From Eggerthellaceae bacterium (GTDB lineage Bacteria; Actinomycetota; Coriobacteriia; Coriobacteriales; Eggerthellaceae), in assembly GCA_022644775.1 (NCBI GenBank), contig JALCHN010000004.1, forward strand, positions 18,172 to 82,171: 64,000 nt of DNA, read 5' to 3'. Every line of letters begins with the position of its first letter. Positions within the stretch are counted from its first letter, which is position 1. The notes below the pieces were generated by a model that saw nothing but the letters and a program-made list of their open reading frames with translations, was not told where the DNA came from and did not search any database. Position numbers and translations under genes: made by a program. This document shows, in pieces, positions 1-64,000 of this stretch.

Positions 1-450
1 TCGACTCCATTTTGGGGATCATGGTTTATCCCCGTCCTTTTTTCAGCGTCAGCGCTCTCTTGTGGTGCTGCGGTAACAACGACTGCTTTAGGCGTTAACG
101 GGATTCGCTGGGATTCGGGAGAACTGTTCCTCGGAATTTTAATTGCGGAGATAGCATTGTTGTTGCTCGAGCTTGTTGTCTCGCTGATTGCTGCATTCCA
201 GGTCTCGTCGAATCCTTCATTGGTATACGAATCCGTTTGGCGATGCTGGCCCTTATACATTGGCGCAGGAATCGTAGCTCCAATTCTTGCTGATTTATAT
301 GTTTTGCTTACTAGAGAGCGCAACCGTTTCAAAAGCTCGCTTGTTGAATTAATTTCCGCACTGTTAGTTGTTTCGGGTGGTGCTGCATTGCGGGCAATTA
401 TTGCTCTCTCGGGCGTTCCTGAGCCCCTGATTGCCTTAATGGGAACCTAG
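1..450 (+). CDS. NrfD/PsrC-like polysulfide reductase-type membrane anchor, C-terminal part (truncated by window start)
   Basis: Frame 1 is open from base 1 (STPFWGSWFIPVLFSASALSCGAAVTT...), with an NrfD-like hydrophobic pattern, to TAG at 448-450. Confidence 0.75.
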   Translation, partial: STPFWGSWFIPVLFSASALSCGAAVTTTALGVNGIRWDSGELFLGILIAEIALLLLELVVSLIAAFQVSSNPSLVYESVWRCWPLYIGAGIVAPILADLYVLLTRERNRFKSSLVELISALLVVSGGAALRAIIALSGVPEPLIALMGT

Positions 451-503
451 TTATAATAGTTACTGCGTTACTCGCTTTATGCTCTTCCAATAAAGGGGTA
501 TGT

Positions 504-959
504 ATGGCATTTCCATTCAAACCTAATCCACAATCAGATTTGGCCCTGTGGGTTCAGCTCGCTCAGAGGATAGCCTATCTTATTGACACGGGATACTACC
601 GGCCGGGTGATCAGCTGCCAACAGTTCGCGGTCTTGCTGCAGACATCTCAATCAATTACAACACCGTTAATAAGGCGTACACGAGCTTAGCTTCGCAAGG
701 CTATATCAAATCCACAAGGGGAAAGGGCTGTTTTGTATTAAACAGGATGCCCGACGCGACTAGAAACAATTTCGCTGAAGTTGAGAAGTTGATCACCGAT
801 TGTATAAAGTCCTGCAGGGAGCTTGGGCTCTCTATTGATGAGACCACCAGGGCTTTCGAGGATATTGCTAAGAGAATGAAACGTTCCGAAAATACATCAT
901 CAAAAGATTGGAACATCATCAACATTAACGATATTGGACAAGAGAAGAAGATAAATTAG
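504..959 (+). CDS. GntR family transcriptional regulator (YtrA-like short form)
   Basis: wHTH pattern 'QRIAYLIDTGYYRPGDQLPTVRGLAADISINYNTVNKAYTSLASQGYIKSTRGKGCFV'; AAAGGGG upstream. Confidence 0.9.
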   Translation: MAFPFKPNPQSDLALWVQLAQRIAYLIDTGYYRPGDQLPTVRGLAADISINYNTVNKAYTSLASQGYIKSTRGKGCFVLNRMPDATRNNFAEVEKLITDCIKSCRELGLSIDETTRAFEDIAKRMKRSENTSSKDWNIININDIGQEKKIN

Positions 960-972
960 GACGATTATCATT

Positions 973-1902
973 ATGATGTCACAGAACAATTGCCAAGACA
1001 CCCGTGAGACAAGTGGCGTTAAAGGTCAAGTTGCGGGGTCGAGTGAAAAATCGTCCGAAGCCAGTGTTTACGTAATTCCGCTCACCGTATTCGTTCTGCT
1101 CGTTGCAGCTAGCTTCGGTATCTTGTATGCCGTCCTGGGAACGGTTCACCTTTTATTTGCTCTACTGGCTGTACTTTTCAGCGCTTTGGTAGCTTCTAGC
1201 ATTCACATTGCGCAGGAATGGGAGCGTATTGTAGTCTTGCGTCTTGGTAAATTTAACCGAATCGCGGGTCCTGGCTTATTTCTGACTATTCCGTTTATCG
1301 AGAGCTGTGCAATTCGCGTTGATCAACGTATACGAATTACAAGCCTGAAGGCCGAAGAAACGTTAACTGCTGATTTGGTGCCTGTTGATGTCAATGCAGT
1401 GATGTACTGGATGGTTTGGGGCGTGCGAGAGGCTTGCTTCGAGGTTCTAGATTTCAATCTGGCGGTTGAGAATGCTGGTCAGGCTGCGCTTCGCGATGCA
1501 ATAGGTAGGTCAACTGCTGCCGAAATTGTGCTGCGCCGGGAACAACTTGATAGTCAGCTTCAAGAAAAGCTCGAGAATCAAGTAGATCAATGGGGTGTCA
1601 CAATAATATTAGTTTCCCTTATCGATATCGTTGTCCCGAAATCGTTACAGGATACGATGTCTTCTGAGGCTCAGGCTGAGCAGAGGAGCAAGGCGCGTAT
1701 TGCGCTAGCTGAATCCGAACGTTCAATATTCGATATTCTCGAAGAAGTCGGGACTGGATATAGGGACAACCCCGAGGCTTTGAAGCTCAGAACGATGCAC
1801 TTACTCTACGAGAGTATAAAGGACTCAGGAGGCACGGTAGTCGTGCCCAGCTCGTTTAGCGAGGGGTTTGGCGATATCTTTTCTGATAAGCCAGCAAAGT
1901 AA
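973..1902 (+). CDS. SPFH/Band 7 (stomatin/slipin-like) membrane protein
   Basis: Two N-terminal hydrophobic segments, then 'EWERIVVLRLGKFNRIAGPGLFLTIPFIESCAIRVDQRIR' and 'SSEAQAEQRSKARIALAESE'. Confidence 0.9.
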   Translation: MMSQNNCQDTRETSGVKGQVAGSSEKSSEASVYVIPLTVFVLLVAASFGILYAVLGTVHLLFALLAVLFSALVASSIHIAQEWERIVVLRLGKFNRIAGPGLFLTIPFIESCAIRVDQRIRITSLKAEETLTADLVPVDVNAVMYWMVWGVREACFEVLDFNLAVENAGQAALRDAIGRSTAAEIVLRREQLDSQLQEKLENQVDQWGVTIILVSLIDIVVPKSLQDTMSSEAQAEQRSKARIALAESERSIFDILEEVGTGYRDNPEALKLRTMHLLYESIKDSGGTVVVPSSFSEGFGDIFSDKPAK

Positions 1903-2250
1903 TGGGAACCCTTACCTATGTCGTATGACAATCCCTAATGTACACCTCTTTACGTAACTCTCTGAATATCAGTTTCTGCCTTATTAACCATATGAGTACC
2001 CCTGGGATATATCTGCTTATCTTTGACATAGAATAATTTAATTCATTGATTATCATATGACAATCGGATACATTGTTTATGCAGGAACTCGGCCGGTTTC
2101 TTGGATTCAACAGCTGCTTTCATTTTGCGGCTCTCGTTGATTGAGGACAGCCAGCTATCGTGACTGTGCGGTAGCGGCTCATTTCGGAAGTTTCGTTATT
2201 GAATCAGGGGGATGAGGTTCTTGAGTAATCGCAGTTGGCTAACAAAGCCG

Positions 2251-4875
2251 ATGTCGCTTTCCAGGCGCAGCTTTGTGGGCGCAGGTTTATCTTTGGCGAG
2301 TGCGGTAGCTGCTGGTGATTTATTGACAGGCTGCAGTAATGCTGTGGTTGAAACCAGCAGTTCAACTGAAGTTCCAACGGGCGAGTGGAAGACTGGTGCT
2401 TGTTGGCATAATTGTGGCGGACGCTGTCTGAACAAAGTGTTCGTTCAGGACGGTGTAGTAATTCGCCAAAAGACGGATGACAATCATGAAGATTCGCCGG
2501 ATTGGCCTCAGCAGCGTGGTTGTCTACGTGGCAGGTCTCAGCGTAAACAAGTATTTGCTGCAGATAGATTGAAATATCCCATGAAGAGGAAGCATTGGCA
2601 ACCTGATCAGCCCAATGGGGAGCTTCGGGGCTCAGATGATTGGGAACGAATCTCTTGGGATGAAGCCCTCGATTACATTGCAGATGGCTTGCAGAGCGCA
2701 AAAGCATCGAGTGGTAATCGATCAATCGTTTTGGACGGTGCTGATGAGTCTGATAATGCGGTAATCGCAAGGACTCTTGGTCTTTTCGGCGGTTATACCG
2801 AAACATGGAACACAAATTCTTTTGGTGGATGGATTAGGACTCCGTTTATCATTGGCTTCCATCATGGAGGTAAGTGGGACCAAACCGTAAACGATCGTTT
2901 CGACCTTAGAAACTGCGAAACTATTGTTATGCTTTCTATGAATCCAAGTTGGTCTGCTCTTGGCAGTCAAACTTTGAATTACTGGGAGGCAAAAAAAGCT
3001 GGGGCAAACTTTATTTGTATCGACCCATTTTATAACGATACGTATGCACTGCTTGATGCGAAATGGCTTCCTGTTCGTCCTGCTACTGACACTGCATTCC
3101 TTCTCGGCTTAGCTTATTCGATGCTTGACCAGGATGGCGATCAGCACCTCATTGATTGGGATTTTTTGAACCGTTGTACTGTCGGGTTCGATTCCGAACA
3201 TATGCCGGCCGATGCAAAGGAAAACATTAACTTCAAGGACTATGTGCTCGGTGCCTATGATGGCGTAGCTAAGACTCCTGAATGGGCGGAGAAGATTTGC
3301 GGAATTCCTGCAGCTGACATTCGCCAACTGGCAACCCAGATGGGTAAAGACCATAAAGTTGCATTCATTTGTGGCATGGCTTCTGCGCGAACCCATAATT
3401 CGGATAGTCTTCCTCAGCTGATTATGACTATCGGTGCTATGGGTGGGCATATGGGAAAATCTGGGCACATGACCGGGTCCACAATGCATGCGACTTCTGG
3501 CAATGGCGGTCCGGCGCTCATTCAAGCTGGTAAAGATGGGGTAGATGCGGTTCCGAACCTTGTCGATGACTCCATTAACGGACAAGAGCTTCCAAAGGCA
3601 ATCATTGAAGGAAAATATACGTGGACTGGTAAGGGCGCGATTTATTTCGACACCCAGATGCAGCCAGGGCAAGAGCGAGATATTGATATAAAGGTTGTTT
3701 ACCATGGTCGTTCTGCAGGTATGCAAACGGTCGATGAGACACCTCTTCAAATCGAGGCGGCAAAAAAGCCCGATATGATTGTTGCCCATGCCCAATTTTT
3801 TACGGCCAATGCTTGCTATTCGGACATCGTTCTCCCTATTACAACTGAATGGGAGAATCATGCCGCGATGACTGGCGGAACTCTGGTTCATTCTTCAAAT
3901 CGCGAAATGATGGTTGTGTACCAGAATATCGTCGCTCCTCTATATGAAGCTAAATCAGAGGGGTGGATCGCAGTCGAGCTGGGCAAGCGTCTGGGTCTTG
4001 CTGAGAGTGACTTGGCTCCGATTAGCGAAGACCAGGCATTTTTCAATAAGCTGGCCAGTATGAAAAAGATCGATTCGGACGGCAAGACTTTAGTTAATGC
4101 CGTCAAGCTTACCAAGCAGGATATTCAGAATCTTGGCGCTGAAGGCAATCCTCAGGACGGCGCTCTGGAGTGGACTGAGCTCGAGAAGGCTGGTGTGTAT
4201 CAGGTAAAACGCCAGCAGGGCGACAACTATGGATACATCGCATTTAAGGATTTCAGAGATGATCCAGATGCGAACCCTCTCGATACGCCATCCGGCAAAT
4301 TGGAAATTTATTGCCAAACACTTGCCGATAAAATCAACGGGATGGGCTTCTCGAAAATCCTTCCAATCCCCTCATACATCGAGGTGGAAGATGGTTACAC
4401 AAAGACATTCGATGATTGGGACAGCCAAGTAAAGGGCGAATTCGATAAGCAGATGATTTGCTTAAAGTATCCCCGTAGAGCTCATACCGTGTTCGATAAC
4501 GTTCCCTGGCTGCGAGAGGCATGGGCGAATCCCGTGTTCTTGTCTCAGCAGGATGCACAAGAGTCGAACATTTCCGATGGTGACACGGTGCTTGTTTCAT
4601 CTCCGTATGGTGGCAAGGTTATTCGGAAGGCCTGCGTTACTGGTCGTCTTCGTCCGGGCGTTGTGGGCGTTCCGCATGGAGCATGGCCCAAGTTTGACGA
4701 AGCTACGGGTATTGATGTAGCGGGCTGTGATAATACTCTGACTCACGCTATTCCTACTGGATGTGGAGTATCGGGGTTCAACTCAAATATTGTAAAGATT
4801 GAAAAATACGATGGTGAGCAGTTGGTTGACGATGTTCAGCAAGCACTTCGTATTCCCCTCAAGGATGGTGAGTGA
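2251..4875 (+). CDS. dmsA: DmsA-like molybdopterin-dependent oxidoreductase, Tat-exported catalytic subunit
   Basis: Twin-arginine leader MSLSRRSFVGAGL; 4Fe-4S motif CWHNCGGRC...GCLRGRSQRKQVFAADRLKYPMKR, typical of DmsA; Met at 2251 preferred over the ORF start at 2212. Confidence 0.85.
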   Translation: MSLSRRSFVGAGLSLASAVAAGDLLTGCSNAVVETSSSTEVPTGEWKTGACWHNCGGRCLNKVFVQDGVVIRQKTDDNHEDSPDWPQQRGCLRGRSQRKQVFAADRLKYPMKRKHWQPDQPNGELRGSDDWERISWDEALDYIADGLQSAKASSGNRSIVLDGADESDNAVIARTLGLFGGYTETWNTNSFGGWIRTPFIIGFHHGGKWDQTVNDRFDLRNCETIVMLSMNPSWSALGSQTLNYWEAKKAGANFICIDPFYNDTYALLDAKWLPVRPATDTAFLLGLAYSMLDQDGDQHLIDWDFLNRCTVGFDSEHMPADAKENINFKDYVLGAYDGVAKTPEWAEKICGIPAADIRQLATQMGKDHKVAFICGMASARTHNSDSLPQLIMTIGAMGGHMGKSGHMTGSTMHATSGNGGPALIQAGKDGVDAVPNLVDDSINGQELPKAIIEGKYTWTGKGAIYFDTQMQPGQERDIDIKVVYHGRSAGMQTVDETPLQIEAAKKPDMIVAHAQFFTANACYSDIVLPITTEWENHAAMTGGTLVHSSNREMMVVYQNIVAPLYEAKSEGWIAVELGKRLGLAESDLAPISEDQAFFNKLASMKKIDSDGKTLVNAVKLTKQDIQNLGAEGNPQDGALEWTELEKAGVYQVKRQQGDNYGYIAFKDFRDDPDANPLDTPSGKLEIYCQTLADKINGMGFSKILPIPSYIEVEDGYTKTFDDWDSQVKGEFDKQMICLKYPRRAHTVFDNVPWLREAWANPVFLSQQDAQESNISDGDTVLVSSPYGGKVIRKACVTGRLRPGVVGVPHGAWPKFDEATGIDVAGCDNTLTHAIPTGCGVSGFNSNIVKIEKYDGEQLVDDVQQALRIPLKDGE

Positions 4876-4877
4876 TA

Positions 4878-5468
4878 ATGGGCGAAAGCGAAAGCCGTAA
4901 GGGCTTCTACTTTAATCAAGAGGCCTGTATAGGTTGCCGTACTTGCCAGATTGCCTGCAAGGATAAAAATGATTTAGATGTAGGTATGTTGTTCAGGCAC
5001 GTATTGAGCTTTGAGGTTGGCAATTATCCGGATACTGGCGTCTACCATCTTTCAATTTCTTGCAACCACTGTTTGGATCCGGCGTGCGTTAAGGTCTGTC
5101 CCACAGGAGCTATGTATATTGACGCAGAAGATGGCACCGTGCAGCACAATGATGATGTATGCATTGGCTGCAGGAGCTGCGTAATGGCCTGTCCCTATGG
5201 GCATCCGAAGTATAACGAAGCAACGCGAACCGTTCATAAATGCGATGCGTGCATTCAATTGCGTGCCGAGGGTGAACAACCTAGCTGTGTCGCCTCTTGC
5301 GTAATGAGAGCCCTTGAATTTGGCGATATTGAGGAATTGAGGTCCGCTCATCCGCAGGCCGTTGATTCTATTGCGGTGCTCGTCGATTCCAGTAAGACAC
5401 ATCCATCGTTGCTAATTGACCCACGAGATAGCGCGGGGTCAGATGAATACAGACAGCTAATGATGTAG
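4878..5468 (+). CDS. dmsB: DmsB-like 4Fe-4S ferredoxin electron-transfer subunit
   Basis: Multiple CxxCxxCxxxC motifs (CIGCRTCQIACKD, CNHCLDPACVKVCP, CIGCRSCVMACPYG); overlaps the end of dmsA. Confidence 0.9.
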   Translation: MGESESRKGFYFNQEACIGCRTCQIACKDKNDLDVGMLFRHVLSFEVGNYPDTGVYHLSISCNHCLDPACVKVCPTGAMYIDAEDGTVQHNDDVCIGCRSCVMACPYGHPKYNEATRTVHKCDACIQLRAEGEQPSCVASCVMRALEFGDIEELRSAHPQAVDSIAVLVDSSKTHPSLLIDPRDSAGSDEYRQLMM

Positions 5469-5582
5469 TCGGTTCTTCTTTGCTGGCGGTTTAACTCCTT
5501 GTACAGCTACTGTGCTGGCTGGTTTCTTCGTCCCGTACTTCTATGCTGTTGAGATATTTCTATTCGAGAGCACTAAATTGAT

Positions 5583-6239
5583 ATGACTAATTCTCACGAA
5601 GTTTATTCGATACTGAGTACAAGGTTTGCTTTGTACACGATTATGAGTCGCATCTTCGACCATGAGCCTGATGAGGAAATCCTTCAATTGGTCGGCGGCG
5701 TTGATTTTGTCTCCGCTTGCTCTTTTCTCGAGCATGGATCTGAGCTTGCGCAGAAAATGTCTTGCTTGGCTCACGACGTGAATGCTCTAGATACTCTTTC
5801 GAATGAATATACAGTTCTGTTCATTGGGCCAAATAAATTACCGGTTCCGCTTTGGGAGTCTGTCTATGTGGACAAAGAGAATCTGCTGTTCACTCAAACA
5901 ACGCTCTCTGTTCGAAATGAATATCGGAAAGCGGGTTATATTCCCAATGGCTATCCTCATGTACCCGATGACTTTATCGCGACAGAATTGTCTTTTCTCG
6001 CTGCTCAGTCGAAAGCTGCTTTAGATTCTTTTTCTTTGGGCGATTCTGAGAAAATGAAAGTATATGTAAGCGTTCAGAAGGAGTTTATCAGCTTGCATAT
6101 TGGTCGTTGGATCGATGTATTCGCACAGCGCTTGGCTTCCAGTGATTTCTATTCTGATTTCTATTCCTCTTCGGCGAATCTCTGCAAGGAGCTCGTTCTT
6201 GCCGATTGCAGCTATGTACTTCCGATGTTGGTCAGTTAG
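5583..6239 (+). CDS. TorD/DmsD-like molybdoenzyme maturation chaperone
   Basis: Position inside the dms operon; TorD-like 'YTVLFIGPNKLPVPLWESVYVDKENLLF' and 'GYIPNGYPHVPDDFIATELSFLAAQ'. Confidence 0.85.
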   Translation: MTNSHEVYSILSTRFALYTIMSRIFDHEPDEEILQLVGGVDFVSACSFLEHGSELAQKMSCLAHDVNALDTLSNEYTVLFIGPNKLPVPLWESVYVDKENLLFTQTTLSVRNEYRKAGYIPNGYPHVPDDFIATELSFLAAQSKAALDSFSLGDSEKMKVYVSVQKEFISLHIGRWIDVFAQRLASSDFYSDFYSSSANLCKELVLADCSYVLPMLVS

Positions 6240-6448
6240 TCTGCTTGCATAGGCACTCGTCATCGGCTGCTTAGCTTTATGGCGATTCAGAGAACATCGA
6301 TTTGCTGTGAATTGTCCGGGTCCGGCATTTGCTGGTTTCGCTACGCATCGCAAGCCAAGCAAAGGCTGTGTGGTCGATCGTGATTGTGCCCATTGTCTTG
6401 CTGGCAATTGGATGCTGGTGCCATGTCCTTGAAAGAAGGAAAACGAGA

Positions 6449-7198
6449 ATGATTCAAGAATTCCCTTTGTTCATATTCACTTTACTTGGCGGTGCTGCGG
6501 GCTGTTCTTACGTATTTGCCGCATTGTTTCCGCTTGAAAAGCCGCAAAGGACACGGAAAGTTGCCCTACCTCTTGTGGCGTTAATTCTGTTGGCCGTTTC
6601 TGGGCTTACGTTGCTTACCCATCTGGGGCATCCCGAACGAATGTTTAATGCGTTTGGTAATCCTTCTGCTGGCATTACTCAGGAGGGGGTGGTCATGATT
6701 TGCTTTGGCGTGATTGTTCTTGTTGATTTCGTGATGTGCGCGGTCAAAGATAGGGATATTCGTTGGCTGAAAATAGTTGGCGGAGTATTTGGCCTCCTTC
6801 TTTCTTGCGTGATGGCGAATGCCTACTTTCAAATGCTGGGTAAACCTTGCGCTTCTAATCCGGTAGTGGTACCCATGTTCATTTTTGGAAATCTTGCTAC
6901 TGGTGCTGCTCTGTATTCTTTGTTTATGGCGCGCCCTTTCGACAAGAGTGCATTTAAGTGGTCTGACTTTGTAGTCACTGTTATTGCTGCCTTGACGTTT
7001 TGCGCATTAGTCCCGGTTTTTGAGGCGAACCAATTGAGCGTTGCTCCTTTCGTCATCGCGACAATTGTGGTCCTTGCGGCTGCGGTATGCATGCTTATTG
7101 CTGGAAAATGCGAGAAGTTTGACTTTACGGTTGTTGTCTGCGCGCTTGTATTTATCGGTGTGATGGTTGCGCGTTTTGCCTTCTATTCCGTCATTTAG
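6449..7198 (+). CDS. dmsC: DmsC-like membrane anchor subunit
   Basis: MIQEFPLFIFTLLGGAAGCSYVFAALFPL with several TM segments; GAAGGA upstream of ATG 6449; end of the dms operon. Confidence 0.85.
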   Translation: MIQEFPLFIFTLLGGAAGCSYVFAALFPLEKPQRTRKVALPLVALILLAVSGLTLLTHLGHPERMFNAFGNPSAGITQEGVVMICFGVIVLVDFVMCAVKDRDIRWLKIVGGVFGLLLSCVMANAYFQMLGKPCASNPVVVPMFIFGNLATGAALYSLFMARPFDKSAFKWSDFVVTVIAALTFCALVPVFEANQLSVAPFVIATIVVLAAAVCMLIAGKCEKFDFTVVVCALVFIGVMVARFAFYSVI

Positions 7199-7262
7199 GT
7201 CTCATTGGTAGACATTTGGACCGAGTCGGAAAGCCCTAACATTTATTTTGCCTACAGGCGTT

Positions 7263-7288
7263 GAACGGCCCCCGCAAAGGGGCCGTTC
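7263..7288 (+). terminator. Hairpin downstream of the dms operon
   Basis: Perfect 10-bp stem GAACGGCCCC-CGCAAA-GGGGCCGTTC. Confidence 0.7.
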
Positions 7289-7478
7289 TCGTGTGGGGAG
7301 AGCGCGTGTTTGCGCAGTACCGTTACGCTGCATAATGCTACAGAGTCTGGATGGCGTTGAGGGTGATCGCTTCCCGAAGGTTGGTGTAAGGCCATTCTGC
7401 GTGGAGGCTCTCCGCAGTGAAAACGGCCATCGCCTAGAATCGTTCAGAGTCCAATTTGGCAGATTCGGAAGAAAAGCA

Positions 7479-7825
7479 ATGGCCGCAGTAGAAAGTTTAG
7501 GGCAGGAAGGCCTCTGTGCCCGAGATTCCTCTCGCCGACGGGATGGCGAACCTCCAAGAGCGCATTAGGCTCATGGCCGAGGCGCTCGTCAACGAGACAT
7601 GGTCACGCAGGCCGAAACAGCAACGGCCGAAACGGCTACCATCGCCGCTCTCTCATGACGAGCGTGTCCCCATCGAGCTGCGCATATCCAAGCTTAGGAT
7701 GTGGCCTTACCACCTTGGCGACCTTCTGGCAAAGCGCTCGCGCATGGGCCGGGTAGTGATTACCGCAGTGTCGGAGATGGTGACCAACGGCGTGAGTACC
7801 CGTAAGGTCGAGAAGATGGCGTACT
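7479..7825 (+). pseudogene. Degenerate IS256-family (mutator-type) transposase N-terminal remnant
   Basis: MAAVESLGQEG... in one frame (7479-) switching frame near 7510 to LADGMANLQERIRLMAEAL...VPIELRISKLRMWPYHLGDLLAKRSRMGRVVITAVSEMVTNGVSTRKVEKM, an IS256 transposase N-terminal pattern; catalytic DDE part absent. Confidence 0.6.
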
Positions 7826-8433
7826 ATGCGCATGTGCTACGTGTGGTGCAGAAGATCGCCTATCTCTATAGCTGGCCTGGCCTCTTCGATGAGAACGGCG
7901 AGATAGACGACGGCACGAAGAGCATGCTCACGCTGTTCCTTGGGATCATGAGCGGGGTGGAGATGGCAGGTCAGGGCGTGGACAACGTGGCGAAAGGCCT
8001 CGCCGCCGGCGTCGCGAAGAAGCTTCCCCAGAAGGCCCTGACGAAAGGCAACGTATACCCGATAGTGAAGAAAGTGGCCGGGTACCTTGGCGTGCAGATG
8101 TCGAAGCAGACCTTCGCCAAGGGAGTGAGCAAGGCCGTTCCCATTATCGGCGGCGCCGTGTCGGGGAGTCTGACGTTCGCAACGTTTCGCCCTATGTCGG
8201 CGAAGCTGCGCGATTACCTGGCGGGACTTCCGCTGGCGGATCCCGCGAGGCAGGCGGCTGATTCGGCCAGGGATTCGCCTGAGGCAGACACGGTTGTAGA
8301 AGTCGCCGCCGACGTTGTGGACGTCGATCCGGTTGTGCCGGCGGACGCGCCCGAGGATGGGTTGCAGCCGGCGGCGACCGATCAGGCGCGGCGCGACTGT
8401 AGGGTAGGGCCGTTCCCGCGCCGGGCAAGGTAG
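7516..8433 (+). CDS. Chimeric ORF: IS256-like transposase fragment fused in frame to an EcsC-like hydrophobic C-terminal region
   Basis: Single open frame; the second part 'LTLFLGIMSGVEMAGQGVDNVAKGLAAGVAKKLPQKALTKGNVYPIVKKVAGYLGVQMSKQTFAKGVSKAVPIIGGAVSGSLTFATFRPMSAKLRDYL' resembles the EcsC C-terminus. Expression is unknown and it may be a pseudogene. Confidence 0.5.
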   Translation: MPEIPLADGMANLQERIRLMAEALVNETWSRRPKQQRPKRLPSPLSHDERVPIELRISKLRMWPYHLGDLLAKRSRMGRVVITAVSEMVTNGVSTRKVEKMAYYAHVLRVVQKIAYLYSWPGLFDENGEIDDGTKSMLTLFLGIMSGVEMAGQGVDNVAKGLAAGVAKKLPQKALTKGNVYPIVKKVAGYLGVQMSKQTFAKGVSKAVPIIGGAVSGSLTFATFRPMSAKLRDYLAGLPLADPARQAADSARDSPEADTVVEVAADVVDVDPVVPADAPEDGLQPAATDQARRDCRVGPFPRRAR

Positions 8434-8449
8434 ATGCGGGTTGAGTCCA

Positions 8450-8492
8450 ATATACGGCCTCGACTGTCGTTCGGGCATACGCGCTCCAACCG
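8450..8492 (+). repeat. 43-bp direct repeat, copy 1
   Basis: atatacggcctcgactgtcgttcgggcatacgcgctccaaccg, identical to 10012-10054. Confidence 0.95.
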
Positions 8493-8628
8493 GTCGCACG
8501 TTCGTTATGAATGTCCAGAGAAGGTGCTTGTCGCGGTTGATCTTTCGCCCGATATGCGAAGTTTCGTGGAGATACGACCTTGGCTGCTGCTGAAGGTAAA
8601 TGCAATCTTACGTCGTATAATTCCCGAT

Positions 8629-9609
8629 ATGAATACTTCTCAGAACAGTGCAACGCGGAAGCCATGGCTTACTCCTACGGAGCAGGTGGCTCATATGGCG
8701 TCAAAAGGCGTCAAGTTCGACCTGATGTCTAAAGGGGATGCCGCTTCATATCTCGCAAAGAATAACATTTATTTTCGGCTGAGCTCGTATCGAGTGGAGT
8801 TTTCAAAGGTTGAAGAAGGCTCGCGCAGTGGCCAGTATGCCAATCTCGATTTTAAGATGCTTGTGGATATGTCGATTATCGACATGATGTTGCGCAACGA
8901 AATGATCGTTATGGCGCTTGATGTGGAGCATTTCGCTAAAGTCCATTTACTAACGAGGATAGAGCAGGAGGGAGAGGACGGCTATGCCATCGTCTCTGAC
9001 TACCTGCGTTCTTGTGATGTTCGGCATAATGGCCGTGTAGAGAACCGTGTCAAAATCGAGATAAATCGCGGGAAGTCAAGTCCGTATATTAGCGGGCTGC
9101 TGAACAAGTACCCAAATTTCGACTTTCCGGTATGGGCTTTTATGGAAGTTATCTCGTTTGGCACGTTCTGCTACTTTTTACGGTTCTGCGGCGAGCGTTT
9201 CCAGGATAGGGACATGCAAAACATGTTCTATCTTTTGATGGCGGTAAAGAGTCTTAGGAATGCATGCGCTCATAACAACTGCATCTTGAACTTTCTTGGT
9301 ACCGATGGGGGAGAGGTAAAACTTGGGTATGCAGTTGCTCGGGCGCTTGGAGCGGTGCCGGGTATAGGAAAAGGGCAACGAAAAAGCAAGATGAAGAATT
9401 GCCGGCTTCAGCAGATTGTCACCACGCTTTACCTCCATAAACAGTTTGCTTCAGAGGGTGTTGTGAATCATAGGGTTGAATCGCTGCAGGCATTCAAAAG
9501 CAGGATGTTGCTGCATGTCGACTTCTATAATGGGACTGCCCCTCGCATCAGGTCCACCTTTTACTTTTTGGCTGCTGTGATTGATGCGTGGTATCCACTT
9601 GAGTTGTAG
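8629..9609 (+). CDS. Abi family (Abi_2, AbiD/AbiF-like) abortive infection protein with HEPN-type motif
   Basis: 'LTPTEQVAHMASKGVKF...AASYLAKNNIYFRLSSYRVEF' and C-terminal RNACAHN (R-X4-H). ATG 8629 follows TATAAT 8616-8621. Confidence 0.8.
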   Translation: MNTSQNSATRKPWLTPTEQVAHMASKGVKFDLMSKGDAASYLAKNNIYFRLSSYRVEFSKVEEGSRSGQYANLDFKMLVDMSIIDMMLRNEMIVMALDVEHFAKVHLLTRIEQEGEDGYAIVSDYLRSCDVRHNGRVENRVKIEINRGKSSPYISGLLNKYPNFDFPVWAFMEVISFGTFCYFLRFCGERFQDRDMQNMFYLLMAVKSLRNACAHNNCILNFLGTDGGEVKLGYAVARALGAVPGIGKGQRKSKMKNCRLQQIVTTLYLHKQFASEGVVNHRVESLQAFKSRMLLHVDFYNGTAPRIRSTFYFLAAVIDAWYPLEL

Positions 9610-9678
9610 GGTAACTCTTGTTATGTGTGTCGTTGATTAGTAGAATATCGCTTACATCAAAAAGCATTGCGCTTTGCA

Positions 9679-9720
9679 AGGGGGCGTCTTCGTAAGAGGA
9701 AACCCCCTAGTTTCTTTTTT
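9679..9720 (+). terminator. Rho-independent terminator after the abi gene
   Basis: AGGGGGcgTCTTC-GTAA-GAGGAaaCCCCCT followed by agTTTCTTTTTT. Confidence 0.75.
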
Positions 9721-9953
9721 GGGCGAATTCCTACTTCAAGTGCAACGTTGAAATTCAAAGTAGTCGCTCAGATGCGACCTCTGTTGATGCTTGCGGAAAC
9801 AAGCATCGTTGGTGGGGCCATGGACGGTTGCAAGCATCTTAGCGATTCGTTCAACCGGAGACCGCGCAAACGCCTAGGGCGGAAGTCCGTCTGGGAGGCT
9901 TTCCGCTCGTGCCGTTTTTTTCCGAACGCAAGTGCGCCGTCAAACCGACCGAC

Positions 9954-9971
9954 CGGCCCCGAAAGGGGCCG
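9954..9971 (+). terminator. GC-rich hairpin
   Basis: CGGCCCC-GAAA-GGGGCCG just upstream of repeat copy 2. Confidence 0.5.
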
Positions 9972-10011
9972 TTTCATGCACCGGGCAAGGTGGGCGTGCG
10001 CGCTGAACGCT

Positions 10012-10054
10012 ATATACGGCCTCGACTGTCGTTCGGGCATACGCGCTCCAACCG
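10012..10054 (+). repeat. 43-bp direct repeat, copy 2
   Basis: Identical to 8450-8492; homology extends upstream in patches (ccgggcaaggt at 8421 and 9981). Confidence 0.95.
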
Positions 10055-10073
10055 CACGTGCGTGCGGTATAAT
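10052..10073 (+). promoter_or_regulatory. Inverted repeat abutting a consensus -10 box upstream of the surface protein gene
   Basis: CCGCACG-TG-CGTGCGG (10052-10067) followed directly by TATAAT (10068-10073). Confidence 0.55.
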
Positions 10074-10161
10074 CCCCTCCGTCATGTGTGTGCGACGCAA
10101 TCCCTGGTCATGGGGCTTTCGAAGGTAATCTTCGAAAGATCGAACAAGGGGATATGCAGAT

Positions 10162-13140
10162 ATGGATGGGCACACTGAATCTCAGCCGTATGTAAACAGG
10201 GGGCGGCGGGCCGTTTGGGCGGCTATCGTCCTTTCTGCGGGGCTGGCCACGGTCCCGAACGCCGCGTGGGCGGCCGAATCGGCTGCTTCTGTTGCGACGG
10301 CGGAATCGAGCGCTACCGTACAGGCGGTCGCGAGCAGCGGGAGCGCCGATCAGGCGCAGCTTGGCCAGGACGCGCGCGAAGCGCAGGCGCAGGAGGCCGC
10401 TTCGAGCGACGCCGCAAACGCTTCTGCTTCCGCAACCGCTTCCGCTTCGATGGCCGCGTCGAGTACGTCGCCGGCGGCTTCTTCCGACGAAGGCACCTAC
10501 CAGCAGGCCGGCCTTCATGCGCTCACTATCAGGTACGTCGACGAAAACGGCACGCAAATCGCCCCAACGCATCGCGAGGCCGTTGCCAACGGCGAATCGT
10601 ATAGTGTGGCGAGCCCTTCGGTGGGCGGCTTTGAACTGGCCGATGCATCGCAGGCCACCGTTGCGGGCACCATGGCCAAAGGCGCCGGCGATGTGTCCGT
10701 TACGGTAGCCTACCGCTCGACGATGGCGACCTACACCGTGGTGCACGAACGCCAGGTGGGGGCGAAGTCGAGCGAGTACCGCGTGGCGCAGACCGAACGC
10801 TTCAAGGCCCCGGCGGGCTCGAAGGTGACAGCCGCGCCCAAGTCCTACGACAACTATACGTGCGCGACCGACCCGAAGGATTTTTCGGCCGAAGTCACGC
10901 CCGACGGCAACACCGTGATCGTGATCAAGTACAACGTGGTCGTGCCCACGTCCGGCATCTACTTCGTGACGAACGGGTCGTACGTTGCGCCGGTGACGGG
11001 GCATGTGGGCGACGTTTTTGCGGCTCCGGCGAGCCCCGAGCGCGCCGGGTATTCGTTTCTGGGCTGGGACACCAACGGCGACGGCACGCCCGACGCGCTT
11101 CCCGTCACGCTGCCCGAAGGCGATGTGACCGCGACTGCGGTGTGGAAGCCCGAGCAGGCAACTTACCTGGTGAACTATTGGGGCGAAGACCAGGACGACG
11201 CAGAGGATACACGCCATTACCACCTGATTAAGACGGATACCCTTTCCGGTACGACCGAATCGACCGTCCCCTTGGCTCCCAAGCTCGACACCGCTAAAGG
11301 CGGCGCGTTCCAATGGTACGTGTATTCCCACGAGGACCAGGGCGCTACCATCGCCGGCGACGGCACGACGGTTCTCAACGTGTATTACGACTGGAAACGC
11401 GTGAAAGTTTACTATCGTGCTCAGCTTGACGGTGTGAGCGACATCTCGAAATACCCGGATGTGGTCGAGCCGTCCATTCAAAAAATGTATGACAATCTTG
11501 ATTGTCCTGCAGGGGATTCGGCGTTGAGCGTTTACAAGTCGAGAGGAGGGGCTAAAGCTCACTTCCTGCAATGGTGGGACCCGAAAAATAGATGGTCCGT
11601 ATCTAACATTTCTGACATCTCGCCGGATACCGTGTTATGGACGAGCGACGGTTCGCTCGAGGAGTACATCGTCGCGCGCTTCACGGACGCCGAAATGGGC
11701 GACCACTATATGATCAAAGTGTTTCAATCTGCCGATGGCTCGACGTATTCCGTCGGGGATGTTGAGAAGAAGAGCGCGGTGCTTCCAAGTAATGCCTGGT
11801 GGACCATGCGCGTACAACGAGAAGGCTTCCAGCTGGTGGCGTGGAGGAACTCGACCAACGTGTGGGACGGGCGTAATCAAGGCGCCATTGCATGGGGTGA
11901 CTGGCATATTGTCTCCAGCAAAGATATCGACGCTAATGGGAGAATTTCGACCGGCAAAATCAATACCTCGCAAGCAAACGTGTTTGAGTTCAAGTATGAC
12001 CGCATTCCCTACGATGTCACCTACTATTCGCAGAGCACGGTCGTGGGTGCGAAGACGCAGCTATTCGGATCGACGGTCGATGTATCTGCCGCTGAGGCTC
12101 CCGAAGCTCCGACAGGCTTGGTCTTCGGCGGATGGTACACGGACCCGAATTTCAAGGGCAATCCGGCGGCTTCGCTCACGGTACCCGTGGGCGGCGTCAA
12201 TTTGTACGCGAAATGGGTTCGCCCCAACGTGAACGTCACGTTCGATTCCGCAGGTGGCACGCCTGTTGGTGCGCAATCGGTAGTTTGGGATGGGAAGGCG
12301 CAGCGCCCTGCCGACCCTGTGCGTGCGGGATACGCGTTCGGCGGCTGGTACTACTTCGGCGTAGATTCCGCAGCGCCGGCGCGCTTCAGCTTCGACATGC
12401 CGCTCGAAGGCGACGTAGCGCTCGTCGCCGCTTGGAAGTCGTTGCAAGAGCCGGTGGCCTATACGGTGCGCCATGTGTCCGCCGACGGCTCGGTGCTTGC
12501 CGAACAGGTGCTTCGCGGCACGGTGGGGCAGACCGTGAGCGCGTTTGCGCTGGCCTCTGACGATGCGCTGCGCCAGGGTTTCGCCTACGTCGATAAGGCG
12601 GGCGAGGCGATCGATCTTGCTTCCGACGCGTCGCAGAACGTCATCGTGTTCACCTATGCGAACGAGCCGCGCCACGCCTTCCGGGTGCATTTGCGGGATG
12701 CGGCGACGGGGCTTCCCGTTGCAGCCGACATCGATTTCGATTCGGTCGACGCGATCCTGAATTTCCGCGCTCCCTCTATTGCGGGCTACCGTGCGGCCCA
12801 CGGCGGGCAGGGTTACTTGACGATGCGCAACGGCGGCCAGGAGCTCACGTTCTGGTACGTGAAGGATGCGGAGCCTTCCGATGACGGCGAGCTTTCGTCG
12901 CATGAGGGCGACGGTGCGGCAAAGACGTTTGCGGCTTTCGTTGGCGAAGAGCCGGGCGAGAGCGCTGCGTCTGCGGCAGCGACGCCGGCGGACGCTGGCG
13001 TAGCGCGCCATGCCGCCAAGGCGGTTCCCGCCACGGGCGACGATGCGGATATTCGGGTGCCGGCGGGCATTGCGGTGGTTTCTGCGGTCGTGGTCGCCTT
13101 GGGCTTCGGCGTGCGCCGCAGGGCAAAGCACGCGCGCTAG
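10162..13140 (+). CDS. Large cell-surface protein with MucBP-like and InlB B-repeat (Listeria-Bacteroides) domains and a sortase-type C-terminus
   Basis: N-terminal signal peptide (VWAAIVLSAGLATVPNAAWAAES); 'LTIRYVDENGTQIAP' MucBP-like; 'RAGYSFLGWDTNGDG', 'GLVFGGWYTDPNF', 'VTFDSAGGTPVGAQSVVWDGKAQRPADPVRAGYAFGGWY' repeats; C-terminal VPATGDD + TM + RRRAKHAR. Confidence 0.9.
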   Translation: MDGHTESQPYVNRGRRAVWAAIVLSAGLATVPNAAWAAESAASVATAESSATVQAVASSGSADQAQLGQDAREAQAQEAASSDAANASASATASASMAASSTSPAASSDEGTYQQAGLHALTIRYVDENGTQIAPTHREAVANGESYSVASPSVGGFELADASQATVAGTMAKGAGDVSVTVAYRSTMATYTVVHERQVGAKSSEYRVAQTERFKAPAGSKVTAAPKSYDNYTCATDPKDFSAEVTPDGNTVIVIKYNVVVPTSGIYFVTNGSYVAPVTGHVGDVFAAPASPERAGYSFLGWDTNGDGTPDALPVTLPEGDVTATAVWKPEQATYLVNYWGEDQDDAEDTRHYHLIKTDTLSGTTESTVPLAPKLDTAKGGAFQWYVYSHEDQGATIAGDGTTVLNVYYDWKRVKVYYRAQLDGVSDISKYPDVVEPSIQKMYDNLDCPAGDSALSVYKSRGGAKAHFLQWWDPKNRWSVSNISDISPDTVLWTSDGSLEEYIVARFTDAEMGDHYMIKVFQSADGSTYSVGDVEKKSAVLPSNAWWTMRVQREGFQLVAWRNSTNVWDGRNQGAIAWGDWHIVSSKDIDANGRISTGKINTSQANVFEFKYDRIPYDVTYYSQSTVVGAKTQLFGSTVDVSAAEAPEAPTGLVFGGWYTDPNFKGNPAASLTVPVGGVNLYAKWVRPNVNVTFDSAGGTPVGAQSVVWDGKAQRPADPVRAGYAFGGWYYFGVDSAAPARFSFDMPLEGDVALVAAWKSLQEPVAYTVRHVSADGSVLAEQVLRGTVGQTVSAFALASDDALRQGFAYVDKAGEAIDLASDASQNVIVFTYANEPRHAFRVHLRDAATGLPVAADIDFDSVDAILNFRAPSIAGYRAAHGGQGYLTMRNGGQELTFWYVKDAEPSDDGELSSHEGDGAAKTFAAFVGEEPGESAASAAATPADAGVARHAAKAVPATGDDADIRVPAGIAVVSAVVVALGFGVRRRAKHAR

Positions 13141-13272
13141 CGGCGCAGCAAAGCGGCGGGCGGGGTCGTGCGCTGGCCCCGCCCTAGCCGCAGAATTGGC
13201 GCGTGAGAGGACGGCATTTCTGCACCCTTAGCGCACAGTCCGTTTGCTAATTGGAAATGTATATGTCGGTGC

Positions 13273-13389
13273 GATAGTAACCCAAACGCCGAAAGTCTTG
13301 AGGCCATTCGTGAAGGAGATGGGTTTCTTGCGTCTGGCATGAAGGGACGCTTCACGAACGGTGCTGACCTTATCGCTGCGATGTCTTGA
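13273..13389 (+). pseudogene. RelB/DinJ-type antitoxin C-terminal remnant
   Basis: Frame reads DSNPNAESLEAIREGDGFLASGMKGRFTNGADLIAAMS*, which resembles RelB/DinJ antitoxin tails; no start codon or N-terminus recognised. Confidence 0.4.
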
Positions 13390-13555
13390 AAATCGCAAGG
13401 GGGCAAAGGCTCCATTGCGGCTCTCAAGGACAACTATCGCCGTCGATCGGCCTTCCACACCTTCTTAGCCTTACGCCATCAACTTATTCTGACCTGCGCT
13501 AATGTGAATATCGGCTAGTATGTTATCTGTCTGTTGTTGCGACTGGGGGAACAGC

Positions 13556-14491
13556 ATGAGGCTATTCAGCAAACATGAGCCGATCATCATGAAGGAAGGC
13601 AGTTCGGCGCAGGGCGAGCTCGCGGCGATTGAATCTTTGCGCGGCTCGCTTCCTGCCAAAGCGCAGGCCGAGCTCGATGCCTACGAGCGCTCCGTGAGGG
13701 CGGGCGTCGCCGGCGAGGACCGCATCCTCTACGAGCTGAAGAACTCCCATATGGACATGGTGGTTCTGCAAGACCTGTTCTTGGAGCATAACGGCCTCAC
13801 TGCGCAGATCGATTTCATGGTGCTCACGCGCCAGCGGTACTTCGCGATCGAATGCAAGAACCTCTACGGCAACATTCAGGTCGATGCGCAGGGGAACTTC
13901 ATTCGCTATTTGGGCGGAGGCAGGCGAGAGGGCATTTATTCTCCCATCACGCAGAACCGGCGCCATTTGGAGCTGATTCGCGCGATCCGTCGCGACAACC
14001 ACGGCGTAGCGTTCAATCTGCTTGCCGATCGTACGTTCGACGACCAGTTTCGCAGCCTCGTGGTGCTCGCCAATCCGAAGACGGTGCTCAACGACCGCTA
14101 CGCGCCGGAGGATGTGAAAGCGCAGATCATTCGCGCGGACCAGCTTATCGCGACCATCAAGACGATCAACGATCAGCCGGGAGTGGGGCATAGCAAGATG
14201 TCCCTTTCGGATATGCGTAAGGCAGGGGAAGGCATGCTTTCCCTGAATGCCGAGAATCCGGTCGATTACGTGGAAAAGTTTCGAAAGATAGCCGAAGAGC
14301 ATGCGAAGGAGCAGGTCGCTGCGCCGCCTGCGGCAGCGCCGGCGGCTCAGCCGCAGGCCAAGCCGGGCGTATGCCCGTATTGCGGCTCGCCCTTGGTGTT
14401 GCGCACGGCCAAGCGCGGCGCGCGAGCGGGCAAGAAGTTCTACGGTTGCAGCTCCTACCCGCACTGCCGCTATATAAGGAATATCGATTAG
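13556..14491 (+). CDS. NERD (nuclease-related) domain protein with C-terminal topoisomerase-type zinc finger
   Basis: 'LTAQIDFMVLTRQRYFAIECKNLYGNIQVDAQGNF...YSPITQNRRHLELIR' NERD pattern; C-terminal CPYCGSPLVLRTAKRGARAGKKFYGCSSYPHCRY. Confidence 0.85.
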   Translation: MRLFSKHEPIIMKEGSSAQGELAAIESLRGSLPAKAQAELDAYERSVRAGVAGEDRILYELKNSHMDMVVLQDLFLEHNGLTAQIDFMVLTRQRYFAIECKNLYGNIQVDAQGNFIRYLGGGRREGIYSPITQNRRHLELIRAIRRDNHGVAFNLLADRTFDDQFRSLVVLANPKTVLNDRYAPEDVKAQIIRADQLIATIKTINDQPGVGHSKMSLSDMRKAGEGMLSLNAENPVDYVEKFRKIAEEHAKEQVAAPPAAAPAAQPQAKPGVCPYCGSPLVLRTAKRGARAGKKFYGCSSYPHCRYIRNID

Positions 14492-14729
14492 CGGGGCGTG
14501 TGCGGTGTGACGCGCAGCAGACATGAAGAGACCCGCCGTAGCGGGTCTCTTCATGTCTCAGCTCGTTGCGCCAGGCGCGCTTTTGCTTGGTGCGGTTGTA
14601 CTTCGCGTCGCCGTGAGCTCCCGTTCCGCAGGCGTGCCCGTTGTATCTGGGCATGGCGTCAAGCGTGGCTTCCACGGCGCTGCGGTACCATACCGGCCCG
14701 GTCTTCCGCTTCTTCTTGCTGCTGGACAT
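14166..14729 (-). CDS. Small basic conserved-looking protein (N-terminal about 60 aa) with read-through extension antisense to the NERD gene
   Basis: MSSSKKKRKTGPVWYRSAVEATLDAMPRYNGHACGTGAHGDAKYNRTKQKRAWRNELR...; perfect SD AGGAGGT (14743-14737 on minus) 7 nt before ATG 14729. The open frame continues through the terminator palindrome to 14166. Confidence 0.55.
   Translation of the reverse strand: MSSSKKKRKTGPVWYRSAVEATLDAMPRYNGHACGTGAHGDAKYNRTKQKRAWRNELRHEETRYGGSLHVCCASHRTRPANRYSLYSGSAGRSCNRRTSCPLARRAWPCATPRASRNTGIRPAWPAAEPPALPQAAQRPAPSHALRLSFETFPRNRPDSRHSGKACLPLPYAYPKGTSCYAPLPADR
14519..14558. terminator. Bidirectional terminator-like perfect palindrome
   Basis: AGACATGAAGAGACCCGC-CGTA-GCGGGTCTCTTCATGTCT: 18-bp perfect stem, 4-nt loop. 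Confidence 0.85.
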
Positions 14730-14834
14730 GCGTTCCACCTCCTTTCGCCCGTGTTCGGTACGTGCATTCTATCGCGAATGGGTTCAGGCAACTTTGACTT
14801 TGTGGGGCCAAGCTGCGCTATACTACGCATTCAC

Positions 14835-14909
14835 GGGCCCTTAGCTCAATGGTGGAGCAGGGGACTCATAATCCTTTGGTTGTCGGTTCGAGTCCGGCAG
14901 GGCCCACCA
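14835..14909 (+). tRNA. tRNA with CAT anticodon (Ile2/k2CAU or elongator Met; Ile2 favoured)
   Basis: GGGCCCTTAGCTCAATGGTGGAGCAGGGGACTCATAATCCTTTGGTTGTCGGTTCGAGTCCGGCAGGGCCCACCA; acceptor GGGCCCT/AGGGCCC; encoded CCA. Confidence 0.9.
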
Positions 14910-15138
14910 GAGAAATCCCAGCTCAGGGGCGTGTTTCGCTTCTGGGCTGGTTTCGTTTTTAGCGGTTTTTGCTCGCTCGTCAGTCATTTGGCAGCCACGA
15001 ATCGCCCGCCGTGCTCGCCTCTCGCGGCTCCATTAGCTTTCTTCCGCATCGCTCTCGTCCTTCTTGACGCCTATCAATTCGCCCGTTTCCGTAGGCGCAC
15101 CCAGCTCACGACGGTTACCGCCGCGTGTGACGACGGGC

Positions 15139-15180
15139 GCGCGTGATGTTGTCACAAAAGCGTGTGACAACATCACGCGC
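15139..15180. repeat. Long perfect inverted repeat (18-bp arms)
   Basis: GCGCGTGATGTTGTCACA-AAAGCG-TGTGACAACATCACGCGC, embedded in further TGTGAC/GTCACA half-sites (15125-15196). Confidence 0.9.
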
Positions 15181-15231
15181 CCCTGTTGTCACACGCGCGG
15201 GCGTCGTCGAAAAAGTTTTTGAAAAAAGTTC

Positions 15232-15259
15232 TTGCCAATCGTTTCGACTTCCGTATAAT
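15232..15259 (+). promoter_or_regulatory. Sigma70-type promoter of tRNA-Asn
   Basis: TTGCCA (15232-15237), 16-bp spacer, TATAAT (15254-15259). Confidence 0.7.
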
Positions 15260-15288
15260 ACTTTCTTGCGCACAGATGAAGCGCACAT

Positions 15289-15363
15289 TCCTCGGTAGCT
15301 CAACGGCAGAGCATCCGGCTGTTAACCGGAGGGTTGTAGGTTCGAATCCTACCCGGGGAGCCA
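15289..15363 (+). tRNA. tRNA-Asn (GTT)
   Basis: TCCTCGGTAGCTCAACGGCAGAGCATCCGGCTGTTAACCGGAGGGTTGTAGGTTCGAATCCTACCCGGGGAGCCA. Confidence 0.95.
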
Positions 15364-15400
15364 TTTTTTATTATCCCGGCCGCTCAGGCGGCTCTTTATT

Positions 15401-15475
15401 GGGCGTATGGCGCAGCGGGAGCGCGCTTCCTTCACACGGAAGAGGTCACAGGTTCGAACCCTGTTACGCCCACCA
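15401..15475 (+). tRNA. tRNA-Val (CAC)
   Basis: GGGCGTATGGCGCAGCGGGAGCGCGCTTCCTTCACACGGAAGAGGTCACAGGTTCGAACCCTGTTACGCCCACCA; anticodon loop TTCACAC. Confidence 0.95.
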
Positions 15476-15485
15476 TCGATTTGCG

Positions 15486-15511
15486 AGCCAGCCTTCGGGT
15501 TGGCTTTTTTG
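15486..15511 (+). terminator. Terminator after tRNA-Val
   Basis: AGCCAGCC-TTCG-GGTTGGCT followed by TTTTT. Confidence 0.85.
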
Positions 15512-15519
15512 TTACCTGG

Positions 15520-17109
15520 ATGGAAGGACTTTCGGTGGGAGACAGGCTTCTTTCGCGTCGAGCGTTCCTCGCTGGATCGGCCGCCCTTTCCGCTGCCTTC
15601 GCGCTGGGCCTCACCGGTTGCGGGAAGACCGAGCCGCAGGACACGCGTTCGTTCGGCGGCGGCACGATTACCGCCTCGTTCGCCACCACGGCCGATAGCT
15701 TCCATCCCTGCACGGCCACGGCCCCGCTTGCGCGATCGGGCAACTTGCACGTGCTCGAGCCCCTCTACGAATCGAACCCCACGAGCTACGAGGTGTTTCC
15801 GGCCTTGGCCGACGGCTTCCCGCACTTCCAAGACGACGGCACCTGCACGATCCGCATCCGCGACGACGCGCGCTTTTCCACCGGCGCGGCCGTCACGGCC
15901 GCCGACGTCGTGGAATCCTACGAACGCTTCGCCACGCTCAACCCCACGCTGGCCCAGCATCTCGACTTCATCGCCGATATACAGGCCACAGACGACCAAA
16001 GGATCTCGATCACGCTCGCGCGCCCCTTCACCTTCGTGGAAGAGCGCCTGCAGATGGTCAAAGTCTTTCCGGCAGACCAGTCCTACGAAGAGGCCAACGC
16101 CTCGCCCGTTGGGTCGGGCCCCTGGCGCTATGCGTCGTTCGAGAACAAGAAGCTCATCTTCTTGCCCAACGATTCCTATAACGGGCCCCATACGGTGCTC
16201 GACAACGAAATGGACTGGTCGATCATCCCCGACGACGTGAACCGCGTGCGCACCCAGAACGACGGTTGGACCATGGCCATGCAGGACGTTCCCGGCGATT
16301 CCACCGTGCAGCTGAACAACGCCGGCATGGACGTCGACATCACCCAGGGTTTCGACGCGCCCTTCTTCGCCTTCCGCACCGATGCCGGTCCCTTCGTCGA
16401 CGCCCGCGTGCGCCAGGCCGTCTTCTATTCGATCGACACGAACGAGCTCGTCGACATGGCCCTTGCCGGGCGTGCGAGCGTACCCACCTGCTTTTTGCCG
16501 GTGAACCACCCCGACAACGACCATACCGACACCTTTTACTATTACGATCCCTCCCGCGCGAAGGAGCTGCTTTCCGACGCGGGCGTCTCGCAGGTGTCCT
16601 TCACGCTCGATTGCGCCAACGACGCGGTGCTTTCCTCGATCGTGCCGCAGATCAAGGCCAACTTGGAAGCCACGGGCCTGTTTCAGGTCACCCTGCGCCA
16701 GCGCGATGCCCAGGACCTCTACAACGACGTCGACGCCGGCGATTCAGGCGTCGTGGCCATCCTCGACCGTCAGGACCCCTTGGCCTATGCGAGCGACGCC
16801 TGCTTCATCATGGAATGGTGGTACAAGGACCCGCGCTGGATGGGCAAGCGCACGGGCTGGTCGTCGACCGACGAATACGGCCAGCTGCAGGACCTGCTCG
16901 ACGCCGCCGAAGCGGGGGAGGGCGACGACCGGCATGCCGCGATCCTCGATTGCATGAACCTCATCGCCGACCAGGCGGTCATCTACCCGCTGCTGCACCT
17001 GCAGAGCGCTACCGCCTTCAACCGCGCCAAAATAGACGGCGGCGTCGCCATGGGCGGCGACGAGCTCTACCTGCTCGACGCGGCGACCGTTGTGCAGGAG
17101 GACGAATAG
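15520..17109 (+). CDS. ABC transporter substrate-binding lipoprotein, peptide/nickel (family 5) type
   Basis: SRRAFLAGSAALSAAFALGLTGCG (twin-Arg plus lipobox); SBP family 5 pattern 'LEPLYESNPTSYEVFPALADGF...VTAADVVESYERF'. Start moved past the terminator at 15486. Confidence 0.85.
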   Translation: MEGLSVGDRLLSRRAFLAGSAALSAAFALGLTGCGKTEPQDTRSFGGGTITASFATTADSFHPCTATAPLARSGNLHVLEPLYESNPTSYEVFPALADGFPHFQDDGTCTIRIRDDARFSTGAAVTAADVVESYERFATLNPTLAQHLDFIADIQATDDQRISITLARPFTFVEERLQMVKVFPADQSYEEANASPVGSGPWRYASFENKKLIFLPNDSYNGPHTVLDNEMDWSIIPDDVNRVRTQNDGWTMAMQDVPGDSTVQLNNAGMDVDITQGFDAPFFAFRTDAGPFVDARVRQAVFYSIDTNELVDMALAGRASVPTCFLPVNHPDNDHTDTFYYYDPSRAKELLSDAGVSQVSFTLDCANDAVLSSIVPQIKANLEATGLFQVTLRQRDAQDLYNDVDAGDSGVVAILDRQDPLAYASDACFIMEWWYKDPRWMGKRTGWSSTDEYGQLQDLLDAAEAGEGDDRHAAILDCMNLIADQAVIYPLLHLQSATAFNRAKIDGGVAMGGDELYLLDAATVVQEDE

Positions 17110-17112
17110 CGC

Positions 17113-18096
17113 ATGGGAACGGCGAACGCGCGGCCCCAGGCCGCCCTTGCGCTCGACGTGGGCGGCACCAAGCTCGCTGCGGCGGTGGTCGTGGTGGGCG
17201 AAGACGGCCCCCGGGTGCGCTGCAAGGCCCAGGTGCCCACCGAAACCGAAAGGGGCGCGGCCCATGTGATGGCGGCCATGGAGGGGCTCGCGGCCCGCGT
17301 GCTTTCTGACTACCGCGCTCACGGTGCGCCCGTGCCTGTGGAAGCCTGCGGGGCGGCGGCCCTGGGCTGTCCCGATGCGGCGGGCCAGCGCGTGGCCTTC
17401 GGCGCCAACCTCATGGAAGGCTGGACGGGCATGCCGGTGGCGGCCAATATGGCTCGCGCCCTGGGCGTGCCCTGCGTGCTGTTGGGCGACGTGCAGGCGC
17501 ACGCGCTGGGCGAGGCCCGCTGGGGCGCGGCCGCCGGGGCGCAGAGCTGCCTGTGCGTGGCGCCCGGCACCGGCCTGGGCGGCGGCCTGGTGATCGACGG
17601 AAAGCTCGTGCGCGGGGCCCACGGCCTGGCCGGCCACCTGGGCCACATGCAAAGCGCCCACGCCCAGGGCATGCGCTGCTCCTGCGGCAAGCTGGGCCAC
17701 ATCGAAGCCGTGACCTCGGGCGTGGGCATCGGCGCCCTCTACCAAGGGGCCGATATCGCCTCTGCCGACTTCGACCCCGCGATCGACGGGGCCTGGGTGG
17801 CCCGCCGCGCGTCCGAAGGCGACGAGCGCGCCCGCGCGGTGCTCGCGCAATCGGGCTTCGCTCTGGGCAGCGAGATCGGGTCGTGGGCCAACCTGATTGA
17901 CCCCGCGGTCATCGTGATCGGCGGGTCGGTGCGCAAGGCGGGCGCTGTCTGGCGCGAGGCGCTCGTGCGGGGCTATCGCAGCCAGGCGCTCGAGCCCCTG
18001 ATCGACGTGCCCCTGCTCGATGCGGCCCTGGGCGACGACGCGGCCCTGGTGGGCGCCGCCGAATACGCGCTCGACCGCTCCGCGCGCCCGGCCTAA
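17113..18096 (+). CDS. ROK family sugar kinase/glucokinase
   Basis: '[15 protein letters not shown]', '[30 protein letters not shown]', '[16 protein letters not shown]'. Confidence 0.9.
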
Positions 18097-18184
18097 TCTG
18101 CACTCCTTGCGGAAACCGACGCCCCCGAGCGCGGTTTTTGCCAGTCTGTACTACCGTTTGACTGTGACGACGGGATGGGTTTCC

Positions 18185-20212
18185 ATGATCCTTCAACTTG
18201 AGCATATTTCGAAATCGTTCGGTGCGCGCACCCTCTTCAGCGACGTGACCTTCAAGCTCGAAGAGCACGACCACCTGGCCTTGGTGGGCCCCAACGGCGC
18301 GGGCAAGACCACCATGCTCAAGATCATCACCGGCCGCGAGGACCCCGACGAGGGCCGCGTGGTCTTCGCCAAGGGCGCCACGCTTGGCTACCTGGAGCAG
18401 GAAGCCATCGAAATGGGCGACAACCCCATTTTCGAAGAGGTCCTGTCGAGCCAGACCGAAGTGCTCGCCGCCGAACGGCGCATGCGCGAGCTCGAAGCGG
18501 CTCTGGGCAAGAACCCCACCGACGACCAGCTCGCTGCCTACGGCAAGGCCCGCGACGCCTACGAGGCCCTGGGCGGCTACCTGATCGAGCCCAAGGTGCG
18601 CAGCGTGCTCTTCGGCCTGGGCTTCGGCGAGGCCGACATGCAGCGCCGTACGACCGACTTTTCGGGCGGCTGGCAGATGCGCATCGCGCTCGCCAAGCTC
18701 CTGGTGCGCAACCCCGACGTCCTTTTGCTCGACGAGCCCACCAACCACCTCGACCTTGAAAGCGTCAAGTGGCTCGAGGGCTTTCTGCGTTCGTATGCCG
18801 GCACGGTGATCGTGGTGAGCCACGACCGCGCCTTCATGGACAACATGGTCGACCGCGTGGCCGAAATCGACAACGGCCAGGTGGTGCTCTACACGGGCAA
18901 CTACTCGGCCTACCTGCGCGAACGCGCCGAGCGCATCGAGATGCTCAAAGACGAGAAGAAGAAGCAGGACGCCGAAATCGCCCACCTGGAAGACTTCATC
19001 GAGAAGTTCCGCTACAAGGCGACCAAGGCCAAGCAGGCGCAGGACCGCCAGAAGAAGCTCGACAAGATCCTGGAGCACCGCATCGTCATTCCCGAAGAGC
19101 GCAAGTCGGTGCACTTCAACTTCGTGCAGCCCCCGCGCACGGGCGACATGGTGGTGAAGCTTTCCGGCGTGACCAAGCACTTCGGCGAAAAGCACGTCTA
19201 CGACAACCAGGACCTCACGCTCTACCGCGGCGACAAGGTGGCGCTCGTGGGCCCCAACGGCGCCGGCAAATCGACCCTGCTCAAAATGGTCGCCGGGGTC
19301 GAAGCGCCCGACGCGGGCAGAATCGAATACGGCACCCACGTGTCGGTGTCCTACTACGCCCAGCACCAGCTCGAAGAGCTCAACGCCGGCAACACGGTCT
19401 TCGAAGAGCTCGACCACGCTGCGCCCGGCTGGTCGATTTCCCAGGTGCGCACCCTCTTGGGCGCCTTCCTGTTCCACGGCGACGCGGTTGAAAAGAAGGT
19501 GAGCGTCCTTTCGGGCGGCGAAAAGGCCCGCTTGGCCCTAGCCAAGATGCTCGTGGCGCCCGCGCCCCTGCTGTGCTTGGACGAACCTACCAACCACCTG
19601 GATATCCAGAGCGCCGACGTGCTCGAGCAGGCCCTGCGCCAGTTCGAGGGCACGATCCTGCTCATCACCCACGATCGCCATCTGATCCGCGGGGTGGCCA
19701 ACAAGATTATCGAGATCAAGCCTGGCCAGCTTACCCGCTTCGACGGCGACTACGACTACTACCTGGACAAGACGGGGCAGACCGACGACGCCTCGATCAC
19801 CGGCGACGAGCGCAATTCCGCCCACAAGGCCCCCGGCCGCCCCTTCGACGCCAAGACCTCGCAGGGGGGCGCGGGCGGCGTGCAGCTCACAGCGGCCCGC
19901 GGCAGCGCGCCCAAGACCAAGGAGCAGAAGCGCCGCGAGGCCCAGGCCCGCAACCGCGCCTACGCCGCCCTGAAGAACCAGCGCAAGCGCATCGCCCAGC
20001 TTGACAAGCAACTCGAAGCCGACAACAAGCGCATGGACGAGATCCTGGCCCTTCTGGCCGACCCCGAGTTCTACACCCACGAAGACGAGAGCAGCGACGT
20101 CATAGCCGAGCACGCCAAGCTCAAGGCCCGCATCAAGGCGGCCGAAGAGGAATGGCTCGAGCTCAACGAAGAGCTCGAAGAGGAAATGAAGCGCCAGCAG
20201 GAACAGGCCTAA
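18185..20212 (+). CDS. ABC-F family ATP-binding protein
   Basis: Two Walker A ([18 protein letters not shown]), signature [25 protein letters not shown]; start ATG 18185. Confidence 0.95.
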
Positions 20213-20221
20213 GGGGCCGCT

Positions 20222-20689
20222 ATGGTCAACGTGGTCCTCTTCGAGCCCGAGATTCCGCAGAACACGGGCAACATCGCGCGCACCTGTGCCTGCACGGGCG
20301 CGCGTCTGCACCTGGTGGAGCCCATGGGCTTCCGCCTCACCGAAAAGCACTTGGGCCGTGCCGCCATGGACTACTGGGATGCGGTCGACATCAAGCGCTG
20401 GACCTGCACGCGGGAGTTCCTGGAAGCCCATGCCGGCTGCGACCTGCATTTCTTCACCGGGCATGCGACCGCCCGCTACGACGCGGCTGCCTACGACGCG
20501 GGCGAGACCTTCCTGGTCTTCGGCCGCGAGAGCCGCGGGATCGACACGGACATCTTGGAGGCCCACCGCGCGCAGTGCGTGCGCATCCCGATGATGCCCG
20601 GCATGCGCAGCTTGAACCTGGCCAATTCCGTCGCCATCGCGGTCTATGAAGTATTGCGTGAACAGGGCTTCGCGGCGCCGCTCGCATAG
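20222..20689 (+). CDS. trmL: tRNA (cytidine(34)-2'-O)-methyltransferase (SPOUT)
   Basis: 'NVVLFEPEIPQNTGNIARTCA', 'LVFGRESRGID', 'IPMMPGMRSLNLANSVAIAVYEVLRQ'-type motifs. Confidence 0.95.
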   Translation: MVNVVLFEPEIPQNTGNIARTCACTGARLHLVEPMGFRLTEKHLGRAAMDYWDAVDIKRWTCTREFLEAHAGCDLHFFTGHATARYDAAAYDAGETFLVFGRESRGIDTDILEAHRAQCVRIPMMPGMRSLNLANSVAIAVYEVLREQGFAAPLA

Positions 20690-20713
20690 GCCGGGCGGGT
20701 ATACTCCTAGCTT

Positions 20714-21394
20714 ATGGACGAAACGATCATCTACTACATATGCAGCATCCTTGCCTTCGTGCCCGCCATCGTGCTGCACGAAGTCGCGCACGGCTTCGCC
20801 GCCTACAAGCTGGGCGACCCCACGGCCAAGCAGTCGGGGCGCCTGTCGCTCAACCCGTTGAAGCACGTCGACCCCTTCGGCACGGTGATTCTGCCGCTTT
20901 TGCTCATGGTGGCCCATGCGCCCATCTTCGGCTACGCCAAGCCGGTACCCTACAACCCGGCCTACTTCAAGAACCGCCGCACGGGCGACGTGATCGTGGG
21001 CTTCGCGGGGCCGGCAGCCAACCTGGCCCAGGCCGCGGTGGGCTCGGCGGTGGCCTGGGTTCTTTACCCGGCGGCGCCCCAGCTCGTGCAGACGAGCGAC
21101 GTCTTCGCCTATTTCTATCTGATGTTCCTGCCGCTCTACGTGCTGGTGAACCTCTACTTGATGATGTTCAACATCCTGCCCGTGCCGCCTTTGGACGGCT
21201 CGAGCATCTACGCGGTGCTCATTCCCGAAAAGCACCTGCGCGTCTACTACGAAGTCGAGCGCTACGCGATGCCCGTGCTGCTGATTCTGCTGCTCGTGGT
21301 ACCCTACGTGAGTCCGATCGACCCGATTTCCATCTATATGGATGCCACTGCCGGGAACCTGGCCAACCTCATGTTCCCGATAAAAATCTCGTAA
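20714..21394 (+). CDS. Site-2 protease family (M50) membrane metalloprotease
   Basis: 'VLHEVAHGFAAYKLGDPTAKQSGRLSLNPLKHVDPFGT' and 'FNILPVPPLDGSSI'. Confidence 0.95.
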   Translation: MDETIIYYICSILAFVPAIVLHEVAHGFAAYKLGDPTAKQSGRLSLNPLKHVDPFGTVILPLLLMVAHAPIFGYAKPVPYNPAYFKNRRTGDVIVGFAGPAANLAQAAVGSAVAWVLYPAAPQLVQTSDVFAYFYLMFLPLYVLVNLYLMMFNILPVPPLDGSSIYAVLIPEKHLRVYYEVERYAMPVLLILLLVVPYVSPIDPISIYMDATAGNLANLMFPIKIS

Positions 21395-21439
21395 TCGTTT
21401 GAAGCGGGCGCGCACGCGTCCGGGGGAAGGAAGTGCACG

Positions 21440-22576
21440 ATGCCGGAAACGCAGCATCATGAAGAAGACGAGCGCATTGTCGTCGAGCCCAAGGAAAAGG
21501 TCATCCTCACGGGGGACAGGCCCACGGGGCGCTTGCATGTGGGCCACTACGTGGGGTCTCTGCGCGAGCGCGTGCGCCTGCAGAATTCCGGCGAGTTCGA
21601 TAAAATCTTCATCATGATCGCCGACGCCCAGGCCCTCACCGACAACGCCGACAACCCCGAAAAGGTGCGCCAGAACATCGTTGAAGTGGCGCTTGACTAC
21701 CTGTCCTGCGGCATCGATCCCGAAAAGACGACGATCTTCATCCAGTCCCAGGTGCCCCAGCTCTTCGAGCTCACGGCCTACTACGAGAACCTCGTGACCG
21801 TGGCGCGCGTGCAGCGCAACCCCACGGTGAAGAGTGAGATCAAGATGCGCGGCTTCAACGCCGACGTGCCCTGCGGTTTCTTCATGTACCCCATCTCGCA
21901 GGCCTCCGACATCACCGCCTTCAAGGCGACCACGGTGCCGGTGGGCGAAGACCAGCTGCCCATGATCGAGCAGACGCGCGAGATCGTGCGCTCCTTCAAC
22001 CGCACCTACGGCCCCGTGCTCATCGAGCCCGAAGCCCGCATTCCCGAAGGCGAGGCGGCCAAGCGCCTGCCCGGCATCGACGGCAAGGCCAAGATGAGCA
22101 AGTCGCTGGGCAACGGCATCTACCTGTCCGACACGCCCGAAGACGTGGCCAAGAAGATCAAGAGCATGTACACCGACCCCGACCACCTGCGCGTGGTCGA
22201 CCCGGGCAAGGTTGAAGGCAACGCCGTCTTCACCTACCTCGACGCCTTCGCGACCGACGAGCACTTCGCCGAGTACTGGCCCGAATACGCCAACCTGGAA
22301 GAGCTGAAGGACCACTACCGTCGCGGCGGCCTGGGCGACGTGAAGTGCAAGAAGTTCTTGGACAAGGTGATGGAGGAGACCCTCTCGCCCATTCGCGCCC
22401 GCCGTCACGAGCTCGAACAGGACATTCCCGGCGTCTACGAGGTCCTGCGCGCCGGCACCGAGCGCGCCCGCGAGACGGCTGCCCAGACCCTGCACGAGGT
22501 CAAGGACGCCATGCGCATCAACTACTTCGACGACGCGGCGCTCATCGCCGAGCAGGCCGAGCACTACCGGGCGTAA
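21440..22576 (+). CDS. trpS: Tryptophan--tRNA ligase
   Basis: '[19 protein letters not shown]', 'KMSKSLGN'. Confidence 0.95.
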
Positions 22577-22579
22577 TCC

Positions 22580-23371
22580 TTGTCCTACCGCGTCCGCATA
22601 GGCTCTTTCGAAGGCCCCTTCGACCTGCTCTTATACCTGGTGAGCCGCCAGCGCGTCGACATCGGCAGCATTTCGATCACCGAAATCGCCGACCAGTACC
22701 TCGACGAGATCGCGCACATGCAGGAAGTCGACCTCGATGTGGCGAGTGACTTCCTGCTCGTGGCCACCACGCTGCTCGAAATCAAGGCCCAGTCGCTTCT
22801 GCCCAAGCCCGAAGACGACGCGCTCGACGACGTGGAGGAGCTCGCGCCGAGCGAGGCTCGCGACCTGCTCGTCGAGCGCCTGCTCGTCTACAAGCAGTTC
22901 AAGAACGCTGCAGCGGCGCTGGGCCTGCGCGAGGAACGGCAGGCGCGCACCCACCATCGCGCGGCCGGCCCCGACCGCAGCCTGCTCACCCTCATGCCCG
23001 ACTACTTGGACGGCGTGACGCTCGACGGGCTCGCCTTCCTGTGCGCGCGGGCCTTGGGCCGGCGCGACCCCTTCCTGCTCGACAGCGACCACATCGCCTC
23101 GAAGCCCATCCCCGTCGAGGCCCACGTGCGCGGCATCTACGGCCGCTTGCGCACGCGCAAGCATCTGACGTTCAGCGAGCTCGTGGCCGCCGACGCGCCC
23201 GCGCCCATTGTCGTGGTCACCTTCCTGGCCATACTTGAGCTCTACAAGCGCGGGATGGTGACGGTGCGCCAGGACGTGCCCTTCGGCGACATCGACGTCG
23301 ACTACATCGAAGGCGCCGGCGAGCTGGTGCTCGCCGGCGACGACGCGCTCACGAGCGTGGAGGAGGCATAA
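22580..23371 (+). CDS. scpA: Segregation and condensation protein A
   Basis: 'FEGPFDLLLYLVSRQRVDIGSISITEIADQYLDEI'; TTG start; followed by scpB. Confidence 0.95.
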   Translation: MSYRVRIGSFEGPFDLLLYLVSRQRVDIGSISITEIADQYLDEIAHMQEVDLDVASDFLLVATTLLEIKAQSLLPKPEDDALDDVEELAPSEARDLLVERLLVYKQFKNAAAALGLREERQARTHHRAAGPDRSLLTLMPDYLDGVTLDGLAFLCARALGRRDPFLLDSDHIASKPIPVEAHVRGIYGRLRTRKHLTFSELVAADAPAPIVVVTFLAILELYKRGMVTVRQDVPFGDIDVDYIEGAGELVLAGDDALTSVEEA

Positions 23372-23372
23372 C

Positions 23373-24134
23373 GTGTTCGGCAATTTGGAAGAAAAGGACC
23401 TGGAAGGGGCCGTGGAGGCCCTCCTGTTCGTGTCGAGTGACCCGGTGTCGACGCTCACGATGGCCGACGCCCTCGAGGTCGAGCCCGCCCAGGTCGAGGC
23501 CGCCTGCGTCGAGATCGCCGCGCGCTTGTCCGAAGACCGCGCGGGCGTGCGCCTGCAGGAGGTGGCGGGCGCCTGGCAGCTGCGCACCGCCCCCGAATAC
23601 CACGAGCTGCTGGAAAGCTACGTGCTCTCGTGGGACACGCGCAGGCTTTCGGCGGCGGCCCTCGAGGTGCTCGCGATCGTGGCCTACACGCAGCCGGTCA
23701 CCCGTCAGGCGGTGGCCAACGTGCGTGGCGTGAATTCCGACAGCTCGATCAACTCGCTGCTGGAAAAGGGCCTTTTGCGCGAGGCGGGCACGAGCGAGGC
23801 CCCGGGCAACCCCGCCCTCTACGGCACGTCGAAGAAGTTCCTGGAAAAGTTCGGCCTGCGGTCCCTGCGCGATCTGCCCGACCTTGGCGAGTTCGCCCCC
23901 GACGACGCGACGCGGGCCTTCATCCGCGAGCGCCTTTCGGCGACGCGGGGCCAGGTGGCGCCGGCGCCTGAAGAAGAGCCTGCGGCGGCCGAAGGCGCGG
24001 ATGTCGCCGCAGACGCAAGCGAGGCGCAGCCGACGCTCGACGCCCTCATGGGCCAGGCCATGAAGGATGCCCTGGCCCAGCAGGCCGGCGTGGTGGAAAA
24101 GATTGATTTCGACGATTTGGAATTCGAGGAGTAG
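23373..24134 (+). CDS. scpB: Segregation and condensation protein B
   Basis: 'LEGAVEALLFVSSDPVSTLTMADAL', 'LSAAALEVLAIVAYTQPVTRQAVANVRGVNSDSSINSLLEKGLL'. Confidence 0.95.
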   Translation: MFGNLEEKDLEGAVEALLFVSSDPVSTLTMADALEVEPAQVEAACVEIAARLSEDRAGVRLQEVAGAWQLRTAPEYHELLESYVLSWDTRRLSAAALEVLAIVAYTQPVTRQAVANVRGVNSDSSINSLLEKGLLREAGTSEAPGNPALYGTSKKFLEKFGLRSLRDLPDLGEFAPDDATRAFIRERLSATRGQVAPAPEEEPAAAEGADVAADASEAQPTLDALMGQAMKDALAQQAGVVEKIDFDDLEFEE

Positions 24135-24136
24135 GC

Positions 24137-25072
24137 ATGGGAAAGGTGAAACGCGCGCAGGAGCTTGCGAAGGCACAGGCCGAAGCGGCCGAGCGCGACC
24201 GGGCGGCCAAGGCCCAGGCGCGCCCTGACCTGCGCGACCAGCGCGACTACCCCATGCGCCTGCAGAAGTTCCTCGCCCGTGCGGGCGTGGCGAGCCGGCG
24301 GGGGAGCGAATCGCTGATCAGCGCGGGCCGCGTCGAGGTCAACGGCGTCGCCGTCACCGAGCTCGGCACCAAGGTCGACCCCTTGCACGACGAGGTCATG
24401 GTCGACGGCCGCGTCGTTGAATGGGGGAGCAAGCCGGTGGTGCTGGCTTTGAACAAGCCGGCGGGCATCATCACCACCATGAAGGACTACAGCGGCCGCC
24501 GCTGCGTGGCCGACATCATGCCCACCGACGAATTCCCCGGGCTCTTCCCCATAGGCCGGCTCGATATCGACACGACGGGCCTTCTGCTCTTTTCGACCGA
24601 TGGCGATTTGGGCAACCACCTGCTTCATCCGCGCCACCACGTGACCAAGGTCTACCGGGCCACGGTCTGGGGCGACGTGGGGGAGGTGGCCCTGTCGTGG
24701 CTGGCCGACGGCGTCCTTATCGACGATAGGCTCACCGCGCCCGCCAAGGTCAAGGTGATCAAGCGGCTCGAGGGCAAGACGATTCTGGAAATCGCCATCC
24801 ATGAAGGCCGCTACCATCAGGTCAAGCGCATGTGCGAGGAGGTGGGCCATCGGGTCGAGCAGCTCGAGCGCATCGCCTTCGGGCCGGTGAAGCTGGGCAA
24901 CCTGCCCCGCGGGTCCTGGCGCGTGCTCGAAGGCCGCGAGCTCGAAGACCTCTACCACGCGGCCGGCCTGCACACGCCCGACGAGGCGCCGCAAGCGGGT
25001 CCGGGCGTCGCGCGCGCGAATGCTAGAATGAGGGAAATGGCGGGCCGCAAGCCCCTAAAGGAAGAAAGCTAG
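24137..25072 (+). CDS. 23S rRNA pseudouridine synthase (RluB/RsuA family)
   Basis: S4 domain 'MRLQKFLARAGVASRRGSESLI' and 'FPIGRLDIDTTGLLLFSTDGDL'. Confidence 0.95.
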   Translation: MGKVKRAQELAKAQAEAAERDRAAKAQARPDLRDQRDYPMRLQKFLARAGVASRRGSESLISAGRVEVNGVAVTELGTKVDPLHDEVMVDGRVVEWGSKPVVLALNKPAGIITTMKDYSGRRCVADIMPTDEFPGLFPIGRLDIDTTGLLLFSTDGDLGNHLLHPRHHVTKVYRATVWGDVGEVALSWLADGVLIDDRLTAPAKVKVIKRLEGKTILEIAIHEGRYHQVKRMCEEVGHRVEQLERIAFGPVKLGNLPRGSWRVLEGRELEDLYHAAGLHTPDEAPQAGPGVARANARMREMAGRKPLKEES

Positions 25073-25076
25073 GACA

Positions 25077-26207
25077 GTGCAGGCATTCGAAAAGATCGTC
25101 ATCGCAGGTATCGGCCTTATCGGCGGGTCGCTGGCCGGCGCCTACCGCGAGGCCTTCCCCCAGACGCAGATCCTGGGCGTCGACTCCTGCGCCGATTCGC
25201 TCGACACGGCGCTCGCGCGCGGCTGGATCACGGAGGCCTGTGCGCCCGACGACGCCGAGCTCGAGCGCTACGTGGCAGAAGGGTGCGACTTGGTGGTGCT
25301 CGCGGTGCCGGCCCAGTTTTCGGGCGACTACTTTCGCAAGCTCGAAGCCTGGGGCTACGCGGGCCTGATCACAGACACCTGCTCGACCAAGGGCCGCATC
25401 TGCTCTATTGCCGAAGCGACGCTGTCGCATCCCGGCCAGTTTCTGCCGGGCCACCCCATGGCCGGTTCCGAAGTGAACGGCATCGAAGGCGCTCGGTCCG
25501 ACCTCTTCGAGGGCATGCACTGGATCCTGTGCCCCGACGCCCGCACGTCGGGGGAGAGCTACACCCGCCTGCACGACACGCTCACGGCGCTTTCGGCCCG
25601 CGTGGTGTCGCTGCCCCGCGAAGAGCACGACCGCGCCGTCGCCGTGATCAGCCACGTGCCGCACTTCACGGCCGCTTCCCTGGTGGAACTCGCCGTGCGC
25701 CACGCCGACAAGCGCGACGTCCTCTTCCGCCTGGCCGCGGGCGGCTTCAAGGATTCCACCCGTATCGCCGCCGGGTCGCCGGCCCTCTGGTGCGGAATCG
25801 CCTTCGACAACCGCGAAGCGATCGTCGACGGCCTCGCCGAGCTGCGCGGTATCATCGGCCAATTCCAAACGGCGCTCGAAGAGGGCGACCGTGACCGCCT
25901 CACGGCCCTGCTCGAATCGGCCTCGAAGGCCCGTCGGTCCATCCCCAAAAAATGGGTGCCCGCGACGGAGAACATGCTCGAGGTACGCATCCCCATGGAA
26001 AACCGCTCGGGCGTGGTTGCCGAGGTCACGGCCATCGCCAGCAAGGCGGGCTGCAACATCAATTCTATCGAGATCGACCACGTCACGGCCCATACCGCCG
26101 TGCTGTGCATGATCCTTACCGACGAGGGGGATTTCGGCCGCCTGTCGACCGACCTCATCTCTCATGGATTCAAAGTTTCACTGGCCCCACTGAGCGCGAA
26201 GGAGTAA
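25077..26207 (+). CDS. tyrA: Prephenate dehydrogenase with C-terminal ACT domain
   Basis: 'IVIAGIGLIGGSLAGAYREAF', 'HPMAGSEVNGIEGARSDLFEGMHWIL', ACT-like C-terminus 'VRIPMENRSGVVAEVTAIASKAGCNINSIEI'; GTG start. Confidence 0.9.
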   Translation: MQAFEKIVIAGIGLIGGSLAGAYREAFPQTQILGVDSCADSLDTALARGWITEACAPDDAELERYVAEGCDLVVLAVPAQFSGDYFRKLEAWGYAGLITDTCSTKGRICSIAEATLSHPGQFLPGHPMAGSEVNGIEGARSDLFEGMHWILCPDARTSGESYTRLHDTLTALSARVVSLPREEHDRAVAVISHVPHFTAASLVELAVRHADKRDVLFRLAAGGFKDSTRIAAGSPALWCGIAFDNREAIVDGLAELRGIIGQFQTALEEGDRDRLTALLESASKARRSIPKKWVPATENMLEVRIPMENRSGVVAEVTAIASKAGCNINSIEIDHVTAHTAVLCMILTDEGDFGRLSTDLISHGFKVSLAPLSAKE

Positions 26208-26210
26208 ACG

Positions 26211-27536
26211 ATGGAAGCTAACGACGTCACGTGGATCGAGCCCTTGGGGGCTCCCTTGCATGGATCGGCCCGCGTCCCGGGCGACAAATCTATCTCGCAT
26301 CGCGCCGTGCTCTTCTCCGCGATGGCCGAAGGCACCTCGCGCGTGTCGGGCGTGCTCGACTCGCAGGACGTGCGCTCGACGATCAAGTGCGTGCAGCTGC
26401 TGGGCGCCAAGGTCAACCTGGAAAAACAGGTCGACGGCAGCCTTTCGGGCGGCATCACCGGCTGGGGCGACCGCGGCCCCGAACAGCCCGACCAGGAGCT
26501 TAACTGCGGCAATTCGGGCACGACGGCCCGCCTGCTCATGGGCGTGCTCGCCCCGTGGGACATCCGCGCCACGATCACCGGCGACGCGTCGCTGTGCCGC
26601 CGCCCCATGCGCCGCATCACCGCGCCCCTTATGAAGATGGGCGCCCATTTCGAGCCTGCCGGCCAGGAAACCCTGCCCCTGGTGGAAGAGGGCAACCGCC
26701 ACCTGAAGGCGATCGAATACGATTCGCCGATGGCTTCGGCCCAGCTGAAGACCGCCGTGCTGCTCGCTGGCCTGGGAGCGGTGGGCACCACGACCGTCAA
26801 CGAGCCTTCGGCCTCGCGCAACCACACCGAGCTCATGCTGCCGGAATTCGGCGCCACCACCACGGCGGGCAACCTCACGGCTTCGGTCGAAGGCCCCACT
26901 ACCTTGCAGGCGAGCGAGGTCACCGTTCCGGGCGACCCCTCGAGCGCGGCCTTCCTGGTGTGCGCGGCCATGCTCATTCCCGGTTCCGAAATCCAGATCG
27001 AGCAGGTGAGCCTGAACACCGCCCGCGTGGGCTTCGTGCGCACCTTGGAGCGCATGGGCGCCGAGGTGTCGGTGTCGTCCACGGGGCTTTCGGGCAAGGA
27101 ACCCTACGGCACCATTTCGGCCCTCTACACGGCCGACCTGCACGGCTGCGAGGTCCCGGCCGACAAGATCGCCTCCGAAGTCGACGAGATCCCCGTGCTC
27201 GCCTTGGTCGCCGCCCGCGCAAAGGGCATCACGGTCTTTCGCCAGGTCAGAGAGCTCAAGGTGAAGGAAACCAACCGCCTGGCCGCCGTTATCGAGGGCC
27301 TGGCGCAGATCGGCGTCGACGCTTGGGAAGACGGCGACGACCTCTTCATCGAAGGCCAGCCCGACCTTCAGATTCCCGACGACGTGGTCTTCGATTCCAA
27401 GAAGGACCACCGCCTGGCTATGACCTGGGCGCTCGTGGGGCTGTGCGGCAAGAAACGCGTGGGCGTGAAGAACTTCGATTCCGTGAAGGTGAGCTTTCCG
27501 GCCTTCCTGTCGCAGATCGAGGAGCTGTGCCGATGA
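26211..27536 (+). CDS. aroA: 3-phosphoshikimate 1-carboxyvinyltransferase
   Basis: 'ARVPGDKSISHRAVLFSAMAEG', 'LNCGNSGTTARLLMG'. Confidence 0.97.
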   Translation: MEANDVTWIEPLGAPLHGSARVPGDKSISHRAVLFSAMAEGTSRVSGVLDSQDVRSTIKCVQLLGAKVNLEKQVDGSLSGGITGWGDRGPEQPDQELNCGNSGTTARLLMGVLAPWDIRATITGDASLCRRPMRRITAPLMKMGAHFEPAGQETLPLVEEGNRHLKAIEYDSPMASAQLKTAVLLAGLGAVGTTTVNEPSASRNHTELMLPEFGATTTAGNLTASVEGPTTLQASEVTVPGDPSSAAFLVCAAMLIPGSEIQIEQVSLNTARVGFVRTLERMGAEVSVSSTGLSGKEPYGTISALYTADLHGCEVPADKIASEVDEIPVLALVAARAKGITVFRQVRELKVKETNRLAAVIEGLAQIGVDAWEDGDDLFIEGQPDLQIPDDVVFDSKKDHRLAMTWALVGLCGKKRVGVKNFDSVKVSFPAFLSQIEELCR

Positions 27537-28210
27537 TCGTTGCTATCGACGGGCCTTCGGGCGCCGGAAAATCGTCCGCATCCAAAGCGGTTGCCGCCAA
27601 GCTCGGCTTCGCCTGCCTCGACACGGGCGCCATGTACCGCTCGATCGCCTGGCAGGCCCTGCACGACGGCGTCGCGCTCGACGACGGTGAGGCCCTGGGC
27701 GCCCTTGCGCGCAGCAAGCCGATCGACTTCGCTCCGGGCGAGGCCGGCGGCCCCCAGCGGGTCCTTATCGGCGGCATTGACGTTACGCGGGATATCCGCA
27801 CGGCCGAAATCGACCGGTCGGTGAGCGCCGTGTCGGCCCATCCGCAGGTGCGGGCCGCCCTCGTCGACCAGCAGCGCCGCATCGGTCGCGCGGGCGACTA
27901 CGTGGTCGAGGGCCGCGACATCGGCACGGCGGTCTTCCCCGATGCCGAAGTAAAGGTCTTCCTCACGGCGAGCAACGAAGAACGGGCTCGCCGCCGCGTA
28001 GCCCAAAACGAGGCCCGCGGGGTGGGGTCGACCGATTTCGCGTCCGTCTTGGCCGATATCGAGCTGCGCGACGCGCTCGACTCTTCGCGCGCGGCGTCTC
28101 CCCTGAAGGCGGCAAGCGACGCGGTCGTGATCGATTCGAGCGCTCTGTCCTTCGACGAGGTCGTGTCCGCCATTTGCGACCTCGCCCGCAACCGAAAGGC
28201 GGGCTGCTAG
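27533..28210 (+). CDS. cmk: Cytidylate kinase
   Basis: 'MIVAIDGPSGAGKSSASKAVAAKLGFACLDTGAMYRSIAW', 'VVEGRDIGTAVFPDAEVKVFLTAS'; ATGA overlap with aroA. Confidence 0.97.
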   Translation: MIVAIDGPSGAGKSSASKAVAAKLGFACLDTGAMYRSIAWQALHDGVALDDGEALGALARSKPIDFAPGEAGGPQRVLIGGIDVTRDIRTAEIDRSVSAVSAHPQVRAALVDQQRRIGRAGDYVVEGRDIGTAVFPDAEVKVFLTASNEERARRRVAQNEARGVGSTDFASVLADIELRDALDSSRAASPLKAASDAVVIDSSALSFDEVVSAICDLARNRKAGC

Positions 28211-28211
28211 C

Positions 28212-28997
28212 ATGCAGAAGCCCGAGCAGATGTTCGACGAGGCGCTCGGCGGCAACAGGTCGATCCCGCAGATCCCGCATTGGCTGGGCAACATCCTGTG
28301 GGTCGTGGTGTCCTTTCTGTGCAAGGTGGTCACGCGCTATACGGTGCACGGCCGCGAGCACGTGCGCGCCTTCAACAACGAGCGCGGCGCGGTGATCGCC
28401 TGCAATCACAGCTCGTATCTGGACATCCCCTTCATGTACTGCTGTGTGCGTCCCCAGCAGTGGGTGCGCATCATGGCGCGCGACACCCTCTTCAAGCGCA
28501 AGCTGGGCGCCCAGATCCTCGCTCGCTGCGGGGGCTTTCCCGTGGCGCGCGACACCGCCGACCGCACCTCGATCAAGCGCGCGACCCGCATGCTGAAATC
28601 TGGCCAGCTGGTGGGCATCTTCCCCGAAGGCACCCGCCGCGGCAAGACCGGCCGCACGCCCGAAATCCACGGGGGCGCGGCGCTCATCGCCCGCATGGGC
28701 AAGGCGCCGATCGTCCCCATGGCCATCGACGGGTCCGACAAGATCAAGGTCAAGGGCGACTGGCGCATCCATTTCCCCAAGGTCAACGTCTACTACGGGG
28801 CGCCCATCGCCGTGTCGTCGTTCGACTTCCTGCCCAAGGAAGAGCGGCTCGACGGCTGCATGTGGTACGTGATGCGCGAATCGTTTGCGATGAAACTGCG
28901 CATTCCCGCCGAACAGGTTGATATGACCACCTTGTTCCCCGATGCGAAGGACTATAGTGCCATCTTCAAGGAACATCCCATTCCGCGAGAGGACTAG
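28212..28997 (+). CDS. plsC: 1-acyl-sn-glycerol-3-phosphate acyltransferase
   Basis: 'CNHSSYLDIPFMYCC' (NHxxxxD) and 'GIFPEGTRRGKTGRTPEIHGGAALIARMGKAPIVPMAI'. Confidence 0.95.
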   Translation: MQKPEQMFDEALGGNRSIPQIPHWLGNILWVVVSFLCKVVTRYTVHGREHVRAFNNERGAVIACNHSSYLDIPFMYCCVRPQQWVRIMARDTLFKRKLGAQILARCGGFPVARDTADRTSIKRATRMLKSGQLVGIFPEGTRRGKTGRTPEIHGGAALIARMGKAPIVPMAIDGSDKIKVKGDWRIHFPKVNVYYGAPIAVSSFDFLPKEERLDGCMWYVMRESFAMKLRIPAEQVDMTTLFPDAKDYSAIFKEHPIPRED

Positions 28998-29000
28998 CAC

Positions 29001-29849
29001 ATGCTCGAGGTAGTGAAGGCCGACTGCGCCGGATCCTGCTACGGCGTCCAACGCGCGCTCACCCTGGCGCGCAAGGCCGCCGACAGCGGCAAGACCGCCC
29101 AAACCCTGGGCCCCCTTATCCACAATCCCCAGGTGGTGCACGAACTGGAAGAGTCGGGCGTCACCGTGGCGGCCGATCCGGCCGACGTGACGGCTGAAAG
29201 CGTGGTCATCCGCAGCCACGGCGTCACGCCCGAAGTACGAGGCGAGGTCGACGCGCTCGGCGTCGACGTGGTCGACGCCACCTGCCCGCACGTGCTGCGC
29301 GCCCAGCGGGCCGCGCGCGACTTGGCGCTCGAGGGCCGCACGGTCATCGTGGTGGGAGAGGAAAGCCACCCCGAAGTGGAGGGCCTGCGCGCCTGGGCCG
29401 AAAAGGCGGGCGGTCGCGTGATCGTTGCCGCGAGCGCCGCCGACCTGCCCGATGAGATCGACGAGCCAGTGGGCATCGTCGTGCAGACCACCCAGCGCCG
29501 CGAGAAGCTCGACGACGTGGTGCGCGCCCTGCGCGAGCGCGGCATCGAGCCCGAAATCGCCGACACCATCTGCAACGCGACCACCTCGCGCCAGGGGGCG
29601 GCGGCCGATCTGGCCTCCCGCGTCGACGCGATGGTCGTGGTGGGCGGCAAGAACTCGTCTAACACCACCCGCCTCTACGAGATCTGCGCCGGCATCGCGC
29701 CGGTGGCCTACCACATCGAAACCTTGGACGACCTGCCCCCGCACGCCTTCGACGGCATGCGCACGGTGGGCGTGACGGCCGGCGCTTCCACGCCCGAAGA
29801 GCAGATCGACGCCGTGATCGACGCGATCCGCAACGGGGAGCGGTCCTAG
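29001..29849 (+). CDS. ispH: 4-hydroxy-3-methylbut-2-enyl diphosphate reductase
   Basis: 'CAGSCYGVQRALTLARKAA', 'TLGPLIHNPQVVHELEESGV', 'TAGASTPEEQIDAVI'. Confidence 0.97.
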   Translation: MLEVVKADCAGSCYGVQRALTLARKAADSGKTAQTLGPLIHNPQVVHELEESGVTVAADPADVTAESVVIRSHGVTPEVRGEVDALGVDVVDATCPHVLRAQRAARDLALEGRTVIVVGEESHPEVEGLRAWAEKAGGRVIVAASAADLPDEIDEPVGIVVQTTQRREKLDDVVRALRERGIEPEIADTICNATTSRQGAAADLASRVDAMVVVGGKNSSNTTRLYEICAGIAPVAYHIETLDDLPPHAFDGMRTVGVTAGASTPEEQIDAVIDAIRNGERS

Positions 29850-29851
29850 CG

Positions 29852-31228
29852 ATGCAGGCTTACGGAGCCGCCGTCGTCGAATCGGTCGACCCCGAATCGC
29901 CCGCCGACGACGCGGGCTTCACGCCGGGCTGCCAGGTGATCGCGGTCGACGGCCACCCCCTGCGCGACGTCATCGACTGGCGCTGGTACACCGACGGCTA
30001 CGAAATCGACGTGACCTACATCGACACCGACGGCGACGAGGGCACGGTCGCGCTCGAGCGCGAAGACGGCGAGCAGTGGGGCTTCAACTTCACGAAGGCG
30101 ATCTTCGATGACTTGATCCTCTGCCGCAACGCCTGCACCTTCTGCTTCATGCGCCAGCTGCCCGACGACGCGCGCGATTCGCTCACCTTGCGCGACGACG
30201 ACTACCGGCTGAGCTTTTTGCAGGGGACCTTCGTCACCTTCACGAACCTTTCCGACGACGACAAGGACCGCATCGTCGAGCAGCACATCTCGCCTTTGCG
30301 CTGGTCGATGCACTGCGTGACGCCCGAGCTGCGCCGCCGCGTGATCGGGCGTCACGCCCAGCACGGCATCGACGCCGCCGAGTACCTGCTCGCGCACGGG
30401 ATCGAGCTGCATGCCCAGATCGTCCTCATGCCGGGCGTCAACGACGGCGACGAGCTGCGCCGCACGCTCGAATGGGCCTGGGGACACCCGGGCATCCTGT
30501 CAGTGGGCATCGTGCCGTTGGGCTACACCAAGCACCAGACCACCTTCGAGCACAGCTTCAACGCGCCCGAGCAGTCGCAGGCGGTCATCGACTGCATCGA
30601 GCCCTTCCAGAAGCGGGCCATGCAAGAGCGGGACAACGCCTGGGTCTTCGCCTCCGACGAGTTCTACCGCAACGCGTATCCCCGCGACCTGCTCGACCAT
30701 CTGCCGCCCACGGAGTTCTACGGCGATTTCGAGCTCTTCGAGGACGGCATCGGCATCGTGCGGTCCTTCGTCGACGACTGGGAATCCTGCCGCGACGACC
30801 AGCTCGCCGCGGCCCGCGCGCTCGAAGCGCTCGACGCTCGCGTCATGCTCGTGGCCGGCTGCGCGCAGAAGGAGTTCCTCTCGCCCCTTATCGAGGCGAG
30901 CCCGCTCGCGGGCCGCGTGTTGCCCCTTTACGTCAAGAACGACTACTTCGGCGGCAACGTCGACGTCACGGGGCTTTTGTGCGCCTGCGACATGGCGCCC
31001 GCGGTGCGCGCAGAAGCCGAAAGGGGAGCGGCGGCGGGCAGGCCATATGCCTTCGCCGCGGTGCCCGAAGTGGTCTTCAATGCCGACGGGGTCACGCTCG
31101 ACGGGGCCACCTTCGACGAAATGGAGGCCCAGGCGGGCTTTCCGATGTACGTGGTATCCTGTGATGCATCAAGCTATCTTCCGCAGATCGTCGCGCACTG
31201 CCGCGACCTGCGCTCCGGCGCGCAGTAG
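29852..31228 (+). CDS. DUF512 / PDZ-radical SAM-like Fe-S protein
   Basis: PDZ-like N-terminus 'ESVDPESPADDAGFTPGCQVIAVDG', 'CRNACTFCFMRQLPDDARDSLTLRDDDYRLSFLQGTFVTFTNL', adjacent to der. Confidence 0.92.
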   Translation: MQAYGAAVVESVDPESPADDAGFTPGCQVIAVDGHPLRDVIDWRWYTDGYEIDVTYIDTDGDEGTVALEREDGEQWGFNFTKAIFDDLILCRNACTFCFMRQLPDDARDSLTLRDDDYRLSFLQGTFVTFTNLSDDDKDRIVEQHISPLRWSMHCVTPELRRRVIGRHAQHGIDAAEYLLAHGIELHAQIVLMPGVNDGDELRRTLEWAWGHPGILSVGIVPLGYTKHQTTFEHSFNAPEQSQAVIDCIEPFQKRAMQERDNAWVFASDEFYRNAYPRDLLDHLPPTEFYGDFELFEDGIGIVRSFVDDWESCRDDQLAAARALEALDARVMLVAGCAQKEFLSPLIEASPLAGRVLPLYVKNDYFGGNVDVTGLLCACDMAPAVRAEAERGAAAGRPYAFAAVPEVVFNADGVTLDGATFDEMEAQAGFPMYVVSCDASSYLPQIVAHCRDLRSGAQ

Positions 31229-31251
31229 CGCCCCAATTCGAAAGGACAGAC

Positions 31252-32565
31252 ATGGGCACTCATCTGGTAGCGGTCGTGGGCCGTCCGAACGTGGGCAAAT
31301 CCACGTTCGTCAACCGCATCGTTCAGAGCGACGAGGCGATCGTGCACAAGATGCGCGGCGTCACGCGCGACCGTTCGTATCATGAAGCCGATTGGAACGG
31401 CGAGCACTTCACCCTCATCGACACGGGCGGCATCGAAATGGGCGACGAAGACGCCTTCCAGACCTCGATCCGCAACCAGGCCTTCACGGCCACGCGCGAA
31501 TGCGACGCAATCCTCTTCCTGGTCGACGGCCAGACGGGCATCAACGCCGACGACGAAGAGGTGGCCCGCATCCTGCGCCGCAGCGACGTGCCGGTGCTGT
31601 TGGTGGTAAACAAGATCGACAACCCCGAGCGCGAAGAGGCCATCTACGAGTTCTACAAGCTGGGCTTGGGCGACCCCTACCCGGTGTCGGCCATCCACGG
31701 CACGGGCACCGGCGACCTGCTCGACGCTCTGGTCGACATCCTGCGTACCATTCCGCCGCGCGAAGAGGTCGAGGAAGAGGCCGTCAACGTGGCCATCATC
31801 GGCCGCCCCAACGCCGGCAAGTCCTCGCTCACCAACATGCTCTCGAACAACGACCGATCGATCGTCAGCGACGTCGCCGGCACCACGCGCGACGCCATCG
31901 ACACGATGGCCTACCACGACGGCAAGGCCTACCGCCTGGTCGACACCGCGGGCCTGCGCCGCAAGAGCCAGATCGACCAGGACGTAGAATATTACGGCTT
32001 CGTGCGCTCGATGCGCGCGATCGATCGCGCCGACGTCGTCCTGCTCGTGGTCGACGGCACCCTGGGCCTCACCGACCAGGACCAGCGCGTGGCCGGTTTC
32101 GCCCTCGAGCGCGGTTGCGCCATGGTCATCGTCCTCAACAAGTGGGACATCGTCGAGGGCCCCGAAGCCAAGGAGCGCGTGCGCGACCGCGTGGCCGAAA
32201 AGCTCCAGTTCGTGAAGTTCGCCCCCGTCGTGGCGGTGTCCGCCCTCACCGGCAAGAACACCCAGCGCATCTGGGGCGCGATCGACACGGCCTTCGAAAA
32301 CTACGGCAAGCACGTCTCCACGAGCAAGCTCAATACCTGGCTCGCCGACATCCGCGAGTTCGGCCATACGGTCACCAGCGGCAAGCGCGTGCTCAAGCTC
32401 AAGTTCGTCACCCAGACCGGCGAATGCCCGCCGCAGTTCACCTTCTTCGCCAACGACCCCGACCTGGTGAACGACAACTACGAGCGCTACCTGGAAAACC
32501 GCCTGCGCAAGACCTTCGATTTCACGGGCACGCCCATCCGCATCAAGTTCAAACGTAAGGAATAG
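31252..32565 (+). CDS. der: Ribosome biogenesis GTPase Der (two GTPase domains)
   Basis: 'VAVVGRPNVGKSTFVNRI', 'IIGRPNAGKSSLTNML', KH-like C-terminus. Confidence 0.97.
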   Translation: MGTHLVAVVGRPNVGKSTFVNRIVQSDEAIVHKMRGVTRDRSYHEADWNGEHFTLIDTGGIEMGDEDAFQTSIRNQAFTATRECDAILFLVDGQTGINADDEEVARILRRSDVPVLLVVNKIDNPEREEAIYEFYKLGLGDPYPVSAIHGTGTGDLLDALVDILRTIPPREEVEEEAVNVAIIGRPNAGKSSLTNMLSNNDRSIVSDVAGTTRDAIDTMAYHDGKAYRLVDTAGLRRKSQIDQDVEYYGFVRSMRAIDRADVVLLVVDGTLGLTDQDQRVAGFALERGCAMVIVLNKWDIVEGPEAKERVRDRVAEKLQFVKFAPVVAVSALTGKNTQRIWGAIDTAFENYGKHVSTSKLNTWLADIREFGHTVTSGKRVLKLKFVTQTGECPPQFTFFANDPDLVNDNYERYLENRLRKTFDFTGTPIRIKFKRKE

Positions 32566-32571
32566 GCCGGC

Positions 32572-33225
32572 ATGATTTCTGCATCCATCGCCGCTGTCAT
32601 CTTCGTCGTCTCCTTCTTGCTCGGGTCGATCCCCAACGGGGTCATCGTGGGCAAGGTCTTTTACCACACCGACATCCGCACGGTGGGGTCGGGCAACATC
32701 GGAACGACCAACGCGATTCGCGCTCTGGGCAAGAAGGGCGGCTATGCGGTCTTTTTGCTCGACTTCGCCAAGGGCGTCCTGTCGGGCGCGATCGCCCTTG
32801 CGATCATGGGGGCCACCGCTTCCGTCGAGGGCGCCCTCACCTGCGCCGACGGGCTCTGCCTGGCCTTTCTGGGCGCGGGCTTGGGGCATATCTTCAGCCC
32901 CTGGCTCGGCTTCAAGGGCGGCAAGGGCATCGCGGCCTGCGTGGGCGCCATGTTCGTGACCTTCGGGCCGCTTGCGGCGCTTATCGAGCTCGCCCTGTTC
33001 GTCGTCGTGGTGGCGGCGACCAAGTACGTCTCGGCCGGATCGATCGCCGCAGCCGTCCTGTGCCCCTTCATGGCCCTCTGGGTCTTCTGGGGCGATTGGA
33101 CGGCGGTGGTTGTCTGCGCCATCATGGCGGCCGTGGTTATCTGGGCGCACCGCGCCAACATCGCCCGCCTGCGTGCCGGCACCGAGCGCCGCATCGGTTC
33201 GTCGCACGGGAAGGCCAAAGCGTAA
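32572..33225 (+). CDS. plsY: Glycerol-3-phosphate acyltransferase PlsY
   Basis: 'LLGSIPNGVIVGKVFYHTDIRTVGSGNIGTTNAIRALGKKGG', 'LGHIFSPWLGFKGGKGIA'. Confidence 0.97.
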   Translation: MISASIAAVIFVVSFLLGSIPNGVIVGKVFYHTDIRTVGSGNIGTTNAIRALGKKGGYAVFLLDFAKGVLSGAIALAIMGATASVEGALTCADGLCLAFLGAGLGHIFSPWLGFKGGKGIAACVGAMFVTFGPLAALIELALFVVVVAATKYVSAGSIAAAVLCPFMALWVFWGDWTAVVVCAIMAAVVIWAHRANIARLRAGTERRIGSSHGKAKA

Positions 33226-33241
33226 CGAGGAAAGGGGTCTC

Positions 33242-34246
33242 ATGAAAGTAGGCATCATCGGGGCGGGCTCGTGGGGCACCGCGATCGCCCACATGCTGGG
33301 CACCCACGGGGTCAACGTCAATATCTGGGCGCGCAAGCCCGAAGTCGTGAGCTCGATCAACTGTGACCATGTGAACCCGCGCTACTTTTCCGACGTCGAG
33401 CTGTCTCACAACATCGTGGCCACGGTGGGCTACGAGGACTGCCTGCTCAACGCCGACGCCGTCGCCGTAGTGACGCCGTCGAACCTTCTGCGCGGGGTGG
33501 CGCGCGCCCTTGCCGAATACGCCCCGGCCGATCTGCCCGTCGTCATCTGCAGCAAGGGCGCCGAGCCCAACAGCGGCCTTTTGCCGGTGCAGGTCTTCGA
33601 GCAGGAAATGGGCAACGCCGCCAGGCTCGCCGTGCTTTCGGGCCCCAACCACGCCGAAGAGGTGATCAAGGGGGCGCCGGCCGCCACGGTGGTTGCCTGC
33701 TCCTCGCAGGCCAACGCCGACTTCCTGCAGGGCATCTTCTCCAACGAGAACTTCCGCGTCTACACGAGCACCGACGTCACGGGGGTCGAGGTCTGCGCGG
33801 CCGCCAAGAACGTGATCGCGATCGCCGTGGGCATCTCCTACGGCCTGGGCTTCGAAGAGAACACGGCCGCCGTGCTCATGACGCGCGGCCTGGCCGAAAT
33901 CAGCCGCCTGGTCAACGCTTTGGGCGGGGAAGCGCTCACCTGCATGGGCCTGGCCGGCACGGGCGACCTCATCGCCACCTGCATGTCCCAGCACTCGCGC
34001 AACCGCCGCTTCGGCGAACTCGTGGCCCGCGGGGGCACGCTCGACGAGTTCCGCGCGCAGACCCACATGGTCGTCGAGGGCGCCCTGGCCTGTCAGACGC
34101 TTCTGCCCTTGGCCAAGCGCGCCGGGGTCGACATGCCCATCACCCGCGTGGTGCGCGACATCGTCTGGGAGGGCCTCGACATGAACCAGGCTCGCACCCT
34201 TCTGTTCGAGCGCCCGTTGAAGAGCGAATTCTACGGCCTTGACTAG
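33242..34246 (+). CDS. gpsA: Glycerol-3-phosphate dehydrogenase [NAD(P)+]
   Basis: 'MKVGIIGAGSWGTAIAHMLG', 'LSGPNHAEEV', 'KNVIAIAVGISYGLGFEENTAAVLMTRGLAEI'. Confidence 0.97.
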   Translation: MKVGIIGAGSWGTAIAHMLGTHGVNVNIWARKPEVVSSINCDHVNPRYFSDVELSHNIVATVGYEDCLLNADAVAVVTPSNLLRGVARALAEYAPADLPVVICSKGAEPNSGLLPVQVFEQEMGNAARLAVLSGPNHAEEVIKGAPAATVVACSSQANADFLQGIFSNENFRVYTSTDVTGVEVCAAAKNVIAIAVGISYGLGFEENTAAVLMTRGLAEISRLVNALGGEALTCMGLAGTGDLIATCMSQHSRNRRFGELVARGGTLDEFRAQTHMVVEGALACQTLLPLAKRAGVDMPITRVVRDIVWEGLDMNQARTLLFERPLKSEFYGLD

Positions 34247-34715
34247 GGCGGCGGGGCATACCTACTACACCTACGCGTCTGAAGCGGGTCCCTTCACGCT
34301 CGCTTCCGACGGCGCCGCCCTGGTGCGCTTCGCCTTCGGGCGCGTGGCCTTCGACGGCGCCTGCGCGCCCAGCGCGCTCACCAACCGTGCCGCCACCGAA
34401 GTGCAGCAGTACCTCTCCGGCCGTCGGCAGGTCTTCGACGTGCCCCTGCGCTTAGAAGGCACGCCTTTCCAGAAGGACGTGTGGGCGGCGATTGCCAACA
34501 TTCCCTACGGGCAGACGCGCACCTACGCCGACGTGGCGGCATCCGCCGGCCACCCGGGCGCTTCGCGGGCCGTGGGCCAGGCCTGCAACGCCAACCCGCT
34601 TGCCGTCTTCGTGCCTTGCCATCGGGTGGTGGGGGCCCACGGGCGGTTGGGCGGCTACGCCTTCGGGCCGGCGCGTAAGGAATTCCTTTTGGAACTGGAA
34701 GGGGCGCGCCGATAG
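34239..34715 (+). CDS. ogt: Methylated-DNA--[protein]-cysteine S-methyltransferase
   Basis: Active site 'NPLAVFVPCHRVVGAHGRLGGY'; TTG start. Confidence 0.93.
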   Translation: MTRAAGHTYYTYASEAGPFTLASDGAALVRFAFGRVAFDGACAPSALTNRAATEVQQYLSGRRQVFDVPLRLEGTPFQKDVWAAIANIPYGQTRTYADVAASAGHPGASRAVGQACNANPLAVFVPCHRVVGAHGRLGGYAFGPARKEFLLELEGARR

Positions 34716-34774
34716 CCCCTGCGCCCTGCGTTACAATCGGTGGAAACAGACACGTTTCAGCGAAAGGGCGCTCT

Positions 34775-35467
34775 TTGTTCGAACCTGTGAAGATCTCGCC
34801 TTCCATCCTGTCCGCCGACTTCCTCAACCTCGCCGCCGAAGTGCGCGACGTCGAGGCAGCGGGCGCCGATTGGCTCCACGTCGACGTGATGGACGGTCAT
34901 TTCGTTCCCAACCTCACGATCGGCGTGCCCGTGGAAGCGCAGCTCGCCCGCGCCGCCCAGGCCCCGCTCGACGTGCATCTCATGATCTCGAACCCGCTCG
35001 AGCAGTTGCCCTGGTACCTGGAAGCCAAGCCCCACATGGTCACTGTGCACTGGGAGAGCTTCGATGCGGCGCATCCCTACGACGACGCCGCCCGCGCGCT
35101 CGAGCTCATCCACGATGCCGGCTCGCTTGCCGGCATCGCCCTGAAGCCCGACACGCCCACCACGGTGGTCGAGCCCCTCGTCTCGTCCTGGGACATGGTG
35201 CTCGTCATGAGCGTCTTCCCCGGCTTTTCGGGCCAGAAGTTCATTCCCGAAAGCGCCGAGCGCGTGGCACAGGTGGCCGCCATCGCCCGCGCGGCCGGGT
35301 GCGCCCCGCTCATCCAAGTCGACGGCGGCATCAACGAAACCACGGCCGCCCAGGTCGCCGGGGCAGGGGCCGACGTGCTCGTGGCCGGCAACGGCGTCTT
35401 CAAGGCGCCCGACCGCGCCGCCGCGGTAGCCGCCATCCGCGCTTCCGCCATGGCCGCCCAACGCTAA
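34775..35467 (+). CDS. rpe: Ribulose-phosphate 3-epimerase
   Basis: 'ISPSILSADFLNLAAEV', 'DWLHVDVMDGHFVPNLTIGVPV', 'QVDGGINETTA'; TTG start. Confidence 0.96.
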   Translation: MFEPVKISPSILSADFLNLAAEVRDVEAAGADWLHVDVMDGHFVPNLTIGVPVEAQLARAAQAPLDVHLMISNPLEQLPWYLEAKPHMVTVHWESFDAAHPYDDAARALELIHDAGSLAGIALKPDTPTTVVEPLVSSWDMVLVMSVFPGFSGQKFIPESAERVAQVAAIARAAGCAPLIQVDGGINETTAAQVAGAGADVLVAGNGVFKAPDRAAAVAAIRASAMAAQR

Positions 35468-35497
35468 GCTCACATCCGTTTCGAATCGAGGAATTTC

Positions 35498-36694
35498 GTG
35501 GATAACAGAATATACGCCGACTGGGCGGCCACCGCGCCGCTCTGCGAAGAGGCCGCCGCCGCTATGGCTCCCTTCCAGCAGGGAGGGCCGGCCAACATCG
35601 CGGTGAACGCCAACGCCAATTCGCTCCATTCCGAAGGCCGCGCCGCCTTCGCCGCCATGGAGGCGGCCCGCGACGACCTGGCCCGCACGCTCGGCGCGCG
35701 CCCCGACGAGGTCTACTTCACGAGCGGCGCCACCGAATCCGACAACACCGCCGTTAACGGCATCGTTTCCGCCGTGGCCGCACGGCGCCGCAAGGGCAAC
35801 CCGGGCTTCGTGCCGCACGTGATCACGACGTCGATCGAGCACGACGCGATCATCCAGCCGGCCCATGCCCTCGCGCACCTGGGCGTTGACGTCACCTTCA
35901 TCGATCCCGACGCCAACGGCTACATCGACCCGCAAAAGGTGCGCGACGCGCTTACGCCCAGCACCGTCCTCGTGTCGGTCATGCTCGCCAACAACGAAGT
36001 GGGCACGATCGAACCGGTCGCCGACATCGCGCGCATCGCCCACGAGGCGGGCGCCATTGTGCACACCGACGCGGTGCAGGCCTTCGGCAAGATCCCCGTC
36101 AACGTGCGCGACCTGGGCGTCGACGCCCTGAGCGTTTCGGGCCACAAGATCTGCGGGCCCAAGGGAATAGGCGCCTTCTTCCTGAAGAAGGGCACGCCCT
36201 GCGATCCCTTCCTGCGCGGCGGCGGCCAGGAGTCGGGCTTCCGCAGCGGCACCCAGAACGTGCCCGGCATGGCGGGCTTTGCGGCGGCGGCCAAGGCCGT
36301 CTGCGGCGCGCCCGAGGCGATCGAGGCCGAAGCCGCTCGCCAGCGCGCTCTGCGCGACGAGCTCTACCGCGGCCTGCTCGCCCACGAGGGCGTCGTGCAG
36401 AGCGTTGCCTGCGCGGCCGGCTCTACCGACTACCTGCCCAATATCGCCAACGTCTGCGTGCGCGGGCTCGAAAGCGAGACGATGATTCTGCGCTTCGACC
36501 GCGAGGGCGTGGCCCTTTCGGGCGGGTCGGCCTGCAGCTCGCATTCGCTCGAGCCCAGCCGCGTGCTCACCCGCCTGGGAATCGAGCGCGATCTGGCCCT
36601 GTGCAGCTTGCGCATCTCGATTGGGCGGTATACCACTGAAGAGGACGTGCGCGGCATCTTGGCCGCGTTCGACCGCGTGGTCAACTGGGGCTAG
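35498..36694 (+). CDS. Cysteine desulfurase (NifS/IscS family)
   Basis: 'IYADWAATAPL', 'FTSGATESDNTAVNGI', 'SVSGHKICGPKGIGAFFLKKG', 'ALSGGSACSSHSLEPSRVL'. Confidence 0.95.
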   Translation: MDNRIYADWAATAPLCEEAAAAMAPFQQGGPANIAVNANANSLHSEGRAAFAAMEAARDDLARTLGARPDEVYFTSGATESDNTAVNGIVSAVAARRRKGNPGFVPHVITTSIEHDAIIQPAHALAHLGVDVTFIDPDANGYIDPQKVRDALTPSTVLVSVMLANNEVGTIEPVADIARIAHEAGAIVHTDAVQAFGKIPVNVRDLGVDALSVSGHKICGPKGIGAFFLKKGTPCDPFLRGGGQESGFRSGTQNVPGMAGFAAAAKAVCGAPEAIEAEAARQRALRDELYRGLLAHEGVVQSVACAAGSTDYLPNIANVCVRGLESETMILRFDREGVALSGGSACSSHSLEPSRVLTRLGIERDLALCSLRISIGRYTTEEDVRGILAAFDRVVNWG

Positions 36695-36730
36695 GCCCCG
36701 ATTCGCAATTCTCGCAAGGGGCGATCGAAT

Positions 36731-37636
36731 ATGACTGGTGAAGAAGATTCGCACGGCACCGAAGGCGCGCACGGCATCGCACGCCTGCACTCGGGCAGCA
36801 TGAGCGCGAAGGGCGGCCGCGTGTGGACGGTCGGCGCCCTCGAGCGCGCCCTGCTCGAGCGCTTCCCGGCCGAAGATGCCGAATCCTGGGACCGCACGGG
36901 CCTGCTTGCGGGCGACGCGAGCGCCGGGGTGCGGGGCGTGACAGTGGCGCTCGACCCCACGGTCGAAGCGGTGCGCCAGACGGCTGCCGCCGGCGCCAAC
37001 GTGCTCGTCACCCATCATCCGGCCTTCCTCGACCCGCCTGCGGCCTTCGGGCCCCTCGAAACGGGCGTCACGGGCCCGGGCGCCGTGGTCTACGAAGCCA
37101 TCCACCGCGGCGTGGCCCTTTTGAACTTCCACACCGCCCTCGACGTGAGCGAGCCGGCCGCCCGCATGCTCCCCGGCATGCTCGGGCTCGGCTTGGAATC
37201 CATCCTCGACGTGACCTGCCCTGCAAGCGGCAAGGGCTACGGGCAGGTCTGCTCCTTCGGCGACGCGGCGCCGCTCACCCTGCGTCAGCTCGCGGCCCGG
37301 TGCCTGTCGCTGTTCGGCCGCCCGCCGCGCGTGTGGGGCGACATGGACCGCACGCTCGACCGCGTCGTGACGGCCACCGGGTCGGGTTCCGACCTGCTGC
37401 CGCTCTGCGCCGACCGCGGCATTTCCTGCCTCGTCGCCGGTGAAGTGCGCTATCACGCGGCGCTCGACGCCGCTCAAGCCGGGGTGTGCATCGTCGAACT
37501 CGGACATGACGTGAGCGAGCTGCCGTTATGTGCGATACTTGCCAAGGAAATCGAATCGCTCGGCTTCGGCGACGGCGATATCCGTATACTCGATCAACGC
37601 TCGAACTGGACGGTACCAGAGGCCATTCGGAGGTAA
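36731..37636 (+). CDS. Nif3-like dinuclear metal center protein
   Basis: 'AESWDRTGLLAGD', 'VLVTHHPAFLDPPAAF', 'HTALDVSEPAARMLPGMLGL', 'CLVAGEVRYHAALDAAQAGVCIVELGHDVSEL'. Confidence 0.93.
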   Translation: MTGEEDSHGTEGAHGIARLHSGSMSAKGGRVWTVGALERALLERFPAEDAESWDRTGLLAGDASAGVRGVTVALDPTVEAVRQTAAAGANVLVTHHPAFLDPPAAFGPLETGVTGPGAVVYEAIHRGVALLNFHTALDVSEPAARMLPGMLGLGLESILDVTCPASGKGYGQVCSFGDAAPLTLRQLAARCLSLFGRPPRVWGDMDRTLDRVVTATGSGSDLLPLCADRGISCLVAGEVRYHAALDAAQAGVCIVELGHDVSELPLCAILAKEIESLGFGDGDIRILDQRSNWTVPEAIRR

Positions 37637-37638
37637 TA

Positions 37639-38358
37639 ATGCAGGCAACACCCGAACAGATTCACGCTCTCATCGCGCTTCAGGACATCGACCGCACGCG
37701 GTTGCGCGCGCAGCTCGAACTGAAGAAGCTGCCCCAGCCGGCGCAGATCGACAAGCTGCATGAGCAGAAAGACGGCATCACCGAAAAGCGCGACCAGATC
37801 GCCACGCTGCTCAAACGCGCCGAAGCCCAGCAGATGCGCCTGCATGAAGAGGACGACACGCTCGTGCGCAAGCAGGCGGCCACCCAGGAGCGCATCGAAG
37901 AGCTCAAGGACGACTACCGTTCGGTGACCTCGCTCACGCGCGATTTGGAAGGCATGGCCAAGCGCCGCGAATCGCTCGCCTTCGAGCTCGAGAAGGTCGA
38001 AAAGCGCCTCGCCGAAATCACCCATGCGATCAACGAGGCCGAAAAGGCCCTGTCCGCCATCGCCGACAAAGAGGCCCAGCTGCTCAAGGCCTACCATGCC
38101 CAGGCCGACGATCTGGTGCAGACCGCCCAGGACGCCGAAGCCAAGCGCGGGGACATGGCTGCCCGCGTGCCCGCGGCCCTTTTGCGCACCTATGAAAAGA
38201 CGCTCGCCCGTTGCGGCGGCGTGGCCCTGGCCACGCTGGAAGACGACCATTGCGCCGTCTGCCGCAACGCGATCGAGGCCAACCGTCTGCTGCAGATCAA
38301 GGCCGAAGCCCCCATTTCCGAATGCCCCAACTGCCATAGGATGTTGATCGTCGAATAA
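37639..38358 (+). CDS. Coiled-coil protein with C-terminal C4 zinc ribbon (DUF164/zf-RING_7-like)
   Basis: 'IHALIALQDIDRTRLRAQLELKKLP', long coiled coil, 'CAVCRNAIEANRLLQIKAEAPISECPNCHRMLIVE'; GGAGGT SD before ATG 37639. Confidence 0.92.
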   Translation: MQATPEQIHALIALQDIDRTRLRAQLELKKLPQPAQIDKLHEQKDGITEKRDQIATLLKRAEAQQMRLHEEDDTLVRKQAATQERIEELKDDYRSVTSLTRDLEGMAKRRESLAFELEKVEKRLAEITHAINEAEKALSAIADKEAQLLKAYHAQADDLVQTAQDAEAKRGDMAARVPAALLRTYEKTLARCGGVALATLEDDHCAVCRNAIEANRLLQIKAEAPISECPNCHRMLIVE

Positions 38359-39233
38359 TGGATACCGTTCTCCTCGTCAGCGGCGCGTCGCGCGGCAACC
38401 CGGGGCCGGCCGGCTGCGGGTTCGTCCTCTGCGACGATGCCGGCAACGTGCTCGCCAACGGCGGATGGTACCTTGGCGACGCGACCAACAACATCGCCGA
38501 ATACACGGCCCTGATTTGGGGCCTGCGCAATGCGAGCGCCGCCCATGCCGACGCGGTCGAAGTCTACACCGACTCCCAACTCCTCGTCGCCCAGCTGCGC
38601 GGGTCGTTGAAGGTGCGCACGTCCGACCTGAAGCCGCTCTACCATCGCGCCGAGAAGATGATCGCCGGCCTGAAGGGCTTCACGATCGACTTGGTGCGCA
38701 GGGCCGACAACAAGGACGCCGAAAAGCTCGTCACCGACGCCCTCTACGCCCGCCAGCCGGTGGGCGACTATCTGGTGGGCATGGACGGCCAGCAGGTGTC
38801 GCTGTTCCGCTTGCGCCAGAACGAAGACGAGGCGCCCGCCCAAGCCGAAGACGTGGAAGGCTCGGTGGGCGACTATCTGCACAAGGGCGGCTCCTATGAG
38901 CTCACGGTGAAGAGCCGGCTCGAAATCGTGCGCGACGGCGCGTCCCAGAAGTGGAGCGTCGAGGCGATGGTCGAAGGCCTCGAGCTCGACGGCGAGGGCC
39001 GCATCATCTCGCTCGAGGACCTGCAGTACGACCTGTCCTGCGCAGTGCAGCTCTTCGACGGGCGCGAAATCAAGCACATTGCGCCCTTCAACCGCATCGA
39101 GCCCACGATGGAGCACCTTGCCCGCGTGCTCTACTGGGAGCTCGACAAGATGCTGCCCGACACGGTGCGGCTTGTGCAGGTGGGCATCTGGTCGTCGGCA
39201 GTCGGCGCCAAGATGCTCTATCGCGCGCGGTAG
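38358..39233 (+). CDS. RNase HI-like domain (apparently degenerate catalytic acids) fused to a QueD/PTPS-like C-terminal domain
   Basis: N-terminal 'LLVSGASRGNPGPAGCGF...ATNNIAEYTALIWGL...YTDSQLLVAQL...RADNKDAEKLVTDAL'; C-terminal 'GRIISLEDLQYDLSCAVQLFDGREIKHIAPFNRIEPTMEHLARVLYWELDKMLPDTVRLVQVGIWSSAVGAKMLYR' aligns by eye with E. coli QueD. Confidence 0.8.
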   Translation: MDTVLLVSGASRGNPGPAGCGFVLCDDAGNVLANGGWYLGDATNNIAEYTALIWGLRNASAAHADAVEVYTDSQLLVAQLRGSLKVRTSDLKPLYHRAEKMIAGLKGFTIDLVRRADNKDAEKLVTDALYARQPVGDYLVGMDGQQVSLFRLRQNEDEAPAQAEDVEGSVGDYLHKGGSYELTVKSRLEIVRDGASQKWSVEAMVEGLELDGEGRIISLEDLQYDLSCAVQLFDGREIKHIAPFNRIEPTMEHLARVLYWELDKMLPDTVRLVQVGIWSSAVGAKMLYRAR

Positions 39234-39254
39234 GCGCGCGGGGGAGGGGTTTCC

Positions 39255-40322
39255 ATGTACGTGGTGCACAGGCAAGAGCTCGAGGCGCGCGAACATGAGG
39301 CGCTTTCCCCCGACGCGTCCTTTTCCGAAGACACCGAAGGCCGCATGCACAGCTGCGACCCCGACGATCTGCGCACCGAATACCAGCGCGACCGCGACAA
39401 GATCATCCACTGCAAGGCCTTCCGCCGCCTGTCGCACAAGACCCAGGTGTTCTTGGCGCCCATGGGCGACCACTACCGCACCCGCCTCACGCACACCCTC
39501 GAAGTCGCGCAGATCTCCCGCACGATCGCCCGCGCCCTGGCCCTCAACGAAGACCTCACCGAGGCGATCGCCCTGGGCCACGACCTGGGCCACACGCCCT
39601 TCGGCCATGCGGGCGAAGACGCCCTCTGCGAATGCCTGGCCCGCGTGACCGGCTGGGACGGCACCGGCGAAGCACCCCGGCTCTTCCACCACAACCTGCA
39701 GAGCCTGCGCGTGGTCGAGCGTATCGAAAACGAGGGGCGCGGGCTCAACCTCACCGCCGAGGTGCGCGACGGGATCGCCTGCCATACGGGCGACCAGCGC
39801 GCCGAAACTCTCGAGGGCCGTGTGGTGGCCCTCTCCGACCGCATCGCCTACGTCAACCACGACGTCGACGACGCTATGCGCGCCGGCATGCTGCTTTCGG
39901 GCGACCTGCCTGCCGGCCCCGTGGCGGTGCTGGGGCCCACCCATTCGGCCCGCATCCAGACCATGGTGGAAGACTGCGTGGCGGCTTCGGCCCAGGCGGG
40001 CGACATCGTCATGAGCCCTTCGGTGTGGGACGCGATGATGGAGCTGCGCGCCTTCCTGTTCGACGAGGTGTATCACAGTCCTTCGGTGGCCGGCGAGGTT
40101 CGCAAGGCCCACCATGTCGTGTCGGCCCTGTTCGGCTACTACTTGGACCATGTCGACAGCGTTCCCGCCGAGTACCGCGACCTTTCCGAAGAGTACGACG
40201 TGCGCGCCGTAACCGACTTCATCGCCGGCATGACCGACCGCTACGCCATCCATCTCTACGAGAGCCTCTTCGTCCCGCGGTCCTTCGTGGGCGACGAGAG
40301 CCTCGAAATTTCTGGAAATTAA
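39255..40322 (+). CDS. dgt: dGTPase-like HD-domain deoxynucleoside triphosphate triphosphohydrolase
   Basis: 'RDRDKIIHCKAFRRLSHKTQVFLAPMGDHYRTRLTHTLEVAQISRTIARALALNEDLTEAIALGHDLGHTPFGHAGE'. Confidence 0.95.
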   Translation: MYVVHRQELEAREHEALSPDASFSEDTEGRMHSCDPDDLRTEYQRDRDKIIHCKAFRRLSHKTQVFLAPMGDHYRTRLTHTLEVAQISRTIARALALNEDLTEAIALGHDLGHTPFGHAGEDALCECLARVTGWDGTGEAPRLFHHNLQSLRVVERIENEGRGLNLTAEVRDGIACHTGDQRAETLEGRVVALSDRIAYVNHDVDDAMRAGMLLSGDLPAGPVAVLGPTHSARIQTMVEDCVAASAQAGDIVMSPSVWDAMMELRAFLFDEVYHSPSVAGEVRKAHHVVSALFGYYLDHVDSVPAEYRDLSEEYDVRAVTDFIAGMTDRYAIHLYESLFVPRSFVGDESLEISGN

Positions 40323-40360
40323 GGGCGCGCGGTTCTGCTGGGGCGCTTATAATGCGCCTC

Positions 40361-41086
40361 ATGTCTAGTTTCGATTCGGTTAAATCTGCACTCGCTGCCG
40401 CGGCGCCCGTCATGGCGGGCTACGTGGCGATCGGCCTGCCCTGCGGGATCATGGAATCCCAGATCGGCCTCAACGCCCTCATGGCCTTCATCGTGAGCGT
40501 GACCTTTTATTCGGGGGCCGGCCAGTTCATGATCGACGGCATGTGGCTCGCCGGGTCGCCCGTTGCCTCGATCGTCGCGAGCGTGTCCTTCGTGAACACC
40601 CGCCAGCTCCTCTATTCGGCCGGCTTCGCCCCCTATTTCGCCAAGACCAAGAAGTGGCTCACCTTCCTCTTTTCGGCTACGGTCACCGACGAGAGCTTCG
40701 GCGTGAACCTCTCCAAGTTCCAGCAGGGGGAGTGGAGCGCCGCCCAGGCCACCTTCGTCAACCTCTTCTGCATGTTCACCTGGGGCGTGGCCAACGCGGC
40801 GGGCGCGCTCATCGGCGACGTGGTCGACATCCCCACGGCGATCGCCTCGTTCGCGATGACGTCGATCTTCATCTGCCTGCTCGTCTCGCAGCGCTTCGAC
40901 CGCACGGCCGTGGTCGTTGTGATCACCACGATGCTCGGCGTCTTCGCCTGCAAGTGCGCAGGTCTCGCCGGCCCGGCCATCCTGCTCGGCGCCGTGATCG
41001 GCATGGTCTGCGGGCTCTTGTTCGACCGCGCGAGCCGTCGCGTCGTCCACCGGGGCGCGCCCGATGCGGGAGGCGAGGCGCGATGA
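40361..41086 (+). CDS. azlC: AzlC family branched-chain amino acid exporter subunit
   Basis: 'SALAAAAPVMAGYVAIGLPCGIMESQIGLNALMAFIVSVTFYSGAGQFMIDGM'; start 40352 or 40361. Confidence 0.9.
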   Translation: MSSFDSVKSALAAAAPVMAGYVAIGLPCGIMESQIGLNALMAFIVSVTFYSGAGQFMIDGMWLAGSPVASIVASVSFVNTRQLLYSAGFAPYFAKTKKWLTFLFSATVTDESFGVNLSKFQQGEWSAAQATFVNLFCMFTWGVANAAGALIGDVVDIPTAIASFAMTSIFICLLVSQRFDRTAVVVVITTMLGVFACKCAGLAGPAILLGAVIGMVCGLLFDRASRRVVHRGAPDAGGEAR

Positions 41087-41406
41087 GCCTTCAGGACTTC
41101 TTCCTCATCTACGGCATCTGCCTTGTCTGCATGCTCGTGTGCCGCTGCGTGCCCATTTTCGTGCTGAAGGGCCGCGAGCTGCCGGCGGGCGTCCAGCGCG
41201 CCTTGAACCTCATTCCCGTGGCAGCTTTCTCCGCCCTGGTGGCCAACGACCTCTTCACGCCCGGCATGTTCGCCGCGGGCCTGTGGCCGGCCGCCATGCC
41301 CCTGGTGGCGGCGGCGGTGGTCGTGGTGGTTGCATGGAAAACCCGCTCGCTCGTGTGGTGCGCGGTTGCAGGCGTCGTCGTTTATGCCATACTCCTTTTC
41401 TTGTAG
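41083..41406 (+). CDS. azlD: AzlD domain protein
   Basis: 'CMLVCRCVPIFVLKGRELPAGVQRALNLIPVAAFSALVANDLF'; ATGA overlap with azlC. Confidence 0.9.
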   Translation: MSLQDFFLIYGICLVCMLVCRCVPIFVLKGRELPAGVQRALNLIPVAAFSALVANDLFTPGMFAAGLWPAAMPLVAAAVVVVVAWKTRSLVWCAVAGVVVYAILLFL

Positions 41407-41476
41407 GTTCGTTTCGATCGAGGCTGAAGAGCACGCCACGTCCAGGCTCTCTGTTTGCGCATTCGATTCGGGCTCT

Positions 41477-41505
41477 TGCAGCCATGGCGTGCGGACGTTA
41501 TAATG
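41477..41505 (+). promoter_or_regulatory. Sigma70-type promoter of rplS
   Basis: TTGCAG (41477-41482), 17-bp spacer, TATAAT (41500-41505). Confidence 0.7.
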
Positions 41506-41566
41506 TCCAATCGCGTCTTTCACCAGACCACTTGGTTATGAGTTAGATATAGAAGGAATTCGAACA

Positions 41567-41914
41567 ATGGATTACATCCGCGCTATCGAACAGCAGCAAA
41601 TGAAGCAGGACATCCCCGAGTTTGGCGTGGGCGACACGGTGAAGGTGCACTACCGCATCACCGAAGGCAACCGCGAGCGCATCCAGGTGTTCCAGGGCGA
41701 CGTCATCCGTCGCGCCGGTTCCACCAACCGCGAGACGTTCACGGTCCGCAAGATCAGCTTCTCCATCGGCGTCGAGCGCACCTTCCCGGTGCACTCCCCG
41801 AAGATCGACCACATCGAGGTCGTTCGTCGTGGCGACGTCCGTCGCGCCAAGCTCTACTACCTGCGCGACAAGGTCGGCAAAGCCGCCAAGATCAAGGAAA
41901 AGTCCTTCAAGTAA
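41567..41914 (+). CDS. rplS: 50S ribosomal protein L19
   Basis: '[66 protein letters not shown]'. Confidence 0.97.
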
Positions 41915-41935
41915 GATTCGTTTTCCGCTTGTTAG

Positions 41936-41961
41936 AAGAGGCCCGCTATCGGGCCTCTTTT
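41936..41961 (+). terminator. Terminator after rplS
   Basis: AAGAGGCCCG-CTAT-CGGGCCTCTT followed by TT. Confidence 0.85.
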
Positions 41962-41977
41962 CATATAGGGGTGGCTT

Positions 41978-42766
41978 GTGAAACAGAACTTCCATACCGC
42001 GCAGGAAATCGCAGACCGCCTGCGCAACGCCGACGCCGAAGAGTTCGCCGTGCTCGAACGGTCGCTGGCGGCCGATACGCGCAAAACGGTGCGGCGCGCG
42101 GTCGAGGCGACCCGCCGCCGTCTTGCGGCCGAGGCCGCCGAAGCCGAGCGCCTGGAGCGGCTCTACGCCTTCCAAGACGAAATCGCCGGCGGCAAGCTGG
42201 CCGTGGGCCTCGACGAGGTGGGGCGCGGGCCGCTTGCCGGGCCGGTCTCGGTGGGGGCCGTGGTCCTGCCGCCCAAGCCGCATATCGCCGGCCTCAACGA
42301 TTCCAAACAGCTCTCTCCCGAACGGCGCGAAGAGATCGCCGTCCAGATCAAGCAGGCGGCCCTTGCCTGGACGGTCGTGCACGTCGAGCCCAAGCTCATC
42401 GACGAGAAGGGGATCGTCGCCTGCCTGAAGCATGCCTTCGGCCAGGCGGTCGCGGAAATCGAGGCGGCGGGCATCGTGCCCGAGGTCGTCTTGCTCGACG
42501 GCAATCCGCTTCATTTCGATCCGCGCGAGGTCAACATCGTGAAGGGCGATGCCCGCTGCGCGAGCATTTCGGCCGCTTCGATCGTGGCCAAGGTCGAGCG
42601 CGACGCTCTCATGTGCGAGCTCGACCGGGCCTATCCCGGCTACGGATTCGCCCACAACAAGGGCTACGGGTCGGCCGATCATATTGCCGCCATCAAGGAG
42701 ATGGGCCTGTCTTCCGTGCACCGCGTGAGCTTCTGCACGGCCTTCACTCAGGACAGTTTGTTCTAG
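41978..42766 (+). CDS. rnhB: Ribonuclease HII
   Basis: 'AVGLDEVGRGPLAGPVSVGAVVLPPKPHIAGLNDSKQLSPERREEIA', 'NIVKGDARCASISAASIVAKVERDALM'; GTG start. Confidence 0.96.
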   Translation: MKQNFHTAQEIADRLRNADAEEFAVLERSLAADTRKTVRRAVEATRRRLAAEAAEAERLERLYAFQDEIAGGKLAVGLDEVGRGPLAGPVSVGAVVLPPKPHIAGLNDSKQLSPERREEIAVQIKQAALAWTVVHVEPKLIDEKGIVACLKHAFGQAVAEIEAAGIVPEVVLLDGNPLHFDPREVNIVKGDARCASISAASIVAKVERDALMCELDRAYPGYGFAHNKGYGSADHIAAIKEMGLSSVHRVSFCTAFTQDSLF

Positions 42767-43080
42767 CGCGCGGTGCGCGTTCGGGGCGCGGCCGGTTCCC
42801 GGACGCGCCGCTCTGCGCCGAGGATCGAGAGTGCACGACGGGGGCTGCCTCGCCCTCTTCGCGTGCCATCCCTTGCGCGCGTGCGCGCTTGTGCGGCCCT
42901 GCCCGGCCGCACATATGCGCGCTGTTGGGTTTCCGGCGGCGTTTTGCGCCGTTCGGGTGCGGCATCCGTGCGCATCGCGCGGCCTTTCCGCGCCGTTTCT
43001 TCTCGGTCGCGCGCGACCGTTTACGTAGCGCTTCGCGAGATGCGGTGCGTATCGTGGCTCCTATCGAGAAAGGGGATGCC

Positions 43081-43704
43081 ATGGAAGAATTAGACCGCAT
43101 CGAATCCGAAGACCGCCCGCAACCTACCGAAGGCGACGCTGCGCCTGCAGAGCCGCCTTGCGATGAAGCCGCCCCGCAGACAGCGCCCGCACCGCAGGCG
43201 GGCGCGGGAGCCGCGTACGCGGCGGGCGCCGTTCCTGCCGCAGAGGGCTGCCCGCCCGGGCCGGAGCGTGCGGCCGGGGAAGCTGCTCCGGTCGGCGACG
43301 GCTGCGCTTCGGCCTACGACACCCACCACAACAAGGATTTGGGTGCCCGCGGGGAAGAGGCCGCCTGCGCCTTCCTCATACGGCGCGGCTTCGACGTCCT
43401 CGAGCGCAACTGGGTGTGCGCGGCGGGGGAGGCCGACATCATCGCCCTCGAAGAGGACACCCTTCATTTCATCGAGGTGAAGACCCGCATGAGCGATGCG
43501 CGCGGTTTTCCGGCCGAAGCGGTCGACACCGCGAAGCGCGCACGCTACGAGCGCATCGCCGAGCTCTACCTGCGCTCGATCGAGGACGGCGACGACGTGT
43601 GCGTCACCTTCGACGTCATTTCCATCATCGTGACCGGGGAGCACCGCGCCTTCTTGCGCTTCCATCGCAACGTGCTCGCAGGCGACTGCAGGCCGTGCGC
43701 GTGA
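43081..43704 (+). CDS. YraN/UPF0102 endonuclease-like protein with acidic/Ala-Pro N-terminal extension
   Basis: 'LGARGEEAACAFLIRRGFDVLERNWVCAAGEADIIALEEDTLHFIEVKTRM'. Confidence 0.92.
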   Translation: MEELDRIESEDRPQPTEGDAAPAEPPCDEAAPQTAPAPQAGAGAAYAAGAVPAAEGCPPGPERAAGEAAPVGDGCASAYDTHHNKDLGARGEEAACAFLIRRGFDVLERNWVCAAGEADIIALEEDTLHFIEVKTRMSDARGFPAEAVDTAKRARYERIAELYLRSIEDGDDVCVTFDVISIIVTGEHRAFLRFHRNVLAGDCRPCA

Positions 43705-45200
43705 GTGGCAAGTGCACCGTGCAGAGCGCGACGATAGTCGGCGTGCGAGCCCTGCCGGTTTCGGTCGAAGTCGCCATCACCAACGGTATGCCGGCGTTCT
43801 CAATCGTGGGGATGCCCGACGCCTCGATCCAGGAGGCGCGCGAGCGCGTGCGGGCGGCGATTCGCTTCTGCGGCTTCCAGATGCCGCCCGACAAGGTGGT
43901 CGTGAACTTGGCGCCGGGGTCCTTGCGCAAATCGGGGTCGGGCTTCGACTTTCCCATCGCCGCCGCCATTCTCGCCGCCTCGCGGCAGATCGACCCGGAT
44001 CTGGTGACGGAATCCTTCCTCGTAGGGGAACTCTCGCTCGAAGGCGAGGTCAAGCCGGTGCACGGGATGCTCGCCCACTGCCGCTGCGCAATCGAAAACG
44101 GCTTGGACATCGTCTGCGCCCCGTCGGAGGAATGCGCATACGTGGCCGACGAGCTCGCCGTGCATCCGGTCGAGCGCCTGTCCTCCCTGCGTGCGGGCGG
44201 TTTCGGCCGCATGGCGCCCCTGCGCGTGCCTCCTACGGCGCCCGCACAGCTCGACTACGGGGACGTGGGCGGGCACGAAGTGGCCAAGCGGGCGATGCAG
44301 ATCGCCGCAGCGGGCAACCATGGAATCCTTATGATGGGGCCGCCTGGGTCGGGCAAGACCATGCTCGCCTCCCGCTTGCCATCGATCCTGCCGCCGCTCG
44401 ACGAGGCTCAGCGGCTTGAGACCGCCTGCATCCATTCGATCGTCGACGACGACGTGGAAAGCCTGCTCGCGGGCGTGCGGCCCTTCCGCGCCCCTCATCA
44501 TTCGGCCACGATGGCCGGGCTTCTGGGCGGCGGCAACCCCGTGCGGCCCGGCGAGCTCACGCTCGCCCATAACGGGGTGCTCTTCCTCGACGAGCTGGCG
44601 GAATTCTCGCCGCACGTGCTGCAGGGCATTCGCCAGCCGCTCGAATCGGGCAAGATCGCGATCACGCGCGCGGCGGGCAACGTCGTGATGCCGGCGCGGT
44701 TCATGTTCGTTGCGGCCAGCAACCCTTGTCCCTGCGGGTACCACGGCGACCCTAAAATTCCCTGCACCTGTTCGGCCGCCCAGGTCAACGCCTATCAGAA
44801 CCGCATCGGCGGCCCCTTGATCGACCGTATCGACATGTGTATCGACGTGGGGCGCAGCGAAGTCGACGAGGTGCTCGATTGCCGGGGCGGCACCGATTCG
44901 GCCACGCTGGCGGCGGGCGTGGCGGCGGCGCGCGCGTTTGCCTTCGAGCGCTATCGGCGCTGCGACCACAGAACCGTGCGCACGGTCCCCGACATGATCG
45001 AAGTCTGCCAGATGAGCGACGAAGCCGCCTCGCTGCTGCGCGCGATGGGCAAGGCCTTCAACCTGAGCGGGCGGGGCATCATGAAAGTGCTCGGAGTGGC
45101 CCGCACGGTGGCCGACCTGGGCCAGCACGAACAAGTGGGAGAAGAAGACGTGGCCGAAGCGCTCAACCTGCGCTTGCGCCATACGGGAGGGGAGTCCTAA
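43701..45200 (+). CDS. YifB family Mg chelatase-like AAA ATPase (ComM)
   Basis: 'CTVQSATIVGVRALPVSVEVAITNGMPAFSIVGMPDASIQEARERVRAAI', 'MMGPPGSGKTMLASRLPSILPPL'; GTG start 43695 or 43701. Confidence 0.95.
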   Translation: MSGKCTVQSATIVGVRALPVSVEVAITNGMPAFSIVGMPDASIQEARERVRAAIRFCGFQMPPDKVVVNLAPGSLRKSGSGFDFPIAAAILAASRQIDPDLVTESFLVGELSLEGEVKPVHGMLAHCRCAIENGLDIVCAPSEECAYVADELAVHPVERLSSLRAGGFGRMAPLRVPPTAPAQLDYGDVGGHEVAKRAMQIAAAGNHGILMMGPPGSGKTMLASRLPSILPPLDEAQRLETACIHSIVDDDVESLLAGVRPFRAPHHSATMAGLLGGGNPVRPGELTLAHNGVLFLDELAEFSPHVLQGIRQPLESGKIAITRAAGNVVMPARFMFVAASNPCPCGYHGDPKIPCTCSAAQVNAYQNRIGGPLIDRIDMCIDVGRSEVDEVLDCRGGTDSATLAAGVAAARAFAFERYRRCDHRTVRTVPDMIEVCQMSDEAASLLRAMGKAFNLSGRGIMKVLGVARTVADLGQHEQVGEEDVAEALNLRLRHTGGES

Positions 45201-46166
45201 ATGATCGAACCTACGACCGAAGAGGCGAAGGGGGCCCAGAAGGCCATGGGTTTCCGCTCGTACACGGGCCCCTTGCTCGAAGGCCCGCGCACGGTCATCG
45301 ATGCCGGATCGGATGCCTTTCCCGAAGCGCTCGGGGCCATTCCCCATCCGCCCGAGCGGCTCTACGTGGTGGGCGACCCCGCCGCCCTCTGCGAGGGGCT
45401 TGCCGTCATCGGGGCGCGCAACGCCACTCCCTACGGTCTGGCCTGTGCCCGACGGTTCGCAGGGCGCGCCGCCGAGCGGGGCATCGTCGTGATCTCGGGC
45501 GGGGCGCGGGGCTGCGACGGTCAGGCCCATCGGGCGGCCCTCGAAGCGGGCGCGCCCACGGTGGTCTTTCTGGGCGGCGGATGCGATCAGATCTACCCGG
45601 CGAGCAACTTCGGCCTTTTCCAGCAGGTGGTCGACGGGGGAGGGGCGGTGGTGTCGGAACACGAATGGGATTTCCCGGCCCTGCCCTACACCTTCCGCAA
45701 GCGCAACCGGCTTATCGCCGGCCTGGCGCGGGCCGTCCTCATCGTCGAAGCGGGCCTGCCGTCGGGCACCTTCTCCACGGCCGACGAGGCGCTCGAGGCC
45801 AACAAGGACGTGCTCGTGGTACCGGGCGCCATCTCCTCGGCTACCTCGGCCGGGTCGAACCGCCTGCTCTACCAGGGCGCCACGCCCATCGTCGACGACG
45901 AGACATTCGACGACGCCCTCCATGCCCTTTTCGGCACGCTCAAGCAGGAGTCGGTGCAGGAGGGGGCGGGGCCTTCGCGCGACGTCCTGCTCGAAGCCCT
46001 GCGCGCCGAGCCCATGCGACTTGACCGCATCATGGAAACGGTTCTGCCCCGCATGCGCGCGGCCGATCGCACGCCCGCCCGCGTGCAGCTGCGCCTGGCC
46101 AAGCTCGAGCAGGCGGGTCTTATCGGCCGCTACCCCGACGGCCGCTTCGGCCCCCTTACCGTGTGA
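45201..46166 (+). CDS. dprA: DNA-processing protein DprA
   Basis: 'LAVIGARNATPYGLACARRFAGRAAERGIVVISGGARGCDGQAHRAAL', 'FPALPYTFRKRNRLIAGLARAVLIVEAGLPSGTFSTADEALEANKDVLVVPG'. Confidence 0.95.
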   Translation: MIEPTTEEAKGAQKAMGFRSYTGPLLEGPRTVIDAGSDAFPEALGAIPHPPERLYVVGDPAALCEGLAVIGARNATPYGLACARRFAGRAAERGIVVISGGARGCDGQAHRAALEAGAPTVVFLGGGCDQIYPASNFGLFQQVVDGGGAVVSEHEWDFPALPYTFRKRNRLIAGLARAVLIVEAGLPSGTFSTADEALEANKDVLVVPGAISSATSAGSNRLLYQGATPIVDDETFDDALHALFGTLKQESVQEGAGPSRDVLLEALRAEPMRLDRIMETVLPRMRAADRTPARVQLRLAKLEQAGLIGRYPDGRFGPLTV

Positions 46167-46195
46167 CGCGCGGGGCATCTGGTAGACTTACGCTC

Positions 46196-47632
46196 ATGGA
46201 ACAGACAGTGAACATCATCGGCGCCGGCCTCGCGGGATCCGAAGCTGCCCTGCAGCTTGCGGACGCGGGCTTTCGCGTCAACCTCTTCGAAATGCGCCCT
46301 GTGTTCTCCACCGAGGTGCACCATACCGATAGCTGTGCCGAGCTCGTGTGCTCGAACTCGCTCAAGAGCATGAAGGAGGCGAGCGCCGCGGGCATGCTCA
46401 AGCACGAGCTCGACGCCTTGGGCTCGGTTCTCTACCGCGCCGCGCTCGCCTGCCGCGTGCCTGCGGGCGGCGCCCTCGCCGTCGATCGCGACGCGTTCGC
46501 CTCGGCGGTGACCGAGCTCGTGGAAGGCAACCCGCGCATTTCGCTCGTGCGCGGCCGCGTCGACCGCATCCTGCCTCACGGCGACGTGCTCGTGGCGAAC
46601 GGCGCGGGCGAGGTGCGCCCGGCGCGCCTTCCCGCTGCGGCCGTGCTCGTCGCCACCGGCCCCCTTACCGCCGCCGACCTTTCGGCCGACATCTCCTGGC
46701 TGGTGGGCGCGGACAGCCTGGCCTTCTTCGATGCGGCCGCGCCGATCGTCATGGCCGATTCTCTCGACGAATCGATTCTCTTCCGTCAGAGCCGCTACGA
46801 GGAAGAGGGCCTGGGCGACTATCTGAACGCCCCCTTCTCGAAGGACGAATACGAGCGGTTCATTTCGGAGCTCCTGTCCGCCGAACGGGTCATTCGCCGC
46901 GATTTCGAAACCAAGGACCTCTTCCAGGCCTGCCAGCCCATCGAGGAAATAGCCCGCAAGGGTGTAGACGCTCCGCGCTTCGGGCCCCTGAAGCCGGTGG
47001 GCCTCGTCGACCCGCGCACGGGGCGCAGGCCCTGGGCGGCCCTGCAGCTGCGCGCCGAAAACCGCGAGGCCACGAGCTACAACCTGGTGGGCTTCCAGAC
47101 CAACCTCACCTTCCCCGAGCAGAAGCGCGTCTTTCGCATGATCCCGGGTCTCGAGCATGCCGAGTTCGCCCGTTTCGGCGTCATGCACCGCAATACCTTC
47201 GTCGACGCGCCCCATGCCCTCGACGCGCACGGCCGTTTCGTCCGCGTGCGGGAGGCGGGCTTCTCGGTGCCGGTCTTCGCTGCCGGTCAGGTGTCGGGCA
47301 CCGAAGGCTACTGCGAGGCCATCCGTTCGGGCCTGCAGGCTGCGATCTCCGTGGCGAGCGAGCTTTCGGGCGCCGCCGCTCCCGCGCTCCCGCGCGATAC
47401 CGCCTACGGGGCGCTGTGGGCGTACGCGACCGATCCCGAAACCACCGGCTACCAGCCCATGCACGTGAACTTCGGCATCATGCCGCCTCTGCCCCAGCGC
47501 ATCAAGAACAAGGGCGAGCGGTACGCCGCCTACGTCCGCCGCGGGGAAGAGGCCCTCACGGGCTATGTTGACGCCCTCAAGGCTTCGGGCGTGCCCTACG
47601 CCTTCGGCGGCGCCGCTGCGGAAGGGGAGTGA
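46196..47632 (+). CDS. trmFO: Methylenetetrahydrofolate--tRNA-(uracil(54)-C(5))-methyltransferase
   Basis: 'VNIIGAGLAGSEAALQLADAGFRVNLFEMRP', 'CAELVCSNSLKS', 'FAAGQVSGTEGYCEAI'. Confidence 0.97.
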   Translation: MEQTVNIIGAGLAGSEAALQLADAGFRVNLFEMRPVFSTEVHHTDSCAELVCSNSLKSMKEASAAGMLKHELDALGSVLYRAALACRVPAGGALAVDRDAFASAVTELVEGNPRISLVRGRVDRILPHGDVLVANGAGEVRPARLPAAAVLVATGPLTAADLSADISWLVGADSLAFFDAAAPIVMADSLDESILFRQSRYEEEGLGDYLNAPFSKDEYERFISELLSAERVIRRDFETKDLFQACQPIEEIARKGVDAPRFGPLKPVGLVDPRTGRRPWAALQLRAENREATSYNLVGFQTNLTFPEQKRVFRMIPGLEHAEFARFGVMHRNTFVDAPHALDAHGRFVRVREAGFSVPVFAAGQVSGTEGYCEAIRSGLQAAISVASELSGAAAPALPRDTAYGALWAYATDPETTGYQPMHVNFGIMPPLPQRIKNKGERYAAYVRRGEEALTGYVDALKASGVPYAFGGAAAEGE

Positions 47633-48591
47633 CTGCCGTGGCGCGTGCGGCACGCGAGCGCGCCGTCGACGCGCGCTTCGCCGAAGACGTCGACCGCTAC
47701 CTGGCCGACCTCACGGCCCAGCGGCGCTTTTCGGCCCATACGGTGCGCAACTACGGCAACGACCTGCGCGACTGGGGCCGGTGGTGCGCTCGCAAGAAGG
47801 TGGACCCCTACGCGCCCACCCATCGCGACCTGCGCCTCTACCTGGCCGATTTGGCGGCAGCCCAGTACGCGCCCGCCACGGTCAACCGCCGCCTGAGCTC
47901 TCTGCGCGCCTGCTTTCGTTGGCTTGTGATCGAGGGGAAGGCCCCGTCCAACCCCGCCGAGGTCATGCAGTCCCTGAAGAAGCCCCAGCGCCTTCCGCAC
48001 CGCATCTCTCCCGAAGAGATGGTGCGCATCCTTTCCGTCAACGGGCCGCTCGCCCCCGACGGCTCCCTGCGCGAACAGACCAACGAGCAGCTGCGCGACC
48101 AAGCCCTGCTCGAGTTCCTCTACGCCTGCGGCGCCCGTATCTCGGAAGCCTCCAACCTCAAGTGCGCCGACGTCGATTTCGCGAACCTGCAGGTCAAGGT
48201 CGTGGGCAAAGGCGACAAGCAGCGAATCATCCCCATTCACGAGCTCGCGGTCGAGGCCATGCGCGCCTACGCCGACATCGCTCGCCCCGCCTTCCTGGCG
48301 GGCAAGCCCCCCGTGTCCGAATTCTTCGTGTCGACGCGGGGCAACAAGATGTCCACCGACGCCATGCGCAAGATGTTCAAGGCCACGCTCGCCAAAGCGG
48401 GCGTTTCCAAGGCCTATTCGCCCCACGACATGCGCCACACCTTCGCGAGCGACCTGCTCGAGGGCGGGGCCGACCTGCGCAGCGTGCAGGAAATGCTCGG
48501 CCACAGCAGCCTGTCGACCACGCAGATCTACACGCATCTGTCCGTCGACCAGCTGAGCTGGGTCCACAAGCAGGCCCATCCGCGAGGGTAG
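47629..48591 (+). CDS. XerC/XerD-type tyrosine recombinase
   Basis: 'LLEFLYACGARISEASNLKCADVDF', 'SPHDMRHTFASDLLEGGADLRSVQEMLGHSSLSTTQIYTHLS'. Confidence 0.93.
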   Translation: MTAVARAARERAVDARFAEDVDRYLADLTAQRRFSAHTVRNYGNDLRDWGRWCARKKVDPYAPTHRDLRLYLADLAAAQYAPATVNRRLSSLRACFRWLVIEGKAPSNPAEVMQSLKKPQRLPHRISPEEMVRILSVNGPLAPDGSLREQTNEQLRDQALLEFLYACGARISEASNLKCADVDFANLQVKVVGKGDKQRIIPIHELAVEAMRAYADIARPAFLAGKPPVSEFFVSTRGNKMSTDAMRKMFKATLAKAGVSKAYSPHDMRHTFASDLLEGGADLRSVQEMLGHSSLSTTQIYTHLSVDQLSWVHKQAHPRG

Positions 48592-48915
48592 GGGACGGGC
48601 TAAAGCACCCGGTTAGCGGATTGCCAGAATGCAGCCCATTCGAGGGGGGGTGGGGCCGGGCGGTTCGCCCCGTCCGCCTTTGGGGCGCGTGGCGCGTCCA
48701 TCCGCGGGGCGGGTCCCGTCGCGTCCGCGGCTTCCAGCCCGTCGCCGCTTCGTCTGCAGGCGCTCTACTGCGCTGCCCGTCTTTCGTGCGCGGTGACGGC
48801 TATTGTGCGAATTGCGCGGGCGGCCTGCACGGCGCGGGCGCGGGAGGCTATGATGGAGAACCGAATGCACCTATTCCGCCCCGGCAGTGGGACGGTATTT
48901 CGAAAGCGACGGCAC

Positions 48916-51761
<2,846 letters not shown>

Positions 51762-51765
<4 letters not shown>

Positions 51766-52403
51766 ACCAGGAGTCGCGCGAACGCATAGCCCTTGTGGTC
51801 TTTCTCCTGCTCGTCGTCGCGGTCCTCACCGCAGGCGTCGTCTACATCACCGTGGGGCACAGCTGGAATACGGCCGCCACGACGATCGACGACGCGGCGG
51901 GCTCGCTCGACGGCTACACCGTGATCGTCTACGACGGCGTTAAGGTGCCCGCCTCTTTCGACGACAAGGCCGAAACCTCGCACGACATCACCTCCAAGGT
52001 GTCCCTGGCCAAAAGCTACGAGGAAAAGCGGGCCAACGTGATCACTTTGCACACCACGAACCTCGGCTTCTACCGCGAAGGCGTCATCCTCAAGGCGGGG
52101 GACAAGCGCGTGGGGGTCTTTTCGGTCTCTTCGACGGAAGACGCGAGCCGCTACCAGAACATCGTCGGCGCGCTCAAGAGCCAGGGGGTCGACTACACGG
52201 TCTGCATCGCCTCCGACACCTCGCTGCTCGTGGCGGCTCACGGCACGCGCGACATCGACGTCGTGATTGACCTCGGCCTCGATGCCGACCACGACGCCTC
52301 GGTCACCAGCGGCACCTACCTGGTCACGGCGCCGTCGGTGGGCAAGATCGGCTCGATCCTCGTGTCTCCCACCAACGTGGTGTCCGACAAATCCACTTCC
52401 TAA
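51762..52403 (+). CDS. Uncharacterised N-terminally membrane-anchored protein between uvrA and uvrC
   Basis: Single N-terminal TM ([23 protein letters not shown]); ATGA overlap with uvrA; no confident family. Confidence 0.8.
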
Positions 52404-52421
52404 CGTGCCCCGAAAGGCGTT

Positions 52422-54374
52422 ATGGCTGACCAAGAGAAAATCGACCGCATCAAGCGCGAGCTCAACAACGTGCCCACCGAGCCGGGCGTCTACCTGTGGA
52501 AGGACAAGACGGGCCAGGTCATCTACGTGGGCAAGGCCAAGCAGTTGCGCGCCCGCATGCGCCAGTACGTCAACTTCCAAGACGACCGCGCCAAGATCCC
52601 CCTGCTCGTCGACCAGATCGACACCTTCGAATACATCGTGGTCAACAACGAGTACGAAAGCCTCGTGCTCGAAAAGAACCTCATCAACCAGTATTCCCCC
52701 TTCTTCAACGCCGACTTCAAAGACGACAAGAGCTACCCCTTCATCGCGGTCACCGAAACCGACACCTTCCCGGCGATAAAGTTCACGCGCGAGAAGCACA
52801 AGAAGGGCACGTCGTACTTCGGCCCCTATACCGACAGCCGCGCCGCGCGCAACCTCATCGACATCGCCCGCAAGGTCGTGCCCCTCTGCTCGACCCGCTG
52901 CCCCGACTGGCGCCAGATGACGCGCGAGATCGAAAAGAAGGGCTACAAAACCTACGCGAGCGAGTCCCACAAACAATGCTTCGACTGCCATGTGGGCATC
53001 GGCCCGGGCGCCTGCTGCTGCGCGATCGCGCCGGAAGACTACAAGGCCAACGTGGAAAAGGTGAAGCGGTTCTTGCGCGGCAACCATCGCGAGTTCGTCG
53101 ACGAGCTCACTGCCGACATGCAGGAAGCGGCCGCCAACCTCGAATTCGAACGGGCGGCGCGACTGAAGGGCCGCATCGATCTGATCGGCAAGCTCACCGA
53201 CCGCCAGCATGCGGTGGTGTCGAGCGACATGAACGCCGACGTGATCGGCTTTTACCGCGAGGAGACGATCGCCGGCGTCCACGTGCTCATGGTGCGCGAG
53301 GGACGCGTGATCAACGGCAACGAATTCGTCCTCAACAAGGGCAAGGACGTGCCCGACACCGACCTGGTGCACAACTTCATGCTGCGCTACTACGACGCCA
53401 CTACCTCGATCCCGCGCCAGGTGATCTGCGCGACCCTGCCCGAAGACGCCGCGTCGATGGAGGAGTGGCTCACCAAGAAGCTCGACAACAAGTACGGGGC
53501 CCGCGTGCGCATCGTCGAGCCCGAGCGCGGCGAAAAGCACGACCTGCTCGACATGGCCCAGGTCAACGCCCGCCACACCCTCATGCGCTACAAGGTGCGC
53601 ACCAACTACGAGGACAAGCGGATCAACGAAGCCCTGCTTCAGCTGGAGAGCGCGCTCGCACTCGACAAGCCGCCCCTGCGCATCGAATGCTTCGACATCT
53701 CCACCCTGCACGGGGCCTACACGGTGGCGTCGATGGTCGTCTTCACCGACGGCAAGCCCGACAAGGGCCAGTATCGCCGCTTCAAGATCCGCGCCGACCT
53801 CGACGAGGCCAACGACTTCGTGAGCATGCAGGAGGTCCTGGGCCGCCGCTACGCCCCCGAGCGCATGGCCGACGAGCGCTTCGGCCGCAAGCCCGACCTG
53901 CTCATTCTCGACGGCGGCAAGCCCCAGCTTTCGGCCGCGATCGAGCAGCTGGGCTCCATGGGCGTCGACATCCCTATGGCGGGCCTGGCCAAGCGCGACG
54001 AGGAGCTCTTCGTTCCCTGGCAGGAGTCGGGCCCCGTGGTGCTCCCCAGCGGGTCAGCCTCGCTCTACCTGGTCAAGCGCGTGCGCGACGAATCCCACCG
54101 GTTCGCGATCACCTTCCACCGCGAGCTGCGCCAGAAGGGGATGACGGCGAGTATCCTCGACGAGGTCGACGGCGTCGGGCCCAAGCGCAAGAAGGCCCTC
54201 ATAAAGCACTTCAAGAGCTTCAAGCGTCTGCGCGAAGCCTCGCTCGAAGAGATCGTCGACGCCCACGTGGTGCCCGAGGCCGTGGCACGCGACGTGTACG
54301 CGGTGCTCGCGCAGTATAATGAGCTGCGAAACGACAGCGATGAGAATGCGACGGGGGATTCCGATGGCCGATAA
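52422..54374 (+). CDS. uvrC: Excinuclease ABC subunit UvrC
   Basis: 'NVPTEPGVYLWKDKTGQVIYVGKAKQLRARMRQYVN', 'RIECFDISTLHGAYTVASMVVFTDGKPDKGQYRRFKI', C-terminal HhH. Confidence 0.97.
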   Translation: MADQEKIDRIKRELNNVPTEPGVYLWKDKTGQVIYVGKAKQLRARMRQYVNFQDDRAKIPLLVDQIDTFEYIVVNNEYESLVLEKNLINQYSPFFNADFKDDKSYPFIAVTETDTFPAIKFTREKHKKGTSYFGPYTDSRAARNLIDIARKVVPLCSTRCPDWRQMTREIEKKGYKTYASESHKQCFDCHVGIGPGACCCAIAPEDYKANVEKVKRFLRGNHREFVDELTADMQEAAANLEFERAARLKGRIDLIGKLTDRQHAVVSSDMNADVIGFYREETIAGVHVLMVREGRVINGNEFVLNKGKDVPDTDLVHNFMLRYYDATTSIPRQVICATLPEDAASMEEWLTKKLDNKYGARVRIVEPERGEKHDLLDMAQVNARHTLMRYKVRTNYEDKRINEALLQLESALALDKPPLRIECFDISTLHGAYTVASMVVFTDGKPDKGQYRRFKIRADLDEANDFVSMQEVLGRRYAPERMADERFGRKPDLLILDGGKPQLSAAIEQLGSMGVDIPMAGLAKRDEELFVPWQESGPVVLPSGSASLYLVKRVRDESHRFAITFHRELRQKGMTASILDEVDGVGPKRKKALIKHFKSFKRLREASLEEIVDAHVVPEAVARDVYAVLAQYNELRNDSDENATGDSDGR

Positions 54375-55326
54375 GACCGATCCGCACGCGAGCGCGGCGC
54401 AACCGGAAGATGACGGCGCCCAGCCCGACCTGGTGATCATCACCGGCATGAGCGGGGCGGGGCGCACCGAGGCCATGCACACCTTCGAGGACCTGGGCTT
54501 CTTCTGCATCGACAACCTGCCGCCCTCGCTGCTCGTGTCGCTCGTCACCTCCGACAGCATCCCCGGCGCCGCCGCCGACGGCCGCCGCCGGCTCGCCGTG
54601 GTCTGCGACGCCCGCAACCGCTCCTACTTCCGCGAGCTCGCCCACGAGCTTTCCAAGCTCAAGGACAACGGGATCACCTACCGCATCATCTTCATGGATG
54701 CGGCCGACGACGCCTTGCTCGCCCGCTACAAGGCGAGCCGTCGCCGCCACCCCATGTGCACCGACAACCATATGACCATCGCCCAGGGCATTCGCAAGGA
54801 GCGCGCGATGCTCTCAGAGCTGCGCGAGATCGCCAACATGGTGATCGACACCACCAATCTGCGCCCCATCGAGCTGCGCCGCACGATCGCCCACGCCTTC
54901 GAAGGCGGGTCGGCCCAAGACGGGCTCGGCGTGGTCGTCTACTCCTTCGGCTTCAAGCACGGTGCCGCCACCGACGCCGACATCGTGATCGACGTGCGCT
55001 TTTTGCCCAACCCCTACTACGACCCCGAGCTGCGCCATCTCACCGGGCTCGACGCCCCCGTGCGCGACTTCGTCATGGGCCGCCCCGAAACCCAGGAGTT
55101 CATGAAGCGCTGGAAGGCCCTGCTCGACTGCGTGATGCCCGGCTACGTGGCGGAAGGCAAGCAGCAGCTCGCGATCGCGGTGGGCTGCACGGGCGGCCAG
55201 CACCGCAGCGTGGCGATCGCCGAGGCCACGGGGGCCTACCTGAAGAACCAGGGCTACCGCGTGCACGTGAGCCATCGCGACCTGTCCCGCGCCGACATCG
55301 AAAAGCGTCCCGAAGGAGGCCGGTAG
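54364..55326 (+). CDS. rapZ: RNase adapter protein RapZ
   Basis: 'ITGMSGAGRTEAMHTFEDLGFFCIDNLPPSLL', 'AIGCTGGQHRSVAIAE'-type 'AVGCTGGQHRSVAIAEA'. Confidence 0.96.
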   Translation: MADKTDPHASAAQPEDDGAQPDLVIITGMSGAGRTEAMHTFEDLGFFCIDNLPPSLLVSLVTSDSIPGAAADGRRRLAVVCDARNRSYFRELAHELSKLKDNGITYRIIFMDAADDALLARYKASRRRHPMCTDNHMTIAQGIRKERAMLSELREIANMVIDTTNLRPIELRRTIAHAFEGGSAQDGLGVVVYSFGFKHGAATDADIVIDVRFLPNPYYDPELRHLTGLDAPVRDFVMGRPETQEFMKRWKALLDCVMPGYVAEGKQQLAIAVGCTGGQHRSVAIAEATGAYLKNQGYRVHVSHRDLSRADIEKRPEGGR

Positions 55327-55327
55327 C

Positions 55328-56443
55328 ATGAACCCCGCATTCAAGCAGGATCCTTCTGCGACCACGTCCTTCTCCCGCATCAAGAACGCCGCCCCGGTCG
55401 TGGGCCGCTCGAAGCCCCTGCGCGCCGTGGTCATCGGCGGCGGCACGGGCGCGCCCGTGTCGATTAAGACGCTCGTTTCGCTCGGCGTGGAAACCTCCGC
55501 CGTGGTCGCCATGGCCGACGACGGCGGCTCCACCGGCAAGCTGCGCGAAAAGGCCAACGTGACGCCCCCGGGCGACGTGCGCAAATGCCTCGTGGCCTTC
55601 GCCGCCGACCCCGACGACCCGCTCACCCAGGCATTCAAGTACCGGTTCGAATTCGCCGACAACCACACTCTGGGCAACCTCATGCTCTCCGCCCTTGAAG
55701 ACGCAACGGGGTCTTTCCCCGAAGCGGTGCGCATTTGCGAAGGGCTCCTTCACGCCCAGGGGCACGTCTACCCCTCGACGCTCGACAACATCGTGCTCTG
55801 CGGCGAGACCCGCGACGGCCGCACCATCGAAGGCCAGGCCCTGCTGTCGCATTCGCGCACGGCCCTGAAGCGCGTCTGGCTCAAGGGCCCGCACTTGGGC
55901 ACGCCCTATCCCGAGGCGATCAAGGCCATCTGCGAGGCCGACCTCATCGTGCTGGGGCCGGGGTCGCTCTTCACCTCGATCATCCCCAACCTACTCGTGC
56001 CCGGCGTGCTCGATGCCATCCGCTCGTCGCGCGCCAAGACCCTCTTCGTGTGCGGCCTGGCCGACATGCAGGGAGAGACCTGGGGCCTTTCGGCCGAAGA
56101 GCACGTCCAGGCCCTTCAGGCCCACGGCATGCAGGGCCTGCTCGACTACGTTCTCATCAGCACGCCCATGCGCCTGCGCCCGGGCGGCTTCGAGGCGGGC
56201 AACTTCGCATCGGTCGTCGAAGGTCCCGAAGCGGCCGGCGTCCCCCACGGCTGGGGCGAGGCCACCGGACGCGTGCGCCCCGTGTCGGTGAGCTACGATG
56301 CCGTCCAGCGCATCCAGCAATCGGGCCCCATGGTCATCACCAAGAACCTCGCCGACTCGCAGCATCCCACCTGGCACGACCCGGTTGCCCTGCGCGAAGC
56401 CTTTACGGGGGTGCTCAAGCTGTGTCGTTCACCGCAGATGTAA
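55328..56443 (+). CDS. Gluconeogenesis factor YvcK/CuvA family (UDP-GlcNAc-binding)
   Basis: 'AVVIGGGTGAPVSIKTLVSLGVETSAVVAMADDGGSTGKLREKANVTPPGDVRKCLVA', 'LGPGSLFTSIIPNLLVPGV'. Confidence 0.96.
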   Translation: MNPAFKQDPSATTSFSRIKNAAPVVGRSKPLRAVVIGGGTGAPVSIKTLVSLGVETSAVVAMADDGGSTGKLREKANVTPPGDVRKCLVAFAADPDDPLTQAFKYRFEFADNHTLGNLMLSALEDATGSFPEAVRICEGLLHAQGHVYPSTLDNIVLCGETRDGRTIEGQALLSHSRTALKRVWLKGPHLGTPYPEAIKAICEADLIVLGPGSLFTSIIPNLLVPGVLDAIRSSRAKTLFVCGLADMQGETWGLSAEEHVQALQAHGMQGLLDYVLISTPMRLRPGGFEAGNFASVVEGPEAAGVPHGWGEATGRVRPVSVSYDAVQRIQQSGPMVITKNLADSQHPTWHDPVALREAFTGVLKLCRSPQM

Positions 56444-57351
56444 AAGAGGAGCTTTCGCGCGTCGAGCCCGTGTGCTCCCACTGCGAGCGCGCCACGCTCG
56501 CGGCCCTGGTGCACCTGGAAGGCTCGCTGCGCCTCACCGGCCAGGGCCGCATGTCGCTCGAAGTCGACACCGACTCGCCGAGCGTTGCCCGCCTCATGGT
56601 CAAGCTCCTCCATTCCATTTACGGACTGCGCACCGAGCTCACCGTGCGCCGCAGCGTGCTGCACAAGACGCCGAACTACCTCATCTCGGTGCCCATGCAG
56701 CCGGCCCTTTCCGATTCCCTGCACGACATGGGCGTCCTTTCCGACGCCGGCCTCGACGCGGGCATCGACCCGGCCATCGTCTCCAAGCGCTGCTGCCGGG
56801 CGGCCTACTTGCGCGGCGCCTTCCTGGCGAGCGGCTTCATCGCGAGCCCCAAAGGCGACTTCCACTTCGAGATCACCGTGCAGAACGAGCATCTGGCCCA
56901 GGACCTCTGCAAGCTCATGGATGAAGCGGGCGTGCACGCCAAAATCATGCAGCGCCGCAGCAACTACATCGTCTACATGAAGAGCGGGTCGTCCATTTCC
57001 GAATTCCTCGCTCTCGTGGGCGCCCACCATTGCGCCCTCGCTATGGAAAACGTCCGCGTGATCAAAAGCGTGCGCAACGACGTCAACCGTTGCGTCAACG
57101 CCGAGCTCGCCAACCAGCAGAAGGCCAGCGACGCGAGCGTCGAGCAGATCATGGCGATTCGCCGCGTGGTCGACAAGGTGGGCAAGGAAAACCTCCCGCC
57201 CGCCCTGCAGGAATTCATTCGCCTGCGGGTGGCCCATCCCGACGCCACCCTCAAGGAACTGGGGCAATACGCCGACCCTCCGCTCTCCAAATCCGCCGTT
57301 TACCATCGCGTTAGACGAATTGAAGAGCTTGATGGGCGTTCCAACGAATGA
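56422..57351 (+). CDS. whiA: DNA-binding protein WhiA
   Basis: 'SFTADVKEELSRVEPVCSHCERATLAALVHLEG', 'RCCRAAYLRGAFLASGFIASPKGDFHFEI', 'LRVAHPDATLKELGQYADPPLSKSAVYHRVRRIEEL'; GTG start inside the yvcK 3' end. Confidence 0.97.
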   Translation: MSFTADVKEELSRVEPVCSHCERATLAALVHLEGSLRLTGQGRMSLEVDTDSPSVARLMVKLLHSIYGLRTELTVRRSVLHKTPNYLISVPMQPALSDSLHDMGVLSDAGLDAGIDPAIVSKRCCRAAYLRGAFLASGFIASPKGDFHFEITVQNEHLAQDLCKLMDEAGVHAKIMQRRSNYIVYMKSGSSISEFLALVGAHHCALAMENVRVIKSVRNDVNRCVNAELANQQKASDASVEQIMAIRRVVDKVGKENLPPALQEFIRLRVAHPDATLKELGQYADPPLSKSAVYHRVRRIEELDGRSNE

Positions 57352-57374
57352 ATGCGATAGACTTTTCTGCGTAA

Positions 57375-58445
<1,071 letters not shown>

Positions 58446-58461
58446 CAACCGTTTCGCTCGG

Positions 58462-58489
58462 CCGCCCGTATCGATCGATGCGGGCGGCT
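58462..58489 (+). terminator. Intercistronic hairpin between gap and pgk
   Basis: GCCGCCCG ... CGGGCGGC with downstream TTT, also containing ATCGATCGAT; the pgk SD follows at once. Confidence 0.5.
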
Positions 58490-58508
58490 TTGCGTGGAAG
58501 GAGTTCTT

Positions 58509-59699
58509 TTGGCTTCCGTGAAGAAACTTCAGGATGCACCCGTAGAAGGTAAGCGCGTGCTCGTGCGCGTCGATTTCAACGTGCCGCTCGACGGTGACAC
58601 GGTTACCGACGACACCCGCATTCGCGCCGCGCTGCCCACCATTCAGTATCTCGTCGACCATAAGGCCAAGGTCGTGCTCATGAGCCATCTGGGCCGTCCG
58701 GCGGGGGAGGGCTTCGAGGAAAAGTTCTCGCTCGCGCCCGCAGCCGCGCGCCTGGCCGAGCTCGTCGACGCGCCCGTGGCCTTCGCCGCCGATACGGTGG
58801 GTCCCGAAGCCCACAAGCTCGTCGACGCCTTGGGCGACGGCGAAATCGTCCTGCTCGAGAACCTCCGCTTTGACAAGGGCGAGAAGAAGAACGACCCCGA
58901 ATTCCGCAAGAAGCTCGCCGAGCTGGGCGACCTCTACGTCAACGACGCCTTCGGTACCGCGCACCGCGCCCATGCCTCCACGGCGGGCGTGGCGGCCCTT
59001 CTGCCCGCCTTTGCCGGCTTCCTCATGCAGAAGGAAGTCGAGACCCTTTCGGGTATGCTTGATCATCCGCGCCGTCCCTTCGTCGCCATCTTGGGCGGTT
59101 CGAAGGTCTCCGACAAGGTGGGCGTGATCGATGCACTCATCGACAAGGCCGACACGATCATCATCGGCGGCGGCATGTGCTACACCTTCCTGCTCGCCCA
59201 GGGCAAGCAGGTCGGCACCAGCCTGAAGGAAGAGGACTGGGTCGACCGCGCCGCGCAGATGCTTTCCAAAGCCGAAAGCAAGGGCGTCAAGATCCTGCTG
59301 CCCGTCGACACGGTGGTGGCCGACGCCTTCGCGCCCGACGCCCGCACCGAAACGGTGTCCTGCGACGCCATTCCCGCCGACATGATGGGCCTCGACATCG
59401 GCCCCGAAACCGAAAAGATCTACGCCGCGGCCATCGCCCGGGGCAAGACGGTCTTCTGGAACGGCCCTATGGGCGTCTTCGAAATGGACGCTTTCGCGCA
59501 CGGCACCAAGGCCGTGGCCGAAGCCGTGGCCGCCAACAAGGACGCCGCCACGATCATCGGCGGCGGCGATTCGGTCGCCGCGGTCAACAAGTTCGGCCTG
59601 GCCGACCAGATGACCTTCATCTCCACCGGCGGCGGCGCCTCGATGGAACTCGTGCAGGGGCTGCCCCTGCCCGGTGTGGTCGCTCTCGAGGAGGATTAG
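58509..59699 (+). CDS. pgk: Phosphoglycerate kinase
   Basis: 'KRVLVRVDFNVPLDGDTVTDDTRIRAALPTIQYL'; TTG start after GGAAGGAG. Confidence 0.97.
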   Translation: MASVKKLQDAPVEGKRVLVRVDFNVPLDGDTVTDDTRIRAALPTIQYLVDHKAKVVLMSHLGRPAGEGFEEKFSLAPAAARLAELVDAPVAFAADTVGPEAHKLVDALGDGEIVLLENLRFDKGEKKNDPEFRKKLAELGDLYVNDAFGTAHRAHASTAGVAALLPAFAGFLMQKEVETLSGMLDHPRRPFVAILGGSKVSDKVGVIDALIDKADTIIIGGGMCYTFLLAQGKQVGTSLKEEDWVDRAAQMLSKAESKGVKILLPVDTVVADAFAPDARTETVSCDAIPADMMGLDIGPETEKIYAAAIARGKTVFWNGPMGVFEMDAFAHGTKAVAEAVAANKDAATIIGGGDSVAAVNKFGLADQMTFISTGGGASMELVQGLPLPGVVALEED

Positions 59700-59700
59700 C

Positions 59701-60465
59701 ATGCGCAAACCTATGATCGCCGGCAACTGGAAGATGAACAAGACCTGGTCGGAGGCCGTGGTGCTCGCCCAGGGCATCAGCAACCGCTACAAGAGCCAGT
59801 GGGACGGCGTCGACGTCGTGCTCTGCCCGCCCACGGTTGACCTGAAGGCGGTTCATTCGGTGCTCGAATTCGACCGCAGCCCCATTCACGTGGGCGCGCA
59901 GAACGTGTTCTGGGAGCCTTCGGGCGCCTACACGGGCGAGACGAGCGTGGCCATGCTCGACGAGGTGGGCGTCAGCCACTGCATCGTGGGCCATTCCGAG
60001 CGCCGCACGTATTTCGCCGAAACCGACGAAATGGTCAACAAGAAGGTGTCCGCCCTCATCGCCGGCGGCCTCGTGCCGATCGTCTGCGTGGGGGAGAGCC
60101 TTGCCGTCCGCGATGCCCAAACCTACCTCGATTTCGTCACCAAGCAGGTGCACGCCGCATTCGCCGGGCTCGATCCCGAACAGGTGGCCCGCTGCGTGGT
60201 GGCCTACGAGCCCATCTGGGCCATCGGCACCGGTCGCACCGCCACGCCCGAAGAGGCGCAGGAGGTGTGCCTCGGCATCCGCAACCAGATCGTTGCCGAT
60301 TTCGGCGCCGACGCTGCAAATGCCGTCCGCGTCCTCTACGGCGGCTCGATGAAGCCCGAAAACGTCGAGGGCCTCATCGCCGAACCCGACATAGACGGCG
60401 GCCTGATCGGAGGGGCGGCGCTCAAGGCCGAATCCTTCGTCCAGCTCATCAAAGCATGCGTATAA
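59701..60465 (+). CDS. tpiA: Triose-phosphate isomerase
   Basis: 'RKPMIAGNWKMNKT', 'IVGHSERRTYFAETDEMVNKKV', 'AYEPIWAIGTGRTATPEEA'. Confidence 0.97.
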   Translation: MRKPMIAGNWKMNKTWSEAVVLAQGISNRYKSQWDGVDVVLCPPTVDLKAVHSVLEFDRSPIHVGAQNVFWEPSGAYTGETSVAMLDEVGVSHCIVGHSERRTYFAETDEMVNKKVSALIAGGLVPIVCVGESLAVRDAQTYLDFVTKQVHAAFAGLDPEQVARCVVAYEPIWAIGTGRTATPEEAQEVCLGIRNQIVADFGADAANAVRVLYGGSMKPENVEGLIAEPDIDGGLIGGAALKAESFVQLIKACV

Positions 60466-60540
60466 TGCATCTGGCGGGCGCTCCGGCGCCCGCTTTTTAT
60501 TTCACCGAACGTATCTCATAGAAAGCGAGTTGTTCTTCCG

Positions 60541-62097
60541 ATGAGCGACAAGCACTATCATCTGCCGGCGGCTCTCATCATCATGGACGGGTTCGGTATC
60601 GCACCGGCCGGTCCCGGCAACGCGATCTCCCAGGCGCGCACGCCTCATATCGACGCTCTCTGGCAGCGGTTCCCCCACATGCAGATCCAGGCTTCCTGCG
60701 AGCCGGTGGGCCTGCCCGCGGGCCAGATGGGTAATTCCGAAGTAGGGCACCTTAATATCGGCGCCGGCCGCGTGGTCTTCCAGGAGCTCACCCGCATCAA
60801 CAACGCTTGCCGCGACGGGAGCATCGAGGATAATCCGGCCTTCGTCGAGGCCATGGACGCGGCGAGCGCGCCGGGCGCGGTCCTGCACATCATGGGCCTG
60901 CTGTCCGACGGCGGCGTGCATTCGAGCAACGAGCATCTTTACGCCTTGCTCGCGATGGCTGCCAAGCGCAAGGTGCCCCAGGTGTTCGTGCACTGCTTCA
61001 TGGACGGCCGCGACGTGCCGCCCACGAGCGGCAAGGGCTTCGTCGAAGAGCTCGAAGGCAAGATCGCCGCACTTTCAAGCGATGATTGCCGCATCCGCAT
61101 CGCGTCCATTTCGGGTCGCTACTACGCCATGGACCGCGACACCAACTGGGACCGCGTGCAGAAGGCCTACGACGCCATGGTGCGGTGCGCGCCTCAGGCT
61201 GGCTGCGATCCGGTAGCCTTCATGCAGGCGTCTTACGACAACGACGTGACCGACGAGTTCGTCGTGCCGGCATCCTTCGTCGACCGCGGCATCGAAAGCC
61301 GCGACGCGGCCATCTTCTTCAACTTCCGTCCCGACCGGGCCCGTCAGATGGCGCGCGCCCTCACCGACCGCGACTTCGCCGGCTTCGAGCGCCCCGATGT
61401 CTTCCCGCATTTCGTGTGCTGCACCGAATACGATCCCTCTATCGACGCAACGGTGGCTTTCCCCAAGGAGTTTCCCGAACACGTGCTGGCCGATGTCATC
61501 GCCCAGGCGGGCCTGCGCCAGTACCATATCGCCGAGACCGAAAAGTACGCGCACGTCACCTTCTTCATCAACGGCGGCAGGGAAGAGCCCAAGCAAGGCG
61601 AGGTGCGCAAGCTCATTCCCAGCCCCAAAGTTGCCACCTACGACTTGCAGCCGGAGATGAGCGAGCCCGCGGTGGCCGATGCTCTGGCGGCCGCGATCGA
61701 TAACGACGAGGCGGATTTCTACATCGTCAACTTCGCCAACTGCGACATGGTAGGACACACGGGGTCGATTCCCGCCGCCATCAAGGCCGTGGAAGCGGTC
61801 GACGAAGGCGTGGGAAAGGTCGTTGCGGCTCTGGAGCGCAAGCACGGCCTGGCGCTGCTCACGGCCGACCACGGAAACGCCGACGTTATGGTGTCCGATG
61901 CGGGCGAGCCCTTCACGCAGCACACCACCAATCCGGTGCCGCTTGTCATGATCGACTTTTCGGGCCAGGACTGCACGTTCGCCGACGTGCCGGAAGGAGA
62001 GGTACCGGCGCTCAGCAACCTGGCGCCCACGCTGCTCGACATGGCGGGCCTGCGTGTGCCGGCGGAGATGACCGCTCCATCGCTTCTGCGTAAATAA
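60541..62097 (+). CDS. gpmI: 2,3-bisphosphoglycerate-independent phosphoglycerate mutase
   Basis: 'ALIIMDGFGIAPAGPGNAISQARTPHIDALWQRFPHMQIQASCEPVGLPAGQMGNSEVGHLNIGAGRVV'. Confidence 0.97.
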   Translation: MSDKHYHLPAALIIMDGFGIAPAGPGNAISQARTPHIDALWQRFPHMQIQASCEPVGLPAGQMGNSEVGHLNIGAGRVVFQELTRINNACRDGSIEDNPAFVEAMDAASAPGAVLHIMGLLSDGGVHSSNEHLYALLAMAAKRKVPQVFVHCFMDGRDVPPTSGKGFVEELEGKIAALSSDDCRIRIASISGRYYAMDRDTNWDRVQKAYDAMVRCAPQAGCDPVAFMQASYDNDVTDEFVVPASFVDRGIESRDAAIFFNFRPDRARQMARALTDRDFAGFERPDVFPHFVCCTEYDPSIDATVAFPKEFPEHVLADVIAQAGLRQYHIAETEKYAHVTFFINGGREEPKQGEVRKLIPSPKVATYDLQPEMSEPAVADALAAAIDNDEADFYIVNFANCDMVGHTGSIPAAIKAVEAVDEGVGKVVAALERKHGLALLTADHGNADVMVSDAGEPFTQHTTNPVPLVMIDFSGQDCTFADVPEGEVPALSNLAPTLLDMAGLRVPAEMTAPSLLRK

Positions 62098-62125
62098 TTG
62101 CGATTGAGGGGCAATCCGCTATAAT
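62098..62125 (+). promoter_or_regulatory. Sigma70-type promoter of secG
   Basis: TTGCGA (62098-62103), 16-bp spacer, TATAAT (62120-62125). Confidence 0.6.
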
Positions 62126-62181
62126 ATGTGCTTCGTGCGCACAGGTCGCACGCGAATGACAATTCTAGAAAGAGAACTATC

Positions 62182-62433
62182 GTGACTCCTTTGCTCATCA
62201 TCTTCCTGATTCTGCTCGTCGTGTCCGGCGCCGGCTTGATCGTGTTCATCATGCTGCATTCCGGCAAGGGCACCGGCATCTCCGATGCCATCGCCAGCTC
62301 GCTCTACAACTCGAGCAACGGCACGAGCATCGTCGAGAAGAACCTCGACCGTTTCACGATCGCCTTCGCGATCATTTTCCTCGTGTCTCTGATCGTGCTC
62401 ATGATTATTTATCCCCAGGGAACAATTAATTAA
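62182..62433 (+). CDS. secG: Preprotein translocase subunit SecG
   Basis: 'LLIIFLILLVVSGAGLIVFIMLHSGKGTGISDAIAS...GTSIVEKNLDRFTIAFAIIFLVSLIVLMI'; GTG start. Confidence 0.93.
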   Translation: MTPLLIIFLILLVVSGAGLIVFIMLHSGKGTGISDAIASSLYNSSNGTSIVEKNLDRFTIAFAIIFLVSLIVLMIIYPQGTIN

Positions 62434-62493
62434 AAATTTCCCTTTGCAAACGGGGAAGGTTCTGCTAAAGTATTCTTCGTTGTCATTCAACAC

Positions 62494-62585
62494 GTCGGAG
62501 TGGCGGAATTGGCAGACGCGCTAGCTTGAGGTGCTAGTGCCTAACTTAAACGGGCATACGGGTTCAAGTCCCGTCTCCGACACCA
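62494..62585 (+). tRNA. tRNA-Leu (GAG)
   Basis: GTCGGAGTGGCGGAATTGGCAGACGCGCTAGCTTGAGGTGCTAGTGCC...GGGTTCAAGTCCCGTCTCCGACACCA; anticodon loop TTGAGGT; long variable arm. Confidence 0.95.
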
Positions 62586-62596
62586 TAGCCCAAAGA

Positions 62597-62622
62597 AAGG
62601 TCCTCTTCGGAGGGCCTTTTTT
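62597..62622 (+). terminator. Terminator after tRNA-Leu
   Basis: AAGGTCCTC-TTCG-GAGGGCCTT followed by TTTT. Confidence 0.85.
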
Positions 62623-62977
62623 GTTGCCCGGAATCCTTCGCTCGTGCGTTCGTGATCTTCGCTGCTCTCCTCGGAGGGGGTTATAGGCCAAAATGTGTAC
62701 CCCAAAAGCATGCATCGCGCCTGATGAATCCAGGAAAATCCTCCGGAAATTTCCAACGCCCCTGGTGCTTCGCCTTCCGACGGAATCGTCCCACCTTCGT
62801 CTGCCGCTGCCTCCGCAGTTGCGGCTGTGCTTGTGCCGGGGGCTCTACGGGGCAGGGGCAGACGGCCATCCGGAGGCGACTCATCGGCGGCCCCTTGGGG
62901 CTTCTCTCACTTTAAGGCAGCCTACCGACTCTGGCATCCCAGTGGGATGCTACGGAAAACTGTAATGGGGCAGAAGG

Positions 62978-63059
62978 TTTCGCCGCTCGCTGGCACGAAT
63001 CGGGCGTTGTGCGGTATATTTCGCCTCTCGCTGGCACGAATCGGGCGTTGTGTAGTATG
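62978..63059 (+). repeat. Two 41-bp tandem units (forward orientation)
   Basis: tttcgccgctcgctggcacgaatcgggcgttgtgcggtata / tttcgcctctcgctggcacgaatcgggcgttgtgtagtatg. Confidence 0.85.
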
Positions 63060-63174
63060 CGCAGACCGACTTCTCACGGGGCAGAGATTGTGAGCCAAGC
63101 TCTGACCTGGTGCTTTGCAAAGGCAAACGCCATCAACGGGCTGGATTCGCACTATTCGCCCCGATTGGATGCTA

Positions 63175-63256
63175 CATAACGGCACATCTCTGCCAGCGAC
63201 CCTCGAAATCGACTGCACAACGGCCCATCTCTGCCAGTGTCTCTCGATGTCAGCTA
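63175..63256 (-). repeat. Two 41-bp tandem units in inverted orientation relative to 62978-63059
   Basis: cataacggcacatctctgccagcgaccctcg (63175-) and cacaacggcccatctctgccagtgtctctcg (63216-), offset 41; approximate reverse complement of the forward units. Confidence 0.7.
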
Positions 63257-63590
63257 CGCATTGATATAACCGTGTCGGTTCTCGGGCCTGTGCGCGGGGC
63301 GTGCCTCGGTTCCCGTAGATGTTGTTGCTTGGCGCGGACAATAAGGCGAGTCGTCCGTTTCTCGGCCTGTGGCGTCAAGATCCTACAGGCGGGAGAGGGG
63401 CACGGCTCTCTGCTGCACGCTTCTGTGTTTCCAAGAGAACTGGCTCGCCGACACACAACTGTCCGCGCATTGTGCCGCACTTTGCATAAACATGATGAAA
63501 GCTTGCATATCCTGCGATTCGATATGCACCAAACATTTGCATGGATCGGGGCCGAAGCGCCCATGGGGCAGGATACAGCGCTTGGTTTAT

Positions 63591-63641
63591 GCAATGAATT
63601 GGATAGAATTTGCATATTGACAATGAATAGAATATGCAGTG
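63591..63641. promoter_or_regulatory. Possible ArgR-type operator region upstream of arcA
   Basis: gCAATGAATtggaTAGAATttgcatattgaCAATGAATAGAATatgcagtg; repeated TGAAT...ATGCA elements resemble ARG boxes (TGAATWWWWATTCA-like). Confidence 0.35.
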
Positions 63642-63905
63642 TTGCGAAAAACCCCAGGTCAGGACACAAATGATACGTTGTATATTCTTGAAAAATCGGT
63701 GTATACAGAAAGCGATTTTAAAAACAAGTACCACCCACGTACACAACTATGCCGTTAACCGACATTAGCGTTTAACAGAATGTTCATAATTGCTTTTACC
63801 GGCGCGCAGAGTAAAGTGTGCGGTATCGGAAGTTCGACCGTGCGAGCGCGGTCGACATCCACTACCTGGAGACTTGCATATTTTTGCAAAGAAAGGGGAG
63901 TTTAC

Positions 63906-64000
63906 ATGACCGGAGTCAACGTCAAGAGCGAGATCGGACCGCTCAAGAAGGTCATCCTCCACCGTCCCGGAAACGAGCTTCTGAACCTCACGCCCGACAC
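63906..64000 (+). CDS. arcA: Arginine deiminase, N-terminus (truncated by window end)
   Basis: [43 protein letters not shown] upstream. Confidence 0.9.

Follow-up and report, generated by a model that had tools for sequence, protein, structure and literature searches.

An RNase HI–pterin synthase fusion of Coriobacteriia that has lost the catalytic residues of both domains and is probably a conserved double pseudoenzyme

The window, which is the whole stretch of DNA analysed here, spans 64,000 nucleotides of the genome of an Eggerthellaceae bacterium (G000). At the centre of the locus lies a single open reading frame, which according to the open reading frame list and its translation encodes 291 residues plus stop (Table 1). 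It is preceded by a DUF34/NIF3 gene and a gene for a CT398-like coiled coil protein with a C4 zinc ribbon. The stop codon of the zinc-ribbon gene overlaps the start codon of the fusion by one base (TAATG), both in the window genome and in G071, the second genome of the window's genus (g1). In G052, which represents the sister genus g21, stop and start overlap likewise, but the fusion begins with GTG. The order NIF3, zinc ribbon, fusion is kept in nearly all loci examined. An HD-domain dNTPase-like gene follows downstream, and the original prediction had suggested that its product might act jointly with the fusion. Among the loci examined, this gene adjoins the fusion in the two g1 genomes alone and is absent from that place in G052 and elsewhere. 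It is thus probably unrelated to the fusion, and cooperation between the two proteins is not supported, as the neighbour is not conserved.

Table 1. Coordinates of the features at the fusion locus and of the second queD-rnhA pair in the window genome.
Feature	Position	Strand	Basis or remark
DUF34/NIF3 gene of the conserved neighbourhood	36731..37636	+	
CT398-like coiled coil + C4 zinc ribbon gene, upstream partner	37648..38358	+	ribbon match slightly under cut-off
Fused protein	38358..39233	+	ORF, Pfam
RNase HI (RVT_3-type) domain, residues 1-130	38358..38747	+	Pfam RVT_3, Foldseek 4e19/3hst, alignment
S8 codon AGC, site of first catalytic Asp	38379..38381	+	D in 25/25 intact relatives
E122 codon GAA, site of last catalytic Asp	38721..38723	+	D in 25/25 intact relatives
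Linker, residues 131-178	38748..38891	+	model confidence, dN/dS
PTPS/QueD-like T-fold domain, residues 179-291	38892..39230	+	Pfam PTPS, Foldseek, alignments
HD-domain dNTPase-like gene	39255..40322	+	
CExxHGH queD followed by E. coli-type rnhA (L033)	G000:C8:46997-47848		

The N-terminal half of the fusion is matched by the Pfam families RVT_3 (residues 9-127, E 4.9e-18) and RNase_H (residues 6-78, 8e-7), and the C-terminal half by PTPS (PF01242, residues 198-280, E 1.5e-8); each match exceeds the curated cut-off. The nearest solved sequences are those of Halobacterium RNase H1 (4e19) and the RNase H domain of Rv2228c (3hst). AlphaFold2, supplied with an alignment of 28 orthologues, modelled the whole fusion with a mean pLDDT of 89, and the T-fold domain alone reached 94. 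The linker is the fastest-evolving part of the protein, and its residues 152-169 fall below a pLDDT of 50. In Foldseek searches, the RNase H domain model matched 4e19 with a TMt of 0.95 and 3hst with up to 0.96. The T-fold model matched human PTPS, Pyrococcus PTPS and E. coli QueD (4ntk) with TMt values of 0.73-0.90 and E values down to 4e-8. As profile and structure matches are independent of each other and cover both halves, a chance match can be excluded. Pfam, AlphaFold and Foldseek therefore bear out the predicted fusion of an RNase HI with a PTPS/QueD T-fold, including its C-terminal half, where a T-fold had been recognised by eye.

A known analogue of this architecture is the mycobacterial RNase HI-CobC fusion Rv2228c/MSMEG_4305 (PMC4429107, PMC7466739). 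There, an N-terminal RVT_3-type RNase HI is likewise joined to an enzyme of cofactor biosynthesis, but the partner is a CobC phosphatase, whereas the window protein carries a PTPS T-fold and has lost its catalytic residues. In line with this difference, the window protein scores 116 bits against NF005567 (RNase HI-CobC, PRK07238/Rv2228c type) and thus fails the cut-off of 326 bits. The expectation that this Nif3-zinc-ribbon neighbourhood would hold a C-terminal partner other than CobC therefore proved correct, the partner being PTPS. In the open literature searched, a fusion of RNase HI with PTPS was not described in any paper that we found.

Alignments confirm that both active sites of the window protein are eroded, as had been predicted. 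In the RNase H domain, the catalytic set D-E-D-D reads S8-E48-D72-E122, and H112 is altered as well. The serine codon, D72 and E122 had been identified correctly; the retained glutamate is indeed present, but it is residue 48 rather than 49. In the T-fold domain, the zinc/cysteine (CxxxHGH) loop is deleted, and the histidine of the FDH motif and the glutamate of the WES motif are replaced (H235G, E279S). Compared with QueD (6-carboxytetrahydropterin synthase, PTPS-I), with which it shares the T-fold (Foldseek TM of ~0.77 to E. coli 4ntk), the domain therefore lacks the zinc ligands, the catalytic cysteine, the LDH histidine and the terminal glutamate. It scores 18.3 bits against the TIGR03367 equivalog model and fails the cut-off of 89.25 bits, while three intact relatives reach 98-106 bits. 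The suggestion that the T-fold binds a pterin or nucleotide is weakened by the absence of the loop, the zinc ligands and the pterin-anchoring glutamate. The codons for S8, E122 and S279 are identical in the diverged G071 (dS ~0.52), which rules out sequencing errors at these positions.

Other parts of the RNase H surface are retained. Residues G13, N14, P15, G16, N44, N45 and S73 are unchanged in every eroded copy of the alignment, and position 74 of the fusion's RNase H domain is a glutamine as in E. coli. The GNPG loop, the NN pair and the S/Q positions are those that in E. coli and human RNase H1 contact the 2'-OH groups and backbone of the RNA. Since these residues also serve folding, their retention is no proof of nucleic-acid binding. 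Nor does the RNase H domain carry a raised net positive charge, which would have been a further sign of such binding.

To place these losses, the fusion was compared across the class Coriobacteriia, where one operon position holds rnhA and queD either as overlapping genes or as a single fused gene. The alignment comprises 28 fusions. In 25 of these, which come from other genera and families, both active sites are complete (D-E-D-D and C/HGH/H/E), and the remaining three (the two g1 genomes and G052) are eroded. The fusion is thus widespread in the class, as the original prediction had left to be checked; S8 and E122 are confined to g1, and erosion as such to g1 and g21. Within the window's family, intact fusions (D-E-D-D, C/HGH/FDH/WES) occur in three other genera (g36, g43 and g46). 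One of the carriers is Raoultibacter timonensis (g36), whose fusion (L081) resembles the window protein in architecture and operon position. The intact Coriobacteriia fusions share 34-43% identity with the window protein, and both active sites are complete in the intact form only. Order-wide, the intact fusion is common in families f7-f9, and in many genomes of the class rnhA and queD are separate genes that adjoin or overlap. An example of the unfused state is found at L096:5908-6845, where rnhA and queD are read in different frames and share ~46 bases. In g27, g13 and g17, the locus holds an intact T-fold alone.

Where examined, genomes with the intact fusion or pair appear to encode no other RNase HI. 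Genera g36, g43 and g46 contain neither a further RNase HI nor a further PTPS match. In other families, 23 of 24 genomes have one RNase HI match. In the fused genomes its position coincides with the fusion, and in the unfused genomes compared it adjoins queD, except for G425, where the two genes lie on different contigs. This class-wide linkage of rnhA and queD is exposed here, and we found no description of it.

Genomes with the eroded fusion present a different picture. G000, G071 and G052 each carry, in addition, a separate tandem of a PTPS/queD gene (CENLHGH) and an intact E. coli-type rnhA, and no genome without this second pair was found to carry the eroded fusion. The separate QueD is a longer protein that is only distantly related to this family of T-folds, with 27-34% identity to the intact fused domains. 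Its CExxHGH motif is that of the PTPS-I/III hybrids, which can serve both queuosine and folate synthesis and, like PTPS-III, bypass FolB (PMC5041015); the T-fold of the window protein is without this motif. Searches of G000, G071 and G052 gave no FolB. A CExxHGH queD followed by an E. coli-type rnhA, an order opposite to that of the fusion, is found in G071, G052, G047, G048, G049 and G034 as well as in the window genome. RNase HI and QueD-type genes have become neighbours twice, in different subfamilies.

The eroded set comprises three known sequences from two genera. These form one clade in the protein tree (support 100/100), and g1 and g21 are sisters in the tree of neighbour genes (support 100). 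The C-terminal half has 48 columns without variation among the intact fusions. At least one eroded copy departs from 26 of them, and in 12 the two genera share one altered state, deletions counted as a state. The common changes include H187R, D218S, F219L, K223Q, H235G, A251M and E279S. This pattern is most simply explained if the T-fold chemistry was lost once, in the common ancestor of g1 and g21. The RNase H changes differ between the genera (D8S and D122E in g1, E48A and D122N in g21), which suggests that RNase activity was probably lost twice, independently in each genus.

Between G000 and G071 (dS 0.52), the dN/dS of the fusion is 0.087 (codon bootstrap 0.048-0.149). By region, the RNase H part has 0.057, the T-fold 0.085 and the linker 0.185. 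The overall value falls within the range of the neighbour genes (0.066-0.182), and two pairs of intact fusions gave 0.118 and 0.206. No stops or frameshifts interrupt the eroded gene in any of the three genomes. Judged by these sequence measures, the eroded fusion is under strong purifying selection and is a kept protein rather than a decaying one; a pseudogene is rejected in view of the dN/dS of 0.087 and the absence of stops. In a rough comparison, which involves different models and long branches, the stem branches of the eroded clade, scaled to neighbour genes, appear several-fold longer than the corresponding branches of intact fusions, while the tips within g1 do not appear lengthened. 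A burst of change that gives way to constraint is more in keeping with an altered function than with decay.

Taken together, we propose that a redundant bifunctional enzyme has been turned into a conserved double pseudoenzyme, a reading to which we assign a probability of about 0.6. The ancestor would have combined an RNase HI with a PTPS-I-type (CxxxHGH) pterin synthase, a form that many Coriobacteriia have kept intact. In the ancestor of g1 and g21, a separate CExxHGH pterin synthase and an E. coli-type RNase HI would have taken over both activities; a causal role of the second pair in the erosion is inferred from the co-occurrence of the two. The zinc/cysteine loop and the pterin-binding residues of the T-fold would then have been lost once, and each genus would separately have lost RNase H catalytic residues. 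An initial period of rapid change would have given way to strong purifying selection on the protein, in a translationally coupled operon that also encodes NIF3 and the CT398-like zinc-ribbon protein. In its present form, the RNase H fold may bind but not cleave an RNA/DNA hybrid or a similar nucleic acid, and the T-fold may act as an oligomerising scaffold.

The loss of both sites in a protein under purifying selection supports a non-catalytic role as its likeliest fate, which is what the original prediction had envisaged. What this role might be can be suggested only tentatively: the protein could be a regulator that binds hybrids or RNA together with NIF3 and the CT398-like protein, its former pterin pocket rebuilt as a conserved surface. 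This surface would include R187, R215 and the G-I-W-S-S-x-x-G-A-K stretch. Hybrid binding by the eroded RNase H fold, taken by itself, is rather doubtful.

Alternatively, the fusion may have become a regulatory subunit of the separate enzymes, its T-fold assembling with QueD, its RNase H domain in competition with RNase HI, or both. T-fold enzymes are homo-oligomers of repeated subunits, the fold of the eroded protein is predicted by AlphaFold2 to be intact, and the restriction of the eroded form to genomes with a second queD-rnhA pair is consistent with such a scheme. The low identity and greater length of the separate QueD, however, speak against co-assembly, and we consider this alternative improbable. 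We regard it as very unlikely that the T-fold alone is dead and that RNase H activity survives with the help of an alternative acidic residue (E122, D72 or E48 with a shifted metal). Three acidic residues do remain in g1, and constraint is strongest in the RNase H part of the protein, but to our knowledge the first aspartate (D10 in E. coli) is required in known RNases HI. Moreover, H112 and D122 are changed besides it, an intact RNase HI is encoded elsewhere in the genome, and the loss of another essential residue in the sister genus (E48A) would be odd if activity had been kept. That a redundant gene is simply decaying and is kept by chance or operon position is hardly credible: both functions are encoded elsewhere and the stem branches change faster than neighbour genes, but the low dN/dS, the uninterrupted frame, the changed residues common to two genera and the clean departure of a dispensable RNase H half in the genera with a T-fold alone all argue against it.

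The double pseudoenzyme reading makes the locus a natural case of a two-domain enzyme that lacks either catalytic site and is still strongly selected, with the intact, unfused and replaced states all preserved among its relatives.

The pathway served by the intact T-fold can be approached through its partner enzymes. Of 25 genomes of the class, all contain FolE and FolK, and FolB was found in none. QueC had no match in 24 genomes of other families, those with unfused, adjacent or overlapping rnhA and queD included, and the six intact-fusion genomes of the window's family gave weak partial matches only and none of full length. A queuosine role of the intact fusion is thus disfavoured. As the searches gave FolE and FolK but neither FolB nor full-length QueC, the place of FolB may be taken by the fused PTPS-I-type domain, and we infer that it may serve folate rather than queuosine. 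Its motif is CxxxHGH rather than ExxHGH, which would make it an atypical folate enzyme or place it in another pathway. This suggests that in Coriobacteriia a QueD-like enzyme may serve a pathway different from that of queuosine, most likely that of folate. Full QueC matches were obtained in G000, G052, G047 and G048. G071 (99% complete) has a CExxHGH QueD but, unlike its congener G000, no full-length QueC match, which leaves the pathway of its second QueD uncertain.

A further observation concerns G065, a member of the window's family with a genome of 1.1 Mb and 38% GC. No tRNA was found in 39 kb of this genome. Its RNase HI gene (L027:1486-1920) contains five in-frame TGA codons, which fall at positions typically occupied by tryptophan in RNases HI and suggest that TGA encodes tryptophan in G065.
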